From NCBI GenBank assembly GCA_009694375.1, contig SHVB01000003.1:124001-188000 (forward strand): DNA of 64,000 nt, given 5' to 3'. Of this stretch, positions 1 to 64,000 are shown one piece after another. Source of the DNA: Acidimicrobiia bacterium. Lineage in GTDB: Bacteria; Actinomycetota; Acidimicrobiia; Acidimicrobiales; VFJN01. How positions within the stretch are numbered: position 1 is the first letter of the stretch; each line of letters begins with the position of its first letter. Both the position numbers and the translations under genes were made by a program. The notes under the pieces were generated by a model that did not search any database, was not told the DNA's origin, and worked only from the letters and a program-made list of their open reading frames with translations.

Positions 1-2
1 AG

Positions 3-818
3 CGCCTGGGCTACGGGCCCGATGATCGCCTTTTGATCATCAACTGCAACGGCCTCGGCTCCTGTCATGCGGCCAACCTGGGGATCTATGAAGCGCTGCG
101 GGAGGGTATCGCCACCAGCGCCACGCTCATGGTGCCCTGCCCGTGGGCCCGCCCCGCATCGGCCGACTACCAGGGCGAAGACATCGGGGTGCGCCTTACC
201 CTCAACGCCGAGCACAGCCACTACCGCTGGGGGCCGATCACCTATGCCCCCTCCTTGCTCGATGGCAACGGCGGCTTCCCTCTCACCGTGGCCGACGTAT
301 GGGATCACGCCGATATCGACGAAGTGCGGCGAGAACTGCAAGCCCAGGTGGAGCGGGCCATGCTGTGGGGCATCGACATCAGCCACCTCGACAGCCACCT
401 GGGCACCCTGCAACTACGCCCCGAATTCTTCGACGTCTACCTCCAACTGGCGGTGGACTTCGCCCTGCCCCTGCGCCTGTCGGGGGCATCGAGCGAGCGG
501 GCCATTGGCTTCCCGTTCCGCCGCCTGGCCCGAGAGGCCGGCGTGGTGTTCCCCGACCACTTCATGACCGTGCGCGGGCGCGGGTCCCGAGGCACCGTCG
601 AGGGGATCATCGCCACGCTGCGCCCCGGAGTGACCGAGGTGTACGTCCACCCGGCGCAAGACACCCCCGAACTCCGAGCCCTCACCAGTGCGTGGGAATC
701 CCAGGTAGACGACTACGCCCTGGTCACCGGCACCACGAGCCTGCGCGGCGAGCTCGACCGAGCCGGCATCCAACGGATCGGCTACCTCCCCCTCCGCGAC
801 CTCCAACGGGCCCAATGA
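3..818 (+). CDS. YdjC/ChbG-like carbohydrate deacetylase, 5' end outside window
   Basis: The frame is open to the left edge, and codons from position 3 read RLGYGPDDRLLIIN, the usual lead-in of this family, so the TTG at 33 is not the real start. The family (ChbG/HpnK, YdjC-like) removes acetyl groups from small amino sugars using a metal site. The HLDSH motif and the block around MVPCPWARPA are conserved. However, the first metal motif, normally NADDLG, reads NCNGLG, and the usual GVHLTLN reads GVRLTLN, so two of the three expected metal ligands appear lost. The protein may be inactive or have a different role. The stop overlaps the next start (ATGA), suggesting translational coupling. Confidence 0.8.
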   Translation, partial: RLGYGPDDRLLIINCNGLGSCHAANLGIYEALREGIATSATLMVPCPWARPASADYQGEDIGVRLTLNAEHSHYRWGPITYAPSLLDGNGGFPLTVADVWDHADIDEVRRELQAQVERAMLWGIDISHLDSHLGTLQLRPEFFDVYLQLAVDFALPLRLSGASSERAIGFPFRRLAREAGVVFPDHFMTVRGRGSRGTVEGIIATLRPGVTEVYVHPAQDTPELRALTSAWESQVDDYALVTGTTSLRGELDRAGIQRIGYLPLRDLQRAQ

Positions 819-1201
819 CCCTGCATCGCGCCGCCCTGGTCCTCGTCCTTGGAGCAACCTTGCTGCTGGCGTCCTGCGCGGACGAATCCGTCCCCACCGG
901 GACCGTCCCTACCCTCGTCCCCCGCAACGTTTACCCCAAAAAAGTCATCACTGTGGACGACGCCGGCTTCGACGCCTCGGCGGTAGAAATCGTCTCAGGG
1001 CAGGTGCTCGTTATCGTCAACACCGGCGACGAGCCCCACTCCTTCAGTTCCACCGAGCGCTTCGACACGGGTCTCCTGGATCCCGGGACGACCTCCACGG
1101 TGCTGCTCACCAAACCGGGCAAGATCCGCTTTTTCGACAAAGCGAATCGAGACCACAAGGGCACTGTCACCGTCACCACCGCAACAGACATCCCAAGTTA
1201 G
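815..1201 (+). CDS. Cupredoxin-like lipoprotein
   Basis: 128 aa. The ATG overlaps the upstream stop (ATGA). The N-terminus is a lipoprotein signal with a hydrophobic stretch ending in LLASC, so Cys19-20 should be lipidated and the protein anchored outside the membrane. The rest resembles a cupredoxin/EfeO-type beta-sandwich (ITVDDAGF, then NTGDEPHSF). The N-terminal His of a type-1 copper site is present in PHSF, but the C-terminal loop IRFFDKANRDHKG has Asp where Cys is expected and no Met ligand, so a blue-copper site is unlikely. It converges on and overlaps the next gene by four bases. The substrate or partner is unknown. Confidence 0.75.
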   Translation: MTLHRAALVLVLGATLLLASCADESVPTGTVPTLVPRNVYPKKVITVDDAGFDASAVEIVSGQVLVIVNTGDEPHSFSSTERFDTGLLDPGTTSTVLLTKPGKIRFFDKANRDHKGTVTVTTATDIPS

Positions 1202-1584
1202 TACGTGGTCTCGGCGTCGAGCCGCCGCAGCACAGACCGGTATGGCTCACTCCCGGTCAGGGGGATCAGCCCCATCACCAGCCCCATCGGGCCCACCACC
1301 TTCACCCGGCCCCGCATAAACGACACACTGGCGTCTACCTCGCCCCTGCTGACGGCCATGAAATCGCTGTAGGTCTGGGTGAGGGTTACCTCGGCGGCGG
1401 GGTCGTCGCCAAGCGCCAGTTCGACCCAGCGGCCATTGCGGGCCGCCTGGTGATAGCGCACCTCCCCCTCGGGCCCACCGGTGACCACCACCTGGACCCG
1501 GGCCGTGGCCCCGGGACATTCCGGGAGGTCAGTGGTGAGTTCCCGGTGCCGGTCACACCAGGCCTGGCTCAAGTAGGAGACCAT
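1198..1584 (-). CDS. SCP2-like sterol/lipid-carrier domain protein
   Basis: 128 aa, a single domain of the SCP2 type: an N-terminal strand region with a conserved Trp (GRWVELALGDD), the pattern AEVTLTQTYSDFMAVSRGEVDASVSFMRGRVKVVG, and a C-terminal helix. Family members bind acyl or sterol-like lipids in the cytosol; the ligand here is unknown. It lies 9 bases downstream of mca on the same strand. A TAGCCT hexamer that overlaps the mca stop sits six bases before this ATG, so the gene may have its own leaderless promoter. Confidence 0.75.
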   Translation of the reverse strand: MVSYLSQAWCDRHRELTTDLPECPGATARVQVVVTGGPEGEVRYHQAARNGRWVELALGDDPAAEVTLTQTYSDFMAVSRGEVDASVSFMRGRVKVVGPMGLVMGLIPLTGSEPYRSVLRRLDAETTY

Positions 1585-1590
1585 GCCCCG

Positions 1591-1596
1591 AGGCTA
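1591..1596 (-). promoter_or_regulatory. -10 hexamer TAGCCT, leaderless SCP2 gene
   Basis: Minus-strand TAGCCT followed by six bases and ATG at 1584, with no Shine-Dalgarno. It overlaps the mca stop codon. Fits the TANNNT leaderless pattern repeated across the window. Confidence 0.45.
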
Positions 1597-2469
1597 GGAG
1601 ATCGGGGCGTCGGCGTGGAGCCCGGCGAACAGGTCGTCTTCGAGGCTCGAGACCGGCACCCGGCTACTGGCCCGGATGTAGTCGTCGTAGGGGTGGATCG
1701 ACGCCGCCACCTCCCGGGGCAGCCCAAACCAGAACGGTGATTCGGGGTCGATCTGGGTGGCGTGAGCCAACAGCGCCTCGAAGCGCACCTCGCCATAGCC
1801 ATCGATGGGGATGGAGGCGTTGATGCGGTCGTCCTGCCAGGGCCGATCAAGCCACTCCTGGCTATACGGCGACTCCAGCCCCAGTTCCAGATATTTGGTG
1901 TGAGTGAGTTCGATCCGCTTTTTCGACCACACCGAGTAATAGACCTTGGCCACCTGCCAGGGCTCCCCGGCGTCGCTAACCCACGTCGCATCGGCTGCTT
2001 GGTCGATGGCGGGCTGGGTGATCTCGTGCACCCGCAGATGGTCAGGGTGCGGATAGCCCCCCTGCTCGTCGCCGTAGGTGAGCACCACCTGCGGCCGAGT
2101 GCGCCGGAGGATCGTGGCCAACCGCTCCGCCGCCTCGGCCAAAGGAGCGCGGGCGAAGCAATCCGGGTTGGCGTTGGCCTCGCTGTCAGCCATGCCGGAG
2201 TCGCGGTAGTCGAGCATCACGACCTCGTCGTAGCCGATGATGACCGCCGCGGCCGCGAGCTCAGCCCGCCGAACCGCAGCGATGTCGGCCTTGACCTCCT
2301 CGGTGTCCATGGCCGGGTTGAGGATGTCGCCCTCCTCGCCACCGGTGCAGCAGACGAGGACCGTGCGGACCCCGTCGTCGTGATACTTCGCCACGGTCCC
2401 CGCCCCCTTCGACGATTCGTCGTCGGGGTGGGCGTGGACAGACAGGAGGCACAGAGGATCGGCGGGCAT
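1594..2469 (-). CDS. mca: Mycothiol conjugate amidase
   Basis: 291 aa, the usual Mca length (about 290). The enzyme cleaves mycothiol S-conjugates into a mercapturic acid and GlcN-Ins during detoxification, which marks a mycothiol-producing actinobacterium. The zinc motif HPDDE is at residues 14-18 and the second metal/catalytic motif HPDH at about 142-145; GGEEGDILNPAM and YRDSGM are typical of Mca rather than MshB. The frame is open further upstream to 2571, but ATG 2469 gives the conserved N-terminus and has TATCCT seven bases before it, so it was chosen. Confidence 0.92.
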   Translation of the reverse strand: MPADPLCLLSVHAHPDDESSKGAGTVAKYHDDGVRTVLVCCTGGEEGDILNPAMDTEEVKADIAAVRRAELAAAAVIIGYDEVVMLDYRDSGMADSEANANPDCFARAPLAEAAERLATILRRTRPQVVLTYGDEQGGYPHPDHLRVHEITQPAIDQAADATWVSDAGEPWQVAKVYYSVWSKKRIELTHTKYLELGLESPYSQEWLDRPWQDDRINASIPIDGYGEVRFEALLAHATQIDPESPFWFGLPREVAASIHPYDDYIRASSRVPVSSLEDDLFAGLHADAPIS

Positions 2470-2476
2470 CCGGAGG

Positions 2477-2482
2477 AGGATA
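2477..2482 (-). promoter_or_regulatory. -10 hexamer TATCCT of mca
   Basis: Minus-strand TATCCT, seven bases (CCTCCGG) before ATG 2469; no purine-rich ribosome-binding site. Supports a leaderless mca transcript. Confidence 0.5.
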
Positions 2483-2489
2483 CCGACGC

Positions 2490-3388
2490 CTAGCGCCGAT
2501 CGAGCAGCCCGGCGACGCCAACCTCGTCGAGCAGACCAGCCGCTGGCAGTCGGCGCAGGAGCTCGCGCCAACCATCTCCCTGGGGACCAGCCAGCACGGG
2601 GCCGACGAGGACCCGAGCCTCATCGTGCCGGCCGACGCCGGCGAGCAGGACCGCAGGCCAGAACGGGAACTCCTGCTGGTCGGGCTGACGGGCCATGGAG
2701 TCGGCATAGATCGCCAGCGCTGTGGCGAGGCCGCCGTCCGTCATGGCCTCCTCGGCGTCCTCTATTCGGCGATAGGCGAGGCTCAGACCCACGAGGCGCC
2801 GGAGCTCGACCACGGCTTGGGATGATCCTCCACCCGGACATCGACCACCTGGTCGTGGCCAGGGCGGGCAGTCGCCGCGCCCGCGACCACCGCGAGCGAC
2901 GCCGATTGCTGTCCGCGCAGATCACCACCCGCGAGCTGTGCCGCGTCGAGGGCACCGAGCAGCCGGACGGCCAGCGGACCGTCGGAGGCGAGGAAGGCCG
3001 CCGCCATCGCCTCAGGTACGCCGGGGTGCCACATCATGTTGGCCTGGGCGCTGAAGCCATCGCCGATGATATGACCCGCCGCCTCGATGCACGACGACCC
3101 GGTGTGCGCCGCCGAGCGACCCGCCGCATCCACCACGGCCACCTGCCGGGTGTCCGCGTGCGCGTCGGCACCCAACACCGCCGCGAGCGCGTCCGCGGGC
3201 GCGCTACCGCCGCGGAGCTGGCTGAGCGTGTCGGGGCCATGGGCGATCTCTGCGATCGCCTGCGTGGCCACCGCGCCGACCCCCGCCTCGAGCCACGGAA
3301 CGACTGCCCCCACCGCGAAGAAGCGTGACTGCACGGCCACACCCAACTGGCCGGTGGCCGGACACCGGGCGACGACGGAGTACGTTAC
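2490..3388 (-). pseudogene. DUF1028 family protein, frameshifted and lacking a normal start
   Basis: Two adjacent frames together encode one DUF1028 protein. The frame down from 3388 reads TYSVVARCPATGQLGVAVQS and runs to VRVEDHPKP; the match then continues in another frame as VELRRLVGLSLAYRR to 2490. One missing A in CCCAAG at about 2815-2819 explains the shift. After the upstream stop (TGA 3398-3400) and a good GAGAGGA ribosome-binding site, the expected start position holds GTA (3386-3388). The next possible start, TTG at 3346, would remove the conserved N-terminal TYS segment, which carries the Thr thought to act in this Ntn-hydrolase-like fold. The gene is therefore decayed, or carries two sequence errors. 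Confidence 0.75.
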
Positions 3389-3397
3389 CGATTCCTC

Positions 3398-4633
3398 TCA
3401 GGCCGGCGAGCGACGCAGAGGAGCGAGGGTGTCCTCGCCGGTGTCGTCGTCCTCGGTGAGGTGCCAGCCGCATCGCTGGGCCAACAAGCGGTGGCCTTCG
3501 TCGGGCCCGGAGGCAATCAGCCCGTCTTCGGCGGCCAGCCGCACCGGGCCCCGAGGGCGATACAGGTACCGGCCGCCCCGCAGGACCGCCAGGATGTGGA
3601 ACCCCGGCTCGATATCGAACTCCAACTCGGCCAGAGAAGCCCCCTCCGCCTCCGACCCTGCCGCCACCGGCACCCGCACGACCACGTCATCGGAGTCGCC
3701 CAGCGCGATCGACAGGATCGGGTGGAGTTCCTCTTTCTCCTCAATGAGCCACACCATCTGCTGGGCGGCGTCGCCAAGATCCTCGGCAGCCTGCGACAGA
3801 TGGAGCAGGCCCCGCAGGGGGGCCGGATCAATGCGATCGTTACTGGCCCGCAAGACCCAGAGCTCCAGGCGGTCTTTCATCTCGTCGAGACGGTCCTCCA
3901 GATGACGCACCTCGGCCGCCAAACCCTGATCGCGCAACACCAGTGCCGAATAGGCCAAGCCCACCGCCACCTCAGAAATGTTCTTCATTTCGACCAACAC
4001 ATCCACGGCGCGGTCGAGGTCGGAGAGAACATCTTCTTCGGGTGGAACCGGCGGCTCCCAGTAGGGGGCCGCCGCCAACTCTCGGAGTCGGGAAATCCCC
4101 GCCGGTGAACCGCGCAGAAAGATCACGTCACCCGGCAGGCAAATGGCGTCGCCATCCACGTGCGTGATCCAGTGACGTTCGCGACGAATCGCCATCACGC
4201 GCATCCCGATCTGTACCGGCAGTTCAAGAGCCGCCAACGGACGCCGGGCCAGATGTGAACCCTCCCGAATGCGCACACGGTGCGATACCTCTTCGGCGTT
4301 GGAAAGGTCGGCTACCAGTTCCCGCGGGATACCGAGACGATGGGTGACGATTCGGGCGATGTCCACCGCGGCGTTGCCGATGCGTTCGATCGAGGAGACC
4401 ACCTGAAGCACCGATGCCATCGCCTCGGCCTCCTTGGGATGACGCGCCGCCAGGACCGACACGGCGCGCATCTCGTGCACCAGATCCGACATCTGGTCTT
4501 CGAGTTGGTCCACCTCCTCGGCCATGTCGGGGTCGCCAAAAAACAGGGCGGCGTAGGCCAAGTCCACCATGAGTTCCGAAAGATCCTTCGCTTCGGCGAG
4601 CATGGCTCTGAGGTTGCGGGGTCTGGCATCCAT
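3398..4633 (-). CDS. PhoU/TrkA-C two-repeat regulator, potassium-channel family
   Basis: 411 aa built from two copies of the same module: a PhoU-like helical bundle (LAEAKDLSELMVDLAYAALFF, again VEMKNISEVAVGLAYSALVL) followed by a TrkA-C/RCK_C ligand-binding domain (DAICLPGDVIFLRG, again DGLIASGPDEGHRL). Such cytosolic proteins are annotated with potassium channel or transport regulation; no channel gene is adjacent. ATG 4633 gives the conserved N-terminus. The longer open frame to 4927 runs antisense through the next gene and is not used. A TATCCT hexamer lies at 4647-4652. The broken DUF1028 gene follows directly. Confidence 0.82.
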   Translation of the reverse strand: MDARPRNLRAMLAEAKDLSELMVDLAYAALFFGDPDMAEEVDQLEDQMSDLVHEMRAVSVLAARHPKEAEAMASVLQVVSSIERIGNAAVDIARIVTHRLGIPRELVADLSNAEEVSHRVRIREGSHLARRPLAALELPVQIGMRVMAIRRERHWITHVDGDAICLPGDVIFLRGSPAGISRLRELAAAPYWEPPVPPEEDVLSDLDRAVDVLVEMKNISEVAVGLAYSALVLRDQGLAAEVRHLEDRLDEMKDRLELWVLRASNDRIDPAPLRGLLHLSQAAEDLGDAAQQMVWLIEEKEELHPILSIALGDSDDVVVRVPVAAGSEAEGASLAELEFDIEPGFHILAVLRGGRYLYRPRGPVRLAAEDGLIASGPDEGHRLLAQRCGWHLTEDDDTGEDTLAPLRRSPA

Positions 4634-4712
4634 CGGGTTCCCGACCAGGATAGAACGCAAACCGCCAGTCTGTGACACGGACTTCACTTCCCCCTGGACC
4701 ACACTGGTGCTC

Positions 4713-5330
4713 GTGCGTTCACAACGACTCCTCTCACTGATCCTCTCCCTCGTGGTGGCGGGCCCCATAGTGGCCTGCTCCCGAGCCGACGGCCGCTCGC
4801 TCCCACCCCCCGACCGCGCCAGCACCACCGCGCCGAGCACACCGGCCCTACAGACCACCCCGGCCAGTGCGTTCACCCTCCGCAGCACCTCTTTTCCCAA
4901 CGGACAGGTCCTGGCGGCCAACCTCACCTGTCAGGGCCTGGGAACATCGCCCGACTTCACCTGGACCGCCCCGCCCGCCGATGCGGTCGAACTGGCCCTG
5001 GTGGTGCGCGATCAGACCGAGGGTGGCTATCTGCATTGGGTCGTCACCGGCATCGATCCCACCAGTACTGGATTCGGTGGCGGCGGCATGCCCGAGGGTG
5101 CCCTGACGGCTGTGAACAGCAGCGGTATCTCCGGATGGTCACCGCCATGTCCGCCCGCCGGAACGGGGGTGCACACCTATGAGGCCACCCTCTACGCCCT
5201 GAAGTCGATCCCCCCCGTGGAGGCGGGTGCCCCCGGGACGCCCACGGTGGCACTCATCGAGGGGGCCCGCATCGCCCAGGCCAGCCTCACCGCTACCTAC
5301 TCACCCGACGCGACCGTCACGATCCCATAG
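4713..5330 (+). CDS. PEBP (YbhB/YbcL-type) lipoprotein
   Basis: About 205 aa from GTG 4713 (GTG 4707 is equally possible). The signal peptide RSQRLLSLILSLVVAGPIVAC ends in a lipobox Cys and is followed by a Pro/Thr-rich linker. The mature part is a phosphatidylethanolamine-binding-protein fold: SPDFTWTAPP, then VVRDQT, HWVVTGIDP, and WSPPCPPAGTGVHTYEATLYAL, with the ligand-site Asp and His residues present. These proteins bind small anionic ligands; the bacterial role is unclear. Transcribed away from the PhoU/TrkA-C gene across about 80 bases. Confidence 0.8.
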   Translation: MRSQRLLSLILSLVVAGPIVACSRADGRSLPPPDRASTTAPSTPALQTTPASAFTLRSTSFPNGQVLAANLTCQGLGTSPDFTWTAPPADAVELALVVRDQTEGGYLHWVVTGIDPTSTGFGGGGMPEGALTAVNSSGISGWSPPCPPAGTGVHTYEATLYALKSIPPVEAGAPGTPTVALIEGARIAQASLTATYSPDATVTIP

Positions 5331-5336
5331 GGCCCC

Positions 5337-5624
5337 GTGCACCCCAGCGAACGTGTGCGCATCGTCACCGAGACGGCCCGCGCCGTCCTCGAACACCGAC
5401 TGACCCCGGCCCTGGGGGCCCAAGCCCTGACCCTCCAGCAGGAACAGATCACTCGATTTCTCCGCAGCGATCGCATCGACGTAACCCGGGCCGAGGCCGA
5501 TGTGGTGGCCCTCACCTTGCGGCGACTAGCCGAACAAATCGCCGACCGCAGCCCCGCCGACCCCGATCCCGCCTTCACCGAGATGGCCCGCATCCTGGGC
5601 GAACTGGCCCAGTCGCTCCGCTGA
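5337..5624 (+). CDS. Small helical protein of unknown function
   Basis: 95 aa from GTG, six bases after the PEBP stop, so probably in the same transcript. The sequence is mainly charged and helical (VRIVTETARAVLEHRLTP, then RAEADVVALTLRRLAEQIADR). No signal peptide, membrane segment or recognised motif. Function unknown. Confidence 0.55.
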   Translation: MHPSERVRIVTETARAVLEHRLTPALGAQALTLQQEQITRFLRSDRIDVTRAEADVVALTLRRLAEQIADRSPADPDPAFTEMARILGELAQSLR

Positions 5625-5639
5625 TAGCGGCACCCTGAC

Positions 5640-6392
5640 CTAGCTCGGCGCGTCCACCTCACCCACCTCGATGACCCCCGGTGCCGCCGACGCGTTCGCG
5701 GCCACCTCCGCCTTACGCACTTGAAACGACGCCACCGCCATGGCCACAACCGAGGGCAGGAAGAAAATCAGTAACTGGGTCGTGAGTAACGCCCCGAACA
5801 ACGTGGCGTACATCGCCCGATTCACCACCTTGGCCGACGCTCGTCGGGACACCGCCCGGAACCCCAGCGCGGCGGCGACCAAGGGCAAGAAGATCGATAG
5901 CGACGTGGGCCAGAACGCCTTGATGTAAAGCGCACGCCCACCCGGCGACCAGTTCGTCACCGCCGCGGCGGTGGCATCGGGGCCAGCGGCGATGGCGTTC
6001 TCAAGCGCCGACTGGGCCCACTCGGCCACCCGTTCGGGCGAGGTCGAGATGGCCGCACCCGTGGCCGCACTGATGGGCACCCGGAAGCCAAACAACACGA
6101 ACAGGATCGTCACCGCCGCCAGTACCAGCGAGGTCAGAGCGGCGCGATGGCCGGGGGGCATCCCAGCGTTGCCCCGCGCCCCCCGAGGAGCTTTGGTAGC
6201 GCCACTCGATGGTCGGGAACTGGTGAGACGCGACAGCACCGAGCCGCTTTTCGCCGCCGGGGCAGTGGACCCACCCGTGACGGTCGGCGCCGCCGCCGCT
6301 CCGGCGGCCGCGCTGCGGGCGGCTACGTCGGCTCGCTGTTGCCGATTCTGGCTTTGGCGCCGCTGCTTGGATGGTTGCTGCTTACTCGACAT
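5640..6392 (-). CDS. Membrane protein of unknown function with basic N-terminal tail
   Basis: 250 aa. Residues 1-80 are a low-complexity tail rich in Gln, Arg, Ala and Ser, likely disordered. Hydrophobic segments follow at about 85-107, 160-180 and 195-225 (ALTSLVLAAVTILFVLFGF, SLSIFLPLVAAALGF, ATLFGALLTTQLLIFFLP). No catalytic motif is visible. It converges on the preceding small gene with 15 bases between stops. Confidence 0.7.
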   Translation of the reverse strand: MSSKQQPSKQRRQSQNRQQRADVAARSAAAGAAAAPTVTGGSTAPAAKSGSVLSRLTSSRPSSGATKAPRGARGNAGMPPGHRAALTSLVLAAVTILFVLFGFRVPISAATGAAISTSPERVAEWAQSALENAIAAGPDATAAAVTNWSPGGRALYIKAFWPTSLSIFLPLVAAALGFRAVSRRASAKVVNRAMYATLFGALLTTQLLIFFLPSVVAMAVASFQVRKAEVAANASAAPGVIEVGEVDAPS

Positions 6393-6459
6393 GACCGCAG
6401 ACTAGATCGTGGCGGCTGCCACCGAGAAGGTGAAGGTGCCGCACCCGCCACCCCCTGTC

Positions 6460-9400
6460 TCACCGAAAATCACGGCTCCGGGTGGACGCCGCGATCGGTA
6501 GGGCTTCCAGGCGATCGGCAATCACGTTGGTCACACCCTCAAATCGCTCGAGCCGCCCTCGGACCAACATCGCTGGAGCAGCCCGGGCCACCTGACGATG
6601 CGCAGCCCAGCATCCCTTCGACACCACCACATTGATCAGGCCAGTCTCGTCCTCCAGGTTGATGAAGAGCGTGCCCCCCGCGGTAGCGGGCCGTTGGCGA
6701 TGGGTGACCACGCCCCCCACTCGAACCCGGCGGCCTGCCTCCACTGCCGCCAGACCCGCTGCTGTTACTACCCCGGCGGCGGCGAGGTACTCCCGCACGA
6801 ATCGGGTGGGGTGGCCGTCGGGACTCACACCGGTAGACCACAAATCAGCCTGGGCCGATTCAGCAGCGGTCATGGCGGGCAACTCGGGGGCGGCCACGCC
6901 GGTGACGATCCCCGGCAACCGATCTGGTCCGCCCTGGGCCACCGCCCCCGCCGCCCAGATTCCCTCCCGCCGCGACATGTCGAAACCGCCAAAAGCCCCA
7001 CTGGTAGCCAGCGCCTCGATCTGGCGGAGGGTGAGCGACACCCGACGGGCCAGGTCCTCCGGGCTGGCATAGGGCCGCCCCGCGGCGATCTGCCGGGCCA
7101 GTTCCCTACCGATTCCCCGCACCGAGGAGATCCCCAACCGCACCGCCGGCCCGCCCCGGCCCCACTCCACCGGGGCGGCGGACCGGCCCGCCTTCCCTGG
7201 CGCCTCCCCCTCCAGGGTGGTGATGGCGGCCGATGCGTTGAGGTCGGGGGTGCGTACCTCCACGCCATGACGACGGGCATCCCCCACCAGGGTGTGCGGG
7301 GCGTAGAAGCCCATCGGCTGCGCATCGAGCAGCGCGGCGCAGAACGCCGCCGGGTACCAACGTTTCAACCATGACGACGCGTAGACCAGATAGGCAAAAC
7401 TCACCGAGTGGCTCTCGGGGAAGCCATAACTAGCGAAGGCCGCCAACTGCTCCCAAATCACCTCGATGACATCGGGCGACACGCCGCGCTCCCCCGCCCC
7501 CTTGGCGAAACGCTGGTGCAGTCGCTCCATCCGTTCGCGACTGCGCTTGGAGCCCATGGCCTGTCGGAGCATGTCGGCCTCGCCAGGGCTGAAGCCAGCG
7601 ACATCGATGGCCATCTGCATCAACTGCTCCTGGAACAGCGGCACTCCCAGGGTCTTGTTGAGTGACCGTTCCAAGAGTGGGTGTAGATACGTCACTTCCT
7701 CCTGGCCGTTGCGGCGACGAATGTACGGGTGCACCGATCCCCCCTGGATGGGACCGGGACGAATCAAAGCCACCTCCACCACCAGGTCGTAGAAGACCCG
7801 TGGCCGCAGACGGGGCAACGTGGCCATTTGGGCCCGGCTCTCCACCTGGAATACCCCGATCGAGTCGGCCCGGCTGAGCATGTCGTACACCTCATCGTCT
7901 TGGGGAAGAGTGGCGAGATCGACGTGCAGGTCGCCGTGGACCTCTCGCACCATGTCGATGCAGCCGTGCAGCACCTCGAGCATCCCGAGGCCCAGCAGAT
8001 CGAACTTCACCAGACCCACCGCGGCGCAGTCGTCCTTGTCCCACTGAAGGACCGTGCGATTCTCCATCCGGGCCCATTCCACCGGGCACACCTCCACAAT
8101 CGGGCGGTCGCAGATCACCATGCCGCCCGAGTGGATCCCCAGATGACGGGGGGCGTGCTCAAGGGCGGCGGCTAGGGCCAGGACGTCGGCGGGGATCTCC
8201 TGTTCCACCTTCTGCTGCTGGGCCGTGACCGCCACTCCACCCCCGGCATCGACCTGTGTTGCCCAGGCATCCTGCTGACCGGGGGCATACCCGAGCGCCT
8301 TGGCCACATCGCGGATCGACGACTTGGCGCGGTAGGTGATGACGTTGGCCACCTGGGCGGCATGGCGGCGGCCGTACTTGGCGTAGACGTACTGGATCAC
8401 CTCTTCCCGGCGCCCCGATTCGATGTCGATGTCGATGTCGGGTGGCCCATCGCGCTCGGGGGATAGGAAGCGCTCGAACAGCAGGCCGAGTTGCACGGCA
8501 TCAACATTGGTGATGCCCAGGGCGTAACAGACCGCGCTGTTGGCGGCACTGCCCCGCCCCTGGCAGTAGATGTTTGAGCGGCGGCAAAAGTCCACGATGT
8601 CCCACACCACCAGGAAATAACCGGGGAAACCGAGTTGCTCGATCATGGCCAGTTCGTGCTCGATCTGACGGTACGCCCCCGCCACTCGTTCCTCGCCCCC
8701 CGAGCCGTAACGCGACTGGGCGCCGGTGGCGGTGAGGTGGCGGAGGTAGGCCATCTCACTCCCTCCATCGGGACACGCAAACGGCGGCAGCCGCGGCGCC
8801 ACCAGGTGCAGATCAAACGCACAAGCCCGGCCCAACTCGGCCGCCCGCTCCACCGCCCCGGGCCACCGGGCAAAACGGCGGGCCTGCTCATCACCCGAAC
8901 GTAAATGCGCTCCGGCACAGGCGGGCAGCCAGCCGTCGAGTTCATCCATGCTGCGCCGCGCCCGTACCGCCGCCATGGCCGTGGCGAGCGGCCGACCGGC
9001 CGGCGTGGCGTAGTGGGCGTTGGTAGTGGCCACCACATCCACTCCCGCTTGGATCGCCAAGCGAGCCAGGGCGTCGTTGCGGTGTGAGTCGAGGGGATCA
9101 CCGTGATCGCAGAGTTCGACCACCACATTGGCGCGACCAAAAGTAGCAATCAGTGCCTCCAACTCTCGGGCGGCGGCGGCCGGGCCATGCCGCTCCAGAG
9201 CAGCGGGCACCGAACCCTTGCGGCAGCCCGTGAGCACCAGCCAATGCTCGCCATGCACTGTGTCCCAGGCGATGTCTCGATAATCCGGCTTGCCCTTCTC
9301 CGCCCCGGCCAGATGCGCGGTGCTCATCACCGATGCCAAGCGGGCATAGCCCTCGGGATCCCGGGCCAGTACGAGCAGATGGGTGCCCTCGGGGTCGGGA

Positions 9401-9813
9401 ACCCCGTTCTGCGCTTTGGTGAGCCCGAGTGACAACTCGGCCCCGAACACCGTGGGTACCCCCACCGCTCGGGCCGCCTCCGCGAAGCGCACCACCCCGT
9501 AAAAACCGTCGTGGTCGGTGATGGCCAGGGCCTCTAGGCCCAGCCGAGCGGCCTCCTCGGCCAACTCCTCGGGATGACTGGCGCCATCGAGAAAACTGAA
9601 CGTGGAGTGGCAGTGCAACTCGGCGTAGGGGGTGACGTTGGTTCGGCGGGTCAGTCCCGGGGGCGGCTCGTAGGCCGACCGTACCGGTGACCATGCCGGG
9701 CTGTCGCCGCCGGTGGCCTCCACCGGCGCCCGGGCCGGGCGGCCGGGGTGGGCGCGATCCGACAACGTCCGTTCCAACTCCTTCCACGACACATCCGGAT
9801 TGGTGAACCCCAC
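6460..9813 (-). CDS. dnaE2: Error-prone DNA polymerase III alpha subunit DnaE2
   Basis: 1117 aa from GTG 9813. DnaE2 performs mutagenic translesion synthesis with ImuA' and ImuB during the SOS response. The PHP domain opens with YAELHCHSTFSFLDGASHPEEL and GLEALAITDHDGFYG. The polymerase core has the acidic motif PDIDIDIE and a typical fingers region (SYGFPESHSVSFAYLVY), followed by an OB-fold near the C-terminus. The frame is open to 9882, but the extra 23 codons run through a perfectly placed SOS promoter. From 9813 the protein (VGFTNPDVSWKELERTL) lines up with the start I recall for mycobacterial DnaE2 (MGWSNGPPSWAEMERVL). Confidence 0.93.
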   Translation of the reverse strand: MGFTNPDVSWKELERTLSDRAHPGRPARAPVEATGGDSPAWSPVRSAYEPPPGLTRRTNVTPYAELHCHSTFSFLDGASHPEELAEEAARLGLEALAITDHDGFYGVVRFAEAARAVGVPTVFGAELSLGLTKAQNGVPDPEGTHLLVLARDPEGYARLASVMSTAHLAGAEKGKPDYRDIAWDTVHGEHWLVLTGCRKGSVPAALERHGPAAAARELEALIATFGRANVVVELCDHGDPLDSHRNDALARLAIQAGVDVVATTNAHYATPAGRPLATAMAAVRARRSMDELDGWLPACAGAHLRSGDEQARRFARWPGAVERAAELGRACAFDLHLVAPRLPPFACPDGGSEMAYLRHLTATGAQSRYGSGGEERVAGAYRQIEHELAMIEQLGFPGYFLVVWDIVDFCRRSNIYCQGRGSAANSAVCYALGITNVDAVQLGLLFERFLSPERDGPPDIDIDIESGRREEVIQYVYAKYGRRHAAQVANVITYRAKSSIRDVAKALGYAPGQQDAWATQVDAGGGVAVTAQQQKVEQEIPADVLALAAALEHAPRHLGIHSGGMVICDRPIVEVCPVEWARMENRTVLQWDKDDCAAVGLVKFDLLGLGMLEVLHGCIDMVREVHGDLHVDLATLPQDDEVYDMLSRADSIGVFQVESRAQMATLPRLRPRVFYDLVVEVALIRPGPIQGGSVHPYIRRRNGQEEVTYLHPLLERSLNKTLGVPLFQEQLMQMAIDVAGFSPGEADMLRQAMGSKRSRERMERLHQRFAKGAGERGVSPDVIEVIWEQLAAFASYGFPESHSVSFAYLVYASSWLKRWYPAAFCAALLDAQPMGFYAPHTLVGDARRHGVEVRTPDLNASAAITTLEGEAPGKAGRSAAPVEWGRGGPAVRLGISSVRGIGRELARQIAAGRPYASPEDLARRVSLTLRQIEALATSGAFGGFDMSRREGIWAAGAVAQGGPDRLPGIVTGVAAPELPAMTAAESAQADLWSTGVSPDGHPTRFVREYLAAAGVVTAAGLAAVEAGRRVRVGGVVTHRQRPATAGGTLFINLEDETGLINVVVSKGCWAAHRQVARAAPAMLVRGRLERFEGVTNVIADRLEALPIAASTRSRDFR

Positions 9814-9819
9814 ATCGTC

Positions 9820-9848
9820 ATCATCGAACACCTGTTCGTAGTCGTCAA
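9820..9848 (-). promoter_or_regulatory. SOS promoter of dnaE2 with LexA box
   Basis: On the minus strand TTGACG (9843-9848), 17 bases, then GATGAT (9820-9825), six bases before GTG 9813. The spacer holds a LexA-type box. Plus-strand positions 9824-9839 read TCGAACACCTGTTCGT, 14 of 16 identical to the imuA' box and close to the actinobacterial consensus TCGAAC-N4-GTTCGA. Confidence 0.85.
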
Positions 9849-9889
9849 GCGGCGGCGGGCCCGGCCCGCCGTCGTGAAACACTCACGGC

Positions 9890-10075
9890 ATGACCCTCAC
9901 GATGCGAAAAGCCCAGCACCGGGCAGAGGGTCTCGGTACCGGGTTGGTTCAGGCCGCGCTCCATGATGAGCGCGCCCGGGGGAACACCGTGGCGGCGGGG
10001 GGGTGTGCCGCCGAGTTCGTCGACACGCACCCCACCGACGCCACCCTCCTCGCCTCCCCCGGTCCTCGCCGATGA
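9890..10075 (+). pseudogene. Remnant of a YjdJ-like GNAT N-acetyltransferase
   Basis: 61 aa. The reading EGLGTGLVQAALHDERARGNT followed by AEFVDTHPTDATLLAS matches the C-terminal half of the small YjdJ-type GNAT family (normally about 95-100 aa). The N-terminal half is absent because the divergent dnaE2 promoter lies immediately upstream, and the usual CPFV-type motif is degraded to GGCAA. Its stop overlaps the next ATG (ATGA), so it may still be translated and coupled to the hydrolase. Pseudogene is the likelier reading. Confidence 0.5.
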
Positions 10076-10833
10076 CCGACCTCGCTTACTCTGTCCACGG
10101 CGAAGGCTCCCCGTTCCTCTGGGCCCACGGGCTCACCAATAGCCGGGCGCAGGAGGAAACTGACGGCCTCTTCAACTGGACCCCACTAGCCCAGCAGGGT
10201 CACCAGGTAGTGCGCTATGACGCCCGGGGCCACGGACAGACCGGAGGGCCGCTGGATTCGGCGGCGTACCGCTGGCCCCAGTTGGCCATCGACCTCCTCG
10301 GATTGCTCGACACACTCGGCATCCAGCGCACCGCGGCGGGCGGGGCGTCGATGGGTTGCGCCACCCTGCTCTACGCCGCCATTGACGCCCCCGAGCGCTT
10401 CGATCGTCTCGTGCTCGTGATCCCACCCACCGCCTGGGAGACCCGCGCCGGGCAAGCCGAGCAGTATGAGGGGTCGGCCCGCTACGTGGAGAAGGCCGGC
10501 AAACCGGCCTGGCTGCTGGCGGCGGCGTCGGCCCCCCGCCCGGAGGTGTTCGCTGGTCTTCCCCCCTTCCCCGCCACCGCCGATATCCCCGAGAAACTCC
10601 TCCCCTTTGTGCTGCGGGGGGCGGCCGCCTCGGATCTGCCGCCCCCCGATGCCATCGCCACCATCACCCAACCCACCCTGGTGTTGGCCTGGAGAGGCGA
10701 TGCCGGTCATCCCGTATCCACCGCCGAACAACTGGCGGTACTCCTTCCCGATGCCCGCCTCCGCATAGCCACCGACCTCAGCGAGGTGCTCTCCTGGCCG
10801 GCGCAAGTCGCCGCCTTCCTCGATGCGCCCTAA
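10072..10833 (+). CDS. Alpha/beta-fold hydrolase
   Basis: 253 aa from ATG 10072, overlapping the preceding stop. Alpha/beta-hydrolase features: oxyanion region LWAHGLTNSR, YDARGHGQTG, and nucleophile elbow GASMG. The C-terminal acid region is LAWRGDAGHPVST. The catalytic His normally found near the C-terminus is missing: the segment reads IATDLSEVLSWPAQVAAFL. Either the triad is altered or the His of GDAGHP substitutes. Substrate unknown. Confidence 0.82.
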   Translation: MTDLAYSVHGEGSPFLWAHGLTNSRAQEETDGLFNWTPLAQQGHQVVRYDARGHGQTGGPLDSAAYRWPQLAIDLLGLLDTLGIQRTAAGGASMGCATLLYAAIDAPERFDRLVLVIPPTAWETRAGQAEQYEGSARYVEKAGKPAWLLAAASAPRPEVFAGLPPFPATADIPEKLLPFVLRGAAASDLPPPDAIATITQPTLVLAWRGDAGHPVSTAEQLAVLLPDARLRIATDLSEVLSWPAQVAAFLDAP

Positions 10834-10867
10834 CCTGAGCATGCGCACCAAAGATCAGGGGAATCCG

Positions 10868-12049
10868 ATGCCCTATATCGAAGGCCGCGTCGTCCACGAT
10901 GCCGACGCCCACATTATGGAAGAGCCCACCTGGCTCCTGGACCACGCCGACCCATCGGTGCGGGCAAAGTTGCAACCCAACGCGGACCTCGCCCTGTCTC
11001 CGGGTGAGGCCGAGGCGATCGATCAGATGAAGGCCCGCCACGCCGACCCCGTCTTCCGGGCGCGTGATGCCGAGGAGATCATGGATCGTAAGAACTTCAA
11101 AGCCACCGGCAGCACCATTGCCGCTGATCGTCCCCTTGCCCTCGATCTGCTCGGCGTGGCTAGTCAGTTGCTCTTCAACACCTTCAACAACGGTCACCTG
11201 CTGCGGTTGGAACGCAGCGGCGACGTGGATCTCGCCTACGGCGCCGCCACCGCCCACAACCGCGGCATGGTCGAGTTCTGTTCGGTCGATCCCCGTCTCC
11301 TGCCCACCTGCTATGTCCCCCTCGCCAACTTCGAGCGTTCGGCCGCCATCGCCGGCGAGGCCCTCGCCATGGGGGCCGCCGCCCTCCTCATCCCGAGTGG
11401 GTGCCCCAACGAGCACTCGCCCAGCCACCTCGGCCTCGATCCGGTGTGGCGCCAGGCGGAGGAAGCCGGGATTCCGATCGTGCTGCACGTGGGTGGCGGG
11501 GGCCAACTACTCCACCCGAGCTACTTCGTAAACGGCGGGGCCTATGTGCCGGACTTCCACGGCGGCGATGAGAACTTCCGCTCGGTGGACTACATGGCTA
11601 TCCCCGGGCCCCCCACCCAAACACTGGCCACCATGATCTTCGATGGGGTCCTCGAGCGGCATCCGGCCCTGAAGATCGGCGTCATCGAGCAGGGGGCGAT
11701 CTGGATGCCAGGCTGGATGCGCCAGATGGAGAGCGCCTTCGACGCCTTCGCGAAGCACGAGGCGCGGCTGCGGAATCTCTCGCTGCGCCCCAGTGAGTTT
11801 GTGCGCCGCCAAATCCGGGCCACGCCCTATCCCACCGAGGACGTGCGCTGGATCGTGGAGCAGGCTGGGAGTGAGGTGCCCTTGTTCTCCACCGACTACC
11901 CCCACGTTGAAGGGGGGCGGCGGCCGATGGAGCGATTCGAGACGAGTCTCGGAGACGCCTCCGAGGCCGTGCGTCAGGCGTTCTACGCCGACAACTTCAT
12001 CGACCTCATGGGCACAGCGCTCAGCCGACTGCCGGTGCCGGCCCACTAA
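10868..12049 (+). CDS. Amidohydrolase-family (PF04909) metal-dependent hydrolase
   Basis: 393 aa from ATG 10868, preceded by AGGGGA at a good distance. TIM-barrel hydrolase/decarboxylase type: N-terminal DADAHIMEEP metal motif, central VLHVGGG, and C-terminal FSTDYPHVEGG with the conserved Asp. Family members act on aromatic carboxylates or CoA-linked cyclic compounds; the substrate is not identifiable. A second family member lies at 16475-17647. Confidence 0.85.
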   Translation: MPYIEGRVVHDADAHIMEEPTWLLDHADPSVRAKLQPNADLALSPGEAEAIDQMKARHADPVFRARDAEEIMDRKNFKATGSTIAADRPLALDLLGVASQLLFNTFNNGHLLRLERSGDVDLAYGAATAHNRGMVEFCSVDPRLLPTCYVPLANFERSAAIAGEALAMGAAALLIPSGCPNEHSPSHLGLDPVWRQAEEAGIPIVLHVGGGGQLLHPSYFVNGGAYVPDFHGGDENFRSVDYMAIPGPPTQTLATMIFDGVLERHPALKIGVIEQGAIWMPGWMRQMESAFDAFAKHEARLRNLSLRPSEFVRRQIRATPYPTEDVRWIVEQAGSEVPLFSTDYPHVEGGRRPMERFETSLGDASEAVRQAFYADNFIDLMGTALSRLPVPAH

Positions 12050-12085
12050 CCCCGAGGGCGGGCGCCGGGCCCACCCGCTCCTCGC

Positions 12086-12679
12086 TCAGGCTTCGTCGTC
12101 TTCCGAGCGCCCGCCATGAACCACAAAGGCCGCCACCACCCCGCCGAGGGCACCGAAGACGTGGCTCTGCCAGGAGACTCCCGGCCGGGGGAACAGCCCC
12201 CACAGCGCTCCCCCGTAGACCACGAAGGTGATGACCCCCACGATGAGGTAGCCGACCTGACGGTCGAACAGGCCCCGCAGCAAGAGGTAGGTGAAGTAGC
12301 CAAACACCAAGCCGCTCGCCCCGATGTGGATCGACTGGGATGAGCCCGTCAGCCAGGTGCCCGCCCCGGCCACCAACCCAATGATGACCGTCACCTTCAC
12401 GAAGCGGCGGGCGCCCCCCAGAGCGACCACGCTGCCCATCACCAGAAAGGGAAGGGTGTTGGCCACCAGGTGACCGAACCCGTCGTGGAGGAATGGGGAA
12501 GCGACGATGCCGTCGAGCCCATCCACGCGCCGGGGCCGAATGCCGAAACGGTCGAGGCCGCCACCGAGGGGAATGTCCACCAACTCCACCCCCCACATCA
12601 TCGCCACCATCAGCCCCAGCGGGATCCACGCGGCGAACCTGCGCCGGGGCAGAGCCTGCTGCACTCCCTCGGTGTCCAC
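12086..12679 (-). CDS. Rhomboid-family intramembrane serine protease
   Basis: 197 aa with about six transmembrane segments. The catalytic dyad is visible: GASG with Ser122 and QSH with His173; HLVAN (His70, Asn74) supplies the oxyanion side. Rhomboids cleave membrane-protein substrates within the bilayer. The protein is short and ends in an acidic tail (RSEDDEA). The GTG start at 12679 gives a conventional N-terminus. It is divergent from the GlcD-like gene. Confidence 0.88.
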   Translation of the reverse strand: MDTEGVQQALPRRRFAAWIPLGLMVAMMWGVELVDIPLGGGLDRFGIRPRRVDGLDGIVASPFLHDGFGHLVANTLPFLVMGSVVALGGARRFVKVTVIIGLVAGAGTWLTGSSQSIHIGASGLVFGYFTYLLLRGLFDRQVGYLIVGVITFVVYGGALWGLFPRPGVSWQSHVFGALGGVVAAFVVHGGRSEDDEA

Positions 12680-12742
12680 CGCACCATCGTGCCAGGCCGA
12701 AGGGCCCGGTGCCGCGCACCGGACGGCGTGCCCACCGCGCCC

Positions 12743-12748
12743 TAGTGT
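12743..12748 (+). promoter_or_regulatory. -10 hexamer TAGTGT of the GlcD-like gene
   Basis: TAGTGT, eight bases before ATG 12757. The AGGGG just before the ATG is too close to act as a ribosome-binding site, so the transcript is probably leaderless. Confidence 0.45.
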
Positions 12749-12756
12749 CCCAGGGG

Positions 12757-14133
12757 ATGACCCCCCTCGCGCACCCCGCGCCCGCCGTCGCCCTCCAGGC
12801 GCTTCGCGATGCCCTACCCGACGCGGCGGTAGAGACCGACGTCGACGTCATGGATCGTTACCGCTACGACCGCGCCACCACGGTGGTCCCTGGTACCCCC
12901 CTGGCCCTGGTGCGCGCCACCAGCACCAGCGATGTGCAGGCCACGCTGCGGGTGGCCAGCCAGTACGCAATACCGGTGGTGCCGCGCGGAGCCGGCAGCG
13001 GACTCTCCGGTGGTTCCTGTGCGATCGATGGGGCCATCACCCTGAGCACCGAAGGCATGCGGGCCATCACCGTCGACCCTGCCGCCATGGTGGCGGTGGT
13101 TCAACCCGGCCTCCTCAATGTCGAGGTAAAAGCCGCCGCCCGGGTGCACGACCTCTGGTATCCACCCGATCCGTCGTCGTTCGAGATCTGTTCGATCGGC
13201 GGGAACCTAGCCACCAACGCCGGCGGATTGTGCTGCGTGAAATACGGCGTGACCACCGACTACGTGTTGGGCCTGGAGGTGGTGCTCGCCGATGGCCGTG
13301 CCCTTCGTCTCGGTGGCTCCACGATCAAAGACGTAGCCGGGTACGACCTCAAGCGGCTCTTCGTGGGCTCGGAGGGCACCCTCGGGATCATCACCGAAGC
13401 CACCCTGCGCCTGCGCCCTCTCCCCCCGCCTACCACCACCATCATCGCCACCTTCCCCGATGTGGTGGCCGCGGGCCACGCTGTTACTGCGGTGATGGCC
13501 AGTGTTCGCCCGGCGGCCCTCGAACTGATGGACGCGGCGGCGGTGGCCGCGGTGGAAGCCGTGCGACCCATGGGCCTCGACCCCTCGATCGGCGCGTTGC
13601 TCCTGGCCCAGGTGGACGGTTCTGCCTCCGAGGCAACAGCGGTGGCCGCTTGTTTCACCCAGGCCGGGGCCACCTACGTCGCCGTGTCCGACGATCCCGA
13701 GGAGGGCGAAATGCTCATGGCGGCGCGGCGGATGGTGATCCCGTGCGTCGAGCGATTGGGCACGGTGCTCATCGAAGACGTCAGTGTGCCGATTCCGCGT
13801 ATCCCCGACCTGGTGGCGGCGGTGGTGACCATTGCGGAGCGTCACGGCACGGCCATTCCCGTCATCGGACACGCTGGTGACGGCAACTTCCACCCACTGG
13901 TGACCTTCGATGCTCGCGATCCGGAGGCCACCGCCCGAGCCGAGGACGCCTTCGACGCGGTGATGGAGGCCGCGCTGGCGCTCGGTGGCAGCATCACCGG
14001 CGAACACGGCATCGGCACCCTCAAGGCCCGCCACCTCGCCCAGCAACTCGGCCCCGATGTGATGGAGATCACCCGGGCGGTGAAAGCCGCCCTTGACCCA
14101 GCCGGGATTCTCAATCCCGGCAAGTGGGTGTGA
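12757..14133 (+). CDS. glcD: FAD-linked oxidase, glycolate oxidase subunit GlcD-like
   Basis: 458 aa. PCMH-type FAD domain: VVPRGAGSGLSGGSC, GGNLATNAGGLCCVKYGVT, and STIKDVAGYDLKRLFVGSEG. The C-terminal FAD-oxidase domain ends with the metal/substrate motif HAGDGNFHP and GEHGIGTLK. Such enzymes oxidise 2-hydroxy acids such as glycolate or D-lactate; no GlcE or GlcF partner is adjacent. The open frame extends upstream to 12493, but that part is antisense to the rhomboid gene and ATG 12757 starts the conserved protein. Confidence 0.88.
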   Translation: MTPLAHPAPAVALQALRDALPDAAVETDVDVMDRYRYDRATTVVPGTPLALVRATSTSDVQATLRVASQYAIPVVPRGAGSGLSGGSCAIDGAITLSTEGMRAITVDPAAMVAVVQPGLLNVEVKAAARVHDLWYPPDPSSFEICSIGGNLATNAGGLCCVKYGVTTDYVLGLEVVLADGRALRLGGSTIKDVAGYDLKRLFVGSEGTLGIITEATLRLRPLPPPTTTIIATFPDVVAAGHAVTAVMASVRPAALELMDAAAVAAVEAVRPMGLDPSIGALLLAQVDGSASEATAVAACFTQAGATYVAVSDDPEEGEMLMAARRMVIPCVERLGTVLIEDVSVPIPRIPDLVAAVVTIAERHGTAIPVIGHAGDGNFHPLVTFDARDPEATARAEDAFDAVMEAALALGGSITGEHGIGTLKARHLAQQLGPDVMEITRAVKAALDPAGILNPGKWV

Positions 14134-14167
14134 CCTCCCCGATTCCTGCGCCCGCCCACCGGCGGCT

Positions 14168-15730
14168 TCAGTCGTAGGTGGCCTCCACCCGCCACCGGCC
14201 CAACTCGAGGACGAAAAGGCGGGCCTGCCCGTCGTTGGTCACGACCTGGAGACGGGCGCGACGGCGGCGACGGGCCGTGTCCCACCCCCACTCTTCAAGC
14301 GGCCAGGGCCCGGCCCAGTGGAGAACCTCCGCCCACGGGCCCCCCGCTACCGATACCCGCCAGGGGGGGGCCGATAGCGCACCCCGGCCGCTCACCAGCA
14401 CAACATCCCCGGCGGCATCAACCACCTCGGCTCCCGGCGGATCGCCGTGAACCCACGCCGGTGACGGGGTTGGCAACCGGCCCGGCCACGGACCCACCAC
14501 CCGATCGCGGTGCGCCTCGGGACGAGCGGCGGCGAGGTCTACCGCGGCGGCAGACACCAACACGACCTGGGTGGCAGGGTCGCGGCTCCCGCGCCACTCG
14601 GGCACCGCCACCGATTCCATACCGAGGAGGCCCTGCACCCGCGCCACGGCACGGCTGGCCCGATCGACGGTGGCGATGTCGCTTCCCCAGAATCCGAGTT
14701 GCGGGCCACCGGCGGGCACGATCTCTTCCGGGGTGAGCCACAGGCGACTGATACCAGAGGTGGGCCGGTGCCGCGCCGACCCCTGAAGCCAGCCATCGAG
14801 TTGCCAGCGGAGCCGATCGGCTATCGCCGCCGCGGTGAGGATGCCCTCAGCCCGCCACACCCGTTCGAGGTGTTCACCGTGCTCGGTCTCCGCCCCGATC
14901 ACCACCCGCGTACAGGCCGATCCCCTCCGCCACAGTCGGTCGTGTAGTTCCTCGGCCAGACCGCGAGCCAGGAAGGCCGCCGGGGCCACCGTGTCGGCCG
15001 GGGGATCCAAGACGGTGCTCACGGTGAGATCAGCGGGGGGCGGACCCAGTGCCGGTGGGCGCTCGTCGAGACCCGCGGCTAGCCGCCAGGCCGCCTGACC
15101 CGGCTTCCCAAAGCGGGCCAGCATGTCGCGTTCAGGCAACGCCGCTAACGCGCCGAGCGTGCCCACCCCGAGGCGACCGAGTACGTCCACCAACTCAGGC
15201 CGATCCAGCGTGGCCGCCGGAAGCGGAGCCAGAAAAGCGGGGGTACCCCCCACCGGAACAACCGCCGTCCAACGGGCGATCTCGGCGGCCAGGGTGGCCG
15301 CGAAGATGCCATCGGCGACCCCCACCCGGGCGCGGCCCCGCTCCCCCAGTACCTCGCTCACAATGGCGTGGGTGCGGGACACCAACCCCTCGTCGCCCCC
15401 GAAAAAGCGAGACGGCCCCCGGGTGGGAAAGGCCACTTCTCCCGGGCGGGTGATCTCCACCCGGGGAGTGAGGGCATCGAGACTGGCCACGATGGGTTCG
15501 AAGGCCCGGGCGTCACGGGCGGGGTCGCCGGCGATGACCAGCAGTGAAGGACAGCGCGATTGTGCCTCCCGTCGCCGCTGATACAACGCCACCCCATGCT
15601 CCCGGGCAGCCGGCGAGGTAGCCGTCACCCGATTGGCGTGAAACACCGCGGCGGGTACCTGGGGGGACACTCCCGCCGCGGTGATGGACCAGTCGGTGCA
15701 TTCCACCACCAGTGTGCGCAAGCCAACCAC
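14168..15730 (-). CDS. imuB: ImuB, catalytically inactive Y-family polymerase
   Basis: 520 aa from GTG 15730 (TTG 15721 also possible), starting four bases after the imuA' stop. ImuB is the adaptor of the ImuA'-ImuB-DnaE2 mutasome. The N-terminus LRTLVVECTDWSITAAG aligns with Y-family polymerases, but where an SxDE acidic motif would sit it reads RPGEVAFPTRG, as expected for the inactive ImuB type. A beta-clamp-binding motif, QLGFWG, is at residues 344-349 (I recall QLPLWG in mycobacteria). The long C-terminal region should contact ImuA' and DnaE2. Confidence 0.9.
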   Translation of the reverse strand: MVGLRTLVVECTDWSITAAGVSPQVPAAVFHANRVTATSPAAREHGVALYQRRREAQSRCPSLLVIAGDPARDARAFEPIVASLDALTPRVEITRPGEVAFPTRGPSRFFGGDEGLVSRTHAIVSEVLGERGRARVGVADGIFAATLAAEIARWTAVVPVGGTPAFLAPLPAATLDRPELVDVLGRLGVGTLGALAALPERDMLARFGKPGQAAWRLAAGLDERPPALGPPPADLTVSTVLDPPADTVAPAAFLARGLAEELHDRLWRRGSACTRVVIGAETEHGEHLERVWRAEGILTAAAIADRLRWQLDGWLQGSARHRPTSGISRLWLTPEEIVPAGGPQLGFWGSDIATVDRASRAVARVQGLLGMESVAVPEWRGSRDPATQVVLVSAAAVDLAAARPEAHRDRVVGPWPGRLPTPSPAWVHGDPPGAEVVDAAGDVVLVSGRGALSAPPWRVSVAGGPWAEVLHWAGPWPLEEWGWDTARRRRRARLQVVTNDGQARLFVLELGRWRVEATYD

Positions 15731-15734
15731 GGAC

Positions 15735-16436
15735 TCAGCGCAGCGAGCGCAACGAGCGGACGGGAGCGAGGGCGACCTCTTGCACTTTCCCATCCGGACC
15801 CGGGAGCCAAAAGTCCGCCCGGCGAGGCGACGCAGCCTCGCCTCGACCGCCCCGGATGATCCGCACCTTACGGGCCCGCAAATGGCCATGTCCGTTGTCG
15901 AGGCCCTCCCAGCGGGCCCGGGACACCTCGAGTTGGAGGTCAGCTCCCTCGGGCCAGCCCACCCCCACGAGCAACAGTACGACCCCGCGTTCACGGGCGC
16001 GGGCAGCCAGTCGCCGCGCCTCGGCCGGGCGCGCCCCCACCCGGTCGGCGGGGAGGATGATGAGGTCGAAGCCGTCGATCAACGCCGCCACTACTCCCCC
16101 CCAGGCATCCCGGGTGGGGGCTGTTACCACGACGAGTCGCTCGAGGGCTACGCCCATCTCGTCGGCCGCGACAAAACCGAGTGACGCTAGGCCCACAGCC
16201 GCCACCCAGCACCCCGTCTGGGAGGCCTCGGCCACCAGGGCCAGAGCCAGGGAAGTGCCACCCCCCACTCCCACCGCCGAGCCAACCGACACCGTGGCTC
16301 CCCGTCGCAGTCCGGCCCCGGGGAGCAGGGTGGCAAAGGCCGGCAGCACGGGCAGTCGCCGCTCGGCGGTCAAGGTGACCGGCCGTATCCGTTCGGTTAG
16401 TTCCGCCAGCGTGCTCGGAACTGCCTCACTGCCCAT
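15735..16436 (-). CDS. imuA': ImuA', mutasome accessory protein
   Basis: 233 aa from ATG 16436, first gene of the imuA'-imuB operon. It is the divergent actinobacterial ImuA' type, distantly RecA-like: the Walker-A region is degenerate (VGVGGGTSLALALVAEASQ), followed by FDLIILPADRVGARP. It is needed for damage-induced mutagenesis with ImuB and DnaE2. The open frame extends to 16673, but the SOS promoter lies directly upstream of 16436 with the same spacing as at dnaE2, which fixes the start. Confidence 0.85.
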   Translation of the reverse strand: MGSEAVPSTLAELTERIRPVTLTAERRLPVLPAFATLLPGAGLRRGATVSVGSAVGVGGGTSLALALVAEASQTGCWVAAVGLASLGFVAADEMGVALERLVVVTAPTRDAWGGVVAALIDGFDLIILPADRVGARPAEARRLAARARERGVVLLLVGVGWPEGADLQLEVSRARWEGLDNGHGHLRARKVRIIRGGRGEAASPRRADFWLPGPDGKVQEVALAPVRSLRSLR

Positions 16437-16443
16437 ACCCAAC

Positions 16444-16472
16444 AGCATCGAACACTTGTTCGATGCTGTCAA
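16444..16472 (-). promoter_or_regulatory. SOS promoter of imuA'-imuB with LexA box
   Basis: Minus-strand TTGACA (16467-16472), 17 bases, GATGCT (16444-16449), seven bases, then ATG 16436. The LexA box TCGAACACTTGTTCGA (16448-16463) fills the spacer and reaches into the -10. It sits in a longer inverted repeat with 13-base perfect arms (16442-16454 and 16457-16469). Confidence 0.9.
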
Positions 16473-16474
16473 AC

Positions 16475-17647
16475 CTATGTGGTGAGGGCCAGACCGTTGT
16501 CGCGCATGATCAGGCGAATCTCCTCGGCGGTGAAACCAGCCAGATCGTCGGCAAAACTCGACGGGTCGGCCAATCCCTCGGCGTGGGGATAATCGGAGCC
16601 GAACAACACCCGTTCCACGCCCAGCACATCGGCCACACCGCGGATGTCGTCCTCGTAATAGGGCGATACCCACAGATGGTCTCGAAGTTGTTGGGCAGGG
16701 TCAACGCCATCGAAGGCGGTGGGACGTTGATGAAAGGCCTTGGTGAGTCCGGCGGCGAGCGACGGCACCCAGTCGCTGCCCGACTCGATGGTGGCCACCC
16801 GTAGGTTCGGGAACCGACGGAAGACACCATCGCAAACGAAGGAACCGACCGTGTCGAAAATCGGTCGATGACCGGTGATCAGTTGCTTGAACGGGTCGTG
16901 ACGAAAGGCTTCGAACTCGGGGTTCCGGCCCCATGCTTGGGCTAAGAACCCGTAGCCCGACTCGCCAGAGTGAAACGCGACGAGCACCCTCGCTTCGTTC
17001 AGGCGGGCCCACACCCCATCGTGGGCCGGATCACCGTAACTGCGGTGGCCGAGCGGATCCTTTACCGGCCCGGAGCGCAACACCACGGCGCGAGCACCGT
17101 GGTCGAGTACCCGCGACACCTCCGCCTCGGCCGCCCCGGGGTCCAAAAGGGAGATGTAGGGCGCGGCAAAAATACGGTTCTGGTAGGCGTAGCCCCAGTC
17201 GTCTTCCATCCACCGATTGAAAGCGGTGAACGACGCGGCCGCGGCAGTCGGGTCGTGGCAGAGCGCTTCTTCCATGCCCACGCCCATGGTGGGGAACAGG
17301 AAGCACCCCTCGATGCCCTGGGCATCCATCGCCTCGAGGCGGGCATCGCGATTGCGATATTCGGGTCGGATCGGTTCCAACTCCCCGAAGGCGGCCCGGA
17401 TGTCGTCACCCGGGGTCTTGCCCCGGAAGTAATCGTCGAGTGCCCCTGGTTTGGCCACCGGATCGAAGGTGGGGTTCGGGATGAAGCGGTTGATCTTCCC
17501 GGCCACCATGAGCCGCGCTTTGCCATCGAGATTGATCCACTGAACGCCTCGGCGCGCCATAGCCGGATCCAGGTGCCGGGTGAAGGCATCGGTGGCCTCG
17601 TAGTAGTGGTTGTCGGCGTCGAAGAGACGAAAACCGAGTGCGGTCAA
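16475..17647 (-). CDS. Amidohydrolase-family (PF04909) hydrolase
   Basis: 390 aa from TTG 17647, which has AGGGG four bases upstream; the longer frame to 17806 has no support. The N-terminal motif FDADNHYYE, central ITGHRP and C-terminal FGSDYPHAEG with its metal Asp mark the TIM-barrel amidohydrolase family. A KstR-like palindrome just upstream suggests control by a TetR-family regulator of sterol or lipid catabolism, which would fit a role on a cyclic CoA or carboxylate intermediate. Confidence 0.85.
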   Translation of the reverse strand: MTALGFRLFDADNHYYEATDAFTRHLDPAMARRGVQWINLDGKARLMVAGKINRFIPNPTFDPVAKPGALDDYFRGKTPGDDIRAAFGELEPIRPEYRNRDARLEAMDAQGIEGCFLFPTMGVGMEEALCHDPTAAAASFTAFNRWMEDDWGYAYQNRIFAAPYISLLDPGAAEAEVSRVLDHGARAVVLRSGPVKDPLGHRSYGDPAHDGVWARLNEARVLVAFHSGESGYGFLAQAWGRNPEFEAFRHDPFKQLITGHRPIFDTVGSFVCDGVFRRFPNLRVATIESGSDWVPSLAAGLTKAFHQRPTAFDGVDPAQQLRDHLWVSPYYEDDIRGVADVLGVERVLFGSDYPHAEGLADPSSFADDLAGFTAEEIRLIMRDNGLALTT

Positions 17648-17670
17648 TGGTCCCCCTGAGGACGACAGAA

Positions 17671-17686
17671 CTAGAACACGTTCTAG
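17671..17686. promoter_or_regulatory. KstR-like operator
   Basis: CTAGAACACGTTCTAG, a palindrome with 7-base arms, matching the KstR consensus TNNAACNNGTTNNA. It lies 24-39 bases upstream of TTG 17647 beside a possible -10 (TAGGCT). Confidence 0.65.
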
Positions 17687-17714
17687 CCTAACGGGGGCTG
17701 ACGGCCGCAACGGC

Positions 17715-17739
17715 GGCTCGGCCCCGCCGGGGCCGAGCC
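17715..17739 (-). terminator. Strong GC hairpin after the SGNH gene
   Basis: Perfect 11-base arms (GGCTCGGCCCC and GGGGCCGAGCC) with a 3-base loop, seven bases past the SGNH stop at 17746. There is no U-run, as is common for actinobacterial terminators. Confidence 0.7.
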
Positions 17740-17745
17740 ACCCGC

Positions 17746-18972
17746 TTAGCTCAGACCCATCTTTGGTTCGCCGTAGGCGTTGAGGCCAGTACCGGTGCGG
17801 ACGCACCTACCGGCCACGGGCACACCACCGTTGTAAGCGAGGCGCATGCAGGCGCGCATGGCGAGCTGGCCCCAGTAGTTGGCGTGCACACTCTCTTGCA
17901 CCTGGTACGGGCCAAACACGGTGCTGGTGGTCCGCAACTGGTTTACCCACTCGGTCTTGTCCACTGCGCCGACCGACGTCCAGGACGCCAGCCCTTTCTC
18001 TTCGAGCAGCCCAACGGTGTTTTCACAGAGTCGACGGCCGTTGAGCGCCGTTTGGAAGTCGAGGATCTTGATATTGGTCAGCCCGCTCTGGGTGACGGCG
18101 TTGCGTATTGAGTTGTTGAAGGTCGGCACCACAGTGTTGTTGGCCCAGTCGGCATCCTTGTTCCACATGCCGCACCCGCCCACGGTTTGGCGGGTGAAAC
18201 CGCCACCCTGCGGGTAACGGTTCGCCGCTCCATTGGGGATCGGCGACCAGTAGGTGTCGACCATGATGGTGTACGACGAGTTGGCGTAGCCAGCGTTGGC
18301 CATCGCCTGACGCACGTTGAGGAGCCCGGTCTTGATGGCGGTGGTCTTGGCGGAGATGTTGCTGGCGGTGAAACGAGCCGCGATGTCGCTGTCGTCGTAG
18401 CAGTAGTTCGGCCACCACGACGGCGACAGGTACCAGTCGAGGAAGCAGGCCTGCAACACATCGGCGAACCCGTAGTCATTGGCCCCGATGAGCACCGACA
18501 CCATCTTCACGTTGTGGGTCGAGGCGAACTCTTGCAACGCGAGCGCCTGCCCCTTTCCGCTGCTGGTGTTGGAGAAGTCGAGCCCTGGTTTGAAGTCGGA
18601 ACTTCCGCCGCCATGGGTGGCGGCACGGGCACCCGAACACGCCAGATTGAGCGAGTTCACCGTGCTGATGTGGATGGCAGCAGACTCAGAACGATGACAA
18701 CCGGGGATCTGCTCGCCGGTGTTGGCGGCGTTGTCGAAATAGGCATCGCTGCCACCGGCATCGACGTTGTTAGACGAGACATTCGTGTTGCCGGCCCACC
18801 GGCCGGCTTCCCCCGAGATGGCCGAGTCGCCCAGGCTGACCACCCACGGGCTTCCCACCCCCGGGCCATCGGCGGCGGCCGTGGGAGCCCCCGCCGTAGT
18901 GGCCACCGCAGAGGCTACGAGCACCCCCACCAAACCGATCAGACGCATGGGACGCGTGACGAACCTGACCAT
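17746..18972 (-). CDS. Secreted SGNH/GDSL hydrolase
   Basis: 408 aa. Signal peptide at residues 1-35 (LIGLVGVLVASAVATTAGAP then TAAADG). SGNH blocks: GDS with nucleophile Ser50, CSGARAATH, IGANDYGF (the Gly/Asn oxyanion pair), and the C-terminal ESVHANYWGQ with the catalytic His. The acid position is Glu rather than the usual Asp. Several Cys residues are consistent with extracellular disulfides. Probably an esterase or lipase acting outside the cell. ATG 18972 follows a GGGGGG ribosome-binding site, and a strong hairpin follows the stop. Confidence 0.82.
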   Translation of the reverse strand: MVRFVTRPMRLIGLVGVLVASAVATTAGAPTAAADGPGVGSPWVVSLGDSAISGEAGRWAGNTNVSSNNVDAGGSDAYFDNAANTGEQIPGCHRSESAAIHISTVNSLNLACSGARAATHGGGSSDFKPGLDFSNTSSGKGQALALQEFASTHNVKMVSVLIGANDYGFADVLQACFLDWYLSPSWWPNYCYDDSDIAARFTASNISAKTTAIKTGLLNVRQAMANAGYANSSYTIMVDTYWSPIPNGAANRYPQGGGFTRQTVGGCGMWNKDADWANNTVVPTFNNSIRNAVTQSGLTNIKILDFQTALNGRRLCENTVGLLEEKGLASWTSVGAVDKTEWVNQLRTTSTVFGPYQVQESVHANYWGQLAMRACMRLAYNGGVPVAGRCVRTGTGLNAYGEPKMGLS

Positions 18973-19040
18973 GAAGACCCCCCGGATCGTTTCCGTCTGG
19001 CCCTCATAGCCCTACGAATTTCCAGACATTACCCCACCGC

Positions 19041-19055
19041 CCCCGGCGGCCGGGG
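19041..19055 (-). terminator. Possible short terminator hairpin
   Basis: CCCCGG-CGG-CCGGGG, 14 bases past the stop at 19069 on the minus strand. The stem is only six pairs and there is no U-run. Confidence 0.35.
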
Positions 19056-19068
19056 ATGTCGGCGGCGG

Positions 19069-19392
19069 CTAGCCCTCGTCGGGCGCGGTCGGCACCGCCG
19101 GGGCGTCGCCGTAGTAACGGAACAGACCGCGGACAACATCGCCCAGGCCCTCGCCGGTGCGGCCGCTGATCAAGGTGACCGTCACCACCGAGCCGTTGAT
19201 GTGCACCTTGTCTACCTCGCCCGTAGCAAACAGGCGGCGGGCCAACTCGTCCACGGGTCGCTGCCGCAGCGGCCCCGGTGGGCCCTCGTAGCGATCGTGG
19301 CCCATCCCCGACAGCGCCCGGTTCGTGTCCAACCGCAGAATGGACGGGTTGGTGGCGGAGGGTGTTTCGACGACGGTGATCAACTGGCCCAT
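19069..19392 (-). CDS. Nfu N-terminal-like (PF08712) domain protein
   Basis: 107 aa from ATG 19392 (ATG 19413 in frame also possible). The pattern TNPSILRLDTNRAL, then VDELARRLFATGEVDKVHI, then VTVTL matches the N-terminal domain of Nfu iron-sulfur scaffold proteins. The C-terminal CxxC domain that carries the cluster in full Nfu is absent, so it would not itself hold a cluster by that site. Role unclear. Confidence 0.7.
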   Translation of the reverse strand: MGQLITVVETPSATNPSILRLDTNRALSGMGHDRYEGPPGPLRQRPVDELARRLFATGEVDKVHINGSVVTVTLISGRTGEGLGDVVRGLFRYYGDAPAVPTAPDEG

Positions 19393-19496
19393 ACGAACTC
19401 TGATGCTACCCATGCGGCTCCCGCCGGCGGAATCCGGCCCGGATGCGACGGCGGGCCCGCTGATCAGGGCCGTGTTCTTCTGGCCACGGGCGCGGG

Positions 19497-19871
19497 TTAG
19501 GCCACCGGGGCGGCGCGGCCCTGTTCGCGCAGGGCCAGGACCGAGAGCGCAATGGACACTCCAGCCAACCCCAGGTGGACCGCCACAAAGGCAACGGCGT
19601 GGTCACCGGTGGCGATGCCCACCGAGCGGGCCAGCCACACCCCGATCGTCCATCCCGCCAGGGCCTTCAGCACTACCGCGTGCCCGCGAGCCTTCCTCCA
19701 CAGGGTCGCCAGGGTGGCGAGCGCCAGCACCGTAAAACTCACCGCCAGGCCGGTCCGACCCCACTTTTCCCCGTTCGAGAGCGCATCGTCGTTCCAGATG
19801 TTGCTGATGCGGGTAGTCCAGATGATCAACGTCCAAGCGCACAGCAAAACCGTCCACCGACGCCACAACAT
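19497..19871 (-). CDS. Small integral membrane protein
   Basis: 124 aa with four hydrophobic segments (WTVLLCAWTLIIWTT, AVSFTVLALATLATLW, ALAGWTIGVWLARSVG, LGLAGVSIALSVLAL). No motif is recognised. ATG 19871 has TAGACT six bases before it. The promoter region is shared with the divergent acyl-CoA dehydrogenase gene. Confidence 0.7.
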   Translation of the reverse strand: MLWRRWTVLLCAWTLIIWTTRISNIWNDDALSNGEKWGRTGLAVSFTVLALATLATLWRKARGHAVVLKALAGWTIGVWLARSVGIATGDHAVAFVAVHLGLAGVSIALSVLALREQGRAAPVA

Positions 19872-19877
19872 GGGTGA

Positions 19878-19883
19878 AGTCTA
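19878..19883 (-). promoter_or_regulatory. -10 hexamer TAGACT, leaderless membrane-protein gene
   Basis: Minus-strand TAGACT, six bases before ATG 19871, with no ribosome-binding site. Confidence 0.5.
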
Positions 19884-19897
19884 ATCCGCCGGGCTAT

Positions 19898-19915
19898 CTT
19901 GACCATTCAGTCAAG
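19898..19915. promoter_or_regulatory. Inverted-repeat operator before the acyl-CoA dehydrogenase
   Basis: CTTGAC-N6-GTCAAG overlaps a plus-strand -10-like TATCTT (19895-19900) and lies 26-43 bases before ATG 19941. The form suits a TetR-family regulator of acyl-CoA metabolism; the regulator is not in the window. Confidence 0.5.
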
Positions 19916-19940
19916 TACCACTCGCAAGGGGACCCACCGC

Positions 19941-21206
19941 ATGGCCGACCAGCCCACCATCGACGAGTTCGAAGCCGAGGTACGAGCCTTCCTCGACGCC
20001 AATGCCAAGCCCAAACGCGACAACAGTCACCAAAAATTCGTGTGGGGCGAGGGTGAAGACGATGTCTCCATGTTCGAAGAGGTAGACCGCGCCAAGGAGC
20101 AACGGGATCTCGCCACTGCGAAGGACTGGCGCGCCCGGCGCTTCGACGCCGGCCTGGGGTACATCTCCGGAGCCGCGCACTTGGGTGGCCGCGACCTCCC
20201 GGCCGCCTACGACCGCCTCTACGGCAACCTCGAGGGCCTCTATGACGTGCCCGACCAAGGATTCTTCGGCATCGGCCTCGGCATGGTGGCCCCCACCATC
20301 AAAGATCATGCCCAGGAGCATGTGAAGGCCCGCTACCTGCCAGCGATGTACCGGGCCGACCTCGTGGGCTGCCAACTCTTCAGCGAACCCGGTGCCGGCT
20401 CTGACCTCGCCGGGTTACAGACCAAGGCGGAACGCGACGGCGACGAGTGGGTCATCACCGGCCAGAAGGTGTGGACCTCCGGCGCCCAGTACTCCGACAT
20501 CGGTGAGATCATCTGTCGTACCGACCCCGATCTTCCCAAGCACAAAGGCCTCACCGGCTTCATCGTGGACATGCACGCCCCCGGGGTGGAGGTGCGCCCC
20601 TTGCGTCAGATGACCGGCGGCGCGTCCTTCAACGAGGTGTTCTTCAACGAAGTGAAAGTGCCCGACGATCATCGCCTTGGCGATGTGAACCAGGGGTGGT
20701 CCGTGGCCCTCACCACCTTGATGAACGAGCGAGCGTCGATCGGGGCGGGCGGCGGGGGCGGCGGCATGGGCCTGGCGAACGTCACGCGTCTGGCCCAGAT
20801 GATGCAGCACTTCGGTTACGGCGACAGCGCCGTGCACCGCGATCGCCTGATGGACATTTACACCCGCTTCCAGGTGGCCAAGTTCACCAACCAACGCGCT
20901 CTCGACAAGATCAAGGCCGGCCAACTGCCCGGCCCAGAGATGTCCATCGCCAAGATGGCCCTCACCGACAACCTCACCCGCACGGCCGCGTTTGCCGCCA
21001 GCGTGCTTGGCGCCCGCATGGTGGCCGACACCGGCGAATGGGGCACGTACGCCTGGTCACAGTTCGTGTGTGGCACCCCGGGCATGCGCATCGCCGGTGG
21101 TTCCGACGAGGTCCTGCGCAACATCGTGGGCGAACGCGTGCTCGGTCTCCCGAAGGACTCGGGCATCGACTCCAACAGCCCGTTCAAGGACATCCCGAAG
21201 AACTAA
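19941..21206 (+). CDS. Acyl-CoA dehydrogenase
   Basis: 421 aa. FAD-dependent alpha,beta-dehydrogenation of an acyl-CoA. Conserved blocks: CQLFSEPGAGSDLAG, WVITGQKVWTSGAQYSD, GMRIAGGSDEVLRNIVGERVLGLP. The region where the catalytic Glu is expected in short- and medium-chain members is not obvious, so the chain specificity is open. ATG 19941 is preceded by AAGGGGA; the ATG at 19899 lies in the promoter/operator and is rejected. The gene faces the monooxygenase at 21234. Confidence 0.9.
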   Translation: MADQPTIDEFEAEVRAFLDANAKPKRDNSHQKFVWGEGEDDVSMFEEVDRAKEQRDLATAKDWRARRFDAGLGYISGAAHLGGRDLPAAYDRLYGNLEGLYDVPDQGFFGIGLGMVAPTIKDHAQEHVKARYLPAMYRADLVGCQLFSEPGAGSDLAGLQTKAERDGDEWVITGQKVWTSGAQYSDIGEIICRTDPDLPKHKGLTGFIVDMHAPGVEVRPLRQMTGGASFNEVFFNEVKVPDDHRLGDVNQGWSVALTTLMNERASIGAGGGGGGMGLANVTRLAQMMQHFGYGDSAVHRDRLMDIYTRFQVAKFTNQRALDKIKAGQLPGPEMSIAKMALTDNLTRTAAFAASVLGARMVADTGEWGTYAWSQFVCGTPGMRIAGGSDEVLRNIVGERVLGLPKDSGIDSNSPFKDIPKN

Positions 21207-21233
21207 GACCCGGGCCGTGGCGGCGCCCCAAGA

Positions 21234-23030
21234 TCAGGAGCGCAGGTCGAGCCCTACCAACCCACCCTCGGCGCGCCATTGGGCGAGGAGTTCAAAAAAG
21301 GCCATCGTCCCGGCACCGTAGAAACCGTTCTGCGCCCCTCCGGGCACGGGCTTTCCTTCGCCGTTGAAGTACCCGGGGGTGCAGTCTTTCGTATTCCCGA
21401 AGCCGCCCAACTGCGGGGGGTTCGCGATGATCTCGCGCACCCATTCATCCTCAGCGGCGGCGGTTACCTCCACCGCCACCGCTCCGGCATCGAGCACGGC
21501 GCCCACGATGTAGACGATCTGTTTCGAACACTCTTCGAGCAGGTGCGGAAAGTTGGCCGACACGCCGCCCTGGCTGAAGCCCACCACGAAGGCGTTGGGA
21601 AAGCCGTGTACGTGCATCCCGTGCAAAGACCGAGTGCCCTCGGCCCAATACCCCGAGAGGGTCTTGCCGTGGCGCCCGATGAGGTCGTAGCCCGACCGGC
21701 GGGCCTGCGACGTCCCCACCTCGAAGCCGGTGGCGTAGATGAGGCAATCGATTTCGTATTCCTGTCCCGCCACCACCGCTCCGGTGGGGGTGATCTGTTC
21801 GACACCCCGGCCCTCGGTGTCTACGAGATGCACGCCGGGCTCGTTGAAACTCTCCAGATAGCCGTCGTGGAAACAGGGCCGTTTACAAAACTGCCGGTAC
21901 CAGGCCTTGAGCGAATCCGCAGTGGTTGGGTCCTCCACGATCTCTTCTACCCGCGCCCGGATCTCGTCCATCTTCGAGAAGTCCGAATCCTCTAGGGCCG
22001 CGGTAACCCCATCCGGGCTGAGATCGCCGGTCTCGGCGATGCGGTCCATGGTGCGGCGATAGATGTCGGTCCACCCGTCCATCACCAGGTCTTCCGAGGA
22101 CCCCGAACCCGAAGTCAAGGCGGTGAAGTTGGCGATCCGGTCCCGTTGCCAGCCCGGCTCCAGTGACGCCACCCAGGCGGGATCAGTGGGCTGGTTCCCT
22201 CGCCGGTCCACCGACGACGGCGTGCGCTGAAAGACGTACAACGCCTGGCAGGCTTTCGCCAGGTGGGGAACGCACTGTACGGCGGTGGCGCCGGTGCCGA
22301 TGATGCCCACCCGTTTGTCGGCGAGTTGGTCCAAGCCCCCGCCCGAATGGCCGCCGGTGTAGGCGTAGTCCCAACGACTCGTATGGAAGGAGTGGCCGGC
22401 GAAGGACTCGATGCCGGGGATACCCGGAAGTTTCGGCCGGTGGAGCGGGCCATTTCCCATCACAATGAACTGCGCCCGCACCGCGTCGCCTCGGTTGGTG
22501 TGAATGACCCAGCGGGAAGCGGCGTCGTCCCATTCGACCGAGGTCACCTCGGTACTGAAGAGCGCGTTGTCGTAGAGACCGAAGTGCGTGGCGATGCGCT
22601 GGCAGTGCTCCTGGATCTCCGGCCGGTAGGCGTACTTCTCGCCCGGGATGTAGCCGGTTTCCTCCAGGAGCGGCAGATAGATGTACGACTCCACATCGCA
22701 CTGGGCACCGGGGTAGCGATTCCAGTACCAGGTGCCCCCCACGTCGCCACCCTTTTCGATGATGCGCACGTCGGTGATACCCGCCTGCACGAGACGGGCG
22801 CCGGTGATGAGCCCGGCGAAGCCACCGCCGATGAGAGCGACCGTCACATCGTCGCTCAAGGGAGCCCGAGGAGTGACGGTGGTGTACGGGTCGTGGAGGT
22901 AGTGGGCATAGGGCCCGGTCATCTCTAGGTACTGGTCGTTGCCGTCGGCTCGTAGCCGCTTTTGGCGTTCCGCCGCGTAGCGCGCCTGGGTGGCTTCCCG
23001 CCGCGTGGGTTCCTCTGGGGGGCTGGTCAT
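21234..23030 (-). CDS. Flavin-containing monooxygenase, Baeyer-Villiger type
   Basis: 598 aa. FAD Rossmann motif GGGFAG at residues 68-73; the Baeyer-Villiger fingerprint FxGxxxHxxxW at F210-G212-H216-W220; NADPH Rossmann motif GTGATA at 245-250. Similar to cyclohexanone/phenylacetone monooxygenases, which insert oxygen next to a ketone, with the N-terminal extension common in steroid-active members. The substrate cannot be told from sequence, but the sterol/lipid-flavoured neighbourhood makes a cyclic ketone plausible. Confidence 0.9.
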
Positions 23031-23105
23031 CGTGATGGCCTACCAGTCGGTCCCAACATCACAACCATTATGGGCGCGCAGAGCACCACATCGACCCGGT
23101 TGGAA

Positions 23106-24224
23106 TCAAGATGCGGGGGTGAGGGGGTCGGCCAGGCTCCATCCCTGATCGAGCATCTCGTCGATGGCGCCCAGGGCCAGGTCCAACCGCGTCTCGAAAG
23201 ACCCTTCGAGCACCAGTACCCGTCGGCCGCTCTGGCTCAATGCCTCCTCAAATCGACTCGTCATCCAGGGGCGGATCAGCTCACCATCACGAAATCCGTC
23301 CTGTTCGAAGGGGACATCGTGATCGTGGGTAAGCAGGTAGAGGGGATGATGGCGGGTCAGTACATCCACCGCGGCGCTGCTAACACCCATGTAGCGCTCG
23401 TGCCAGATCGACACCGAGAAGGCATCGGTATCGCACACGAGCACGGGACCACCCGAACGGGCCGCCGCGTCTTCGAGGGCGTTCTGTGTCTCGGCCATCA
23501 CCACGAACTCCTCGGAATGCCAGATCAGTTCGGCCATCTCCGGGGGTGCGACCCCGGCGAGCACGGCATTGGCGCGGTCTTTGGCCAACTTGGCCACGGC
23601 CATAGTCCGGCAGTGCTCCGGAACCCATTGGGTGCGCCCGTGGGCACCCCCGCGCGCCCGCAGGGCATCCACCAGCGCGTGCGACATGGTGGTGGTCCCC
23701 GTGGACTCCGCTCCCAGCACCACGACCCGGCGAGCGAACCAGGCCCGTACCGGAGGCATCATCCGATGCCAATGGGCTATCGGGTCAGCCCGCACGGCGG
23801 TACCGCTCACCGGGGCCAAGCCGCGATCATCATCGACGGGCACCGCGATGGCACCGAAACGCCGGGCCAACTCCGGCCCGTACTCCTCGGAACTGAACAC
23901 GGCGGTGACCGCCTCGACGGTAACCGCCGCCACCCCCGCTCGGAACACCGCCTCGTGGATGTCCCACAGGGCGCGGTCGCTGAAGTCCACGGGATGGTCG
24001 TCGATCACTCCTACGAAGGTCACGTTCCCTTGATGGGCATGAATTTCGCGTAGCCACGCCAACCGATCCCGGTGAGGGATCGACTCCACCTCGTGGGATA
24101 GCACGAGCACGGTAACTCGGTCACTGCAAGCAGCCGCCGTGTTGATCAGAAGGTGATGACCTTCGTGGGGCGGATAAAACTTTCCGACCACCAAGCCGTG
24201 GGGAGTTGACAACGCTCCGGTCAT
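23106..24224 (-). CDS. nadR: NadR-like NMN adenylyltransferase / ribosylnicotinamide kinase
   Basis: 372 aa, two domains. N-terminal nucleotidyltransferase: GKFYPPHEGHHLLI (residues 14-27) with the HxGH motif H20-H23. C-terminal P-loop kinase: GAESTGTTT (171-179), in which the Walker-A Lys is replaced by Thr, and WHSEEFVVMAETQ further on. Together these would make NAD from nicotinamide riboside through NMN, although the missing Lys makes kinase activity uncertain. The ATG overlaps the upstream stop (ATGA), so it forms an operon with the membrane protein and rnhB. The frame beyond 24224 is antisense noise. Confidence 0.82.
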   Translation of the reverse strand: MTGALSTPHGLVVGKFYPPHEGHHLLINTAAACSDRVTVLVLSHEVESIPHRDRLAWLREIHAHQGNVTFVGVIDDHPVDFSDRALWDIHEAVFRAGVAAVTVEAVTAVFSSEEYGPELARRFGAIAVPVDDDRGLAPVSGTAVRADPIAHWHRMMPPVRAWFARRVVVLGAESTGTTTMSHALVDALRARGGAHGRTQWVPEHCRTMAVAKLAKDRANAVLAGVAPPEMAELIWHSEEFVVMAETQNALEDAAARSGGPVLVCDTDAFSVSIWHERYMGVSSAAVDVLTRHHPLYLLTHDHDVPFEQDGFRDGELIRPWMTSRFEEALSQSGRRVLVLEGSFETRLDLALGAIDEMLDQGWSLADPLTPAS

Positions 24225-24736
24225 AGGAGCCCTTCGATTCGCCTGATGGCATCGATAACCACCCGAGGCGCAACCTCGATGGCCTCGGGTCCTGCCACCG
24301 GTGTTCGGCTTCGGTCGACACGGTCCTTGGTGGTGTGAGTGCCGGCCAGCGCCACGCCAAAGATGAACAGAGCAAACCCCCCCGCGAGCAGCGCAACCGA
24401 GGGCCCGCCGAGTAGATATCCAACCCCGATCAGGGCCACCGCGCTGAGGGCACCCACTACCGGCAGAGCACTGGTGGGCTTGGTGGCAATCACGAGCGCA
24501 GCGCGTCCGTCCGCCCCCGCTAGGCGTTGGCGCACCTTGCCTTCGAAGGCAGCCTGGGACAGCGAAAGCAGCATCGCGCGGGTCATGGCATCCGCCTCGG
24601 CCTCCAAGGCATCGGCGATTCGATTGAGATCGGCGAGCACCGCAACCCACGCCGTGGCCTCGAGGGACAGCGCCTGCAGATCGGCGAGGGTGCGGCGCAA
24701 GTCTGCCTCGAGGTCCCTTGCGTCATCGTCGGACAT
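24221..24736 (-). CDS. Two-TM membrane protein with N-terminal coiled coil
   Basis: 171 aa from ATG 24736, overlapping the rnhB stop by one base. The acidic N-terminal half is helical, probably coiled coil (DLEADLRRTLADLQALS, NRIADALEAEADAM); then two transmembrane segments (LPVVGALSAVALIGVGYLLG and VALLAGGFALFIFGVALAG) and a short cytosolic tail. No enzymatic motif. Tight coupling to both neighbours suggests co-expression with rnhB and the nadR-like gene; function unknown. Confidence 0.7.
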   Translation of the reverse strand: MSDDDARDLEADLRRTLADLQALSLEATAWVAVLADLNRIADALEAEADAMTRAMLLSLSQAAFEGKVRQRLAGADGRAALVIATKPTSALPVVGALSAVALIGVGYLLGGPSVALLAGGFALFIFGVALAGTHTTKDRVDRSRTPVAGPEAIEVAPRVVIDAIRRIEGLL

Positions 24737-25485
24737 CACAACAGCGCCGTTTGACCGCGCCGGGCCGGGCGAAGGGGCGCGGGCGGAACCAGACGCGGCA
24801 CACCGGCCCACGGAAGATCATCCATAAACACCCAACTGCGGCGGTGAATGGCCGATGGCCCCATGCCCTGGAGGGCCACCTTGTGCCGGGGGCAGGGGTA
24901 CCCCTTGTTGCGTTCGAAATTCCAGTACGGGCGATGCTCCGCTTCGGCCCGCATGATGCGGTCGCGGGTGACCTTGGCCAGAATCGAGGCGGCGGCAATC
25001 GACAGACAGTGGGCGTCTCCCTTTACTAACAACTCGCTGGTGCCTTCTCCCACGAAATCCCAGTTCCCATCCAGCAGCACCCGATCGGCGGGGAGTCCGA
25101 GGGCATCAAGAGCGCGTCGGGCCGCCAATCGTTGGGCCTCGGACATACCCAGTTCGTCGCACTCTTCCTCGCTGGCATGCCCCACCGACCAGGCCACACA
25201 CCAGGTGGCGATCCGGTCGAACATCGCCTCGCGCTCAGTTTCGGTGAGCATCTTCGAATCCCGGATTTTGTTGACGCGTCGGTCCTTCGGCACCACTGCC
25301 GCGCCCAGGGTGAGAGGCCCGGCCCACGCCCCCCGACCAACCTCATCGATCCCCACCACCACATCATGGCCCTCAGCCCAGAGCCTACGTTCCACCGCCA
25401 AGGAGGGCGCCGACGCCGTGAGCGCCTTGCGTAGGGTGGGCACACTCCCCGGTCTCACCCTCGTAGTGGAGCGAGTCGGAGGCAC
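24736..25485 (-). CDS. rnhB: Ribonuclease HII
   Basis: 249 aa. Removes RNA from RNA-DNA hybrids and misincorporated ribonucleotides. Active-site acids: VGIDEVGRG (Asp47, Glu48), LLDGNWDF, and the later KGDAHCLSIAAASILAKVTRDR block. GTG 25485 has TAGAGT seven bases upstream. The C-terminal tail after WVFMDDLPW is longer than in many RNase HII proteins and rich in Pro and Arg. Confidence 0.93.
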   Translation of the reverse strand: MPPTRSTTRVRPGSVPTLRKALTASAPSLAVERRLWAEGHDVVVGIDEVGRGAWAGPLTLGAAVVPKDRRVNKIRDSKMLTETEREAMFDRIATWCVAWSVGHASEEECDELGMSEAQRLAARRALDALGLPADRVLLDGNWDFVGEGTSELLVKGDAHCLSIAAASILAKVTRDRIMRAEAEHRPYWNFERNKGYPCPRHKVALQGMGPSAIHRRSWVFMDDLPWAGVPRLVPPAPLRPARRGQTALL

Positions 25486-25492
25486 CTCCCAG

Positions 25493-25498
25493 ACTCTA
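25493..25498 (-). promoter_or_regulatory. -10 hexamer TAGAGT of rnhB operon
   Basis: Minus-strand TAGAGT, seven bases (CTGGGAG) before GTG 25485; likely a leaderless start of the rnhB/membrane protein/nadR-like operon. Confidence 0.5.
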
Positions 25499-25527
25499 CC
25501 GACCCCGCCGATGGCGGGCCGATGACC

Positions 25528-26391
25528 TCAGATCTCCATGGTCTCGTATCGCCCCGTGCACGGATGACCAACGAGGTAGTGCACCACCGAAGGCGCGTCG
25601 CCGTGCAGTTCGGCCACCATCGACGCCGCCGTCACTTCGCCATGATCGGGGTCGTCTACATGCATACAGATCGTCCAACCATCGGGGCCGCCCTGGTGGG
25701 ATGAGAGATGGGCCTGCAGGCCCGCCACGTCGACCGGCCGGGCTGCCAGGGCGTGCACCGAAGCGGCCAGGCGCGGATCCACCCGCACCTCCACCGGCTG
25801 TCGGGGGTGACGATGAACGGCGTCGAAGGCGGCGATCGTCGTGCGGTTGGAGATGGCCCGCACATCCACCACCGACTCCACGGCCATCTCGGCTCCAGAG
25901 GTCTCCAGCACATACGCCCGCTGCGGATCGGCCAGAAGAAACGACGACCAGTAGGGGCGCCGCCCCCCTTCATGACCCGATCCCCCCTGACCCACCGTGG
26001 CGATGAGGTCGCCGATGATCTCCACGGCGGCGGTGGCGGTGACGGCGCGTTCGAGGGCCAGTCGCACTAGGTCCATCCCGGTGAGCCCGTCGGGGGCTCG
26101 CCGTGGGTCGGCCGTGGTGTAAATCGAGGCGTTACCGGCCGCCACCCCCGCTTCGTTCACGCCGTGCTCCAACCCCCAACCCCAACTCGGCCGGGAACCA
26201 ACCACCGCCAGCGTGACAGCCGGGTGCGGCGGCACCTCCACCCAGGTGGTGGCGGTACCGGGACGGTCGCGACGCGGCGGGAACCGCTCGAACACCTGGA
26301 TCTCACCGGGAGGGCGGTCGCTGTTCTTGGCGAACAGGGTGGAGGCGCCGGTGACCCCGGGTAACGCACACAACAGATCGCACACACCCAA
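25528..26391 (-). CDS. Peptidase C69 / secernin-like Ntn-hydrolase
   Basis: 287 aa from TTG 26391, which has AGGAG six bases upstream. The in-frame GTG 26385 would give Met-Cys-Asp and expose Cys as the N-terminal nucleophile directly after Met removal, so it remains an alternative. The opening CDLLCALPGVTG, then STLFAKNSDRPPGE, is typical of C69 dipeptidases and secernins; HGVNEAGVAAGN and AYVLETSGAEMAVE follow. Expected to cleave small peptides or amides. Divergent from the PPK2 gene with 24 bases between. Confidence 0.8.
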   Translation of the reverse strand: MGVCDLLCALPGVTGASTLFAKNSDRPPGEIQVFERFPPRRDRPGTATTWVEVPPHPAVTLAVVGSRPSWGWGLEHGVNEAGVAAGNASIYTTADPRRAPDGLTGMDLVRLALERAVTATAAVEIIGDLIATVGQGGSGHEGGRRPYWSSFLLADPQRAYVLETSGAEMAVESVVDVRAISNRTTIAAFDAVHRHPRQPVEVRVDPRLAASVHALAARPVDVAGLQAHLSSHQGGPDGWTICMHVDDPDHGEVTAASMVAELHGDAPSVVHYLVGHPCTGRYETMEI

Positions 26392-26415
26392 CAGTGTCTC
26401 CTAGACTCACCCTTG

Positions 26416-27243
26416 ATGGGCAACCGCCTCCCGCACCGCCTCCCGTTGGGTACGAAGGTTGATCTTCAAACCTTCGCCACCGACGACGCCTCGGCGGCCC
26501 CCGGGAACAAGGTCGGCACCCAGCAGGCCACGGCGCTGCTCACTGCCCGGATCGCCGAGTTGCAAAAGATCCTGTGGGCTCGCCAACAGGAAAGGGTGCT
26601 GGTCGTGCTCCAGGGCATCGACACGTCGGGCAAGGGCGGCACCATCAACCGGGTCTTTAGCTCCGTGAACCCCGCCGGCCTGAGGGTCACGTCGTTTAAG
26701 GCCCCCAGCGAAGCCGAACTGGCTCGAGATTTCCTCTGGCGGGTGCACGCCAACGTCCCCTCCCGGGGAGAGATCGGCGTGTTCGACCGCAGCCATTACG
26801 AAGACGTGCTGGCCGTCCGTGTCCTACAACTCGTCCCCGAAACCCACTGGCGGAAGCGCTACGCCCACATCAATGCCTTCGAATCCATGCTGGCCGACGA
26901 GGGCACAACCATCGTGAAACTCTTTCTTCATCTGTCGAAGGACGAACAGAAGAAACGCCTCCAGGCCCGGCTCGATACGCCTTCCAAACATTGGAAGTTC
27001 GAGCCGAGTGACCTCCAGGCCCGGGCCCACTGGAACGACTGGCACGCCGCCTTCGCCGAAATGCTCACCCGCACCAACACCAAGCCAGCCCCGTGGCATG
27101 TGATCCCGGCGGACCGCAAGTGGTACCGAGACTGGGCCGCCGCCACGATCATGCTTCAGGCGCTGGAGCGACTGAACCTCCACTGGCCCGCCGCTCGCGC
27201 CGACACCCTCGGCATCGTGATCGACAAAAACCCCTCGCCGTAA
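26416..27243 (+). CDS. Polyphosphate kinase 2 family protein
   Basis: 275 aa. PPK2-type polyphosphate:nucleotide phosphotransferase: Walker A GIDTSGKGGT at residues 67-76 and Walker B FDRSHYED at 123-130, with the lid-region Arg residues after it. It would phosphorylate a nucleoside mono- or diphosphate using polyphosphate, or the reverse; the class is not certain. ATG 26416 has TAGACT eight bases upstream (26402-26407). Confidence 0.88.
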   Translation: MGNRLPHRLPLGTKVDLQTFATDDASAAPGNKVGTQQATALLTARIAELQKILWARQQERVLVVLQGIDTSGKGGTINRVFSSVNPAGLRVTSFKAPSEAELARDFLWRVHANVPSRGEIGVFDRSHYEDVLAVRVLQLVPETHWRKRYAHINAFESMLADEGTTIVKLFLHLSKDEQKKRLQARLDTPSKHWKFEPSDLQARAHWNDWHAAFAEMLTRTNTKPAPWHVIPADRKWYRDWAAATIMLQALERLNLHWPAARADTLGIVIDKNPSP

Positions 27244-27275
27244 CGACACAACGTAACCACCCACACCTGCTCCTC

Positions 27276-29909
27276 ATGGCTCGACGCGTCAACATCATTC
27301 CGCACACCCACTGGGATCGAGAGTGGTACCTGCCGTACCAGTCGTTCCGCCTCAAACTGGTGGACCTACTCGACGGGCTCCTACCCCAACTCGAAACCGA
27401 CCCGGCCTACGCCCACTTCCTCCTCGACGGCCAGATGGCCGTGGTGGAGGACTATTTGGCCGTGCGGCCCGAGGCCGAGGATCGGCTGCGGGCCCTGGCC
27501 GCCACCGGCCGCCTGGCGATGGGCCCGTGGTACACGCTGCCCGATGAGTTCCTTGTCTCCGGCGAAACCCTCGTGCGCAACCTGGCGCGTGGATTGGCCG
27601 TAGCGGCCGAGTTCGGCGGGGCCATGGAGGTCGGTTACCTACCCGACATGTTCGGCCATGCGGCCCAGATGCCACAGATCCTCCGCCTGTTTGGCTTCGA
27701 GCACACGGTGGTGTGGCGCGGGGTGCCCTCGGCCATCAACCGCACTGGGTTCTGGTGGTCGGCCCCCGACGGTTCCACCGTGCGGGCCGAGTATCTCCCG
27801 TTGGGCTACGGCAACGGTGCCTTGGTCCCCAACGATGCGTCCGCCCTACTGCGGCGAATCGGTGAGTTCGAGGAGGAGCAGGGCGATCTGCTTACCGGGC
27901 CCATCTTGTGGATGAACGGCACCGACCACCTCATGCCGCAGTCGTGGCTGGGCCGGGTGGTGGCCGAAGCCAACGCGCTCGACGCCGGCTACGAACTGCG
28001 CATCGGCTCGCTGGTTGACCACGTCACCACCGCCCCGACCGAAGGACTGCCCACCTGGACCGGCGAACTGCGTTCAGGGGCGCGGGCCAACCTCCTGATG
28101 GGCGTGGGCTCCAATCGGGTGGATGTGAAACAGGCTGCGGCCCGGGCCGAACGAGCCCTTGAACGCCAAGCCGAGCCCCTCTCCGCGCTGTTCCTCCCGG
28201 CGGCCGACTGGCCCGGTGCGTTGCTCGATGAAGCCTGGCTCGAGGTGATCCGCAACAGCGCCCACGACTCCATCTGCGCCTGTTCCGCCGATGCCGTGGG
28301 GGCGGCGGTCCTCCATCGCTTTGCCGAGGCCAGTCAGATCGCCGACGGTCTTACTGACCGAGCCCTCCACTCGCTCGGGGCCACCATCGGGGTGGATGGC
28401 ACCGTGCCGGTGATCGTGAACAGTTCATCCCGCACCCGCCACGGGGTGGTGGAGATGCGCTTCCCGGGTACCGAGGTACCCGAGGGATGCCAACTGGTGT
28501 CGGCCCGACCGGCGGAGCGGGTGCTGATGGAGGGCATCACGACGGAGGTCGCCACGATCATGGTGAGCGAGTTGGAGTACGCCCGCAACATCACCGCCTT
28601 CAGCATTGATGCATCCGACGGAACCGAACTGATCCGGGTGGAGCGCGAACCCGCCGGCACGCTGGTTACCCCGCCGGTGCGGAGGGCACTGACCGATCTG
28701 CGCCAGAACCACGCGGGCGAAGGAGTGCGGGTGCGAGTGTCGAATCGGGCGGCCGTGACCGTGCTGGGTCAGGTTGCCAACGTCGCTGGCTTCGGTTGGC
28801 AGGCCTGGACCGGCGCTTCGGTCACCACCAACCCGGTCAGCGCCGACGAGTTACACCTGACCAACGGTGCGATCACGATTGAGATCGACCCAACAGAGGG
28901 CACCTTCGCCATCGATGGCGTGAAGGGCTTCGGTCAACTCGTAGACGGCGGCGACGACGGCGATACCTACAACTGGTCCCCACCGAGGATGGAGACCGTG
29001 GTGGACACGGCGCGCTCGGTAACCACCAACGTGCTGGAAGCCGGCCCAGTACGCGCCCGGGTAGAGATTCTGCGCACCTACGTGCTCCCCACGCACATCG
29101 AAGACGAAGCGCGAGTGGGCGCCCACCCCGTTGAGGTGCGCACCACCCTCGAACTGCACGCCGGCGACGATGTTGTGCGCGTGCACATCGAATTCGACAA
29201 CCACGGTGTACGTGACCATCGCCTGCGGGTCCATCTCCCGCTTCCCCAGCGCGCCGAGGGCTCGCTAGCCGAATGTGCCTTCGCCACCGTCGAGCGCGGC
29301 CTTTGCGCCGAGGGGGGGGTCACCGAGCAGGGCATCCCCACCTACCCAAGCCGCCGATTCGTGTCGGCCGGTGGCCTCACCGTGGCGCACGAAGGCCTCC
29401 TGGAATACGAACTCATCGACCTGGATGCCACCGCCACCACCGCCGGGGCCCTCGCCCTCACCCTCCTGCGCTGCACCGGGATGCTCTCCCAGGGTCCGAT
29501 GACCACTCGGGCCCTCCCAGCGGGTCCGCTGACCCCGCTGGAAGCCCCCCAATCGCAGCATCGCGTCGAAGCCCGATTCGCGCTTCACGTTGGTGGTCGC
29601 AACCCGTACGCGGTGGTCGACGATGCCTTCCTCCCCCTTCTGGTTACCCGCGGCGGGGGTCACGTCGACTCCGCCGCCACTCAGGGGCAAGCGCTGCTGA
29701 TCACCGGGGTGGAGGTGAGCGCCGTCACCCGCGAGGCCGGCGCCTTGCATGTGCGGGTCTTCAACCCGAGCGCGCAGACCACCACCGTCGGCCTCGACGG
29801 GCGGCACGGATCCCTCGTCGATCTGCGGGGTCGGCGAGTGGAGGCCTTCGCCAACCACTTCACCCTCGGCCCCTGGCAGATCGCCACGGCGGCGATCAGC
29901 GAGGACTGA
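27276..29909 (+). CDS. GH38-family alpha-mannosidase
   Basis: 877 aa. The catalytic domain opens IIPHTHWDREWYLPYQ (zinc ligands His12, Asp14) and has GYLPDMFGHAAQMPQI with the predicted nucleophile Asp124. Middle and C-terminal beta-sandwich domains follow, as in bacterial GH38 enzymes. No signal peptide, so it is probably cytosolic and acts on mannosyl oligosaccharides or mannosylglycerate taken up or made inside. ATG 27276 starts the conserved protein; the open frame from 27093 overlaps the PPK2 gene and is not used. Confidence 0.9.
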   Translation: MARRVNIIPHTHWDREWYLPYQSFRLKLVDLLDGLLPQLETDPAYAHFLLDGQMAVVEDYLAVRPEAEDRLRALAATGRLAMGPWYTLPDEFLVSGETLVRNLARGLAVAAEFGGAMEVGYLPDMFGHAAQMPQILRLFGFEHTVVWRGVPSAINRTGFWWSAPDGSTVRAEYLPLGYGNGALVPNDASALLRRIGEFEEEQGDLLTGPILWMNGTDHLMPQSWLGRVVAEANALDAGYELRIGSLVDHVTTAPTEGLPTWTGELRSGARANLLMGVGSNRVDVKQAAARAERALERQAEPLSALFLPAADWPGALLDEAWLEVIRNSAHDSICACSADAVGAAVLHRFAEASQIADGLTDRALHSLGATIGVDGTVPVIVNSSSRTRHGVVEMRFPGTEVPEGCQLVSARPAERVLMEGITTEVATIMVSELEYARNITAFSIDASDGTELIRVEREPAGTLVTPPVRRALTDLRQNHAGEGVRVRVSNRAAVTVLGQVANVAGFGWQAWTGASVTTNPVSADELHLTNGAITIEIDPTEGTFAIDGVKGFGQLVDGGDDGDTYNWSPPRMETVVDTARSVTTNVLEAGPVRARVEILRTYVLPTHIEDEARVGAHPVEVRTTLELHAGDDVVRVHIEFDNHGVRDHRLRVHLPLPQRAEGSLAECAFATVERGLCAEGGVTEQGIPTYPSRRFVSAGGLTVAHEGLLEYELIDLDATATTAGALALTLLRCTGMLSQGPMTTRALPAGPLTPLEAPQSQHRVEARFALHVGGRNPYAVVDDAFLPLLVTRGGGHVDSAATQGQALLITGVEVSAVTREAGALHVRVFNPSAQTTTVGLDGRHGSLVDLRGRRVEAFANHFTLGPWQIATAAISED

Positions 29910-30036
29910 CCGCAGGGAAGTCGGGCTCGTCGATCTCGGTAGCATCCGCCCGGCGAGGGAGACCCTTCCGTAACCTTTGGCTTCTCACGCAGAATCCCAT
30001 CTTCGCAACAGTCGCGATTCCCGGAAGGCGCCAACC

Positions 30037-30423
30037 ATGCAAAAAAACTCTTTGTGGGGAAATTGGAAGTCCGTTGTCGTTGACAACTACGCCAACCCCA
30101 CCGGGCGGGCTCGCCGCGCTGAGTTCTGGTACTTCGTTCTGGCCAACCTGGTCATCGCCATCATTCTGGGCGCACTTTCATCTCTCTTAGGTCTTCCTCT
30201 TATCTGGAATCAACAGCTGTTCGTGAGCATCTATGCATTGGCCGTACTTATCCCGAACATCTGTGTCCAAATCCGCCGCCTCCACGACAGCGGCAAGTCA
30301 GGCTGGTGGCTCCTCCTCCTTCTCACCGGCATCGGAGCCATCGTTCTCATCGTCTTTTACGTCTTAGACAGCGAGAAGGCCACCAATACCTATGGCCCGT
30401 CTCCGAAATACCCCAACGGCTAA
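30037..30423 (+). CDS. DUF805 family membrane protein
   Basis: 128 aa. DUF805 pattern: a short N-terminal soluble part (WKSVVVDNYANPTGRARRAEFWYF), three transmembrane segments, and the signature QIRRLHDSGKSGWWLLL. ATG 30037 is preceded by GGAAGG. The coding sequence is visibly richer in A and T than its neighbours. Function of the family is not known. Confidence 0.85.
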   Translation: MQKNSLWGNWKSVVVDNYANPTGRARRAEFWYFVLANLVIAIILGALSSLLGLPLIWNQQLFVSIYALAVLIPNICVQIRRLHDSGKSGWWLLLLLTGIGAIVLIVFYVLDSEKATNTYGPSPKYPNG

Positions 30424-30441
30424 GCGCCCCGCGGCCGTCGG

Positions 30442-31683
30442 TCAGTAGGCCTTCGCTCCGCTCTCCGGCCCGCTGAGGCCGACCTGGCCCTCAGGGGCTG
30501 AGTCGGCCTCAGCGGCAGGGCTGGAAGACCATTCCGCGAGACGTTCTCGCATCGCCTCCCGCATCTGGCCTCGACGTTCGTCGATTATTTCCCGGATGGT
30601 GTTCGGAGCATCGTGGGCGTGGAGCAGCACCGAGAGTTGTACCCGTCCGAGGCTCTTGAGCGAGCGCGGCCGCATGTTCTTGAAAGCAAAGTTCGGATGA
30701 TCTTCGAGCGCTAAGCGCAGTTCGGGCGAGACCACCACCGTGCCCGGATAGGCGATACCCGTAACGCGACTGGCGAGGTTCACGGTGGCCCCGTAGGCAT
30801 CACCTTCTCGTTCGAGTACCGGCCCGAGAGCGAGCCCCACCCGAACGTCAGACAACTCGGCGGCGTCGCGCGAGGCATCAGCCAGCCGGAGGGCGATCTC
30901 GCCGGCGGCCACCGGATCCTCCACGAGGAACATCACCTCGTCACCAATCATCTTCACCACCCGGCCACCGCCGGCGATGACTACGTCGTAGGCCAACCGT
31001 TCGAACCGGTCCACGACCGCCGCCAGTTCCTCGTCAGTCACCTGCTGGGCCAGGGCGGTAAACCCAACGAGATCGGCAAAACCGACGATAAGACCGGCGC
31101 TGTCCTCCTGATCACCGCGAAGCCGACGGTGGCGTGCGGCGGCCTGCAAATGTCGGCGCCACACCTGTTCGAGGACGATCGGGAACATCGGCAGCAAGTC
31201 CCCTACTTCGCTGGTCACCGGTCCAAAGACTTGGTCGCCGAGGTCGTCGACTTCAGCGGCGGCGCTCGCTCCACTCCCGGCGCTCATAGCATCGATCAGG
31301 GCCAAGGCAACTCGAGCCATGGACGAGCCGATCACGCGGGTCATTCCGTAGGTGACCTCCTCACTAACAGCCCCACTGTGCATCAGGTCTGCCATGGCGG
31401 TGAGGTTCGCAAGGTCAATATCGGAGAAGATCGATTCACCGGCTTGTGGCTCCGGGAAACCCAGCGACCGCCAAATATGACGGAGTTCCTCGGCCGGTAA
31501 CCCGGTGGCGGCGCAGGCGGCGGCGAGGTCGTACTGAAGGGGTTGACCAAGGGCGAGATGGTCGATGGCCAACAGCAGCAGCGTCCCGTCCGTCTGCGCC
31601 TCATCGATGTCCGGCCACGGTACCCCCATGGCCGCGAGGACTTTCCCGAGTTCAGTCCTCGATGGGTTCGAACTCGTGCTCAC
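30442..31683 (-). CDS. Class III adenylate cyclase
   Basis: 413 aa. An N-terminal helical region (about 1-190, unassigned) is followed by a class III cyclase domain: metal Asp in VGFADLVGFT, second metal Asp and substrate-binding Lys in VVKMIGDEVMF, and transition-state Asn and Arg in NLASRV. All key residues are present, so it should make cAMP. Its start overlaps the stop of the next upstream gene by four bases. A CRP-type DNA site lies elsewhere in the window (47173-47188). Confidence 0.88.
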   Translation of the reverse strand: MSTSSNPSRTELGKVLAAMGVPWPDIDEAQTDGTLLLLAIDHLALGQPLQYDLAAACAATGLPAEELRHIWRSLGFPEPQAGESIFSDIDLANLTAMADLMHSGAVSEEVTYGMTRVIGSSMARVALALIDAMSAGSGASAAAEVDDLGDQVFGPVTSEVGDLLPMFPIVLEQVWRRHLQAAARHRRLRGDQEDSAGLIVGFADLVGFTALAQQVTDEELAAVVDRFERLAYDVVIAGGGRVVKMIGDEVMFLVEDPVAAGEIALRLADASRDAAELSDVRVGLALGPVLEREGDAYGATVNLASRVTGIAYPGTVVVSPELRLALEDHPNFAFKNMRPRSLKSLGRVQLSVLLHAHDAPNTIREIIDERRGQMREAMRERLAEWSSSPAAEADSAPEGQVGLSGPESGAKAY

Positions 31684-33296
31684 TCCGGCTCCCGTCGAGA
31701 CATTGGCTCAATGACCACCGGAATGCTGAGGCCGCGCGACCTGGCCGGGCGTTCAGGAACCGGCACGGGGGCCAGGAGCGCTTCGCCGGAGCGTTCGGTA
31801 CTGAACCACGCGGCATCGATCGTGGGGGTGGTGAGGCGCACCGGGCCAAGCCCATCATGGGGATCCAGTTCCCAGAGCAGGGCCGGGCGCTCACCGTGCC
31901 AGCGGATGGCGTAGGACAACCGCCCGGCGCCGGTCGGCGCATCGTGCACCTCCCATCCCTGGCCCAGCCAGGCCTCGGGAATGCCCGGGCTGAGAGCGAG
32001 TCCACCGGGCACCTCTTGGATAAGACGGGCCCGGACCAGGGTGACCAAGGCGGCATGGGCGGCAAGGTCGTGGCCACCGTGAACCCCCGGCCACGTCCAG
32101 GTACTGCTCGCCTCCGCCAGTCGCTCGGTGAGGTCATCCACTTGCGACCCATCGGGCCCACCAACCTGCTGGGCCAGGGCTTGCATGTCTTTGGCCGCCC
32201 GGTCCTCCCCGGCATCGGTCAGTAGACCGGCCGCGTGCAACAAAACCGTAGCGGGTACCGCCCCCGCCCCCTTCGGCAGGCGGGGCACCAGCGCCGCCAC
32301 CAGTTCCGTAGCCTCTTTGGCGAAGGTGGCATCCCGGGTGAGAGCCCAGTGCTGCCCCAGCGCCGCGAGCGCGGCCAGGGCGTTACCACCGCGCTCCACG
32401 AGTTGGATCGGGTCCTGGAGCAAGGCGCGCGCGGCGTCCTCCGCGAAGCCCGCCAGGTCGAGAGCGGCCGCTTCGATCGGCCCGGCCGGACCCAGCAGAA
32501 GGAACCGGGTACTCGACAGCACCGCTTCTCGTACCCGCCGCTCGGGTACCTCAAAGCGAGCCCCGGCGCGAGTGTGTGCACCCCATCCCTTGGCCACGTT
32601 CTCGGCGTCGGGCAAGGCGTCGAAATCCACCGGGGCCTCCGCCACCAACAGCACCGCCCGCAGGGTGGCGGTGTGGGCCAAGGGAAAGAGCAGGGCCCCC
32701 TGGGCCAGACCGTGCCCACAACGCGTGTCGCTCGGGGCCACCACGGTGGCATCTCCGGCGAAGACCATGGCCGCGGAGTCGCCGCCCGCTCGGGTGGACA
32801 TTGCCATACGGCCCGGCGATCGCGACAGCGAAAGCACCGCCTTCCCGTCGACGCGAACAATGGAGTTGGCTAGCTCAATCCGCTCCACCCGACCCGGCCC
32901 GTCCACCGGGTAGGGCCGCACCGCCAACGCCACCGCAAACGGCACCGTCGACTCGTTGGTGATCTCCACCACCAGGGCTTCCTGGCCGGCGGCATCCCGG
33001 GCGGCATACACCCGCTGCACGGCGTCGCCGCTCGGCACTTTCACGCGGGTGACCACCACGGGAGCGTTCCCGAGCAGTTCTTGGCGCACGGCGGCTTCCC
33101 GGGCGGGCACATGCCAGCGATCCTCCGCCCCGATCCACCAGTCCAGCGACCATGCCGCCCCCTCAGTCTGGACCAGACCAGCCGGGTCCACCCGCCAGCG
33201 CGTGGCCCCATCCAGGTTCCCCACGGTGGTCCAACGCCCATCCCCCCGGGATTGCACCCACCCCTCACCGGGAACGGGACGAGATCGCGGGCGCAC
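31680..33296 (-). CDS. Large conserved protein of unknown function, possibly glycosidase-like
   Basis: 538 aa, soluble, no signal peptide. The N-terminal third looks beta-rich (VVEITNESTVPFAVALAVRPYP), and the C-terminal half is helical with repeated Ala/Leu-rich helices and WPGVHGGHDL, recalling two-domain enzymes with a beta-sandwich plus (alpha/alpha)6 barrel. I could not find a clear catalytic pair, so the enzymatic assignment is only a suggestion. Translationally coupled to the adenylate cyclase gene downstream. Confidence 0.55.
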   Translation of the reverse strand: MRPRSRPVPGEGWVQSRGDGRWTTVGNLDGATRWRVDPAGLVQTEGAAWSLDWWIGAEDRWHVPAREAAVRQELLGNAPVVVTRVKVPSGDAVQRVYAARDAAGQEALVVEITNESTVPFAVALAVRPYPVDGPGRVERIELANSIVRVDGKAVLSLSRSPGRMAMSTRAGGDSAAMVFAGDATVVAPSDTRCGHGLAQGALLFPLAHTATLRAVLLVAEAPVDFDALPDAENVAKGWGAHTRAGARFEVPERRVREAVLSSTRFLLLGPAGPIEAAALDLAGFAEDAARALLQDPIQLVERGGNALAALAALGQHWALTRDATFAKEATELVAALVPRLPKGAGAVPATVLLHAAGLLTDAGEDRAAKDMQALAQQVGGPDGSQVDDLTERLAEASSTWTWPGVHGGHDLAAHAALVTLVRARLIQEVPGGLALSPGIPEAWLGQGWEVHDAPTGAGRLSYAIRWHGERPALLWELDPHDGLGPVRLTTPTIDAAWFSTERSGEALLAPVPVPERPARSRGLSIPVVIEPMSRREPE

Positions 33297-33314
33297 CCTC
33301 CCATCGAATCAGAC

Positions 33315-34319
33315 CTAGGGCATCCCGTGCATCTCCGAACTCACATTCCGCCCTAGCAGGCCCCGATAGGCCTCGGCCGCCAGGGCGCCGTCATGGACCA
33401 CCATGAAGACCGACTCAGCGATGGGCAGGTCCACATTGTGTTCCGCCGCCAGTTCCATCACCACCCGTGACGTCTTCACGCCCTCGGCCACCATGTTCAT
33501 TTCCGCGATGATCTGCTCGATGGCGCGGCCCCGGCCGAGTTGCTCCCCCACGTATCGGTTGCGGCTGTGCGGCGAAATGCAGGTGGCGATGAGGTCGCCC
33601 ATACCCGCCAGGCCAGCGAAGGTCGATTGCTGACCGCCCATCGCACAGCCCAGTCGGGTGAGTTCACTAAGACCACGCGTGATCACCGCCGAGCGGGTGT
33701 TGTCGCCAGTGCCAAGCCCATCGGCCATACCCGAAGCGATAGCCATCACGTTCTTGAGGGCACCGGCGAGTTCGCAACCCACCACGTCGGGGTTCGTGTA
33801 CACCCGGAACAGATCAGAGGCGAACACTCCCTGCAACGACTGGGCGATCACCGGGTCCTCCATGGCAATCACCGACGCGGCCGCATCGCCTCCCAAGATT
33901 TCCTTGGCGAGGTTAGGGCCCGTAAGCACCCCACAGGGATGGCCGGGGAGTTCTTCCGCCAAGACCTGCGTCATGCGCAAGCGGCTGCCCTCTTCCAATC
34001 CTTTCGCCAGGCTCACCACCGGCACCCAAGGCCGCAGGAACCCCGCCAGATCCCGGGCGGCTTGGCGCATCCCATGTGAGGGCACCCCCATCACCAGCAC
34101 ATCGGCGCCCGACACGGCTTCGGACAAGGACGCCGTGGCGTGAAGCGATGGCGTGAGGGTGTAACCGGACAGGTAGGTCGTATTCACGTGGGCGTCGCGC
34201 ACTTCGGCGGCGATGTCGTCCCGCCGAGCCCACAGCGTGGTGGGAACGTTCTTGGCACACAGGTGCGCCACGGTGGTCCCCCACGAGCCGGCTCCGATAA
34301 CCGCAATCTGCATAGGCAT
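33315..34319 (-). CDS. gpsA: Glycerol-3-phosphate dehydrogenase [NAD(P)+]
   Basis: 334 aa. Reduces dihydroxyacetone phosphate to sn-glycerol 3-phosphate for phospholipid synthesis. NAD motif GAGSWGT at residues 9-15; SLAKGLEEG, GPNLAKEI and the catalytic Lys region ELAGALKNVMAIASG are all present; the C-terminal GLAGMGDLIATC is typical. ATG 34319 has TATCCT seven bases upstream and is preferred over ATG 34313. Confidence 0.94.
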   Translation of the reverse strand: MPMQIAVIGAGSWGTTVAHLCAKNVPTTLWARRDDIAAEVRDAHVNTTYLSGYTLTPSLHATASLSEAVSGADVLVMGVPSHGMRQAARDLAGFLRPWVPVVSLAKGLEEGSRLRMTQVLAEELPGHPCGVLTGPNLAKEILGGDAAASVIAMEDPVIAQSLQGVFASDLFRVYTNPDVVGCELAGALKNVMAIASGMADGLGTGDNTRSAVITRGLSELTRLGCAMGGQQSTFAGLAGMGDLIATCISPHSRNRYVGEQLGRGRAIEQIIAEMNMVAEGVKTSRVVMELAAEHNVDLPIAESVFMVVHDGALAAEAYRGLLGRNVSSEMHGMP

Positions 34320-34326
34320 GGCCGGG

Positions 34327-34332
34327 AGGATA
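34327..34332 (-). promoter_or_regulatory. -10 hexamer TATCCT of gpsA
   Basis: Minus-strand TATCCT, seven bases before ATG 34319, in a 42-base divergent gap with the cofC promoter. Confidence 0.55.
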
Positions 34333-34349
34333 GAACTCTCGCCGCCCGT

Positions 34350-34355
34350 TAGGTT
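34350..34355 (+). promoter_or_regulatory. -10 hexamer TAGGTT of cofC
   Basis: TAGGTT, six bases (GGGAAG) before ATG 34362; leaderless arrangement. Confidence 0.5.
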
Positions 34356-34361
34356 GGGAAG

Positions 34362-35000
34362 ATGAGCGACAGGCCACCTCTCGTGTCGATAAGCCCTACC
34401 GCGGCGCTGTTGGTGCCCGTGAAATCCTTCTCCCAGGCCAAGCGGCGGCTCGACCCGGCTCTAAAACCCGCCGAGCGCGAAGCGTTGGCCCGCGCCATGG
34501 CCGCCACGGTTCTTCGTGCCGCCGGGGGCCTGCGGGTGGCGGTGGTCTGCGATGACGATGCCGTGCGGGTGTGGGCGCAGGAGTCTGGCGCGGAAACGAT
34601 TTGGACTCCCAACCTGGGCCTCAATGGCGCGGTGGCGGCCGGGGTGGCCCATCTGGCGCGTCGGGGCGTGGCGCGAGTGGTGGTGGCCCACGCCGACTTG
34701 CCCCTCGCCACCGATCTCGCGTGGCTAGCCGACGGCGACGGCGTCACCCTCGTGCCCGATCGCCACGGTGACGGCACCAACGTGGCGTGCGTGCCCGCCG
34801 AGGCCAGGTTCGCCTTTGCCTACGGTGCCGGGAGTTTCACCGCCCACCGCGCCGAGGCGCGCCGACGAGGACTCATCGTGCGCCTCGTACCCGACCCGGC
34901 CCTGGGCTGGGATGTGGACGTACCCGTCGACCTCAAAGTGCCGCCGGTCCTCCACCCGCCCGCCTATTTACCCACGGCTTCCTTCGCCGAGACTCCGTGA
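34362..35000 (+). CDS. cofC: CofC/FbiD-type guanylyltransferase of F420 biosynthesis
   Basis: 212 aa. Activates 2-phospho-L-lactate or phosphoenolpyruvate with GTP in coenzyme F420 synthesis. The N-terminal VPVKSFSQAKRRLDPAL and later VVAHADLPLATDL and PDRHGDGTNV are the family signature. Implies an F420-using organism, consistent with Actinobacteria. The stop overlaps the next GTG (GTGA), so the deacetylase is co-translated. Confidence 0.88.
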   Translation: MSDRPPLVSISPTAALLVPVKSFSQAKRRLDPALKPAEREALARAMAATVLRAAGGLRVAVVCDDDAVRVWAQESGAETIWTPNLGLNGAVAAGVAHLARRGVARVVVAHADLPLATDLAWLADGDGVTLVPDRHGDGTNVACVPAEARFAFAYGAGSFTAHRAEARRRGLIVRLVPDPALGWDVDVPVDLKVPPVLHPPAYLPTASFAETP

Positions 35001-35734
35001 GCCACAACCTGCCCACTCCGGCCATCGCTCTGGCCATCGGGGCCCACCCCGACGACATCGAGTTCGGCGCGGGCGGCACCCTCGCCAAGTGGTCGGCGGC
35101 GGGCACCGTGGTGCACCACCTCGTGTGTACCGACGGTTCGAAAGGCAGTTGGGACCCCACCACCGACCGGGCCGCGCTCATCGTGACCCGCCAGAGCGAG
35201 CAGCGAGCCGCCGCCTTGGCCCTGGGCGCCACCGGCGAGTGCGTCTTCCTCCCGTGGCCTGATGGCGAACTCGACTCGGGCCTGCGTCAGCGCGGGGAGG
35301 TGGCGTACTGGATCCGTCGTCTTCGTCCGATCGTGGTGCTGGGCCATGACCCCTGGAAGCGCTATCGCCTCCACCCCGACCATCGCCACGCCGGACTCCT
35401 CGCCGTGGAAGGCATCGTGGCGGCCCGCGATCCCCATTTCTTTCCGGAGCAACAACTTCCCCCCCACCGGCCCGATGCCCTGCTGCTGTTCGAGGCCGAC
35501 GAGGCCGATCATGTGGAGGACGTGGCCGGTTTTACGGATGCGAAACTGGCGGGTCTCTATGCCCATGCCAGCCAACTCCGCTCCACCATGGGTATCGACG
35601 AGCGAGCCACCGCCGCCGCGATAGCCGACCAGCGCTCCATCTTCGCCCAAGGCGTGGTGCATCGCCTCGAGGAACGAGACGACGCCGAGGACATCGCCCA
35701 GGGCGAATCCTTCAAACTGATGGTCAACCTCTAG
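34997..35734 (+). CDS. PIG-L/LmbE-family N-acetyl-sugar deacetylase
   Basis: 245 aa from GTG 34997. Zinc motif GAHPDDIEFG near the N-terminus and the second motif LHPDHRHAG. The family deacetylates GlcNAc-type groups (mycothiol MshB, GlcNAc-PI). This is a second PIG-L-type gene besides mca, and is not clearly MshB. Coupled to cofC; converges on yqgE with a four-base overlap. Confidence 0.88.
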   Translation: MSHNLPTPAIALAIGAHPDDIEFGAGGTLAKWSAAGTVVHHLVCTDGSKGSWDPTTDRAALIVTRQSEQRAAALALGATGECVFLPWPDGELDSGLRQRGEVAYWIRRLRPIVVLGHDPWKRYRLHPDHRHAGLLAVEGIVAARDPHFFPEQQLPPHRPDALLLFEADEADHVEDVAGFTDAKLAGLYAHASQLRSTMGIDERATAAAIADQRSIFAQGVVHRLEERDDAEDIAQGESFKLMVNL

Positions 35735-36282
35735 TTGAGGCTGGGGTCGATGGGGAAGTGCGCTAGCCGAGCGATGTCGTTGCCTTGGCGGCTCAGGATG
35801 CGGGTCCAGAGCGTGGCGCCATCGGGGCAGAACGGGTCGTCGGGCTCGGCCTCGAGCACGAACCAGTCGTCGAGGGCCAACTCGTGGTCGAGCTGGCCCG
35901 GCCCCCAACCGGAATAACCGGCGTAGAACCGGGCGGTGCGGATCGATCCGGCGACATCGGCCGGTTCAAGGTCGAAATTGAGCAGGCCGAGGTTGTCGAT
36001 CACCGGGACGAACCCGGGGAACAACCCCGGATCTTCGATCCGGGCCAGGCACCACCCGCTCTCCTCCTCCACCGGGCCGCCGATGTGCAGAACCGGGGGA
36101 TCGGTGGCGATGACTTCCCACCCCGGTAGGGCATCGGCCACCAACACATCGGTGGGTCGGTTCAGAACGAGACCCAGGGCCCCGTCCGCGTTGTGCTGGA
36201 GCATGAGAATCACCGAGCGCTCGAAGTTGGGATCTCCCAACATGGGTTTGGCTACCAATAAGCGCCCCGTGCCCTCGGTCAC
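35731..36282 (-). CDS. YqgE/AlgH family (UPF0301) protein
   Basis: 183 aa from GTG 36282, matching the family length. Conserved stretches: GRLLVAKPMLGDPNFERSVI, DGALGLVLNRPT, HIGGPVE, and ARFYAGYSGWGPGQLDHELA. The biochemical role of the family is unknown. The frame continuing to 36513 lies antisense to the next gene and is not used. Confidence 0.9.
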   Translation of the reverse strand: MTEGTGRLLVAKPMLGDPNFERSVILMLQHNADGALGLVLNRPTDVLVADALPGWEVIATDPPVLHIGGPVEEESGWCLARIEDPGLFPGFVPVIDNLGLLNFDLEPADVAGSIRTARFYAGYSGWGPGQLDHELALDDWFVLEAEPDDPFCPDGATLWTRILSRQGNDIARLAHFPIDPSLN

Positions 36283-36309
36283 CCTTTGAGTCTCGCGCCG
36301 ATGAGTCCC

Positions 36310-36315
36310 TACGGT
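36310..36315 (+). promoter_or_regulatory. -10 hexamer TACGGT
   Basis: TACGGT followed by six bases and ATG 36322; fits the leaderless pattern. Confidence 0.45.
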
Positions 36316-36321
36316 GGGGGA

Positions 36322-36543
36322 ATGCTGGAGGACGGCACCTACGACGTTTTCGTGGTGGATAGCGAGCGGGTCGGCCCGGGTGATGCCCTCGGCCTCGAAC
36401 TCACCGTGCTGGCCGGCGCCCACAAAGGGGAAATGGTGGCCATGCGGGTGGAGGGGCTCGGCCGGGACGAGGTTGACGTCCTCGGCCTCCCGGGCACGCT
36501 GGTGGTCCAACAAGGTCAGCCCACCGTGACGCTGGAAACCTGA
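36322..36543 (+). CDS. Small conserved beta-rich protein
   Basis: 73 aa from ATG 36322 (in-frame ATG 36301 possible). The sequence MLEDGTYDVFVVDSERV, then LELTVLAGAHKGEMVAMRVEG, looks like a small beta-barrel of the kind in 'DUF-type' actinobacterial single-domain proteins. No motif identified. Function unknown. Confidence 0.6.
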   Translation: MLEDGTYDVFVVDSERVGPGDALGLELTVLAGAHKGEMVAMRVEGLGRDEVDVLGLPGTLVVQQGQPTVTLET

Positions 36544-36600
36544 ATTACCCCGGCTTCACCGCAGTAGTAGACATGGCCGGGTACCCGACTGGAGACTTCG

Positions 36601-38037
36601 ATGCAGCGACTCACAGGGCTTGATGCCTCCTTCCTTTACTTAGAGACGCCGTCGTCCCACATGCATGTGGCGGGGTTGATGATCCTCGATCCGTCCTCGG
36701 TCGATGGCGGCATCACCCTGGAGCGGGTGAAAGAGGTCTACGGCCAACGGCTCCACATGGCGCCGCCGTTTCGCCGTCGCCTCGTGGATGTGCCCTTCGG
36801 TCTCCACCACCCGCTGTGGATCGAAGACCCCGACTTCGACATCGACTACCACATTCGCAGCACGGCCCTGCCCGCCCCCGGCTCCCCCGAACAGCTGGCG
36901 ACCCTCGTAGGGCGGCTGTCGGCCCTCGCCCTCGACCGCACCCGCCCGCTGTGGGAGGTGTGGGTGATCGAAGGACTCGAAGATGGCAACGTGGCCGTAC
37001 TTTCCAAGGTGCACCATGCCGCCATCGATGGAGCGGCAGGCAACGAACTCACGGTGGCCCTGTTGGACCTCACCCCCGAGGTGGCGCTCCACGAGCCGGA
37101 AACGCCCTGGGTACCCGACCGCATTCCCACCGATCTCGAACTCCTCGGCTATGCCGCCAACTCGCTGGTTCGCCAGCCCGTTCGGGTGGCCCGGGCGCTG
37201 AACAAGACGGCCGGCGCGGCCTTGGCGTTGCGTCGTCGCAACCGCGAGGAACCGCATCTCGTGCCGCCACCCTCCCCGTTCTCGGCACCGCACACGTCGT
37301 TCAACACCGCCCTCACCCCGCGACGGAGTTTTGCCTACACCACGCTCTCGCTCCCGGCGGTGAAGGCCGTCAAGAACGCCACCGCCTCCACGGTGAACGA
37401 CGTCGTGCTGGCCCTGTGTTCGGGCGCGCTGCGCCACTATCTCGATCAGCACGATGAACACCTCGATGGCCCGTTGGTGGCGATGGTTCCGGTGTCGGTA
37501 CGCAGCGACGATGAAAAAGACGTGCTGGGTAACCGAATCACCTCGATGTTTACGTCGCTCGCCACCGACATCGACGACCCCATCGATCGACTCAAGGTGA
37601 TCCATGAATGTATGGCCGAGGTGAAGGTGCAGCACCAGGCCATCGGGGCCGACACCCTCGGCGACTGGGCTGAGTTCGCCGCCCCGGCCCTCGTGGGCAC
37701 CGCCGCCCGCCTCTACTCCCGCACGAAGATGGCCGATCATCATCGGCCCGTGTTCAACGTCACGATCTCGAACGTGCCCGGACCATCGTTTCCGCTCTAT
37801 TCCATCGGGGCCACCATGGTGGCCAACTACCCCGTGGGGCCGATCATGGATGGCGGGGGCATCAACCTCACCGTGATGAGTTATCTGGACCGCCTCGACT
37901 TCGGTTTGCTGGCCTGCCCGGATGTGGTCGAGGACATCTCGTCGATCGCCAATGGGCTCCGCGCCGCCTTGGACGAACTGATCGAGGCCACGGGCGTTTC
38001 CGCTACCGAGATCGACAAGTTCGCTCGCGCCTACTGA
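36601..38037 (+). CDS. Wax ester synthase/diacylglycerol acyltransferase (WS/DGAT)
   Basis: 478 aa. The catalytic HHAAIDG motif is at residues 138-144; the N-terminal LTGLDASFLYLETPSSHMHVA and C-terminal NVPGPSFPLYSIGA are typical. It transfers acyl groups from CoA to alcohols or diacylglycerol for storage lipid. Preceded by GGAGACTTCG as a ribosome-binding site. In keeping with the many acyl-CoA genes nearby. Confidence 0.93.
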   Translation: MQRLTGLDASFLYLETPSSHMHVAGLMILDPSSVDGGITLERVKEVYGQRLHMAPPFRRRLVDVPFGLHHPLWIEDPDFDIDYHIRSTALPAPGSPEQLATLVGRLSALALDRTRPLWEVWVIEGLEDGNVAVLSKVHHAAIDGAAGNELTVALLDLTPEVALHEPETPWVPDRIPTDLELLGYAANSLVRQPVRVARALNKTAGAALALRRRNREEPHLVPPPSPFSAPHTSFNTALTPRRSFAYTTLSLPAVKAVKNATASTVNDVVLALCSGALRHYLDQHDEHLDGPLVAMVPVSVRSDDEKDVLGNRITSMFTSLATDIDDPIDRLKVIHECMAEVKVQHQAIGADTLGDWAEFAAPALVGTAARLYSRTKMADHHRPVFNVTISNVPGPSFPLYSIGATMVANYPVGPIMDGGGINLTVMSYLDRLDFGLLACPDVVEDISSIANGLRAALDELIEATGVSATEIDKFARAY

Positions 38038-38196
38038 GATCAGCCCGGACGTAGGGCCGCAAGCGGCGCCAACGCCAGCCCGTACCGGCAACGCGTGCCA
38101 CCACTACGGGGGCATCCACCGTTCCCCCCCTTGGTTGGAGTTCACTGAGCAACGGTGACCCAACGGGCAGACCAACCCTCCGAGGCACGCATGCAC

Positions 38197-38224
38197 CGGT
38201 TCTCACCGGCGCACCGGAGAACCG
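38197..38224. other. Hairpin upstream of the PhoH-like gene
   Basis: Perfect 8-base arms CGGTTCTC and GAGAACCG around a 12-base loop in the 237-base gap before TTG 38275. It could shape the 5' leader; no riboswitch family was recognised. The rest of the gap shows no gene. Confidence 0.35.
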
Positions 38225-38274
38225 CCCCCGGGCACCTTCCATCCGCCGTTGTATTCCAACCTTTTGGGGGCTCC

Positions 38275-39657
38275 TTGACCGATCTGCTCGCCGACCCGAC
38301 GCGCTCCGACGCGTCCGATTCCACCACCGTGCTGCGGATGGTGCTCGACACGTCGGTACTCATCTCCGATCCCGATTCGCTCACCGCCTTCCCGGGGGCC
38401 GACACGGTGATTCCGCTGGTAGTGGTGGAAGAACTCGACCAGCACAAGTCTCGGATCGATGACGTGGGACGGGCGGCCCGGGCGGTGATCCGCTCCATTG
38501 AGGAACTACGCGTCGCCAACGGCGGCGACATTCGCACACCGGTGTCTCTCCCAGGGGGCGGCACGCTGCGGGTCGAGACGAACGGCCTCCATCTGAACGA
38601 GATTCGCGAGCACGGCCTCGATCCCGCCAAGAACGACAACCGCATCCTCGCCGCCGCGCTCGGCCAAGCGGTGCATGGCCGCACCGTGGTGGTGTCCAAC
38701 GACGCCGCCTTGCGTATCAAAGCCGCCCAACTTGGCCTGGAGGCCATGGAGCACCAGCGCATTCGCGGCCGAGGTTCCTTTGAGCGTCCGGTGGGCTGGA
38801 ACACGATTGAGGTCACGCCGGCGAGCATCGATTGCCTCTTCGCTCACCACGGCCCCGTCGGGATCGGCGAGCTCGATCCACGCGATGTGGACACGCTGCA
38901 CGAACAACTCGATGATCGCTATGCCGTACTGCGGGCCGGCAGTCAATCTGCGCTCGTGCGCCATGTCGATGGGGCAGTCGAACCGATGCAGCGGGTACCG
39001 GAGCCATGGGGGCTGCGGCCGCGGTCAAAGGAGCAGCAGTTCGCCCTCGACTTGTTGTTGGACCCGGAGGTGCGCATCGTTGCGCTCGATGGCATGGCCG
39101 GCACGGGTAAGACCCTGCTCGCCCTCGCCGCCGGTCTGGAGCAGGTGGTGGAGACCCGGCTGTACGACAAGGTTGCCGTGTACCGGCCCGTCGTGCCGGT
39201 GGGAAAGGCGGAACTCGGATTCCTGCCCGGCACCCTCGACGAAAAGCTCGATCCCTGGATGACTGCGGTACACGATGCCCTCGTTGCTCTTACCGAGCGC
39301 CGGAGCCATGCCGATGCCCGGGCCGTGCTGGAGGAACTCACCGAGCGGGAGAAACTTTCGCTGGAAGCGGTGACCTACCTCCGGGGCCGCACCCTGCATG
39401 GCACCTATGTGTTGGTCGACGAGGCGCAGAACATCGAGCCCACCACCCTCAAAACCATCCTCACCCGGGTGGGCGAGGGCACCAAGGTGGTCTTTACCGG
39501 CGATACCAGCCAGATCGATGCGCCCTACCTGTCCGAGCACAACAACGCCGTGTCGGTGCTCATCGATGCCTTCCAGGGCGAGAGACTCTTCGGCCACATC
39601 CGACTGGCGCACTGCGAACGCTCCGAAGTGGCCTCGTTGGCGGCCCTGCGCCTGTAG
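38275..39657 (+). CDS. PIN domain-PhoH ATPase fusion (YlaK type)
   Basis: 460 aa from TTG 38275, which has GGGGG four to five bases upstream; ATG 38338 is an alternative and ATG 38155 is less likely. N-terminal PIN nuclease domain with acidic motif VLDTSVLISDP (Asp25) and SNDAALRIKA. C-terminal PhoH domain: Walker A GMAGTGKT at about 273-280, then YVLVDEAQN. An ATP-driven RNase/helicase type of protein, probably acting on RNA. The next gene follows after nine bases. Confidence 0.85.
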   Translation: MTDLLADPTRSDASDSTTVLRMVLDTSVLISDPDSLTAFPGADTVIPLVVVEELDQHKSRIDDVGRAARAVIRSIEELRVANGGDIRTPVSLPGGGTLRVETNGLHLNEIREHGLDPAKNDNRILAAALGQAVHGRTVVVSNDAALRIKAAQLGLEAMEHQRIRGRGSFERPVGWNTIEVTPASIDCLFAHHGPVGIGELDPRDVDTLHEQLDDRYAVLRAGSQSALVRHVDGAVEPMQRVPEPWGLRPRSKEQQFALDLLLDPEVRIVALDGMAGTGKTLLALAAGLEQVVETRLYDKVAVYRPVVPVGKAELGFLPGTLDEKLDPWMTAVHDALVALTERRSHADARAVLEELTEREKLSLEAVTYLRGRTLHGTYVLVDEAQNIEPTTLKTILTRVGEGTKVVFTGDTSQIDAPYLSEHNNAVSVLIDAFQGERLFGHIRLAHCERSEVASLAALRL

Positions 39658-39666
39658 ACCTTTGCC

Positions 39667-40416
39667 ATGGAGGATCCCCCTATCGATGCCCGCGGCACCT
39701 TCAGGGAACGCAACGATTCCGCCGTGCAGTCCGATCTCACCCCCCCTCCCGAGTCGGAAGGTGACGGCCCGGCCCTCATCGCGTCGTTCCTGGGGCTCAT
39801 CGATTCGGCATCGTCACGCGTATTCGACCACCCGATCCGTCCCCGGGTAAAGGCCACCCCCCGGGGGATGTTGCGGGGCGAGCTTGATGTGGTGAAAGTC
39901 GAGATCCCCGCGGTGCTCGCGTCGGGCCTGGTGCTCGACCGCATCGTCGTGCGAGCCGAGCATGTACGAGTGGTTCCGGGCTTTCCCCCCCGGTTCCGAG
40001 CCGGCCCGGTGCGGCTGCAGGCCTTCGTGAGTCAGCGATATGTGGATCAGTGGACACAGGCCACCCATCTCCCGATCCGGGTTCGGCTCACCACCGAGGG
40101 CGTATTGCTCACCACTGGCCTCCGCGGGATCAAGATGACCGAGACACTGGCTCAACTAGAGGTGGTGGGTCGCTTCCTTCGTCTCGCCCCGCAGCGGATG
40201 ACCATCGTGGGACTCCCGACGCCAATGATCCGCTTCTTCCGGGGTTACCTTCCCCTTCCCCCGTTGCCCAAGGGGGCCCGGATCATCGATGTGCAACCCG
40301 GCGATGGACAACTGGCGGTCACGTTTCAGATCGAGTCGATCGATGAAGCACTCACACCAGAGTTGGCGCGGCGGCTGCCCTTGCTGGCCCGACTACCCAT
40401 CCCCGGCCTCGGCTGA
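39667..40416 (+). CDS. LmeA-like (DUF2993) lipid-binding protein
   Basis: 249 aa. The reading LRGELDVVKVEIPAVLASG, AEHVRVVPGFPPRFRAGPV and QRYVDQW resembles DUF2993/LmeA proteins, beta-rich lipid-binding domains found in the actinobacterial envelope. No clear signal peptide is visible; the first 45 residues are polar and probably disordered. Located nine bases after the PhoH-like gene and likely in the same transcript. Identification is moderate. Confidence 0.65.
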   Translation: MEDPPIDARGTFRERNDSAVQSDLTPPPESEGDGPALIASFLGLIDSASSRVFDHPIRPRVKATPRGMLRGELDVVKVEIPAVLASGLVLDRIVVRAEHVRVVPGFPPRFRAGPVRLQAFVSQRYVDQWTQATHLPIRVRLTTEGVLLTTGLRGIKMTETLAQLEVVGRFLRLAPQRMTIVGLPTPMIRFFRGYLPLPPLPKGARIIDVQPGDGQLAVTFQIESIDEALTPELARRLPLLARLPIPGLG

Positions 40417-40505
40417 AGGAACCCCGCCGCTCGCCCATCCACCGTGCTGGCGCGCGCACTCTCTAGCGTGAGGGGTGATAGCAATCAGCAGGTACGGGGG
40501 TGCAG

Positions 40506-41141
40506 ATGCGTCAGCGACCGATGATTTACGGACTCGACATCGAGACAGATACCACCGAGAACGGGCTCGATCCGAGCGTGGCGGCCGTGGTGACGGTGGC
40601 CTTGGCGGCATCAGGGTATGAAGAGATCTTTACCGGACCCGAGGAGCAGCTGCTCTTCGACGTTGACCAGCGCCTCCAAGACCTCGAACCGGGCGTGATT
40701 GCGACGTGGAACGGCGCCGCCTTCGACCTTCCTTTCATCGCGGACCGCGCCGCCATCTATGGCCTCCATCTCGGTCTCCGGACCTACCATGATCCCACTC
40801 TGGCGATGCACCAAACCCCCCTCCCGGGCCACGAAGGGGCCTACCGAGCCAGTTGGTTCGGCCACCGCCACATCGACGCGTATCGCCTCTACCGCAGCGA
40901 CGTAGGTCCGGCCTTGCGGATCTCGTGTTCTCTGAAGTCCATCGCCCGCTTCGTGGGGTTGTCGCCCATCGAGGTGGACCGCTCCCGGATCCACGACCTT
41001 TCCAACGAGGCACTGCACGCCTACGCCGCCAGCGATGCCCGCCTCGCCCGGGTCCTCACCGAACGTCGCTGGGGCACCGCCTCTCGTTGCATCGACCGCG
41101 TCAGCGAGCCCCAAACGCAGGCCCATCCCATCCCGGCATAA
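40506..41141 (+). CDS. DEDD-type 3'-5' exonuclease-like protein
   Basis: 211 aa from ATG 40506, six bases after a GGGGG ribosome-binding site (GTG 40500 possible). RNase H-fold exonuclease motifs: ExoI GLDIETD, ExoII ATWNGAAFDLPF, ExoIII YAASDARLA. Resembles the proofreading domain of family-B DNA polymerases as a free-standing protein. A -10-like TAGCGT lies at 40464-40469. Confidence 0.8.
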   Translation: MRQRPMIYGLDIETDTTENGLDPSVAAVVTVALAASGYEEIFTGPEEQLLFDVDQRLQDLEPGVIATWNGAAFDLPFIADRAAIYGLHLGLRTYHDPTLAMHQTPLPGHEGAYRASWFGHRHIDAYRLYRSDVGPALRISCSLKSIARFVGLSPIEVDRSRIHDLSNEALHAYAASDARLARVLTERRWGTASRCIDRVSEPQTQAHPIPA

Positions 41142-41282
41142 CCCCGCCGATTTGCCCCCTATCGGGAACCCCCCGACGCGGCCCATGCTGAGGGTCTCGC
41201 GATCTTCCGATCGCCTCCCCGACCCACCGTCGCTGCGAGGTGTCCACTGCGATCCCCCACCCCATTTCCCCGTCGTCCCTGT

Positions 41283-42122
41283 GTGCACCGCGCGAGGTCG
41301 GACCACCTCAGTACCATCAGTCAACTGATCGACACCACCTACGCCGATGAGCCCGGCCACGTGCTGGTGTATCTGCGTGAACCCCGCACCGAGATCAACC
41401 TGTGGGCGCGGTCCTCGCCCGTGGGGGTGCACCCGTTCGAGGTGCTGGCCGGCTTCAGCGCTCCAGCCGATTCGTGGGCCTTCGGCATCCGCGCCCGGGG
41501 CCGGGCCCACCACCTCGACGAACCCGGTCGGGTGACTGAGGAGATCACCGCCACCTTTCTGGTCGACCGGCACGGCCAGGAGGCATCGGTCCTGCGGGTG
41601 GCGGAGGTGGCCACCGTGCTCACCGGCCCGGTCCAGGGCACGATCGCCGACCTCTGCCGACGCGTACTCGGTGTCCCCACGCCGCCCGCCCCCGCCACCA
41701 CGAACCACTTTTGGGCCACCCGATGGCTCGATGCCGTGCTGGCCGAGTGGGCGGATCCGGAACGACGCCGTGCCACCTCAGCCTGCCTCGGCGCCCTCAC
41801 CGCCCTGCACCCCGCCACCGGCGGCAAGGCCATTGAGGACCTGTCGGCGTTTGCCACCTTGGCCCACGAGTACGCCCGTCGCTGGAGTTGGAGTGCACTG
41901 CGCGATGCCCGGCCACCGCTCTCCCTCCCCAATGGCCCCCTGCCCCCCGCCATCAGCACCTGGATGGACGACGGTTTCTTTGCCCGCTGGAGCCTCGGTG
42001 CCTATCCATCTCTCGACACCCTCGCCCACGATCTCTGCGGCCTCCTGGGTACCCCCTTGGGCCCGCAACTTCTGGCGGCGGTGATGCTGATCCTCGAACC
42101 CTCTCCCACCGGGACGACCTGA
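41283..42122 (+). CDS. Conserved protein of unknown function
   Basis: 279 aa from GTG 41283. Soluble, with no signal or membrane segment. The N-terminal half looks beta-rich (HVLVYLREPRTEINLWARSS, EEITATFLVDRHGQEASV) and the C-terminal half helical (WATRWLDAVLAEWADPERRR). The 140 bases before it show nothing distinctive. Possibly in one unit with the next gene, which shares Trp-rich, Ala-rich helices. No function can be assigned. Confidence 0.6.
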   Translation: MHRARSDHLSTISQLIDTTYADEPGHVLVYLREPRTEINLWARSSPVGVHPFEVLAGFSAPADSWAFGIRARGRAHHLDEPGRVTEEITATFLVDRHGQEASVLRVAEVATVLTGPVQGTIADLCRRVLGVPTPPAPATTNHFWATRWLDAVLAEWADPERRRATSACLGALTALHPATGGKAIEDLSAFATLAHEYARRWSWSALRDARPPLSLPNGPLPPAISTWMDDGFFARWSLGAYPSLDTLAHDLCGLLGTPLGPQLLAAVMLILEPSPTGTT

Positions 42123-42240
42123 GCCATTCCTTTTGCCACCCTTGCCGAATCCGTCGCCAGGGTGAAGAAAAGGGGCGGGATTGGCCCCATCCGCACCACC
42201 CTCACAGCAAAGTCGAAATGGAGCACCGCCATGGGCCATC

Positions 42241-42948
42241 ATGGGCCGCATGGTCGACGCCACTAGTACCGAATCCACTCAACTCGACCAACTCGTGGTG
42301 CTGGCGGTTGAGCGCACCTATCGAGCCTTTGCGTCGCACCACCTTGGCGCATCGATGCTGATTCGCCGGCCAGACGTGACCCCGGAGGAAGTGGCGGCGC
42401 TCGGCGGGCCGGTTCGCGCGGTGAGCGCCGCGTCGATTGATCGCTGGCTTCCCCACGCCACTAGTACCTGGGGCTGCGCCGAGGACGTGCAGGCCCTTCT
42501 CCCGCGAGTGCTCGAACTCTTCGCCAGGGGCGAGTTGACCACCCCACCCGAGGTGGTGTTCGGCAAGTTTCGCCAGGCCGGGGCCGGGTCGTGGCCACTC
42601 GACGAACAGGCGGCCACCGACGATGCCGTCACCGCCATTTGGCTCGCCACCCTCGCCAGCCATCCCCCCCAGGTGCGGCATCCAGCCTGGCGCCTACTGG
42701 TGGCGATGGCCGAACTCGGTGGTGACCTCGGTCCCTTCCTCGACGACTGGTCGCTGCTGCTCGGTTCCGGCACCTCAGAGGGCCGGGCCGCCAACCGACA
42801 TCTCTACGACCTCAATCGATGCCTGCAGGGCCTGGCCGACGCCGACATGGGCGTGGCCGCGCTGTTCTGGTCTCCATCGGAGCACGAGGCCGAGCGCCTC
42901 GAACGCTGGCTCGACCAACCCTTCCGGCTGAGCCCGCTCAGTTCCTGA
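42241..42948 (+). CDS. Conserved helical protein of unknown function
   Basis: 235 aa from ATG 42241 (ATG 42250 possible). Mostly helical: LDQLVVLAVERTYRAFASHH, then VQALLPRVLELFARGEL and WRLLVAMAELGGDLGPFLDDW. No signal peptide or known motif. It converges on the CoA transferase gene with six bases between stops. Confidence 0.6.
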   Translation: MGRMVDATSTESTQLDQLVVLAVERTYRAFASHHLGASMLIRRPDVTPEEVAALGGPVRAVSAASIDRWLPHATSTWGCAEDVQALLPRVLELFARGELTTPPEVVFGKFRQAGAGSWPLDEQAATDDAVTAIWLATLASHPPQVRHPAWRLLVAMAELGGDLGPFLDDWSLLLGSGTSEGRAANRHLYDLNRCLQGLADADMGVAALFWSPSEHEAERLERWLDQPFRLSPLSS

Positions 42949-42954
42949 GCCCAC

Positions 42955-44184
42955 TCACCCGAACGCACCCTCGGCGCGGCACTGTGCGATGCGGGCGTCG
43001 TCGTAGCCGAGCACATCACGCAAGACCGCCTCGGTGTGCTCGCCCGCGTCGGGGGCCTTGGTGGGAAGGGCCAATACCTCATCGATGACCTTGATCGGCG
43101 ATGGCACCTGATCGGTACCCACCACCTCCTTCGGAATCCACGGCAGGCGATTCTGGAACTGAGGATCCTCGGCCAAGGTCTTGGGCGTGTTCACCGGAGC
43201 GATCGGCGTATTGGCCTGAGTAGATAGTTCCAACCAGGCTGCCGTCGTACGCGAACGGAAGATCTCCGTTAGTTCGACGCGCAAAGCCGTGTTGCCCCGG
43301 GCGTGATCGGCGTATTGCGAGCCCGGGTGTTGCTCGAAGAGATCCGGACGGTCGATGGCGTTGCAGAAGTTTTCCCAGAATTCCCGCTCCGAGGCCATGA
43401 ACAGCACATGCCCATCAGCAGACTCGTAGAACTGGTACCGCACCCCGTCTCGCATGCCCGCCGTCCCCGGCGCCCGGCGCTCGTAGTTATCGGCCTTGTT
43501 ACCGGTTACCTCGGACTCGGGTCGCTCGTAGGCCTTGTAGGTCTCACTGCGGAGCCAGTCCATGGCCGCCGCCGCATCGGACTGGGCGATCTCAAGACGA
43601 CATGGCTCCCCCGTGGCCCGCGCCCGGGTGATCCCGGCCAGCACGCCGAGGGCACCGAACAGCGGACCGGCATGGATGCCCACCGACGGGTGCTCAGGAA
43701 TGGCGCAGAACCCCTCCTCGGTGATCTCCGGGGCCACCAAACCAGCCCACACGTCATAGGCGATCCCGTGGCTGGGCATGTCTTTGTAGGGGCCGGTCAT
43801 CCCGTACCCGGAGATGGTGCAAAACACGATGCGCGGATTCACCGCCACACAGGCCTCGTAGCCCACCCCTCGCTTCGCCAGGCCACCGGGGCGCATGGCC
43901 TCGATCACCGCATCCGCGTTGGCCACCAACTCAAGGAACACGGCCCGACCTTCCTCGCTCCGCAGGTCGAGCGTGATGGAGCGTTTACCGCGGCTGATAT
44001 GCAGGTGCATCAGCGAGGTGCCCTCCACGATGGGCCAGGTCATCTGGCGGATGTAGTCGCCCGAGGGCGGCTCCACCTTCACCACATCAGCACCGAGGTC
44101 GGCCAGGGTGGTGGTGATGGCACCGGGACCGAGCATCGAGCACTCGATGATCCGGATACTGCCGAGGGGGGCTGGGGTAGTCAT
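42955..44184 (-). CDS. CaiB/BaiF family (class III) CoA transferase
   Basis: 409 aa from ATG 44184, preceded by AAGGA. Moves CoA between carboxylic acids through an aspartyl intermediate. Typical blocks: MLGPGAITTTLADLGADVVKVEPP, SRGKRSITLDLRSEEGR, ADAVIEAMRPGG, SGYGMTGPYKDMPSHGIAYD. The ATG overlaps the stop of the gene before it (ATGA). Likely feeds a CoA-linked pathway with the dehydrogenase divergently transcribed at 44921. Confidence 0.92.
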   Translation of the reverse strand: MTTPAPLGSIRIIECSMLGPGAITTTLADLGADVVKVEPPSGDYIRQMTWPIVEGTSLMHLHISRGKRSITLDLRSEEGRAVFLELVANADAVIEAMRPGGLAKRGVGYEACVAVNPRIVFCTISGYGMTGPYKDMPSHGIAYDVWAGLVAPEITEEGFCAIPEHPSVGIHAGPLFGALGVLAGITRARATGEPCRLEIAQSDAAAAMDWLRSETYKAYERPESEVTGNKADNYERRAPGTAGMRDGVRYQFYESADGHVLFMASEREFWENFCNAIDRPDLFEQHPGSQYADHARGNTALRVELTEIFRSRTTAAWLELSTQANTPIAPVNTPKTLAEDPQFQNRLPWIPKEVVGTDQVPSPIKVIDEVLALPTKAPDAGEHTEAVLRDVLGYDDARIAQCRAEGAFG

Positions 44185-44864
44185 GCGGGAGGTCCTTGTG
44201 TGCCGAGGGGGGAACGGGGGCCGGGGGTCATGAGTTCTTCGCGCCATCGGGTGCACCAGGTGCGGGCCCGAGCAGGCCAGGGGTCGCCGTCTCGAAGGAG
44301 ATCGGTATGGGAGTGCACATCGGTGGCCCAGATCGTGCACACCTCCGTGTCCATCAACACGCTGTCGTAAAGGCCCACGAGGGTGATGCCTCGCTCGGCC
44401 ATAGCCGGCACGCGCTCGGCCACGGTGGCGGCGAGGTACTCCGGACCCGCGCCGGGAACCACCTCCGACAGTTCGTGCACGAACCAACTGCCCCGCGTGT
44501 CCGCCGCCAGAAGATCGGCCTTGGTGGGACAACCCGGGGCCCCGCGCAGCAGTCGGTCGAACCCCCCGGAACGGCGTTTGTACGCCTCATCCCACCACTG
44601 CGCCAGCGCCGCGTTGTCCTCTTTGTGAACATTGGTGGCCTCACCGAGGCGCACCCACCCATCCCAGCCGGCGATCTCCCACACGTTGAGAACCTGCGGC
44701 CAGCGACCGGTGGTCCCCACCACCTCCCAGGTGCCCAGCAGTGCCAAACCTCGGTCCGTGGTGCCTTGAGCATCGAAGCCCACCGTGTGCTCCATGTACG
44801 CCCTCGAACCCCGCCCCGTAACGTCGATTACCTCGTGCAAGAACAGCGGGGCGCGATCTGCCAT
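44181..44864 (-). CDS. NIPSNAP/EthD-like protein of unknown function
   Basis: 227 aa, coupled to the CoA transferase. The sequence resembles two ferredoxin-like (dimeric alpha+beta barrel) domains: FLHEVIDVTGRGSRAYMEHT, VLNVWEIAGWDGWVRL, later WFVHELSEVVPGAGPEYL and GLYDSVLMDTEVCTIWA. I have seen this type beside acyl-CoA genes in actinobacteria; a lyase or binding role is possible, but the assignment is weak. ATG 44864 has CATCCT seven bases upstream. Confidence 0.55.
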   Translation of the reverse strand: MADRAPLFLHEVIDVTGRGSRAYMEHTVGFDAQGTTDRGLALLGTWEVVGTTGRWPQVLNVWEIAGWDGWVRLGEATNVHKEDNAALAQWWDEAYKRRSGGFDRLLRGAPGCPTKADLLAADTRGSWFVHELSEVVPGAGPEYLAATVAERVPAMAERGITLVGLYDSVLMDTEVCTIWATDVHSHTDLLRDGDPWPARARTWCTRWREELMTPGPRSPLGTQGPPA

Positions 44865-44920
44865 AACGCTGAGGATGATGGCACACTGCGTAACCCCGTC
44901 AGCAACACAAGGCAGACGCC

Positions 44921-47116
44921 ATGGATCTTTCCCTCACCCCCGATCAGGATGCACTACGCGAAGCCACCGGGCGTCTCTACGCCAAGAAGTCTTCCGGAGA
45001 GCGCGTTCGCGAAGTCGAGGCGGCTGGCCTTGATCCCGCGTTGTGGCAGGCCATTGTGCAGATGGGCCTTCCCACCATGGCGGTGCCCGAGGCCCATGGT
45101 GGCGCCGGTGCCTCCCTCACCGATCTCGCCGTCGCCGTGGAAGTCCACGGTGCCCACCTGGGATCGGTCCCGCTCATCGAAACCGCAGTGGTGGCCCGGC
45201 TCCTGGCCCAACTCGGCGCTACGGACCTGCTCGAGCAGATCCTCGGCGGTGCCACCGCCACGCTGCGTCTGGCCGCCGGTCCCGGTGCCGTGCCCACCGC
45301 CTACGCGGCAGTGGCCGCGATCGTGATCGCCCAATCGGGCGACGACATCGTGCTGGCCCGCGCCGGCGACCCGCGAGGCGGGCTGGCTGGCCTGGCCCTC
45401 GCCGACGTGGACCCCACCGGCGGCAGCGCGGTGGCTGGCGGCCGCGCCGCCACCGCGGCCTACGCCCGGGCCCTCGACGAATGGCGTGCCCTCACTGCGG
45501 TGGCTCAGGCCGGATTGGCCCGGGCCAGCCTGGATCTCGGGGTGCACTACGCCAAGGATCGTTACCAGTTCGATGCCCCCATCGCCTCGTTCCAGACGAT
45601 TCAGCACCGTTTCGCCGACCTCCATGCCTCCGTCGACAGCAGTCGCCTGCTCGCCTACGAGGCCGCCTGGGCCCTCGACGAAAACGAACCCACCGCCCCC
45701 CAACTGGCGGCGCAGGCCTCCTGGTGGTGTGGCGAAGTGGCCGAGGAGGCCACCGGGTTCAGCCTCCATGTGCACGGTGGCTATGGCTTCATGCTTGAGT
45801 ACGACGTACAACTCCACCTCCGTCGCGCCAAGGCCACCCGCCTCTTGCTGGGCGACCCCCGCCACGAGTTACAGGCCATCGCACAACGGCGCTGGGGAAC
45901 GTCGGCCCCTGCAGTGAACACCACCGCCGCTCCCCGCCCCACCCGGGCGGGCATGGACTTCCGTTTCGATCCGGCCACCGAAATCTTCCGTCGCGAGGTA
46001 CAGGCCTTCATCGCCACCCAACCAATCGACGAGATCATCCGTCGCTCGCATCGCACCGGCACGATGCACGACTGGGATTTCCACCAGGCCCTGTGCGGGC
46101 GCGGTTACCTGGCGGCGGGCTGGCCCACCGAGTTCGGGGGCCTGGGCCGCAGCGCCATCGACCAGTGCCTCCTCATGCAGGAGCTCTACGCCTCGGGGGC
46201 CCCCATCGACGGCCTCAACATCGCCGCCATGGTGGGTGCCACCCTCCTCGTGTGTGGCACCGAGGAGCAAAAGGCCGCCGTCCTGCCGGGCATCCTGGCC
46301 GGCGAGACCATGTGCTGCCTGGGTTACAGCGAGCCCGACGCGGGGTCCGACGTGGCTGCCGTGGCCACCAAAGCCACCCGCGTGGACGACGGCTGGGTGA
46401 TCGAGGGCCAGAAGATGTTCACGACCATGGCCCACGAGGCGCAGTACGTGTTCCTTCTCGCTCGGTCGAACCCCGATGTGCCCAAGCACCAGGGTCTCAC
46501 CATGTTTTTGATCCCGATGGACACCCCCGGTATCGAGATCATGCCGGTGGAGACCATGGGAGGTGAGCGCACCAACATCACGTTCTACAGCGGCGTCGAG
46601 GTGCCCGATTCCGCTCGGATCGGCGACATCGACGCCGGCTGGTCGGTGATGCACGCCGCGCTCGTGTACGAACGGACCTCCGCCAACTGGGGGGAACCAG
46701 ACCGCCTCGTAGAGGCCATGGCCACCTGGGCCCGGGAACCCGGCCGAGATGGCACACGCCCCTTCGACGACCCGGCTGTACGCGACGTGCTCGCCCGGGC
46801 CAGCACCGAACTCGAAGCGGGTCGCCTGCTGCTGTTCCGGGCAGCCTGGCTTTCCTCCCTCGGTGAGATGCCCCAGGTGGAGGGTTCGATGGCCAAACTC
46901 CTCATCACCGAGGCGTTCGTGCGCGCCTCCGCCGCCTTCCTCGCCTTGCTCGGTGCCGACGGTCTGCTCCCCGAAGCCGAGCCGAACGCGGTCCTCGGCG
47001 GCCTGGTGGAACACGCCTTCCGCCACGCGGTCGTCACCACGATCTATGGCGGTTCCAGCGAAGTCCAGCGCGAGATCATCAGCGGGCGCGGCCTCGGCTT
47101 GCCCCGCAAACGCTGA
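44921..47116 (+). CDS. Two-domain acyl-CoA dehydrogenase, FadE34-like
   Basis: 731 aa, two acyl-CoA dehydrogenase units in one chain. The first (about 1-330) starts MDLSLTPDQDALREATGRLY and lacks a full middle beta-domain. The second (about 345-731) has all the usual parts: LGYSEPDAGSDVAAVATKA, WVIEGQKMFTTMAHEAQY, and IYGGSSEVQREIISGRGLGLPR. Mycobacterial FadE34 (ChsE3), about 711 aa, has this fused layout and oxidises a steroid side-chain CoA ester; a similar bulky substrate is inferred here. ATG 44921 follows AAGG. Confidence 0.87.
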   Translation: MDLSLTPDQDALREATGRLYAKKSSGERVREVEAAGLDPALWQAIVQMGLPTMAVPEAHGGAGASLTDLAVAVEVHGAHLGSVPLIETAVVARLLAQLGATDLLEQILGGATATLRLAAGPGAVPTAYAAVAAIVIAQSGDDIVLARAGDPRGGLAGLALADVDPTGGSAVAGGRAATAAYARALDEWRALTAVAQAGLARASLDLGVHYAKDRYQFDAPIASFQTIQHRFADLHASVDSSRLLAYEAAWALDENEPTAPQLAAQASWWCGEVAEEATGFSLHVHGGYGFMLEYDVQLHLRRAKATRLLLGDPRHELQAIAQRRWGTSAPAVNTTAAPRPTRAGMDFRFDPATEIFRREVQAFIATQPIDEIIRRSHRTGTMHDWDFHQALCGRGYLAAGWPTEFGGLGRSAIDQCLLMQELYASGAPIDGLNIAAMVGATLLVCGTEEQKAAVLPGILAGETMCCLGYSEPDAGSDVAAVATKATRVDDGWVIEGQKMFTTMAHEAQYVFLLARSNPDVPKHQGLTMFLIPMDTPGIEIMPVETMGGERTNITFYSGVEVPDSARIGDIDAGWSVMHAALVYERTSANWGEPDRLVEAMATWAREPGRDGTRPFDDPAVRDVLARASTELEAGRLLLFRAAWLSSLGEMPQVEGSMAKLLITEAFVRASAAFLALLGADGLLPEAEPNAVLGGLVEHAFRHAVVTTIYGGSSEVQREIISGRGLGLPRKR

Positions 47117-47172
47117 CATATTTCGACCACGATTTGACACATAGCGTGGTCTCTTCCCCCTAAAACTGGGCA

Positions 47173-47188
47173 TGTGACTCACATCACA
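47173..47188. promoter_or_regulatory. CRP/FNR-type binding site upstream of the rpf-like gene
   Basis: TGTGA-CTCACA-TCACA, an exact fit to the CRP consensus TGTGA-N6-TCACA, 152 bases before ATG 47340. M. tuberculosis Crp (Rv3676) is known to control rpfA. A cAMP-making cyclase is encoded at 30442-31683. The 223-base gap around it (47117-47339) shows no gene; TATTGT just downstream of the site could be a -10. Confidence 0.75.
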
Positions 47189-47339
47189 CCCGGATATTGT
47201 TGCGATTTCGTTGCGAACATGCCAACCTGGTGTCACTCACCAGCCGCCATAGCGCGGCCCGCCGCTGGGGCGCCGTGATTCCGACGATCAACTTGTTCGT
47301 TCGGCGCGCGCCCCTCTTGAAGCAGGAGGCACCCCCAAC

Positions 47340-47978
47340 ATGTATGGGACGTACCACCCCCCGAGTACCAAACCCTCGCCGATTATCGCGCGCCGAGCCA
47401 TCAGCACCTGCGTCGCGGTCGTCCTGGCCATCGCCGCCCCCGTGGGCCTGGTGACCGCAACCGCCGGTGGAGCCGACGCTCCCATCGCCAGCAGGCCCAT
47501 CGCATATCGCACCACCGATCGCCCTGACGTGATCCGGGCCCAGTTCGCCACCCAGGCGGAACTAGCCACGATCACCATCGCTCCCCCCACCACCATCGCT
47601 CCCCCCACCACCATCGCTCCCCCCACCACCATCGCTCCCCCCACCACCATCGCTCCTCCGCCGCCGCCCCCGCCCCCGCCCCCGCCCCCGCCGGTGGTGC
47701 AACCGGTCACCACCGGTAGCGGCTTCAACGATCCCAACAATCCCGCGGCCTGGGACCGACTCGCCCAGTGCGAGTCCGGCGGCAACTGGGCCATCAACAC
47801 CGGCAACGGCTACTACGGTGGCCTCCAGTTCAGCCTGAGCTCGTGGCGCGGCGCGGGTGGCACCGGCCGCCCCGACCAGGCCAGTCGGGAAACCCAGATC
47901 GCCATCGGCCAGAACCTCCAGCGCTCCGCCGGCTGGGGAAGCTGGCCGGCCTGCACCCGCAAGCTCGGCTACCGCTAG
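47340..47978 (+). CDS. Resuscitation-promoting factor-like secreted muralytic enzyme
   Basis: 212 aa. Signal/transmembrane segment at about 18-45 (RRAISTCVAVVLAIAAPVG), then a linker with TIAPPT repeats and a run of about 13 Pro, then a C-terminal Rpf domain: AWDRLAQCESGGNWAINTG with catalytic Glu144, GYYGGLQFS, and WPACTRKLGYR. Cys143 and Cys204 probably form the domain's disulfide. Rpf proteins cleave peptidoglycan and help dormant cells regrow. ATG 47340 follows AGGAGG. Converges with the next gene (four-base overlap). Confidence 0.92.
   Translation: MYGTYHPPSTKPSPIIARRAISTCVAVVLAIAAPVGLVTATAGGADAPIASRPIAYRTTDRPDVIRAQFATQAELATITIAPPTTIAPPTTIAPPTTIAPPTTIAPPPPPPPPPPPPPVVQPVTTGSGFNDPNNPAAWDRLAQCESGGNWAINTGNGYYGGLQFSLSSWRGAGGTGRPDQASRETQIAIGQNLQRSAGWGSWPACTRKLGYR
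47574..47660 (+). repeat. 18-bp tandem repeat in the Rpf linker
   Basis: ACCATCGCTCCCCCCACC repeated four times exactly plus a partial fifth copy, encoding TIAPPT units; followed by a GC-rich proline-codon run. Confidence 0.9.
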
Positions 47979-48637
47979 CGGTCGGCCGAGTCGGGCGAGA
48001 TCCCGCCCCAGGCCACAATCGGACCCGCCACCGCTACGAGCGCCTCGGGATTGAGGTCGAGGTCGGCCCAGTCCTCATCGGCCACGGTGGCCTCGCCCGT
48101 CGGGGTGATCCGCACACTGCCGGGACGCTCGGTGGGAAAGGTGCGGGCAATCCAGAATCCCACCAGGCCGGGACGGGCGACCACCACCCCTGAAGCGGGA
48201 AGGGCGGCGGCCAGGCCCGCGGCCCGAGCCGGTGGTGAATCAGGCTGGTCGTACATCGGCCCCACCACCGCGGCCAGGGCCGTGTAGAGCATGGGACGCT
48301 CGGTGCAACCCGCTGGCAGCGTGCCCCGAAAGGCCCCCAGCGCTTCAGGGGCCACATCGACCACCTCGGCGCGACCCTCCCACGGCTGGGACGTCACCTC
48401 ATCGGGGTCGAGCCCGCTGGTGACCAGCACATCCACCTCACCGAGACCGGCGAGGTCGAAATCCCACGCCTGTAGTCCGGCGGTGCCGAAGTGCAAGGGG
48501 TCATCCCAGCGGAACACCCCCTTGGCCCCCCACGTGTTCACCACCCCACATCCGGCCCGTCGGGCGAAGGCCGCCAGCCCCGCGACGCAGTTGGCCCGCA
48601 CGACCCCCGGGCCCACCAGAATCCCCAGGACGCTCAT
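47975..48637 (-). CDS. Protein resembling the central domain of ThDP enzymes
   Basis: 220 aa from ATG 48637. The first half, GILVGPGVVRANCVAGLAAF, then RRAGCGVVNTWGAKGVFRWDDPLHFGTAGLQ, recalls the central (transhydrogenase-like) domain of ThDP-dependent enzymes such as acetolactate synthase, but the catalytic PYR and PP domains are absent. The second half is unassigned. A weak assignment. Fourteen bases separate it from the SDR gene on the same strand, so they are probably co-transcribed. Confidence 0.5.
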   Translation of the reverse strand: MSVLGILVGPGVVRANCVAGLAAFARRAGCGVVNTWGAKGVFRWDDPLHFGTAGLQAWDFDLAGLGEVDVLVTSGLDPDEVTSQPWEGRAEVVDVAPEALGAFRGTLPAGCTERPMLYTALAAVVGPMYDQPDSPPARAAGLAAALPASGVVVARPGLVGFWIARTFPTERPGSVRITPTGEATVADEDWADLDLNPEALVAVAGPIVAWGGISPDSADR

Positions 48638-48650
48638 GGTCTGGCGATGG

Positions 48651-49565
48651 TCAGTACCGCAGCCCAGGAGCGCGGGTCTTGAACAGGTCCGTGGCGAGTT
48701 GCATTCCCAGTTTCTCGGCATCCCACCGCCGGCCTCCGTTGGACAACTTGGCGCCTTCGCTCCAGCCCTCCATCCACACGATGTCCTCCGCCACGGCCCG
48801 GATCACCTGACCGGTGACATGCTGGCTCTCATCGGAGGCCAACCACGCCACCAGCGGCGACGACACGGCCGGATCCATGCGATTCCATTCCCCCTCGGGC
48901 ACGTCATCGGCCTCGATGACCGCCGGGGCACCAGGCATGGTGCCGGTGATGCGAGTGGCGGCGGCCGGGCCTACGGCGTTTACCGTTACGCCGAGCTTGT
49001 ACAACTCAAGCGACAGCGTCTGAGTGAATCCCGCGATGCCGGCCTTGGCCGTGGCGTAGTTCGTCTGACCAAAGTTCCCCACCAGGCCGGCCCCCGAGGT
49101 GGTGTTGATCACCCGCCCGGTGAAAGCCTCGCCCGCCTTGGCCCGCGCCCGCCAGTGACGGGCGGCGTGATGCGACGGCGCCCAGGTGCCTTTCACGTGC
49201 ACCTTGATCACCGAGTCGAAATCGGCTTCGGTCATGTTCCAGATGGCGGTGTCGCGCACGATGCCGGCGTTGTTCACCAGCACGTCGAGTTTCCCGTAGG
49301 TCTCCACCGCCTGGGCCACCATGCGTCCAGCGCCGTCGTAGTTGGATACATCGTCGTAGTTGGATACCGCCGCACCGCCGCGCTCGGTGATGAGCGCCAC
49401 GGTGAGGTCGGCCGCTTTCTCGTCGGCGCCATCGCCAGCCACCGAGGTGCCCAGGTCATTGACCACCACGCTGGCGCCGTGCTTCGCCAGTTCCAGCGCG
49501 TGGGCTCGGCCGATGCCGTGTCCGGCACCAGTAACGACGGCAACCTTGCCGGACAGCAGAGCCAT
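48651..49565 (-). CDS. Short-chain dehydrogenase, multifunctional-enzyme (17beta-HSD4-like) type
   Basis: 304 aa from ATG 49565. Rossmann motif TGAGHGIG at residues 12-19, NNAGIVRD, catalytic Tyr and Lys in TNYATAKAG. The length and C-terminal extension match 3-hydroxyacyl-CoA dehydrogenases of the peroxisomal MFE-2 kind used in fatty-acid and sterol side-chain beta-oxidation. The coding sequence holds an 18-base near-exact duplication (49335-49367). Confidence 0.88.
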   Translation of the reverse strand: MALLSGKVAVVTGAGHGIGRAHALELAKHGASVVVNDLGTSVAGDGADEKAADLTVALITERGGAAVSNYDDVSNYDGAGRMVAQAVETYGKLDVLVNNAGIVRDTAIWNMTEADFDSVIKVHVKGTWAPSHHAARHWRARAKAGEAFTGRVINTTSGAGLVGNFGQTNYATAKAGIAGFTQTLSLELYKLGVTVNAVGPAAATRITGTMPGAPAVIEADDVPEGEWNRMDPAVSSPLVAWLASDESQHVTGQVIRAVAEDIVWMEGWSEGAKLSNGGRRWDAEKLGMQLATDLFKTRAPGLRY

Positions 49566-49614
49566 GAGAATTCCTACTTTCTGGGGGGGGAGAGGGATGA
49601 GTTCAGGGATCAGT

Positions 49615-51168
49615 TCAGGAGGAGCCGAAGCGGGTCCGCAGCTCGAACTTGAGGACCTTGCCGGTGGGGTTGCGCGGCAATGCATCCACGATCTCAAGCC
49701 GCTCAGGCAGTTTCTGGGTCATCAGGCCCGCTTGCCGAGCGAAGGCCACCATGTCGGCGAGACTCAGCGGCGCCGCCGGGTCGCTCGGCACCACCACCGC
49801 GCAGACCCGCTCACCCGTCTTCGGGTCGGGGATGCCGATCACCGCCACGTCGGCCACCTCAGGATGCCCAAAGAGGATGTCCTCCACCTCCTTGGCGGAG
49901 ACGTTCTCCATGTTCCGGATGATCACGTCTTTGACCCGGCCCGTGATGGTGAGCATCCCGTCGGCGTCGAGTTTGCCGAGATCGCCGGTCTTGAACCAGC
50001 CATCCTCGTCAAAGGCCTCGGCGTCGAGCGTGGCATCGAGGTATCCCCGCATCATCTGGGGCGCCTTGGCGCGAATCTCGCCCTCTTCCCCCACACCAGC
50101 ATCGGGCCCGTCGAGTCGGACGAGTCGCAACCGGGTGGTGCCCGCGGCCCGGCCTTCGGTGTGCGCGAGTTGGTCGTCGCTATCGCGAATACTGCCCATC
50201 GTGATGATCGGCGCTTCCGTAAGCCCGTACCCCGACACAATCCCAACCCCCCCCATCTCTGCCTTCACGTCGTGGTGAAGTTGCGGCGGCTTCGGCGCCC
50301 CGCCACCGCAGTAGACGCGCACGCTGGGGAAGAGGTGCTCTCCCGCTGGCAGTGCCCGCTGAGCGGCCAGATAGGCCATGTGGAACGGCGTGCCAGCCCC
50401 CGCCATGGTCACCTCGTGCTGCTGGATCAGCGCAATGGTCTTGGCGGGATCGAACCGCTCGATATAGACGGTTGGGAACCCTACGGCGAGGGCACTGAAA
50501 AGCCACCCGATGCCGCCGATGTGGGTAAAGGGAAACACCACGGCGTTGCGATCAGCGGCGGTCACCTCCATCCGCTCGTTCATGCCGAGCGCGCTGGCGA
50601 GGATCGTGCGGTCGGTGTGTTGGGCGCCCTTTGGATCCGCCGTGGTGCCCGAGGTGTAGAAGTACCAGCGCACGGGGTCGGTCGAGGGGTCCGGCGGTGG
50701 CGGCAACGTGGAGGGATCGCCCTGTGGGAGCACCTTGTCGGCCACCACCACGCGGAGCGAACCGCCCTCTGCCTTCACGGCGCCGGCGATGTCGGTGGCC
50801 ATTGCTTCGAAGTTGAAGCCGGCCCACTCCTGCGGCACCACCAGCACCTTGGACTGGGCTTGCCGCACCACGAACCCAACCTCGCGCTCCCGGTAGATCG
50901 GCAGCATCGGGTTCTGGATGGCTCCCAACCGAGCCAGGGCAAGCACCAGCACCTTGGCCTCCAGCCAGGTGGGCAACTGCCACGACACCACGTCGCCGGC
51001 CCCGATTCCTAACGCTTGGAATCCCGCCGCCGCCCGTTCCGCCTCCCGTTTCGACTCCGCCCAGGTCAGGGTGCGCCCATCCTCGTCTAACGCGGCGATC
51101 CCATCGGGGTTGGCTCGCACCCGCTCCTCCAGAAGCGTCCACAGGTTCGTTTCGTGCTCATTGGACAT
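49615..51168 (-). CDS. AMP-dependent acyl-CoA synthetase (FadD type)
   Basis: 517 aa from ATG 51168, preceded by GGAGA. Activates a carboxylate to its CoA thioester via an acyl-adenylate. Motifs: YFYTSGTTADPKGAQHT (P-loop-like), GYGLTEAP, GWFKTGDLG, GRVKDVIIRNMENVSAKEVE, and C-terminal PRNPTGKVLK with the catalytic Lys. A palindromic operator lies upstream. Followed by the SDR gene after about 49 bases. Substrate not identifiable. Confidence 0.92.
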   Translation of the reverse strand: MSNEHETNLWTLLEERVRANPDGIAALDEDGRTLTWAESKREAERAAAGFQALGIGAGDVVSWQLPTWLEAKVLVLALARLGAIQNPMLPIYREREVGFVVRQAQSKVLVVPQEWAGFNFEAMATDIAGAVKAEGGSLRVVVADKVLPQGDPSTLPPPPDPSTDPVRWYFYTSGTTADPKGAQHTDRTILASALGMNERMEVTAADRNAVVFPFTHIGGIGWLFSALAVGFPTVYIERFDPAKTIALIQQHEVTMAGAGTPFHMAYLAAQRALPAGEHLFPSVRVYCGGGAPKPPQLHHDVKAEMGGVGIVSGYGLTEAPIITMGSIRDSDDQLAHTEGRAAGTTRLRLVRLDGPDAGVGEEGEIRAKAPQMMRGYLDATLDAEAFDEDGWFKTGDLGKLDADGMLTITGRVKDVIIRNMENVSAKEVEDILFGHPEVADVAVIGIPDPKTGERVCAVVVPSDPAAPLSLADMVAFARQAGLMTQKLPERLEIVDALPRNPTGKVLKFELRTRFGSS

Positions 51169-51200
51169 ACGGTGATCTCCCCGCTCGCTCGCTCTCTGGC

Positions 51201-51215
51201 CTGACGAACCGTCAG
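51201..51215. promoter_or_regulatory. TetR-type operator upstream of the fadD gene
   Basis: CTGACGAACCGTCAG: perfect 6-base arms with a 3-base centre, 33-47 bases before ATG 51168. Form typical of TetR-family regulators of fatty-acid genes; the regulator is not in the window. Confidence 0.6.
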
Positions 51216-51262
51216 AATCTAGGCGCAACCAACCGGGTTCGTCGAAGAATGGGCCCGGTCGG

Positions 51263-51724
51263 TCAAACGTCGAGTTCGAAGGCGAGGAGCACATCCTCGA
51301 GGATCTCCGACTCAGTGACCTCGATGGCCAAGGAGGCCACCCGCAGCCCGGTGAGCAAACCCAGCCACGACCCGAACAAGAGATCCTGGTCCCCCAGGCG
51401 AGTAAGCAGCGCACCGACCGACGGGCGGATCCCACCGGCGGTGGCGGCGGCCGCGGTGAGGATCTCGGACAGCAACTCGATGCGGTGATCGGGGATGGCT
51501 CCGTCGATCGCCAGCGTGGATACGAGCTCAGCCAGATCCAGTGGTTCGTCGGTGATGCTCACCATGCGACGCAGAGCCACGGCGGTGGCCTCCAGCAGCA
51601 CACTGGCCACCACCACGGCGCCGTGGGCGGCCACCCCCTCGCCAATGGTCGCGGCCGCGCGCTCGGGGTCCTGGTCGAGGATCTGCAGTTCCAGCGACTC
51701 GCGCAGCATCACGGGGAGGTCCAT
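51263..51724 (-). CDS. Helical protein of unknown function
   Basis: 153 aa. Mostly Ala- and Leu-rich helices (AAHGAVVVASVLLEATAVAL, ELLSEILTAAAATAGG), with an acidic C-terminus. No signal peptide or known motif. TAGGGT eight bases upstream of ATG 51724 suggests a leaderless start. Lies between fadD and the interrupted eamA gene. Confidence 0.55.
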   Translation of the reverse strand: MDLPVMLRESLELQILDQDPERAAATIGEGVAAHGAVVVASVLLEATAVALRRMVSITDEPLDLAELVSTLAIDGAIPDHRIELLSEILTAAAATAGGIRPSVGALLTRLGDQDLLFGSWLGLLTGLRVASLAIEVTESEILEDVLLAFELDV

Positions 51725-51732
51725 GGGGCGAC

Positions 51733-51738
51733 ACCCTA
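51733..51738 (-). promoter_or_regulatory. -10 hexamer TAGGGT
   Basis: Minus-strand TAGGGT, eight bases before ATG 51724. Confidence 0.35.
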
Positions 51739-51747
51739 GGGCCAGTC

Positions 51748-52172
51748 TCAGGGATACGGGGCCGCCTGCATCGCCTCCAGGTCGGCTTCGGCAATGTCGG
51801 GACGCAGGCGAGTCGTGCTGACGCTCACCGCCCCCAGGGCCGAAAGAACCACCGCCATCCCCACCAGTTGGGTCACGCTGAGCGGCTCATCGATCCAAAG
51901 AGCGGCGGCGGCCGCCGCCAGCACAGGGATGCCCAGCGTGAGCAGCGACAACATGAGCAACGACACGTGCCCGTGGGCCAGCACCATGAGGTAATGGCCC
52001 AGCAGCCCGTTGATCACCGTGATGAACAAAATGGTGAGCCAACCGTTGGCATCGGTCACGCCCAGGGTGCCGTCGAACAGCAGCGGCAGGGGCACCACCG
52101 CCACCGCCGCCACGATCGCCATACCGGTGAGGTACTCGAGGGCGCTCAGCTCCTGACGAGCGGACTTGGAAC
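51748..52172 (-). pseudogene. EamA (DMT) transporter, 3' half, split by insertion
   Basis: Encodes the C-terminal part of an EamA transporter: KSARQELSALEYLTG then a series of transmembrane helices (AIVAAVAVVPLPLLF, ILFITVINGLLGHYLMVLAH, SLLMLSLLTLGIPVLAAAA). It lacks a start of its own; ATG 52122 is internal to the original protein. Joined to the 5' half at 55865-56395, after removal of the insertion and one target-duplication copy, it restores an uninterrupted frame of about 315 aa, a normal EamA length. Confidence 0.85.
52165..52172. repeat. Left copy of 8-bp target-site duplication
   Basis: CTTGGAAC, identical to 55865-55872, flanking the insertion. Confidence 0.85.
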
Positions 52173-52186
52173 GGGACTTCCGCGGA
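52173..52186 (+). repeat. Left terminal inverted repeat
   Basis: GGGACTTCCGCGGA; positions 52178-52189 also form a perfect 12-base palindrome CTTCCGCGGAAG. Confidence 0.8.
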
Positions 52187-52190
52187 AGGT

Positions 52191-52226
52191 TCCGCGTAAT
52201 GCTCCGCGTAATGCTCCGCGTATTGT
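52191..52226 (+). repeat. Subterminal 12-bp tandem repeats, left end
   Basis: TCCGCGTAATGC twice, then a third degenerate copy TCCGCGTATTG. Could be transposase-binding repeats. The right end has a different repeat. Confidence 0.7.
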
Positions 52227-52365
52227 AAACGAGGTTTGCTACCCCCGTGTTCCTAGCGGTTTTTCACTGGTTTTGAGCGGTCAGATTCGCCCCGGTTAGC
52301 CCGGTTCCTAGCGCCCGGTTCCTGGTGCCTGCCCTTCGCCCGGCGCTCCGCTCTGTTATGCGAGG

Positions 52366-52383
52366 GACCCCCTATAGGGGGTC
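52366..52383. other. 18-bp perfect palindrome inside the element
   Basis: GACCCCCTATAGGGGGTC, about 70 bases past the stop of the minus-strand gene at 52454. Could be a terminator stem or a protein-binding site. The rest of 52227-52453 shows no supported gene. Confidence 0.55.
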
Positions 52384-52453
52384 TGGCGCAAGACGAAACG
52401 AGTTGGGTGGGAGTTGCGGGACTGGTGGCGGATCGGGTGCGGTGGGGGTCGGG

Positions 52454-52915
52454 TTATTTGGTTGGGGTGATGGGGCTGGTAGTGAGCCGTGCGGTTTCGC
52501 AGTCAGGTTCAGGGAACGCCCGGCCATCGATCAGTTCACCAACGCGATCGAACTTTGCTTTGCGTCCGCGGGTGTTTCTTATTGCGTCTTCGACTTTTTG
52601 TGACAGGTCACGGGCAGTTTCCTCGTCGAAGCCCTCACGCATAGAGGACCTCACGATATCTTGGTCGCTTCCCATCTGGAAGGCTGTTTCCTTAGCATTG
52701 GGGGCTTTGTCGTCAAATAGGACAACCTGTGGCATGTTGCGCGCTTCTGCTTCTAGGTACTCGATCATGAGTGGATCTGAGGTCAACTCACGGATTCTGG
52801 TTTCGACGTCATCGCGGATCGCGTTGTTGTTCACATCTGGTCCGGCTAACTCGGCAAGCGAATCGTTACTCGGCCGGAAGACGGAACAACTAGAAACCCC
52901 AGCAGCACACAACAC
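52454..52915 (-). CDS. Lipoprotein-like cargo protein with Ca-loop-like motif
   Basis: 153 aa from GTG 52915. The N-terminus MLCAAGVSSC looks like the end of a lipoprotein signal (lipobox Cys10) with most of the hydrophobic part missing; the frame is open only 13 codons further upstream, so the gene may be trimmed. The segment GPDVNNNAIRDDVETRI matches a DxNxNxIRDD loop often seen after lipoprotein signals in exported proteins. The remainder is helical and charged. Function unknown. Confidence 0.55.
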   Translation of the reverse strand: MLCAAGVSSCSVFRPSNDSLAELAGPDVNNNAIRDDVETRIRELTSDPLMIEYLEAEARNMPQVVLFDDKAPNAKETAFQMGSDQDIVRSSMREGFDEETARDLSQKVEDAIRNTRGRKAKFDRVGELIDGRAFPEPDCETARLTTSPITPTK

Positions 52916-53043
52916 TGCAGATCTCCACTCTGCGTCGTCCCGTTTATTTCAGGATTGAAACCCTTTACTTTTCGGCCTGGTGCGATTGGCGATGGTTTGT
53001 ACGAGCATCGGAGGGGTGCTTTGTAAATAGGGGGAGCGTTTTT

Positions 53044-54042
53044 ATGCGTGGAACCGCTTTAGGTAACGAACCGCCGGGGTGTGGAGATCGCCGACTCAAC
53101 CCGACAACGGTCGGTGGTGCTGTCATGGTGTTGGGTCTGGTGGCTGGAATCGCGGTTCCAGGTGCCGCAGGCGCAGATGCGCTCGCATCGCCAAATAGCC
53201 TTGATGGCAGAGATGCCACCGAGGTGGTTGATCTCTTTGGCGTTCCGGCGAGAACAATCGATTCGAACGGCCTCGTGTCGGTCGACGGGCTCGGCCTGCC
53301 GGAGGTCGACATTGCCTCTGCGGCTGGCAACGTGTTCACCTTCGGACTTCCAGCGACGCTGGCACCGACGCCGTTCGTTGTGGATTCGGCGACGTCGACC
53401 CTTACTGCAGTCGATGGGACACACGCGGTTGTCATCGAGGAACTCGGGCTGAACTCGTTCCGGGCCGTTATTGTTATGAAGAACGCGGAGGCACCGTCCG
53501 AGTACCGCTTCGACCTGGGTCTTCCTTCGGGGTGGACCGTCGCCGCAGCGACTTCGGGCGAGGTCATCGTGAGCAACAACAACGGTGGCGAGGTGGGGCG
53601 GGTAGCGCTTCCGTGGGCCGACGACGCGAACGGCACCGCGATGGACACCCGGTTCGAGGTCGTCGGCACGTCGATTGTGCAAACAATCAACACCGACGGC
53701 GCAACCTTCCCTGTCGTGGCCGACCCATCGTTCCAAGGTGACTGCGGCACCGTCACCTGTACAGTGCGCCTGGACCGCGCCCAGACGAAGAACGCTCGCG
53801 ATGCCTCTCAGCTTGTCGGTGCAGCTGCGACTATCTGTGGGGTGCTTTCGGGCGGTACCCTGGCCATCGTCTGCGGTGCAGCGATCCTCCCGGCCTCTAT
53901 AGTTCTCGCTACTTTTGCCGGCCGCTACTACGGGGATGGGAACTGCCTTGGCATTAGGTTCAACAAGTACCCCGTCCCGCCTCTTGTTACCTTCGTGGGG
54001 TGGCCCACCCAGGTGAAGTACGGCGAGTACAACTGCAAGTAG
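53044..54042 (+). CDS. Secreted cargo protein with Cys-containing hydrophobic C-terminus
   Basis: 332 aa. GGGGGAG precedes ATG 53044. Signal peptide with a long N-region and core GGAVMVLGLVAGIAVPGAAGA, cleavage near residue 44. Residues 45-230 are beta-rich and end in TINTDGATFPVVADPSF, a linker common in exported actinobacterial proteins. The C-terminal part has VRLDRAQTKNARDASQ, a hydrophobic stretch (VGAAATICGVLSGGTLAIVC) and CLGIRFNKYP ... YNCK, with several Cys. Followed by a tiny membrane-protein gene. An extracellular effector or bacteriocin-like role is only a guess. Confidence 0.65.
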   Translation: MRGTALGNEPPGCGDRRLNPTTVGGAVMVLGLVAGIAVPGAAGADALASPNSLDGRDATEVVDLFGVPARTIDSNGLVSVDGLGLPEVDIASAAGNVFTFGLPATLAPTPFVVDSATSTLTAVDGTHAVVIEELGLNSFRAVIVMKNAEAPSEYRFDLGLPSGWTVAAATSGEVIVSNNNGGEVGRVALPWADDANGTAMDTRFEVVGTSIVQTINTDGATFPVVADPSFQGDCGTVTCTVRLDRAQTKNARDASQLVGAAATICGVLSGGTLAIVCGAAILPASIVLATFAGRYYGDGNCLGIRFNKYPVPPLVTFVGWPTQVKYGEYNCK

Positions 54043-54085
54043 GCGAACAACTCCGCAGTTCAACGCACGAACCAGGAAGGATCCG

Positions 54086-54187
54086 ATGATTTTCAATATT
54101 CTTCTTTTAGCGATGGGGGCAGTTGGCATGCTGGCTGTGTTGTCCCTCAGCCGTGGAGGGAAGCACACCGCAACCAGTTCCAAGTAG
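54086..54187 (+). CDS. 33-aa single-TM peptide
   Basis: ATG 54086 follows AGGAAGG at ideal spacing. The peptide is MIFNILLLAMGAVGMLAVLS then LSRGGKHTATSSK: one transmembrane segment and a basic tail. It starts 43 bases after the secreted-protein stop. In the next frame an open stretch across its stop encodes two more membrane segments, so the two may be parts of one three-segment protein broken by a frame change. Confidence 0.55.
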   Translation: MIFNILLLAMGAVGMLAVLSLSRGGKHTATSSK

Positions 54188-54210
54188 TCGCTCTTGTCTT
54201 ACTTGTCGGC

Positions 54211-54345
54211 TTGACGGTGGTGTCGTTCGCGACCGGCGTGAGGATATTCGTCTCGATCGCATGGGCGGCGATGACTCTGTTTACGGCTGTATTCGTGGTC
54301 GGCGGATACGTGAAGCGGTCAAGGGCGTCCGGCCGGGCCTCTTGA
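54211..54345 (+). CDS. Short two-TM membrane protein, start uncertain
   Basis: The frame is open from upstream of 54121 and reads QFQVVALVLLVGLTVVSFAT, then ISIAWAAMTLFTAVFVVGG-like hydrophobic sequence and a basic end KRSRASGRAS. The only possible starts are TTG 54211 and two GTG codons after it, which cut into the first membrane segment; a -1 shift from the 33-aa gene upstream would give a complete protein. The stop TGA overlaps the next TTG (TTGA). Confidence 0.4.
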   Translation: MTVVSFATGVRIFVSIAWAAMTLFTAVFVVGGYVKRSRASGRAS

Positions 54346-55032
54346 TTGCCGACCGGCCCCGACTGCACGATCTCAGCGGGCCCGCCCTAGCGCAACGGGC
54401 GTCGCTTCACGGCGGGGCGACGCTGAGCGTGCAGGTGACAGGGCACGCCGGGAGTATCTCTCGAGGGATCAGCGCTGACGGGTCAAAGACCGATCTCGAG
54501 GACCGCTACTTGGAGTTGTTCTGCCTAGCGAAACCGATCGTCGCGTTGTCGGTGCTAGCTAGATCGAAGGGACTTGGCATCGATGTCGATGCTCCACCTG
54601 TTGGCACCGGAGTACCGGGGTCGGCAGTGCATTGCCTTCTCCGCTCTAGCGCGTCCGAGCGCGGTGCACGCCTTCTTCGTTGCTAGCTCGGGCTTCCTCG
54701 GCGAGTTGGAACGACACGTCGACGCGAGCCCGGGATCGACGGGCATCTCACGACCTGTGGTGCACGATGAGGTGCACCGGCGCGAGGTCGGGTTCTTCAG
54801 CGGATTCTTTCGGACTGACGCCGGAAGCGATCAGCGGTTCTCCACCGCCAGCGAGTCCTCCTACGTAGCGAAGATGGGCGTCGGCCTGGGGTTCGTGGTG
54901 GTACGCCCCGCTTCTGGGACTGTGGTCTCGTGCTTCGGTTCGGTTGCCGGGTTCGATCCGGGTTGGCCCGCATTCGAGATGTCCGAAGTCGCCGACCTGG
55001 TGCTCTCCTGCGACGAGGTATGTGCGACATGA
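54342..55032 (+). pseudogene. Beta-lactamase-fold hydrolase, Cys at nucleophile position, frameshifted
   Basis: TTG 54342 overlaps the preceding stop. The first frame reads LSVQVTGHAGSISRG, then DLEDRYLELFCLAKPIVALSVL and GIDVDAP; this is the N-terminal half of a PBP/class C beta-lactamase-like domain, with CLAK (61-64) where SxxK is expected. After Pro85 (54594-54596) homology continues one base ahead, as APEYRGRQCIAFSALARPSAVHAF, then VGFFSGFFRTD, GLGFVVVRPASGTVV, to 55032. Removing one base from CTCCACC joins both. About 229 aa if repaired. The ATGA at its end couples it to the next gene. Confidence 0.6.
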
Positions 55033-55757
55033 TTATCGAGTTGAGGACACCGCAGTGGGCCGCTGTAGGCGACCTTGTCACAGGCACCTGGGTCGGCGAC
55101 GAACGGGAACCGCAACTCAGCGTCGCAGTGTCATGCTGGCCGCTACACCTTCGCTCCTTCTCTCCGGCGCTTCAACTACCTGACAGTCCAGTCTCGACGG
55201 TCGATCGCGGGAACGGCCCGCTCATCCCGATCGGATGCCGCCCATCAGGCACCCGGCTGCTGCCTGACCTCGCTGACGTCAGAGTCGAGGTGATCTTGCT
55301 CGGGCACCCCTATGGGCAAGGCCAGCTCGCCCTGCGGATCGGGTCGTTGAGCGGCCACGTCACTGCTGTGCTGGAGCAGGTCGAGGACGGCCCCGTCACC
55401 GTCGACGCGCCACACCTAACGATTACCATGGACTGGTGGCGAGCCGTTCAGTGGCTGGGCGACGGTCACACACTCTTTGCTGATCTGGCACAGTCTCAGA
55501 TCGAGATTTCCGGGCATCTCGGTTGTCTCAGCTGGCTTGAGGGTGTGCGGTTCGCTGCGGGACTAGTGGAGCCGGAATGGCGCAGCGGCGATCTCATCGA
55601 GTTCGCACGCCTATGGTCACATGGGGCGCGCCGGCTGAGTTCAACCCTGCCAACCGAGTACTCGCAGCGCCTAGCGAACAAGGCAACTCCGACTGCCTTT
55701 CCCACAGCAGCACACGACATCCCAGCCGGGCAGATAGGCCACCAACCCCGCTCTTAA
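55029..55757 (+). CDS. Cargo protein with SCP2-like C-terminal region
   Basis: 242 aa from ATG 55029, overlapping the hydrolase stop (ATGA). The N-terminal half is unassigned and rich in beta and Pro (PQLSVAVSCWPLHLRSF). Residues about 120-190 (VTVDAPHLTITMDWWRAVQW, then GDGHTLFADLAQSQIEISGHLGC) resemble an SCP2-type lipid-binding domain. Last gene of the cargo, ending just before the right-end repeats. Confidence 0.5.
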   Translation: MIIELRTPQWAAVGDLVTGTWVGDEREPQLSVAVSCWPLHLRSFSPALQLPDSPVSTVDRGNGPLIPIGCRPSGTRLLPDLADVRVEVILLGHPYGQGQLALRIGSLSGHVTAVLEQVEDGPVTVDAPHLTITMDWWRAVQWLGDGHTLFADLAQSQIEISGHLGCLSWLEGVRFAAGLVEPEWRSGDLIEFARLWSHGARRLSSTLPTEYSQRLANKATPTAFPTAAHDIPAGQIGHQPRS

Positions 55758-55760
55758 TGC

Positions 55761-55797
55761 GGTTTCGCGTTCCAAGAACCGTGGTTTCGCGTTCCAA
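55761..55797 (+). repeat. Subterminal direct repeats, right end of element
   Basis: GGTTTCGCGTTCCAA at 55761-55775 and again at 55783-55797, 22 bases apart. Confidence 0.75.
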
Positions 55798-55850
55798 AAA
55801 CACTCTGTTTGGGGTGCGCACCTTGTTGATAAACCCAGGTAGATAGGTAA

Positions 55851-55864
55851 TCCGCGGATGTCCC
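55851..55864 (-). repeat. Right terminal inverted repeat
   Basis: TCCGCGGATGTCCC on the plus strand, the inverse of the left end with one mismatch. Confidence 0.8.
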
Positions 55865-55872
55865 CTTGGAAC
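55865..55872. repeat. Right copy of 8-bp target-site duplication
   Basis: CTTGGAAC, identical to 52165-52172. Confidence 0.85.
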
Positions 55873-56395
55873 AGATGAAGTAAGCCGTCCAGGCCACCAG
55901 GGCACCCGCCGCCAGCAGATCACCCGCCAGACTGTTGGCGCCCCCGCCATCGCCGCCGAGCACCACCAACGCGGTGCCCGCCAACGCCGCCGCCCCCCAC
56001 CCCACCTCCACCAGACGGGGTCGCTCACCGAACATCGGGCCCGCCACCAGTAGCAACAACACCGGCTGGAGCGCCCCGATCACCGTGGCGTTGGCCACAC
56101 TGGTTTTTTGGAGCGCCACGAAGAACAACACGAGATCGGCGGCAAAGGCGAGGCCGCCGAGCAGGGACCGCCGCAGGAGCCAGATCGACAACCGTCCGCC
56201 GGACGCCAAGAACACCACGGTGATGATCGCCGCCCCCAACCAAATCCGGTAGCACGCCAGCCCCAGACCGCTCAGGCCCTCCACGCCCTTGATGAGCACC
56301 GACGACACCCCCCACACAACCACGGCAGTGGAGGCCCCCAACAGCCCCATCACGGGCCGCCGCCCCGACACGTCAGTTCGGGAGGGGGTAGGCAC
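55865..56395 (-). pseudogene. EamA (DMT) transporter, 5' half, split by insertion
   Basis: 177 codons of an EamA-family drug/metabolite transporter from GTG 56395: MGLLGASTAVVVWGVSSVLI, YRIWLGAAIITVVFLASGG, GALQPVLLLLVAGP, up to AYFICSK, with about five transmembrane segments. The frame then runs 36 codons into the insertion and stops at 55754, so a truncated protein could still be made. The leaderless promoter is intact. Its 3' half is at 51748-52172. Confidence 0.85.
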
Positions 56396-56401
56396 TGCGG
56401 C

Positions 56402-56407
56402 ACCCTA
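56402..56407 (-). promoter_or_regulatory. -10 hexamer TAGGGT of eamA
   Basis: Minus-strand TAGGGT, six bases before GTG 56395. Confidence 0.5.
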
Positions 56408-56486
56408 GAGGAGACGCGGGCGCGGTCACGGCCATATATCCTCCCCTCGCCGAGGGCCGCCCCGAGGATGCAGACCCCGGCGAGAT

Positions 56487-56747
56487 TCACTGACATCGGC
56501 GTCCGGTAGCCACTTTCCCAAGGCCGTAATTACCGAACCTGGCGGCACCGCTCCGAATGACGACGTCGTGGGAGGAGTTCTTCGTCTCGACCAAGAAGAT
56601 CCCGGTCGGGCCCATCACGATGTGGTCGATGGTCGCCCGGGATCCGGGAAACGGCAGGTCGTGGACCACGGTGAAGGTGCCGGGGAGGTGGATGGGAGTG
56701 CCCGCGGTAAGGCGTTTGCCGCCGCTCCCTTCGGCGGAGGTTCGGCT
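56487..56747 (-). pseudogene. NERD-domain nuclease-related protein fragment
   Basis: In frame directly after the copA stop (TAG 56748-56750), the sequence reads GTFTVVHDLPFPGSRATIDH then IVMGPTGIFLVETKNSSHDV, the core of a NERD domain (with the GPTGxFxxxxK stretch). Both ends are missing: nothing upstream because copA is there, and a stop at 56487. Only a GTG is available as a start. Probably a leftover of a larger gene; its closeness to the split eamA suggests this stretch has been rearranged. Confidence 0.6.
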
Positions 56748-59021
56748 CTAGGAGCTATCCGAGCACGGGCGCAGAGCCCGCTCGGCCGGGGTGGGCTGAA
56801 ACCGGAAGAGACGCAGGCTATTGGCCACCACCAGGACCGACGACGCCGCCATGGCAAAGCCCGCCAGCATCGGATTCAACAGCCCGGCGGCGGCTAAGGG
56901 AATGAGGGCGAAGTTGTAACCGAAGGCCCACCCCAGGTTGACCTTGATCGTGCGCAGGGTACGCCGAGAAAGCCGGATTGCATCCACCGCCGCATCGAGA
57001 TCGGCCCGCACCAAGGTGAGGTCAGCGGCGGCCATGGCAGCGTCGGTCCCGCTGCCCATGGCGAGCCCCAGATCAGCCTGAGCCAGAGCGGCGGCATCAT
57101 TCACCCCGTCTCCCACCACCGCCACCACCCGACCTTCCGCCTGGAGGCGTCGAACCTCGGCAACCTTTCCCTGAGGGAGCACTCCCGCCACCACACGCTC
57201 GATTCCCACGTCCCCCGCCACGGCCTGGGCCGCCAGCGCATGGTCGCCAGTCACCAGGACCGGCTCGAGCCCGAGCGCTCCGAGCGTTGCGATGGCCCGC
57301 CGTGAACTGGGCCGCACCGTGTCGGCTACCACCGCAATGAGACCTACTTCGCCATCCCACGCCACCGCCACCGCCGTACGGCCCTGCTGCTCGGCCCGCT
57401 CATGGACCTCGAACAATCGCGCCGGTAGACGGTAGCCCGCTCCCGTGAGGTGGCTCAGTCGACCCGCCGCCACCGAGCGTCCCGCCACCACCCCGCTCAC
57501 CCCGAGCCCGGCGGCCGACTCGAAGCCCGACACGGGAAGGTGCCGATCTCCCGGCACGGCCGCCGCGATCACCCGGGCGATGGGGTGCTCGCTGGCCGCC
57601 TCGAGGCTGGCGGCGAGGGCGAGCGCCCAATCGGCGTCCACCCCATCGGCCACCACCACCTCCACCAGGGTCATCCGGCCCGTCGTGACGGTACCGGTCT
57701 TGTCGAGTACCACCGTGTCGACTCGACGAGTGGCTTCGAGAATCTCCGGCCCGGCGATCAGCACACCGATCTGGGCACCCCGGCCGGTCCCCACCAAGAG
57801 GGCCATGGGGGTAGCCAAACCCAGCGCACAGGGGCAGGCCACGATGAGCACGGCCACCGCCGGCACCATGGCCGCCGCCACGGAATCGCCGCGGGCGCAC
57901 CAGTACCCGAAAGTGGCTATCGCGATGAGAATGACGATCGGCACAAAAACGGCGGCGACGCGATCGGCCAGCCGCTGCACCGGGGCTTTCCCCGACTGGG
58001 CATCGGCCACCAACTTCGCCATACGAGCCAACGTGGTGTCGGCGCCCACCCGAGTGACCTCCACCACCAGGCGTCCGCCGGCGTTCAGCGTCGCGCCGGT
58101 GACAGCATCGCCCACCGTGACCTCCACGGGGATGGACTCCCCAGTCACCAACGCGGCATCGATGGCGGCGGCGCCTTCCACCACCCGCCCATCCGTGGCG
58201 ATCTTCTCGCCCGGCCGCACCACGAAACGATCACCCACCACCAGCGCTTCCACCGGCACCCGCTCTTCTCCCCGCGCGCCGATGCGGGCTACGTCATGGG
58301 CTCCCAACTCGGCGAGGGCGCGCAGCGCATCCCCGCCCCGCCGTCGAGCGCGCTCTTCGAACCAACGGCCGGCTAACAAAAATAGCGTGATGGCGGCCAC
58401 CACTTCGAAGTAGACGGCGCTGGCGGCGTGGGCTCGGTCGGCGGTGAAGGAGAACTCGTTGTGCATGCTCGCCGCCGCGTCCCAGTTGAAGCACACCACC
58501 CACGACGACCAGGTAAAGGCCACCGTCACGCCAACCGACACCAGGGTGTCCATCGTCGCGGTGGCGTGGCGGAGGTTCACCGCCGCCGCCCGATGGAAGG
58601 GCCACGCTCCCCAAGTAGCGATCGGGAAGGTGAGCACCAACGCGACCCACTGCCAGTGGGTGAACTGCCAGGCCGGCACCATCCCCAACAGAATGACAGG
58701 GACGCCGAGCACCGCCACGACGCCAACCCGACGTCCGAGCGCATCCACGCGGCTGTTCTCCGGCGAAATCGGGGCGCCATCGAGCGGGGGTAGGCGAGCC
58801 TCGTATCCCGCCCCCTCCACCACGGCGATGAGGGTGGCCGGATCAAGCGACACCGGTCCCTCAACGCGCGCCGATTCCAACGCATAGTTCACGGTGGCCG
58901 AGACGCCATCGACCTTGTTGAGCGTCCGTTCGATACGCGCCGCACAGGCCGCGCACGTCATGCCGCCGATACGGAGATCGATCGTGGTCCTCTTCGCCTC
59001 AGCCGTACTGGCCATAGCCAC
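56748..59021 (-). CDS. copA: Copper-exporting P1B-type ATPase
   Basis: 757 aa. One N-terminal heavy-metal domain with GMTCAAC (20-26); transmembrane helices; actuator TGES (293-296); CPC metal-transport motif (396-398) in ACPCALGLATPMA; phosphorylated Asp440 in DKTGT; ASEHPIARV. All expected residues are present, so it should pump Cu(I) out of the cell. Third gene of the csoR-copZ-copA operon. Confidence 0.95.
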   Translation of the reverse strand: MAMASTAEAKRTTIDLRIGGMTCAACAARIERTLNKVDGVSATVNYALESARVEGPVSLDPATLIAVVEGAGYEARLPPLDGAPISPENSRVDALGRRVGVVAVLGVPVILLGMVPAWQFTHWQWVALVLTFPIATWGAWPFHRAAAVNLRHATATMDTLVSVGVTVAFTWSSWVVCFNWDAAASMHNEFSFTADRAHAASAVYFEVVAAITLFLLAGRWFEERARRRGGDALRALAELGAHDVARIGARGEERVPVEALVVGDRFVVRPGEKIATDGRVVEGAAAIDAALVTGESIPVEVTVGDAVTGATLNAGGRLVVEVTRVGADTTLARMAKLVADAQSGKAPVQRLADRVAAVFVPIVILIAIATFGYWCARGDSVAAAMVPAVAVLIVACPCALGLATPMALLVGTGRGAQIGVLIAGPEILEATRRVDTVVLDKTGTVTTGRMTLVEVVVADGVDADWALALAASLEAASEHPIARVIAAAVPGDRHLPVSGFESAAGLGVSGVVAGRSVAAGRLSHLTGAGYRLPARLFEVHERAEQQGRTAVAVAWDGEVGLIAVVADTVRPSSRRAIATLGALGLEPVLVTGDHALAAQAVAGDVGIERVVAGVLPQGKVAEVRRLQAEGRVVAVVGDGVNDAAALAQADLGLAMGSGTDAAMAAADLTLVRADLDAAVDAIRLSRRTLRTIKVNLGWAFGYNFALIPLAAAGLLNPMLAGFAMAASSVLVVANSLRLFRFQPTPAERALRPCSDSS

Positions 59022-59048
59022 CCTCCATCGGCGGCCCCGACCCCGCGC

Positions 59049-59258
59049 TCACCGCTGAGGCCGGGCGTCGTAGCCCGCTTCCACCACGGCGGCGAGGACG
59101 GCCTCGGTGGAGGCCGTGCCGGTCACCACCGCGGTAGCCGCCTCCAGGTGCACCTCCACCTGCTCCACCCCGGCGAGCGCCTCGATCTCCTTGGTGACAG
59201 CCGCCACGCAGTGCCCACAGGTCATCCCGGTGACGGTGTAGGTAGTGGTGGTGGTCAT
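59049..59258 (-). CDS. copZ: CopZ-like copper chaperone
   Basis: 69 aa from ATG 59258, overlapping the csoR stop (ATGA). Single heavy-metal-associated domain: [20 protein letters not shown] with the Cu(I)-binding CxxC at 14-17. Delivers Cu(I) to CopA. The 98-aa frame upstream of this ATG is antisense noise. Confidence 0.93.
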
Positions 59259-59533
59259 GAACGCACCAACCGAGCAATGGCCGTGTGGGCCTCGGCCAGT
59301 TTCTCCGCCAAGACCGTGGGGTCCTCGACCGCTCCGGCCACGCAATGACTCAGGTGCTCCTCGAGGAGGTGGAGCGCCACAGACTGTAAGGCCCGGGTGG
59401 CCGCCGACACCTGGGTGAGGATGTCGACGCAGTACTTATCGTCTTCCACCATGCGGGCAATGCCCCGAACCTGCCCTTCCACGCGCCGCAACGCGGCCAG
59501 GTGCTGTTCTCGATGTTCTACGTAGCCATGCAT
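59255..59533 (-). CDS. csoR: CsoR-type copper-sensing repressor
   Basis: 92 aa, all-helical DUF156/CsoR family. Cu(I) ligands Cys35, His60 and Cys64 match the Cys-His-Cys set of M. tuberculosis CsoR (36, 61, 65). It binds its own operator and releases it with Cu(I), switching on csoR-copZ-copA. ATG 59533 has TATACT six bases upstream, overlapping the operator. Confidence 0.94.
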
Positions 59534-59539
59534 CGTCCC

Positions 59540-59558
59540 AGTATACCCCTAGGGGGTA
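59540..59558 (-). promoter_or_regulatory. CsoR operator overlapping leaderless -10 of csoR
   Basis: GC-rich pseudo-palindrome TACCCCTAGGGGGTA (59544-59558), with a perfect CCCCTAGGGG core, overlaps the minus-strand -10 TATACT (59540-59545), which lies six bases before ATG 59533. Binding here would block RNA polymerase directly. Confidence 0.8.
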
Positions 59559-59587
59559 GGGGTTCCTACTCCCGCATCGCCTGGCGG

Positions 59588-59593
59588 TACCGT
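59588..59593 (+). promoter_or_regulatory. -10 hexamer TACCGT
   Basis: TACCGT, seven bases before GTG 59601; leaderless pattern. Confidence 0.45.
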
Positions 59594-59600
59594 TCTCCAG

Positions 59601-60020
59601 GTGCCCGACGTCCTCCTCGAGTTGCCCGGCGGCGACATCACCCCCTTGTTGGAGCACCTCGAGCACGCCGCCTTCATCAACCTGGGCCCGGGCGTGAACG
59701 CTGAACACGTGCCCGTTCGCAGTGGGCTGATGTCGATTTTTAGCAACCGCGGCCCCTCGGTTCCGCTGGCTACCTGGACTCCCGGGGAGATCGGGTTGCA
59801 ACACGGCCTCGGCGGCCGGGCGGCCCCGTGGCTCTCCGACCATGGCTGTGCCGCTCTCACCGAATGGTATGTGGCCGCAGATAACCCACGACGCGGCCTC
59901 GTGCTCAAGACCTACGCCACCCCCGCCGCCGACACCATCACCTGGCTGGTGCGGGCCACCAACCTCGTGTGTCCCTTCGATGTGGTCTTCCCCTGGCAGG
60001 CCGTGGTCAGGACTCGCTAA
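59601..60020 (+). CDS. Conserved protein of unknown function
   Basis: 139 aa from GTG 59601. Soluble; no signal or membrane segment. Readable features are HAAFINLGPGVNAEHVPVRS, GLQHGLGGRAAPWLSDHG, and a hydrophobic C-terminus ATNLVCPFDVVFPWQAVV. Divergent from csoR, so possibly co-regulated by copper only if the operator region is shared. Converges on the next gene with a 14-base overlap. Function unknown. Confidence 0.6.
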   Translation: MPDVLLELPGGDITPLLEHLEHAAFINLGPGVNAEHVPVRSGLMSIFSNRGPSVPLATWTPGEIGLQHGLGGRAAPWLSDHGCAALTEWYVAADNPRRGLVLKTYATPAADTITWLVRATNLVCPFDVVFPWQAVVRTR

Positions 60021-61635
60021 CGCCCCTCCCCGCCCGCTGCGTTCCGTGGGTGGCGGTAGCGACCGCCCAGCGGTAATCAGCCTTACCCGCCGGAGAGCGC
60101 ATCACTCGGTCCACGACCACCAGATGCTTGGGCAGCTTGTAACCCGCCAACTGGCCCCGGCAGTGCGTCACGATCTCCTCCAGTGATGCCGAGGTACCGG
60201 GGGCAAACTGCACGACCGCGGTCACCACGCTCCCCCAACGCTCGTCAGGCACGCCCACCACCAGCACATCGGCCACCTCGGGATGCCCGTGGATGATCCC
60301 TTCGACCTCCTCGGGGTGCACCTTTTCGCCCCCCGTGTTGATAGAAGTGGACCCCCGGCCGAGCAGTTCCACCGAGCCGTCCTTGGCCACCTTGGCGAGG
60401 TCACCGGTGATCAGCCAACGCTCGCCGTCCACCATGAGAAACGTCGCTTCCGTCTTCACCGGATCGCGGTAGTACTCGAGGGGTAGCCGGCCGCCGGTAA
60501 CGATGCGGCCCACCACCCCGTCACCGGGCACGACCGGCCGATCCTCGTCGTCGAGCACCAAAAACGGCTTGGAACCAGCGGTGGAAAACCGAATGGGTCC
60601 CGACGCCGGCACATCGTTGGCCCCCACCCTCGACGAGCCCTGGATGCCCGCCTCCGACGAACCAAAACCATCGGCCACCATCACGTTGGGGAATCGGTCC
60701 AGGATGCGCACCTTACAACCGGTAGACATCGGCGCCCCTCCGTTGGAGATAGCAAAGACGCTGGAGATGTCGGGGCGCTCCGGACCAGGCATGGCGTCCC
60801 AGGCGTCGAGCAAAGGCTTGGCTACCGCATCGCCCACGACGGTGAGCAGGTTCACCTTCTCCGCCGCCACGGTGCGCCAGACCTTCGCCGGATCGAGAGA
60901 TCCCTCCATCAGCACGATGGTGCCCCCGGCAAAGAACCACATAAACGACGTCCACTGAGCGGCCGCGTGCATCAACGGCGCCAACGGTAGGTACGTCACG
61001 CCATCGCCGATGCGAGCCGGCAGTTCTCCCGGAGTGGTCACCTCCCCCTCCATCCGCATGGGGTCACCGCCCCCGATACAGGAGAAGAATGCGTCACCGT
61101 GACGCCACACCACCCCTTTCGGCAGACCCGTGGTGCCGCCGGTGTAGATGATGTAGTGGTCGTCATCGCCCCGTTCCGGTACGGAGGGCCGGGACGACGC
61201 CGACGCCATCAGAGCCGCCTCGTACATTTCGCCCGTCTCCAACGTCCACACCCGCTGATCAAGTTCCGGCAGGATCTGGGCGAGGACGGGTTGGTGCTGC
61301 GGACCGTGGAGCACCCCAACCGTGTCGCTGTCGTTCAGTAGATGGCGCAGTTCGCCCGCCACATAGCGATAACTCACGTTGATCGGGACAGCCCGAATCT
61401 TGAAGCAGGCCAGCATCGCCTCGATGTACTCGGCACAGTTCTCTAGGTAGAGGCCCACGTGATGGCCCGGCCCCACCCCTCGGCCCGTCAGGTGATGGGC
61501 CAATCGGTTAGCCCGCTCGTCGAGTTGGTTGTAGGTACGACGTTGCTCTCCCACCACAAGAGCCTCGCGATCCCCTACGGCATCAACGGCCATCTCCCAG
61601 AGATCGGCGAAATTGAAGGAGGCCGGGCCGCTCAT
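60007..61635 (-). CDS. Acyl-CoA synthetase, FadD19/FadD17-like
   Basis: 542 aa. ANL-family ligase: YIIYTGGTTGLPKGVVWRH, DGFGSSEAG, GERWLITGDLAKV, GRGSTSINTGGEKVHPEEVE, and catalytic Lys in RSPAGKADYRW. The GGTTG version of the P-loop and the VVWRH context are features I associate with mycobacterial FadD17/FadD19, which activate sterol side-chain acids. Eleven bases after the cyclase-family gene on the same strand; probably one operon. Confidence 0.85.
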   Translation of the reverse strand: MSGPASFNFADLWEMAVDAVGDREALVVGEQRRTYNQLDERANRLAHHLTGRGVGPGHHVGLYLENCAEYIEAMLACFKIRAVPINVSYRYVAGELRHLLNDSDTVGVLHGPQHQPVLAQILPELDQRVWTLETGEMYEAALMASASSRPSVPERGDDDHYIIYTGGTTGLPKGVVWRHGDAFFSCIGGGDPMRMEGEVTTPGELPARIGDGVTYLPLAPLMHAAAQWTSFMWFFAGGTIVLMEGSLDPAKVWRTVAAEKVNLLTVVGDAVAKPLLDAWDAMPGPERPDISSVFAISNGGAPMSTGCKVRILDRFPNVMVADGFGSSEAGIQGSSRVGANDVPASGPIRFSTAGSKPFLVLDDEDRPVVPGDGVVGRIVTGGRLPLEYYRDPVKTEATFLMVDGERWLITGDLAKVAKDGSVELLGRGSTSINTGGEKVHPEEVEGIIHGHPEVADVLVVGVPDERWGSVVTAVVQFAPGTSASLEEIVTHCRGQLAGYKLPKHLVVVDRVMRSPAGKADYRWAVATATHGTQRAGRGVSES

Positions 61636-61645
61636 GGGTGGTATC

Positions 61646-62584
61646 TCATTTGATGGCTACCGGGTTGACCGGTGCGCCAGTGCCCCCGGTGATGGGCTCA
61701 GGGTTAGCCACCAGCAACATCTCGTAGACGCCGTCGGCGGCGCAGTGGGTGGCGAGCGCCTCCAAATCGAAATTCTGCCCCTGGGTGAGGCCCATATCAC
61801 GCAGTTGGATCATGTGAACCGGGAACATCAAGTCGGGGTCCTCGCAGGGATACACCTCCATCGTCAACGTATCGATCGCTACCGCCGCGATGTCATGGCG
61901 ATGGAACCATCGGATGCTGCGCATGCTCAGACCGGGTTGGTCGCCGAGAAGATACCCCTCACGATCCTGGCGCTTGAAGTAGGTCATCTGCCCGGTGCGC
62001 ACGAGGATGACGTCGCCCGGGTGGGGCTGAACCCCCGCCTGTTCCAGAGCCAGATCGAGATCTTCCTCGGTGATCGGATAGCCAGGGGGCAGGATCTCAT
62101 GACCCAGAGCGCGGGGGACGTCCAACAGAATGGCCCGGCTCACAATATTCCTCACCTTGTGGATCCCGCATCGGGTGGCCCCGTTCTCGGCGGTAACACT
62201 CTCGGACGGAAAGCCGTTGTAGATAAAGCCTCCGTAGCTCACGTGCGCCAGACCGTCCCAGTGGGTACAGGACTGCAGACCCATGGTGATCGTGTCGTCG
62301 CTCCAGCAGGCCGTTGCGTCGGCATCACCGCCGGTGTAGTTGGCGTTGATGGCCACCATCGTGTGCAACGGATTGATACGGCCCGGGATCGTGCCAAGTT
62401 GCGGACCGTTGGCGTCGAGCCGAATAGCCAAGGGGATACGGACACCCGTGCGGGCGGCGGCGATGCCCCGCACGACGGCCGCTTCGTCGATCAGATTGAG
62501 GGTGCCGATCTCGTCGCCCTCACCCCAGCGACCCCAGTTGGATACCTCAGCCGCCAGATCGTGGAGTGCATTGGTCTGCGCCAT
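61646..62584 (-). CDS. Cyclase-family (PF04199) metal-dependent hydrolase
   Basis: 312 aa from ATG 62584. The cyclase/kynurenine-formamidase-like fold has a metal motif here in the form CTHWDGLAHV and the later PGDVILVRTG. Such enzymes hydrolyse amides or lactones; a ring-opening role in a catabolic pathway with the FadD partner is plausible but unproven. A TAGACA hexamer lies eight bases upstream of the ATG. The longer frame to 62683 crosses the divergent gene start and is rejected. Confidence 0.83.
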   Translation of the reverse strand: MAQTNALHDLAAEVSNWGRWGEGDEIGTLNLIDEAAVVRGIAAARTGVRIPLAIRLDANGPQLGTIPGRINPLHTMVAINANYTGGDADATACWSDDTITMGLQSCTHWDGLAHVSYGGFIYNGFPSESVTAENGATRCGIHKVRNIVSRAILLDVPRALGHEILPPGYPITEEDLDLALEQAGVQPHPGDVILVRTGQMTYFKRQDREGYLLGDQPGLSMRSIRWFHRHDIAAVAIDTLTMEVYPCEDPDLMFPVHMIQLRDMGLTQGQNFDLEALATHCAADGVYEMLLVANPEPITGGTGAPVNPVAIK

Positions 62585-62663
62585 AACATGGGTGTCTAGC
62601 CCACCTGGCCCCGCCCCGGGGACCGAACCAGCGGGCGCGATGGAACCACCCGAGGAGCCCGAC

Positions 62664-64000
62664 ATGGTCAGCACCCAGAACAAGTGGCTATCCGGGGCCT
62701 ACGCCCCCATCGACGGTGACGTCACCGCCACCGAACTCGTGGTGGAGGGAACGCTCCCGGAAGAACTCGAGGGCCGCTATCTGCGCAATGGCCCGAACCC
62801 GATTACTGCGGTGAACCCCGCCACCCACCACTGGTTTGCCGGGGACGGCATGGTGCATGGGCTTCGACTCGGCGGCGGACGAGCGGACTGGTACCGCGCC
62901 CGCATGGTGCGCTCCACCAGGGTTAGCGAACTTCTCGGGGAGATTCCGGCCCCCGGCGAGCGCCACGCCAACATGGATACCGCCAACACCAACGTGATCG
63001 GCTTGGGCGGCCAGACCTTTGCCCTCGTGGAAGCCGGTGCCCGCCCCGTCGAATTGACCTACGCCCTCGAGACCGTTCAGCACTCCGACTTCGCCGGTGG
63101 TCTCCCCCACGGTTACAGCGCCCACCCCAAGGTGGACCCCGTGACCGGCGACCGCCACGCCATCTCCTACCACTGGAGCATCCCGCACCTCGAGTACTCC
63201 GTCATCAGCGGCGATGGCGTGGTGAAGCACCTATCGCCCGTCGAGGTGTCCGATGGACCAATGGTGCACGACTGCTCGATCACGGCTCGATGGGTCGTGG
63301 TCTACGACCTGCCGGTGACCTTCAATCTCGACGCCGCCGTGCAAGGCGGTGGGTTCCCCTACTCCTGGAGTGAGGATCGAACCGCCCGCATCGGGCTCAT
63401 CCCCCTCGGTGGTTCGGGTTCCGAGGTGCGCTGGTTTGAGGTGGCCCCGTGCTACGTGTTCCATGCCCTCAACGCCCATGACCAAGGCGACACGGTGGTG
63501 ATCGACATCGTCCGCTACGACCGGATGTTCGATGCCCAAGCGCTCGGCCCGGATGACGATGCGCCGCTGCTGTGGCGCTGGCGAATCGATACCGTCACCG
63601 GCAGGGTGCACGAGCAGCAGCTGAGCGATCAGCCGCTGGAGTTCCCGCGGGTGGACGAGCGAGTGGTCGGTCGCCAACATCGTTGGGGTTATGGCTCTGA
63701 AGTCCGTCGCCGAGATCAGGACAACAGTTTCGGCGGAAACCTGATCCGCATCGATGGCCCATCGGGTGACCTCCTACGCGTCGAGTTAGGACCAGGCCGA
63801 GCGGCGGGCGAATGGGTCATGGTCCCGCGCCATGTCACCGCCGCCGAGGACGACGGTTGGCTCATGAGTTTCGTGCACGACACCGCTACGCAGCGCAGCG
63901 AACTGCTGGTGCTCTCCGCCTTGGACCCGACCGGCGACCCGGTTGCGCGCGTGCAACTACCCAACCGCGTGCCGCTTGGCTTCCATGGCAACTGGGTACC
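62664..64000 (+). CDS. Carotenoid oxygenase family protein, 3' end outside window
   Basis: The frame stays open from ATG 62664 (GAGGAG six bases upstream) to the window end, at least 445 codons. Carotenoid cleavage dioxygenase/lignostilbene dioxygenase fold: YLRNGPNPITAVNP, WFAGDGMVHGLRL, and the four Fe(II) His in YSAHPKVDP, MVHDCSIT, VFHALNAHD and, just before the edge, GFHGNW. All four ligands are therefore present. It should cleave a C=C bond in a carotenoid or stilbene-like compound. Divergent from the cyclase-family gene. Confidence 0.92.
   Translation, partial: MVSTQNKWLSGAYAPIDGDVTATELVVEGTLPEELEGRYLRNGPNPITAVNPATHHWFAGDGMVHGLRLGGGRADWYRARMVRSTRVSELLGEIPAPGERHANMDTANTNVIGLGGQTFALVEAGARPVELTYALETVQHSDFAGGLPHGYSAHPKVDPVTGDRHAISYHWSIPHLEYSVISGDGVVKHLSPVEVSDGPMVHDCSITARWVVVYDLPVTFNLDAAVQGGGFPYSWSEDRTARIGLIPLGGSGSEVRWFEVAPCYVFHALNAHDQGDTVVIDIVRYDRMFDAQALGPDDDAPLLWRWRIDTVTGRVHEQQLSDQPLEFPRVDERVVGRQHRWGYGSEVRRRDQDNSFGGNLIRIDGPSGDLLRVELGPGRAAGEWVMVPRHVTAAEDDGWLMSFVHDTATQRSELLVLSALDPTGDPVARVQLPNRVPLGFHGNWV

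Follow-up and report, generated by a model that had tools for sequence, protein, structure and literature searches.

The 3,692-bp segment that splits an eamA gene in the window, the 64,000-nt stretch of Acidimicrobiia DNA analyzed here, is likely a non-autonomous cargo transposon (probability about 0.72). In this reading it landed recently and off target, and it belongs to a family that inserts at the 5' ends of tRNA genes and is probably moved in trans by a protein A together with the proteins C and B.

Target duplication and empty site in eamA

Identical 8-bp direct repeats, CTTGGAAC, are located at positions 52165–52172 and 55865–55872 of the window. The 3,692 bp between them start with GGGACTTCCGCGGA (left terminal inverted repeat, 52173–52186, plus strand), and the reverse complement of their end reads GGGACATCCGCGGA (right terminal inverted repeat, 55851–55864, minus strand), such that the two 14-bp ends match at 13 positions. 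Among the 43,022 pairs of identical 8-mers that lie 300–15,000 bp apart in the window, this is the only one with 13/14 adjacent inverted bases, while the runner-up reaches 11/14. The exact motif GGGACNTCCGCGGA occurs just twice in the genome, once at each end of the element. The segment is flanked by the C-terminal (51748–52164) and the N-terminal part (55873–56395) of eamA, both on the minus strand and both matching Pfam EamA, and in silico removal of the insert and one repeat yields a single EamA frame of 318 amino acids (...AYFICSK-SARQELSALEYLTG...). The G+C content is 0.53–0.64 in the interior of the insert compared with 0.65–0.71 outside. In G001, a genome of the same genus, the eamA site is uninterrupted: an alignment of 295 bp that runs through the junction shows 94.6% DNA identity, and the site contains a single CTTGGAAA, which identifies both repeat copies in the window as a target duplication. 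Because the ortholog in this sister species is intact and the EamA halves are otherwise undamaged, we consider the insertion recent.

An initial annotation of the stretch, made without database searches, had claimed the direct and inverted repeats, the in-frame restoration of a normal-length EamA upon excision, the deviating base composition and the absence of a recognizable transposase, all of which held when re-measured or searched for. Its proposal of a recent insertion is also supported, and the empty site that it suggested looking for in the clade is the one in G001. Its count of five to six genes was generous and held only in part, as three open reading frames are convincing in length.

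The genome is present in 36 contigs and the assembly is available without reads, which would allow for an assembly chimera. However, an assembly error would not produce an 8-bp duplication together with terminal inverted repeats whose sequences are found again in unrelated genomes, where they come with cargo and duplications, and this explanation is all but excluded. No further copy of the whole element was found in its own genome or in 40 relatives. Across 397 genomes the exact terminal motif appeared at background counts, except for the two in the window and a few leads, one of them in G273. A search against Rfam gave no match. The eamA target shows no significant likeness to the 5' region of tRNA-Thr or tRNA-Arg genes (scores at least as high at 7% and 14% of random sites).

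The left end of the element is conserved over positions 52173–52300 (plus strand, about 94% identity to the copy beside tRNA-Thr in IMCC26207, G273). It consists of a GGGAC terminal repeat followed by TCCGCG iterons, four TCCGCGNNNNNN units with 12-bp spacing (52179–52226, plus strand); every left end of the family has three to four such units. A further conserved stretch (52345–52405) with the palindrome GACCCCCTATAGGGGGTC is common to another family left end, and a similar inverted stretch occurs in the G273 island. The conserved right end (55757–55864, minus strand) carries paired TGGAACG repeats, TTGGAACGCGAAACC, 22 bp apart and is 90.5% identical over 116 bp to a 5,322-bp relative at locus L106. 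In between, cargo is encoded: a possible exported protein of 153 amino acids without family assignment (52454–52915, minus strand), a protein of 332 amino acids with an apparent signal peptide and unknown function (53044–54042, plus strand), a small hydrophobic protein of about 50 amino acids (54190–54345, plus strand), a frameshifted remnant (54348–55032, plus strand) and a protein of 237 amino acids, also without family (55044–55757, plus strand). The 332-residue protein has relatives on Streptomyces, Clavibacter and Curtobacterium plasmids (26–40% identity over part of its length), and the 237-residue protein has one weak relative among 298 genomes of the order. The remnant has a serine-hydrolase-like motif, recognized by eye only, and no database match. 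Gene content thus amounts to three open reading frames of convincing length, one or two tiny membrane protein frames and the remnant. Neither a transposase nor an active tyrosine recombinase was detected inside the element with Pfam and NCBIfam.

Related ends beside tRNA genes

Left ends made up of GGGACT and 12-bp TCCGCG iterons, and right ends with TGGAACG repeats, occur at about 30 Acidimicrobiia loci. Nearly all of these directly adjoin a tRNA-Arg(CCT) or tRNA-Thr(TGT) gene at its 5' end, and some form tandem arrays with an 8-bp repeat between copies. A pattern scan for left ends covering about 85,000 species returned 28 stretches with 29 left ends. Twenty-two of these abut the 5' end of a tRNA gene, five are tandem junctions (right end–8 bp–left end), one is off target and one appears to be a chance match. 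Copies bounded at both ends by repeats were identified at L106 (76 and 5,322 bp, ends 90–94% identical to those in the window) and in G324 (1,090 bp), G398 (8,770 bp) and G402 (16,782 bp). A bounded element of 1,493 bp in G325 lies off target and is flanked by a 10-bp duplication, ACCCCCAACT, instead of 8 bp. Bounded copies therefore span 76 bp to 16.8 kb; their cargo varies and frequently includes defence genes. The repeat sequences track the sequence of each local tRNA. Ends, duplications, adjacency to tRNA genes and tandem arrays are thereby shown. The window copy shares the terminal features and the 8-bp duplication but resides in eamA, so that, as in G325, a tRNA target is usual and not required. 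No ends of this family were found in phage and plasmid collections.

In principle, the family could spread by homologous recombination only, or in the manner of integron cassettes, via resident left-end-like sites beside tRNA genes. The occurrence of solo left ends next to tRNA genes, with chromosomal genes after them, speaks for this possibility. For most left ends beside tRNA genes a right end is not recognizable, and some could accordingly be resident sites or remnants. However, the eamA and G325 sites had no resident sequence and were nevertheless entered with precise duplications. This contradicts the explanation, which we regard as very unlikely.

We also give little credit to the idea that an ordinary insertion sequence transposase within larger copies moves the family. 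IS481-like (L106), IS256 (G398) and IS21 (G402) transposase genes each lie within a bounded element, and IS256 generates duplications of 8–9 bp. These are, however, three different families, none of which recurs. The IS481-like gene belongs to a separate insertion within the left end, which is flanked by repeats of CCTAG(CG) and has imperfect inverted repeats of its own, and left ends lacking this interruption exist; on the basis of its own flanking repeats it was rejected as the autonomous enzyme. The IS256 and IS21 genes are mutually unrelated and were treated as passengers, although their own ends were not found. No copy was found in which the family ends accompany an IS256, ISL3, IS66 or other transposase of an 8-bp-duplication family as their own enzyme.

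A conserved winged-helix protein of 113 amino acids is encoded beside nine of the left ends. It is AbiEi-like, albeit below the cut-off, and not universal.

An operon for A, B and C as candidate machinery

Three arrays have an operon in common, arranged A1-B-C-A2 in G402 and G404 and A1-B in G273. The operons of G273 and G404 are located past a left end for which no right end was found. G402 provides the only element with these left and right ends that is both bounded and operon-bearing, and its A1 is frameshifted. A second type of bounded element was found in G143, where the operon is inside 16,020 bp with 12/12 matching inverted repeats and an 8-bp duplication, AGAGGCCC, derived from tRNA-Lys; G012 contains an element of 20,417 bp with the same layout, in tandem. 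The terminal sequence of both, GGGACTGCAAGA, differs from that of the window family, while the layout is alike. B was not found in G143 or G012. The location of the operon inside bounded elements is hence shown.

Protein A has an invariant D, a YD and an R-x-D-x-E-S motif with K six residues on. An IS4-like Y(2)R(3)E(6)K signature is complete in three members and partial in others, and the spacing is 87–115 residues (D–D) and 151–172 residues (D–E). Apart from a single weak match of one member to DDE_Tnp_1 (E 0.011), Pfam and NCBIfam gave no significant match. The resemblance to IS4-type DDE transposases is inferred from motif and spacing, and fold and catalysis remain untested. C matches XerA/XerD profiles (E 2.4e-6 and 1.3e-4) but has other residues at those catalytic Arg and His positions that align, and B is homologous to C (hhalign probability 99). 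As inferred from sequence, both would be XerD-like proteins without catalytic residues at those positions that could be aligned.

Homologs of A are encoded in 28 of the 397 genomes of the order, mostly beside tRNA genes, and none were found in viral contigs. At 10 of 18 loci checked, an end starting with GGG directly adjoins the 5' end of a tRNA within about 1.5 kb; the G002 locus would join these if the predicted tRNA start were shifted by one base, and at the G001 locus one of two tRNAs abuts such an end. The genome carrying the window element lacks the operon, including A, which makes the window copy an orphan, off-target and non-autonomous member. The initial annotation had called the unit non-autonomous or unclassified. 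The former is supported, because no transposase is recognizable inside the element and its genome lacks the candidate machinery, and the latter is supported and extended by a family that targets tRNA 5' ends and has candidate machinery. The family, its usual target and the unusual nature of eamA were invisible to that annotation. It had suggested searches for further copies in the clade, which recovered the ends at the above loci without a whole-element copy, and for a transposase-bearing relative, for which the operon-bearing G402 element, with its frameshifted A1, is a candidate.

An active tyrosine recombinase offers another, in our view unlikely, explanation. The tandem junction CGCGGAWGTCCC–8 bp–GGGACTTCCGCG would then be a loxP-like site, with an 8-bp spacer between inverted arms of 12 bp, and the tRNA gene would serve as the attachment site. 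Palindromic junctions, direct tandem arrays and the XerD-like proteins in the operon agree with this, as does the observation that the last left end of every array lacks a right end, which would suit a resident left-end-like site. On the other hand, both off-target copies have identical target-derived repeats (CTTGGAAC and the 10-bp repeat in G325), whereas a recombinase would leave an element-derived overlap on one side. Furthermore, the repeats match each local tRNA sequence, and the XerD-like proteins lack those catalytic residues that could be aligned.

In the transposition model that we prefer, the normal insertion site of family members would be the exact 5' end of a tRNA gene, entered in one orientation. 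Close relatives occur at tRNA-Arg(CCT) and tRNA-Thr(TGT), whereas distant ones occur at tRNA-Lys(TTT), tRNA-Arg(CCG) and others. The TCCGCG iterons of the left end and the TGGAACG repeats of the right end would be recognized in trans by a transposase complex in which one or more IS4-type DDE proteins A, frequently present as two paralogs, join the tyrosine-recombinase-like but catalytically dead C/B. The dead XerD-like proteins would recognize the tRNA gene, and the element would be cut out or copied and joined with an 8-bp staggered cut. The duplicated 8 bp would usually correspond to nucleotides 1–8 of the tRNA gene, leaving the tRNA intact, and repeated insertion would lead to tandem arrays. 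Catalysis by A, target selection by C/B and movement of the window copy by this operon are inferences and have not been demonstrated.

Relation to known elements

In its D-D-E spacing and its YREK-type signature, the candidate transposase A shows a likeness, inferred from sequence alone, to the IS4 superfamily (IS4, IS10, IS50/Tn5), and duplications of 8–10 bp are within the range of IS4-superfamily DDE transposons. Unlike this superfamily, the new family combines two A paralogs and XerD-like proteins in one operon with subterminal iterons, strict targeting of tRNA 5' ends, large cargo and no significant Pfam/NCBIfam match. Tn7-like elements are similar in relying on multiple proteins, in inserting in a specific orientation at a fixed chromosomal site, in carrying cargo and defence genes and in having non-autonomous relatives. 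However, they duplicate 5 bp instead of 8 bp and have TGT...ACA instead of GGG... ends, and no TnsA/B/C/TniQ was recognized here. TnGBS-type ICEs and p-MULT elements (PMC3942029) are also large DDE-mobilized bacterial elements with a fixed upstream target; they use Mutator-type transposases and insert upstream of sigma-A promoters, and tRNA is not mentioned in the main text of that paper. Dada DNA transposons (PMC3706591) target small-RNA genes including tRNA genes but are eukaryotic, and to our knowledge they have no XerD-like partners. Integrative elements with tyrosine integrases share the tRNA target, islands, tandem arrays and Xer-fold proteins. They differ in that the new family inserts at tRNA 5' ends and duplicates 8 bp of the target, has Xer-like proteins without catalytic residues and possesses DDE-like proteins. 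No bacterial DDE family at tRNA 5' ends was found in the literature searched, which did not cover subscription papers and preprints.

The evidence leans, though less firmly than for the window element itself, towards a bolder reading: a new Actinomycetota transposon superfamily in which an IS4-like DDE pair is guided to tRNA 5' ends by dead tyrosine recombinases, with non-autonomous members shuttling defence and secreted-protein cargo in tRNA-side tandem arrays and the window element as an orphan substrate. For most bacterial tRNA-associated islands, the explanation is a tyrosine integrase that acts at the 3' end of the tRNA. If the bolder reading is true, tRNA-anchored islands could also arise in a second way, by DDE insertion at 5' ends that leaves the tRNA unharmed, and the target selector would apparently be derived from dead recombinases. 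It would also explain some defence islands of Acidimicrobiia and allow the naming of actinobacterial proteins, chromosomal or plasmid-borne, that are currently annotated as hypothetical. As a substrate, the window copy is clean: both of its ends are present, its empty site is known and a cognate transposase is absent.

Target duplication and empty site at eamA

An 8-bp direct repeat, CTTGGAAC, is found at positions 52165-52172 and 55865-55872 of the window and encloses 3,692 bp, the termini of which read GGGACTTCCGCGGA at one end and, as reverse complement, GGGACATCCGCGGA at the other. Among the other identical 8-mer pairs spaced 300-15,000 bp apart in the whole window, the next-best inverted ends match at no more than 11/14 positions, and the exact motif GGGACNTCCGCGGA occurs twice in the entire genome, once per strand, these being the two ends of the insert. 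Joining the flanks regains a 318-aa EamA frame. The ortholog in the same-genus genome G001 is unbroken, shares 94.6% DNA identity over 295 bp spanning the junction and has a single CTTGGAAA at the site; an intact homolog (62% protein identity) is also present in genome G002. The regained frame and the uninterrupted homologs in G001 and G002 identify the 8-bp repeat as target sequence duplicated on insertion, and make that insertion recent on the scale of the genus. Neither G001-G003 nor the other relatives searched contain the insert. The initial annotation had proposed a recent insertion with 8-bp duplication, inverted ends and an in-frame EamA protein after removal; all of this held, and the empty site is present in G001. 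Its statement that the insert carries no recognisable transposase also held, as neither Pfam nor NCBIfam recognised a transposase or recombinase there.

The insert encodes a 153-aa protein on the minus strand, an apparently secreted 332-aa protein for which actinobacterial plasmids encode partial relatives, a small hydrophobic protein, a frameshifted remnant and a 237-aa protein almost without relatives. What the cargo does is a matter of guesswork; small membrane ORFs behind a gene for a secreted protein would be compatible with a bacteriocin-like unit. A palindrome, GACCCCCTATAGGGGGTC, lies at 52345-52405 between GCTCCGCTCTGTTATGCGAG and TGGCGCAAGACGAAACGAG; with its flanks it also occurs near another left end (locus L106), and an inverted copy resides in the island of Actinobacteria bacterium IMCC26207.

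Left ends beside tRNA genes

Among 397 genomes of the order, one motif match, in IMCC26207, has about 110 bp of left end in common with the window, and additional left ends were recovered with the 128-bp window left end as query. The aligned left ends consist of GGGACT and then three or four TCCGCGNNNNNN units, and in nearly every case adjoin the first base of tRNA-Thr(TGT) or tRNA-Arg(CCT). Scanning ~85,000 species for the pattern GGGACTTCCGCGN6TCCGCGN6TCCGCG yielded 28 stretches with 29 left ends, almost all in Acidimicrobiia-type metagenome assemblies. Tandem junctions (right end-8 bp-left end) account for five of them and tRNA 5' ends for 22; one lies within a YhcG/DUF1016-like gene of genome G325 (gene identity judged by eye), and one, in a Deltaproteobacterium, is probably a chance match. 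The terminal sequences, for which the initial annotation suggested a search, are thus present at many other loci, mostly beside tRNA genes.

We read the window element as one of the non-autonomous members of a tRNA-5'-end family, for which eamA is an off-target site; the overall explanation, which includes the transposition mechanism proposed below, is likely (about 0.72). The eamA site does not resemble the tRNA target to a significant degree. The target CTTGGAAC (52165-52172) recurs within a right-end repeat, one of a pair (TTCTTGGAACGCGAAACC, 55761-55801); the site was possibly picked for this likeness, or the match is coincidental. The literature searched contains no description of a DDE family from bacteria that inserts at the 5' ends of tRNA genes. 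Since subscription papers and preprints were outside the search, novelty remains provisional. Related ideas are known from TnGBS, which inserts upstream of promoters, from Dada in eukaryotes and from Tn7.

Nine tRNA-Arg loci (L079, L083, L085, L086, L087, L090, L093, L097 and L105) encode a winged-helix protein of 113 aa, AbiEi-like at a score below cut-off, whose gene lies ~130 bp inward of the left end. Among the searched host genomes, this protein occurs only beside those left ends, and genome G403 additionally has degenerate copies ~3 kb farther along.

Bounded relatives and their cargo

Elements adjoining tRNA-Thr (G324, 1,090 bp, repeat ACTCGGGC) and tRNA-Arg (G398, 8,770 bp, and G402, 16,782 bp, both with repeat ACGGGGGC) could be delimited by both ends and direct repeats, as could a 1,601-bp copy in G400 whose repeats have one mismatch. 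G325, which is one and the same genome as G402, carries an off-target copy of 1,493 bp with a 10-bp repeat, ACCCCCAACT, and a single exported BNR-repeat gene. Locus L106 holds 76-bp and 5,322-bp elements in tandem with repeat ACTCGGGC; the ends of the 5,322-bp element are 90-94% identical to those of the window element, whereas its interior is unrelated. Two TGGAACG repeats are common to right ends. The 76-bp mini-element (L106, 664-739) comprises left and right end only and represents a natural minimal substrate within a tandem array.

Cargo differs in each bounded copy and includes defence-type genes. The IMCC26207 island encodes an Hma-like set and GmrSD and AbiEii homologs, SNF2-type helicases are found among the cargo of family elements, and inspection by eye suggests genes of type I restriction kind in G404/G409. 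On IMCC26207 contig 9 (L055 and L056), ~30 kb of defence-type genes, including Hma-like HmaB, GmrSD with AlbA_2, Fic and AbiEii, lie upstream of tRNA-Thr, and a left end of the family anchors them.

Three insertion sequences reside in family elements. An IS481-like rve transposase in L106 was rejected as the family enzyme: it is nested in a left end within its own insertion (820-2228), which is bordered by CCTAG(CG) direct repeats and has inverted repeats that match imperfectly (CGTTGACTCAT / CGTATTGCCTCAT); other left ends lack this interruption. IS256 in the G398 element and IS21 in the G402 element are likewise poor candidates, because the three are mutually unrelated.

Candidate transposition machinery

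ORF comparison across arrays revealed one gene set common to three independent arrays, in the order A1-B-C-A2 in G402 and G404 and A1-B in IMCC26207; the G402 operon lies inside the bounded element. The paralogs A1 and A2 have no significant match in Pfam or NCBIfam, a DDE_Tnp_1 match in one A member being only weak (E 0.011). Invariant in A are D (yGDG), YD and R-x-D-x-E-S with a K after it, with spacings of 87-115 and 151-172 residues. The last motif of A2, YGLRNDSESINSGYK, matches Y(2)R(3)E(6)K, the signature of IS4-type transposases. C gives profile matches to XerA and XerD (E 2.4e-6 and 1.3e-4); the aligned sequence has other residues in place of the first catalytic Arg and the His, and it lacks an aligned Tyr. 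B is a homolog of the C-terminal half of C.

We infer from the genes present, their motifs and the anatomy of the elements that A would transpose the family by a DDE mechanism, with the dead recombinases C and B as putative target selectors. Alternatively, a tyrosine recombinase could move the family, as loxP-like junctions in tandem arrays and the left end closing each array might suggest. We regard this as unlikely, and as less likely than DDE transposition, because both off-target copies are flanked by identical target-derived repeats and the Xer-like proteins lack catalytic residues.

No A homolog is present in the genome of the window element, which therefore either was brought in as cargo or has persisted after the loss of its transposase. 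Its initial designation as non-autonomous holds, given that it has neither a recognised transposase of its own nor an A homolog in the genome.

Of the 397 genomes of the order, 28 encode A, frequently in a pair of copies ~3 kb from each other, and relatives with ~26% identity are labelled 'hypothetical protein' on Streptomyces and Mycobacterium plasmids. When 18 A-family loci were inspected with ~1.5-kb flanks, a tRNA 5' end abutted GGG-starting sequence at ten; a tRNA is expected at a random locus of that size ~5% of the time (a rough figure). The G002 locus shows the same abutment if the predicted tRNA start is moved by one base, and the G001 locus has two tRNAs, one of them abutting GGG-starting sequence. 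The closed genome G143 contains a 16,020-bp element with A1, C and A2; its inverted ends (GGGACTGCAAGA) match at 12/12 positions, and the adjoining tRNA-Lys begins with its 8-bp duplication, AGAGGCCC. A 20,417-bp element of the same layout in G012 has two TGGAACG repeats in its right end and stands in tandem with another left end. Although the termini of both elements differ from those of the window family, the two elements independently support an association of the operon with 8-bp duplications and tRNA 5' ends. The G402 stretch (L120) represents the only complete operon-bearing element of the window's end family; a frameshift interrupts its A1 (9278-10963) close to the first catalytic Asp.

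What the first reader, a model, noticed from the sequence alone, without database searches (positions are those of the whole stretch)
53044..55757. Possible undescribed cargo system: secreted protein, tiny membrane proteins, Cys-type hydrolase, lipid-carrier-like protein
Four or five plus-strand genes follow each other closely, the last three linked by TTGA and ATGA overlaps. The set of an exported Cys-rich protein, a 33-aa membrane peptide plus a short two-segment membrane protein, a beta-lactamase-fold enzyme and an SCP2-like protein does not match a system I know. An effector with membrane immunity and a processing enzyme is one possible reading; lipid or envelope modification is another.
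Basis: inference. Interest (0 to 1): 0.72.

Follow-up and report, generated by a model that had tools for sequence, protein, structure and literature searches.

The report
Jumping secreted-toxin and immunity gene cassette
A 3.7-kb mobile DNA segment has broken a transporter gene in an environmental actinobacterium; it carries what looks like a secreted membrane-acting toxin, remains of a small membrane protein that would protect the producer, and an unusual enzyme and lipid-binding-like protein pair that travels with several exported-protein genes, the enzyme being broken in this copy.

Summary
It splits an EamA transporter gene that is intact in a sister species, and encodes no recognisable transposase. 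ORF1 is an exported protein. Its N-terminal module is shared with actinobacterial RHS/DNRLRE proteins and with proteins ending in PLA2-like or DUF4258 domains; its own C-terminal domain is hydrophobic with conserved cysteines. A small membrane protein directly follows 15 of 21 homologues, against 5 of 84 control genes, which fits toxin plus immunity. One distant genome (L029) keeps the order intact: ORF1, 2-TM protein, Cys-nucleophile (CxxK) beta-lactamase-fold enzyme, ORF5-like protein. In the window the enzyme has lost about 126 residues with a frameshift, so this copy is decayed. The enzyme family has an invariant Cys; it pairs with ORF5-like (weakly SCP2-like) proteins behind other exported proteins, and relatives sit beside lipoate and acyl-CoA genes. 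Best reading: a mobile secreted-toxin/immunity cassette with an acyl-handling accessory pair, broken here. Toxicity, immunity and acylation are inferred.

The parts
52165..52172 (.). left copy of the 8-bp target-site duplication CTTGGAAC
   Evidence: identical to 55865-55872; joining the flanks restores the EamA frame; empty site in sister genome
52173..52186 (+). left terminal inverted repeat GGGACTTCCGCGGA, outer end of the element
   Evidence: exact match to pattern, one of only two in 2.58 Mb
52179..52222 (+). 12-bp subterminal tandem repeat, 3.7 copies (TCCGCGTAATGC)
52454..52915 (-). 153-aa ORF inside the element, no family match; role unknown
   Evidence: frame GC bias
53044..54042 (+). 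ORF1: exported protein, N-terminal module ending in PVVADP (about residue 228) plus Cys/hydrophobic C-terminal domain; candidate toxin
   Evidence: homologues in 10 of 296 class genomes including the window's own, 21 plasmid records, 17 of 396 phylum genomes including its own by profile
54086..54187 (+). ORF2: 33-aa hydrophobic peptide; may be the start of a broken membrane-protein gene
54211..54345 (+). ORF3: remnant of small two-segment membrane protein (candidate immunity), frame open from about 54100 without a usual start
   Evidence: positional counterpart L029:5761-5964
54342..54599 (+). ORF4 5' piece: Cys-type (CLAK) beta-lactamase-fold enzyme, residues 25-82 of the intact homologue
   Evidence: BLASTP E 2e-10
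54574..55032 (+). ORF4 3' piece in another frame, matching residues 209-284 of the intact homologue; about 126 residues between are deleted
   Evidence: BLASTP E 8e-6; frame GC change
55029..55757 (+). ORF5: 242-aa weakly SCP2-like protein, partner of the Cys-type enzyme
   Evidence: BLASTP E 2e-9 to L029 partner; profile ranking
55761..55801 (+). two subterminal direct repeats (GGTTTCGCGTTCCAA...), spacing 22
   Evidence: family D4
55851..55864 (-). right terminal inverted repeat GGGACATCCGCGGA
55865..55872 (.). right copy of the target-site duplication CTTGGAAC
51748..52172 (-). C-terminal part of the interrupted EamA transporter gene
   Evidence: Pfam EamA E 7.8e-8; joined frame 315 aa
55873..56395 (-). 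N-terminal part of the interrupted EamA transporter gene
   Evidence: Pfam EamA E 4.1e-13; 95% identical gene in an unbroken frame in G654

Best explanation
A secreted-toxin/immunity cassette carried by a small transposable element that encodes no recognisable transposase (presumably moved in trans). ORF1 is exported through its N-terminal signal; its beta-rich module presents a C-terminal hydrophobic, cysteine-bearing domain that inserts into or damages the membrane of related cells. The small two-segment membrane protein encoded next protects the producer. In intact relatives a cytoplasmic Cys-nucleophile enzyme of the serine beta-lactamase/family VIII esterase fold and an SCP2-like partner prepare or modify the exported product, probably by acyl-thioester chemistry. 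In this copy the enzyme is deleted and frameshifted, so at most toxin and immunity remain. Shown: element, insertion, gene order, conservation, Cys/Lys/Tyr motif, damage. Inferred: toxicity, immunity, tailoring, acyl chemistry.
For: Element: TIR/TSD, empty site in a same-genus genome, 93.1% over 1,725 bp without gaps. Toxin class: module shared with RHS/DNRLRE giants (L120, L133, L137), PLA2-like (L033 Pfam E 1.8e-5, below the curated cut-off; L036 by motif) and DUF4258 followed by DUF2283 (L020; sub-threshold Pfam E 4.5e-4). Immunity: small TM ORF downstream in 15 of 21 homologues against 5 of 84 controls, 13 of 19 after collapsing three similar Streptomyces proteins. Operon: same order in L029 with BLASTP E 9e-19 (ORF1), 2e-10 and 8e-6 (enzyme pieces) and 2e-9 (ORF5). 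Enzyme: Cys invariant in 10 of 10, Lys in 9 of 10, Tyr-Ser in 10 of 10; Cys aligns with the Ser of the SxxK motif of family VIII-type esterases. Acyl link: relatives in L193/L192/L187 lie with LipB-LipA, acyl-CoA dehydrogenase and an SCP2-like protein.
Against: No activity has been tested. The TM proteins are not one sequence family, so immunity rests on position. Six of 21 homologues, the window among them, fail the TM rule. The enzyme pair also sits behind non-toxin-like genes: an M10-like protease (L188) and respiratory molybdoenzyme-like genes (L190), so its tie to toxins may be incidental. AlphaFold models were poor (mean pLDDT 41 and 33) and give no fold for the toxin domain or ORF5. The TIR pair occurs in only this one of 168 relatives, so repeated mobility in this clade is not shown.
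Confidence: 0.6

Rival explanations
1. An envelope or lipid-handling system: the Cys enzyme and SCP2-like protein are the core, a general exported-protein or lipid tailoring pair, and ORF1 is one of many unrelated exported substrates, not a toxin.
For: The enzyme/partner pair follows different exported proteins (L180, L183, L188, L181/L184) and a respiratory gene set (L190); relatives sit beside LipB-LipA and acyl-CoA dehydrogenase.
Against: ORF1 homologues mostly occur without the pair but with a small TM gene; the ORF1 module is shared with polymorphic-toxin-type proteins.
Confidence: 0.25
2. A dead passenger: a degraded cassette with no present function, left by one transposition event.
For: Enzyme deleted and frameshifted, TM gene without a normal start, single copy, no transposase match among the element's scanned ORFs.
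Against: ORF1 (332 codons) and ORF5 (242 codons) are open with coding-type GC bias; the empty site shows an insertion after the split from G654. This can be true of the copy while the family is functional.
Confidence: 0.45
3. A new ribosomal-peptide (RiPP-like) pathway: the Cys enzyme cleaves, cyclises or amidates the exported peptide.
For: PBP-fold enzymes include peptide-acting members among the profile's matches (Ulm16 cyclase 8fek, ClbP, D-aminopeptidase); L181 and L184 have short Cys/Gly-Ala-rich exported peptides followed by a 2-TM protein and the enzyme.
Against: The enzyme has no evident signal peptide in L029 (start MNMACTSERIEQ, read by eye) while ORF1 carries one, so contact would have to precede export; best profile matches are esterases.
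Confidence: 0.2

Closest known systems
Polymorphic toxin systems (RHS/DNRLRE, secreted PLA2 and DUF4258 toxins; Zhang et al. 2012, PMC3482391, passages seen)
   Same: shared N-terminal module, swapped C-terminal domains, small gene directly downstream
   Different: short single-module carrier, no RHS repeats in ORF1, unclassified C-terminal domain, extra enzyme/SCP2-like pair in two genomes
TMcin bacteriocins (PMC13252029: abstract, introduction and first part of Results read)
   Same: export-linked membrane-active product with a conserved Cys pair; L029 also has ABC transporter genes
   Different: no sequence relation tested; TMcin clusters use a DUF3267 protease and DsbA-type protein, not seen among the genes scanned here; precursor is a short single-TM peptide
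Serine beta-lactamase / family VIII esterase / S12 peptidase fold (PF00144)
   Same: profile E 3.3e-20 to esterase 5gkv; SxxK, Y and HxG positions align
   Different: nucleophile position is Cys in 10 of 10 aligned members; paired with an ORF5-like protein
SCP2 (sterol carrier protein 2) family
   Same: best PDB match is the fatty-acid-binding protein 4jgx; Pfam SCP2 is the match for one member
   Different: no score reaches significance (E 0.13, 1.5)
Transposase-less TIR elements carrying passenger genes (mobile insertion cassettes; papers seen in listing only)
   Same: inverted ends, target duplication, cargo, no transposase recognised
   Different: parental element and transposase family not identified; cargo is a toxin/immunity-type set

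Membership tests
Polymorphic toxin / immunity system | conserved N-terminal module with exchangeable C-terminal domains | tested here: met
   hydrophobic/Cys, PLA2-like and DUF4258 ends, and RHS/DNRLRE giants share the module
Polymorphic toxin / immunity system | cognate immunity gene directly downstream | tested here: inconclusive
   small TM gene in 15 of 21 homologues against 5 of 84 controls; protection untested; window copy looks damaged
Polymorphic toxin / immunity system | toxic activity of the C-terminal domain | not testable with these tools
   no experiment possible; AF2 model of this region below pLDDT 50
Serine beta-lactamase-fold enzymes (PF00144) | fold and profile match | tested here: met
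   L029 enzyme E 2.8e-13; window pieces alone give no such Pfam match
Serine beta-lactamase-fold enzymes (PF00144) | SxxK catalytic serine | tested here: not met
   Cys in 10 of 10 aligned and in 19 of 21 enzyme loci; Ser in L199 and L200
SCP2 domain family (PF02036) | significant profile match | tested here: inconclusive
   1 of 11 members E 0.13; PDB 4jgx E 0.13 and 1.5; window ORF5 alone no match
TIR/TSD transposable element | inverted ends plus target duplication plus empty site | tested here: met
TIR/TSD transposable element | encodes its transposase | tested here: not met
   no transposase match among the element's scanned ORFs; genome-wide only PF01610 was searched, none
TMcin bacteriocins | DUF3267 protease and DsbA-like gene in the cluster | tested here: not met
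   none among the genes of the window element and L029 that were scanned; only those were scanned

The most novel reading that the evidence does not exclude
The Cys-nucleophile beta-lactamase-fold enzyme and its SCP2-like partner form an undescribed acyl-transfer pair, derived from a lipoate/acyl-CoA gene neighbourhood, that lipidates or otherwise acyl-tailors exported antibacterial proteins in this order of actinobacteria, a counterpart in logic to acylation of RTX toxins by HlyC with acyl carrier protein (that comparison is recalled).
Probability: 0.17. Interest if true: 0.82.

Novelty: new variant of a known kind. Interest (0 to 1): 0.6.

Why it matters
If right, it links three things that the searches made here did not find linked in print: short polymorphic-toxin carriers with membrane-type immunity in environmental actinobacteria, a Cys-for-Ser branch of the beta-lactamase fold with an invariant nucleophile, and an SCP2-like partner that travels with it. 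The enzyme branch is directly testable for thioester chemistry. The empty/occupied site pair also shows that such a cassette can move as a small element that inactivates a transporter gene.

Tried and rejected
Integron cassette or attC site: looked for by eye only; rejected because the TIR/TSD and empty site explain the ends. ISL3-type element (8-bp duplication, GGG-type ends, recalled): PF01610 not found in the genome; transposase family left open. Plasmid copy of the whole element: none. ORF5 and the enzyme 5' piece in plasmids: none. Relation of the L181 exported peptide to ORF1: none by BLASTP, so the exported partners of the enzyme pair are not one family. Relation of the partners in L188 and L190 to ORF5: not shown (not recovered, nor was L191). 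AlphaFold of ORF1 and ORF5 with two-sequence alignments: too poor to search with, so no fold search was run. PADLOC and PHROGs: nothing useful. Genome-wide scan for the ELFC(x)AKP motif: 74 loci, of which only L049 matched the operon genes by tblastn at E 0.01; the window's own records may be left out by that tool. Paper searches for the gene set showed no description, judged from listings; they cover open-licence papers only.
Full report
1. What is there. The window is part of contig C3 of a 2.58-Mb, 36-contig genome. The genes sit in a 3,692-bp insert of lower GC. Its ends are GGGACTTCCGCGGA (52173-52186, plus) and GGGACATCCGCGGA (55851-55864, minus), flanked by the direct repeat CTTGGAAC. 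With one mismatch allowed the end pattern occurs three times in the genome; only these two are exact. In a control scan of the window for 8-bp direct repeats flanking inverted 14-mers, 8 pairs had at least 11 of 14 matches and only this one had 13. Joining the flanks gives one EamA reading frame of 315 aa; both halves match EamA in Pfam. A genome of the same genus (G654, L158) has the uninterrupted gene, aligning to the joined flanks at 93.1% over 1,725 bp without gaps. No ORF of the insert that was scanned resembles a transposase. The TIR pair was found in the window's genome only; 6 other genomes of 168 had a single match each.

2. ORF1. No Pfam, NCBIfam, PHROGs or PADLOC match. Homologues: 10 of 296 class genomes including its own, 21 of 72,556 plasmid records, none covering 80% of the query, and 17 of 396 phylum genomes including its own by a nine-sequence profile. 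The nine aligned members share a module ending in P-V/I-V/T/I-A-D-P. What follows differs among homologues: a hydrophobic domain with a conserved Cys near the C terminus (window, L029, L030, L031, L035, L015-L018 and others), PLA2-like ends (L033 Pfam E 1.8e-5, under the curated cut-off; L036 by motif), DUF4258 (L020, E 4.5e-4, under cut-off; followed by DUF2283), or long RHS/DNRLRE-type proteins. This is the pattern of polymorphic toxins.

3. Small membrane neighbours. For 21 homologues I looked for an ORF of 50-200 aa with a hydrophobic segment starting -60 to +250 nt from the stop: 15 of 21, against 6 of 85 control genes, one of which proved to be the L019 homologue itself, hence 5 of 84 (Fisher p 1e-9; 13 of 19 after collapsing L014, L016 and L018, p 2e-8). 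The L033 positive is an overlapping out-of-frame ORF; its likely true neighbour is a 298-aa eight-segment protein. Negative: window, L020, L036, L116, L118, L121. Not tested: L013, L120, L122-L138 and 14 plasmid records that I did not open. The sequences are related, so the p-values overstate independence. A small membrane gene after a membrane-acting toxin suggests immunity; this is inference.

4. The intact operon. The window copy keeps the order. Its enzyme pieces match residues 25-82 and 209-284 in different frames, so about 126 residues, including the YSE motif, are gone. A frameshift in a draft genome could be an assembly error; a deletion of that size is less likely to be.

5. The Cys enzyme. 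A search of 397 order genomes with the L029 enzyme gave 19 with matches, including the window's own. I opened 22 loci: an enzyme was found in 21, with Cys in the nucleophile position in 19 and Ser in 2 (L199, L200). In an alignment of 10 the Cys is invariant, the motif Lys is in 9 (Arg in L190), and Tyr-Ser is invariant. The profile matches 51 PDB sequences at E 0.001 or better, best esterase 5gkv at 3.3e-20, with Cys over the Ser of its SxxK motif. NCBIfam: 3 of 10 members match LipL, 2 LipE, 1 AcmB (none for the L029 member alone).

6. The partner. In 9 of the 22 loci an ORF of 136-266 aa overlaps the enzyme's stop (L029, L180, L181, L183, L184, L188, L190, L191, L198); in L182 it lies 677 nt further on. 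A profile from L181-L184 run on 5,679 ORFs of 153 loci ranked, after the seeds, L198 (4.8e-11), window ORF5 (0.017), L180 (0.027), L192 (0.069), L193 (0.19), L194 (0.27), L029 (0.49) and L187 (0.9), all from enzyme loci; the next were unrelated loci. L188, L190 and L191 were not recovered, and a profile comparison of L188+L190 gave nothing. SCP2 is the best but non-significant fold match.

7. What the pair sits beside. Upstream: ORF1 and TM gene (window, L029); short Cys/Gly-Ala-rich exported peptide and 2-TM protein (L181, L184); a 1,286-aa exported Cys-rich protein (L183); an exported 207-aa protein (L180); an M10-like protease and a lipoprotein-like protein (L188, Pfam M10 E 2.8e-6); ABC transporter-like genes (L191, by eye); respiratory molybdoenzyme-like genes (L190, by eye); nothing evident (L182); unclear (L198). 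In L187, L192 and L193 a related enzyme sits with LipB-LipA, an SCP2-like protein and acyl-CoA dehydrogenase (Pfam was run on L193 and, for the dehydrogenase, L187). Profile comparison of the two SCP2-like groups gave E 8e-4 but probability 24%. This is why I favour acyl or thioester chemistry, at low confidence. Exported character was judged by hydropathy and eye, not by a signal-peptide program.

8. Verdict. The window copy is a decayed one, in an element that the finding did not describe. The toxin/immunity part belongs to a known kind (polymorphic toxins); the Cys-enzyme/SCP2-like pair is the unusual part. I read abstract, introduction and first part of Results of PMC13252029 and passages of PMC3482391; other papers were seen as listings only.

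Noticed in passing
window 56425-56764: About 340 bp present here but absent from the sister genome G654 (L158), with a 10-bp overlap at the junction; holds a short ORF (56487-56669, minus) that reads like a NERD-domain fragment (recalled). Possible second small insertion.
   Followed up: partly
L193:3551-9588, L192:908-7385, L187:539-6758: Recurring chromosomal order LipB-LipA fusion, SCP2-like, acyl-CoA dehydrogenase, Cys-type PF00144 enzyme, 285-287-aa membrane protein in relatives; the enzyme there has a YCTAKP motif.
   Followed up: partly
window 52454-52915 (minus): 153-aa ORF inside the element with no family match; divergent from ORF1 and possibly part of the cassette.
   Followed up: partly
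L181:6475-6870 and L184:5566-5928 (minus): Short exported Cys/Gly-Ala-rich peptides followed by a 2-TM protein and the Cys enzyme; look like bacteriocin precursors; the L181 one is unrelated to ORF1 by BLASTP.
   Followed up: partly
L183:5764-9624 (minus): 1,286-aa exported protein with CPxGQHRHG...C repeats directly upstream of a Cys enzyme and SCP2-like partner.
   Followed up: no
L188:2122-3231: IS630-like transposase (by eye) next to an exported protease, lipoprotein and Cys-enzyme set in the sister genome G654.
   Followed up: no
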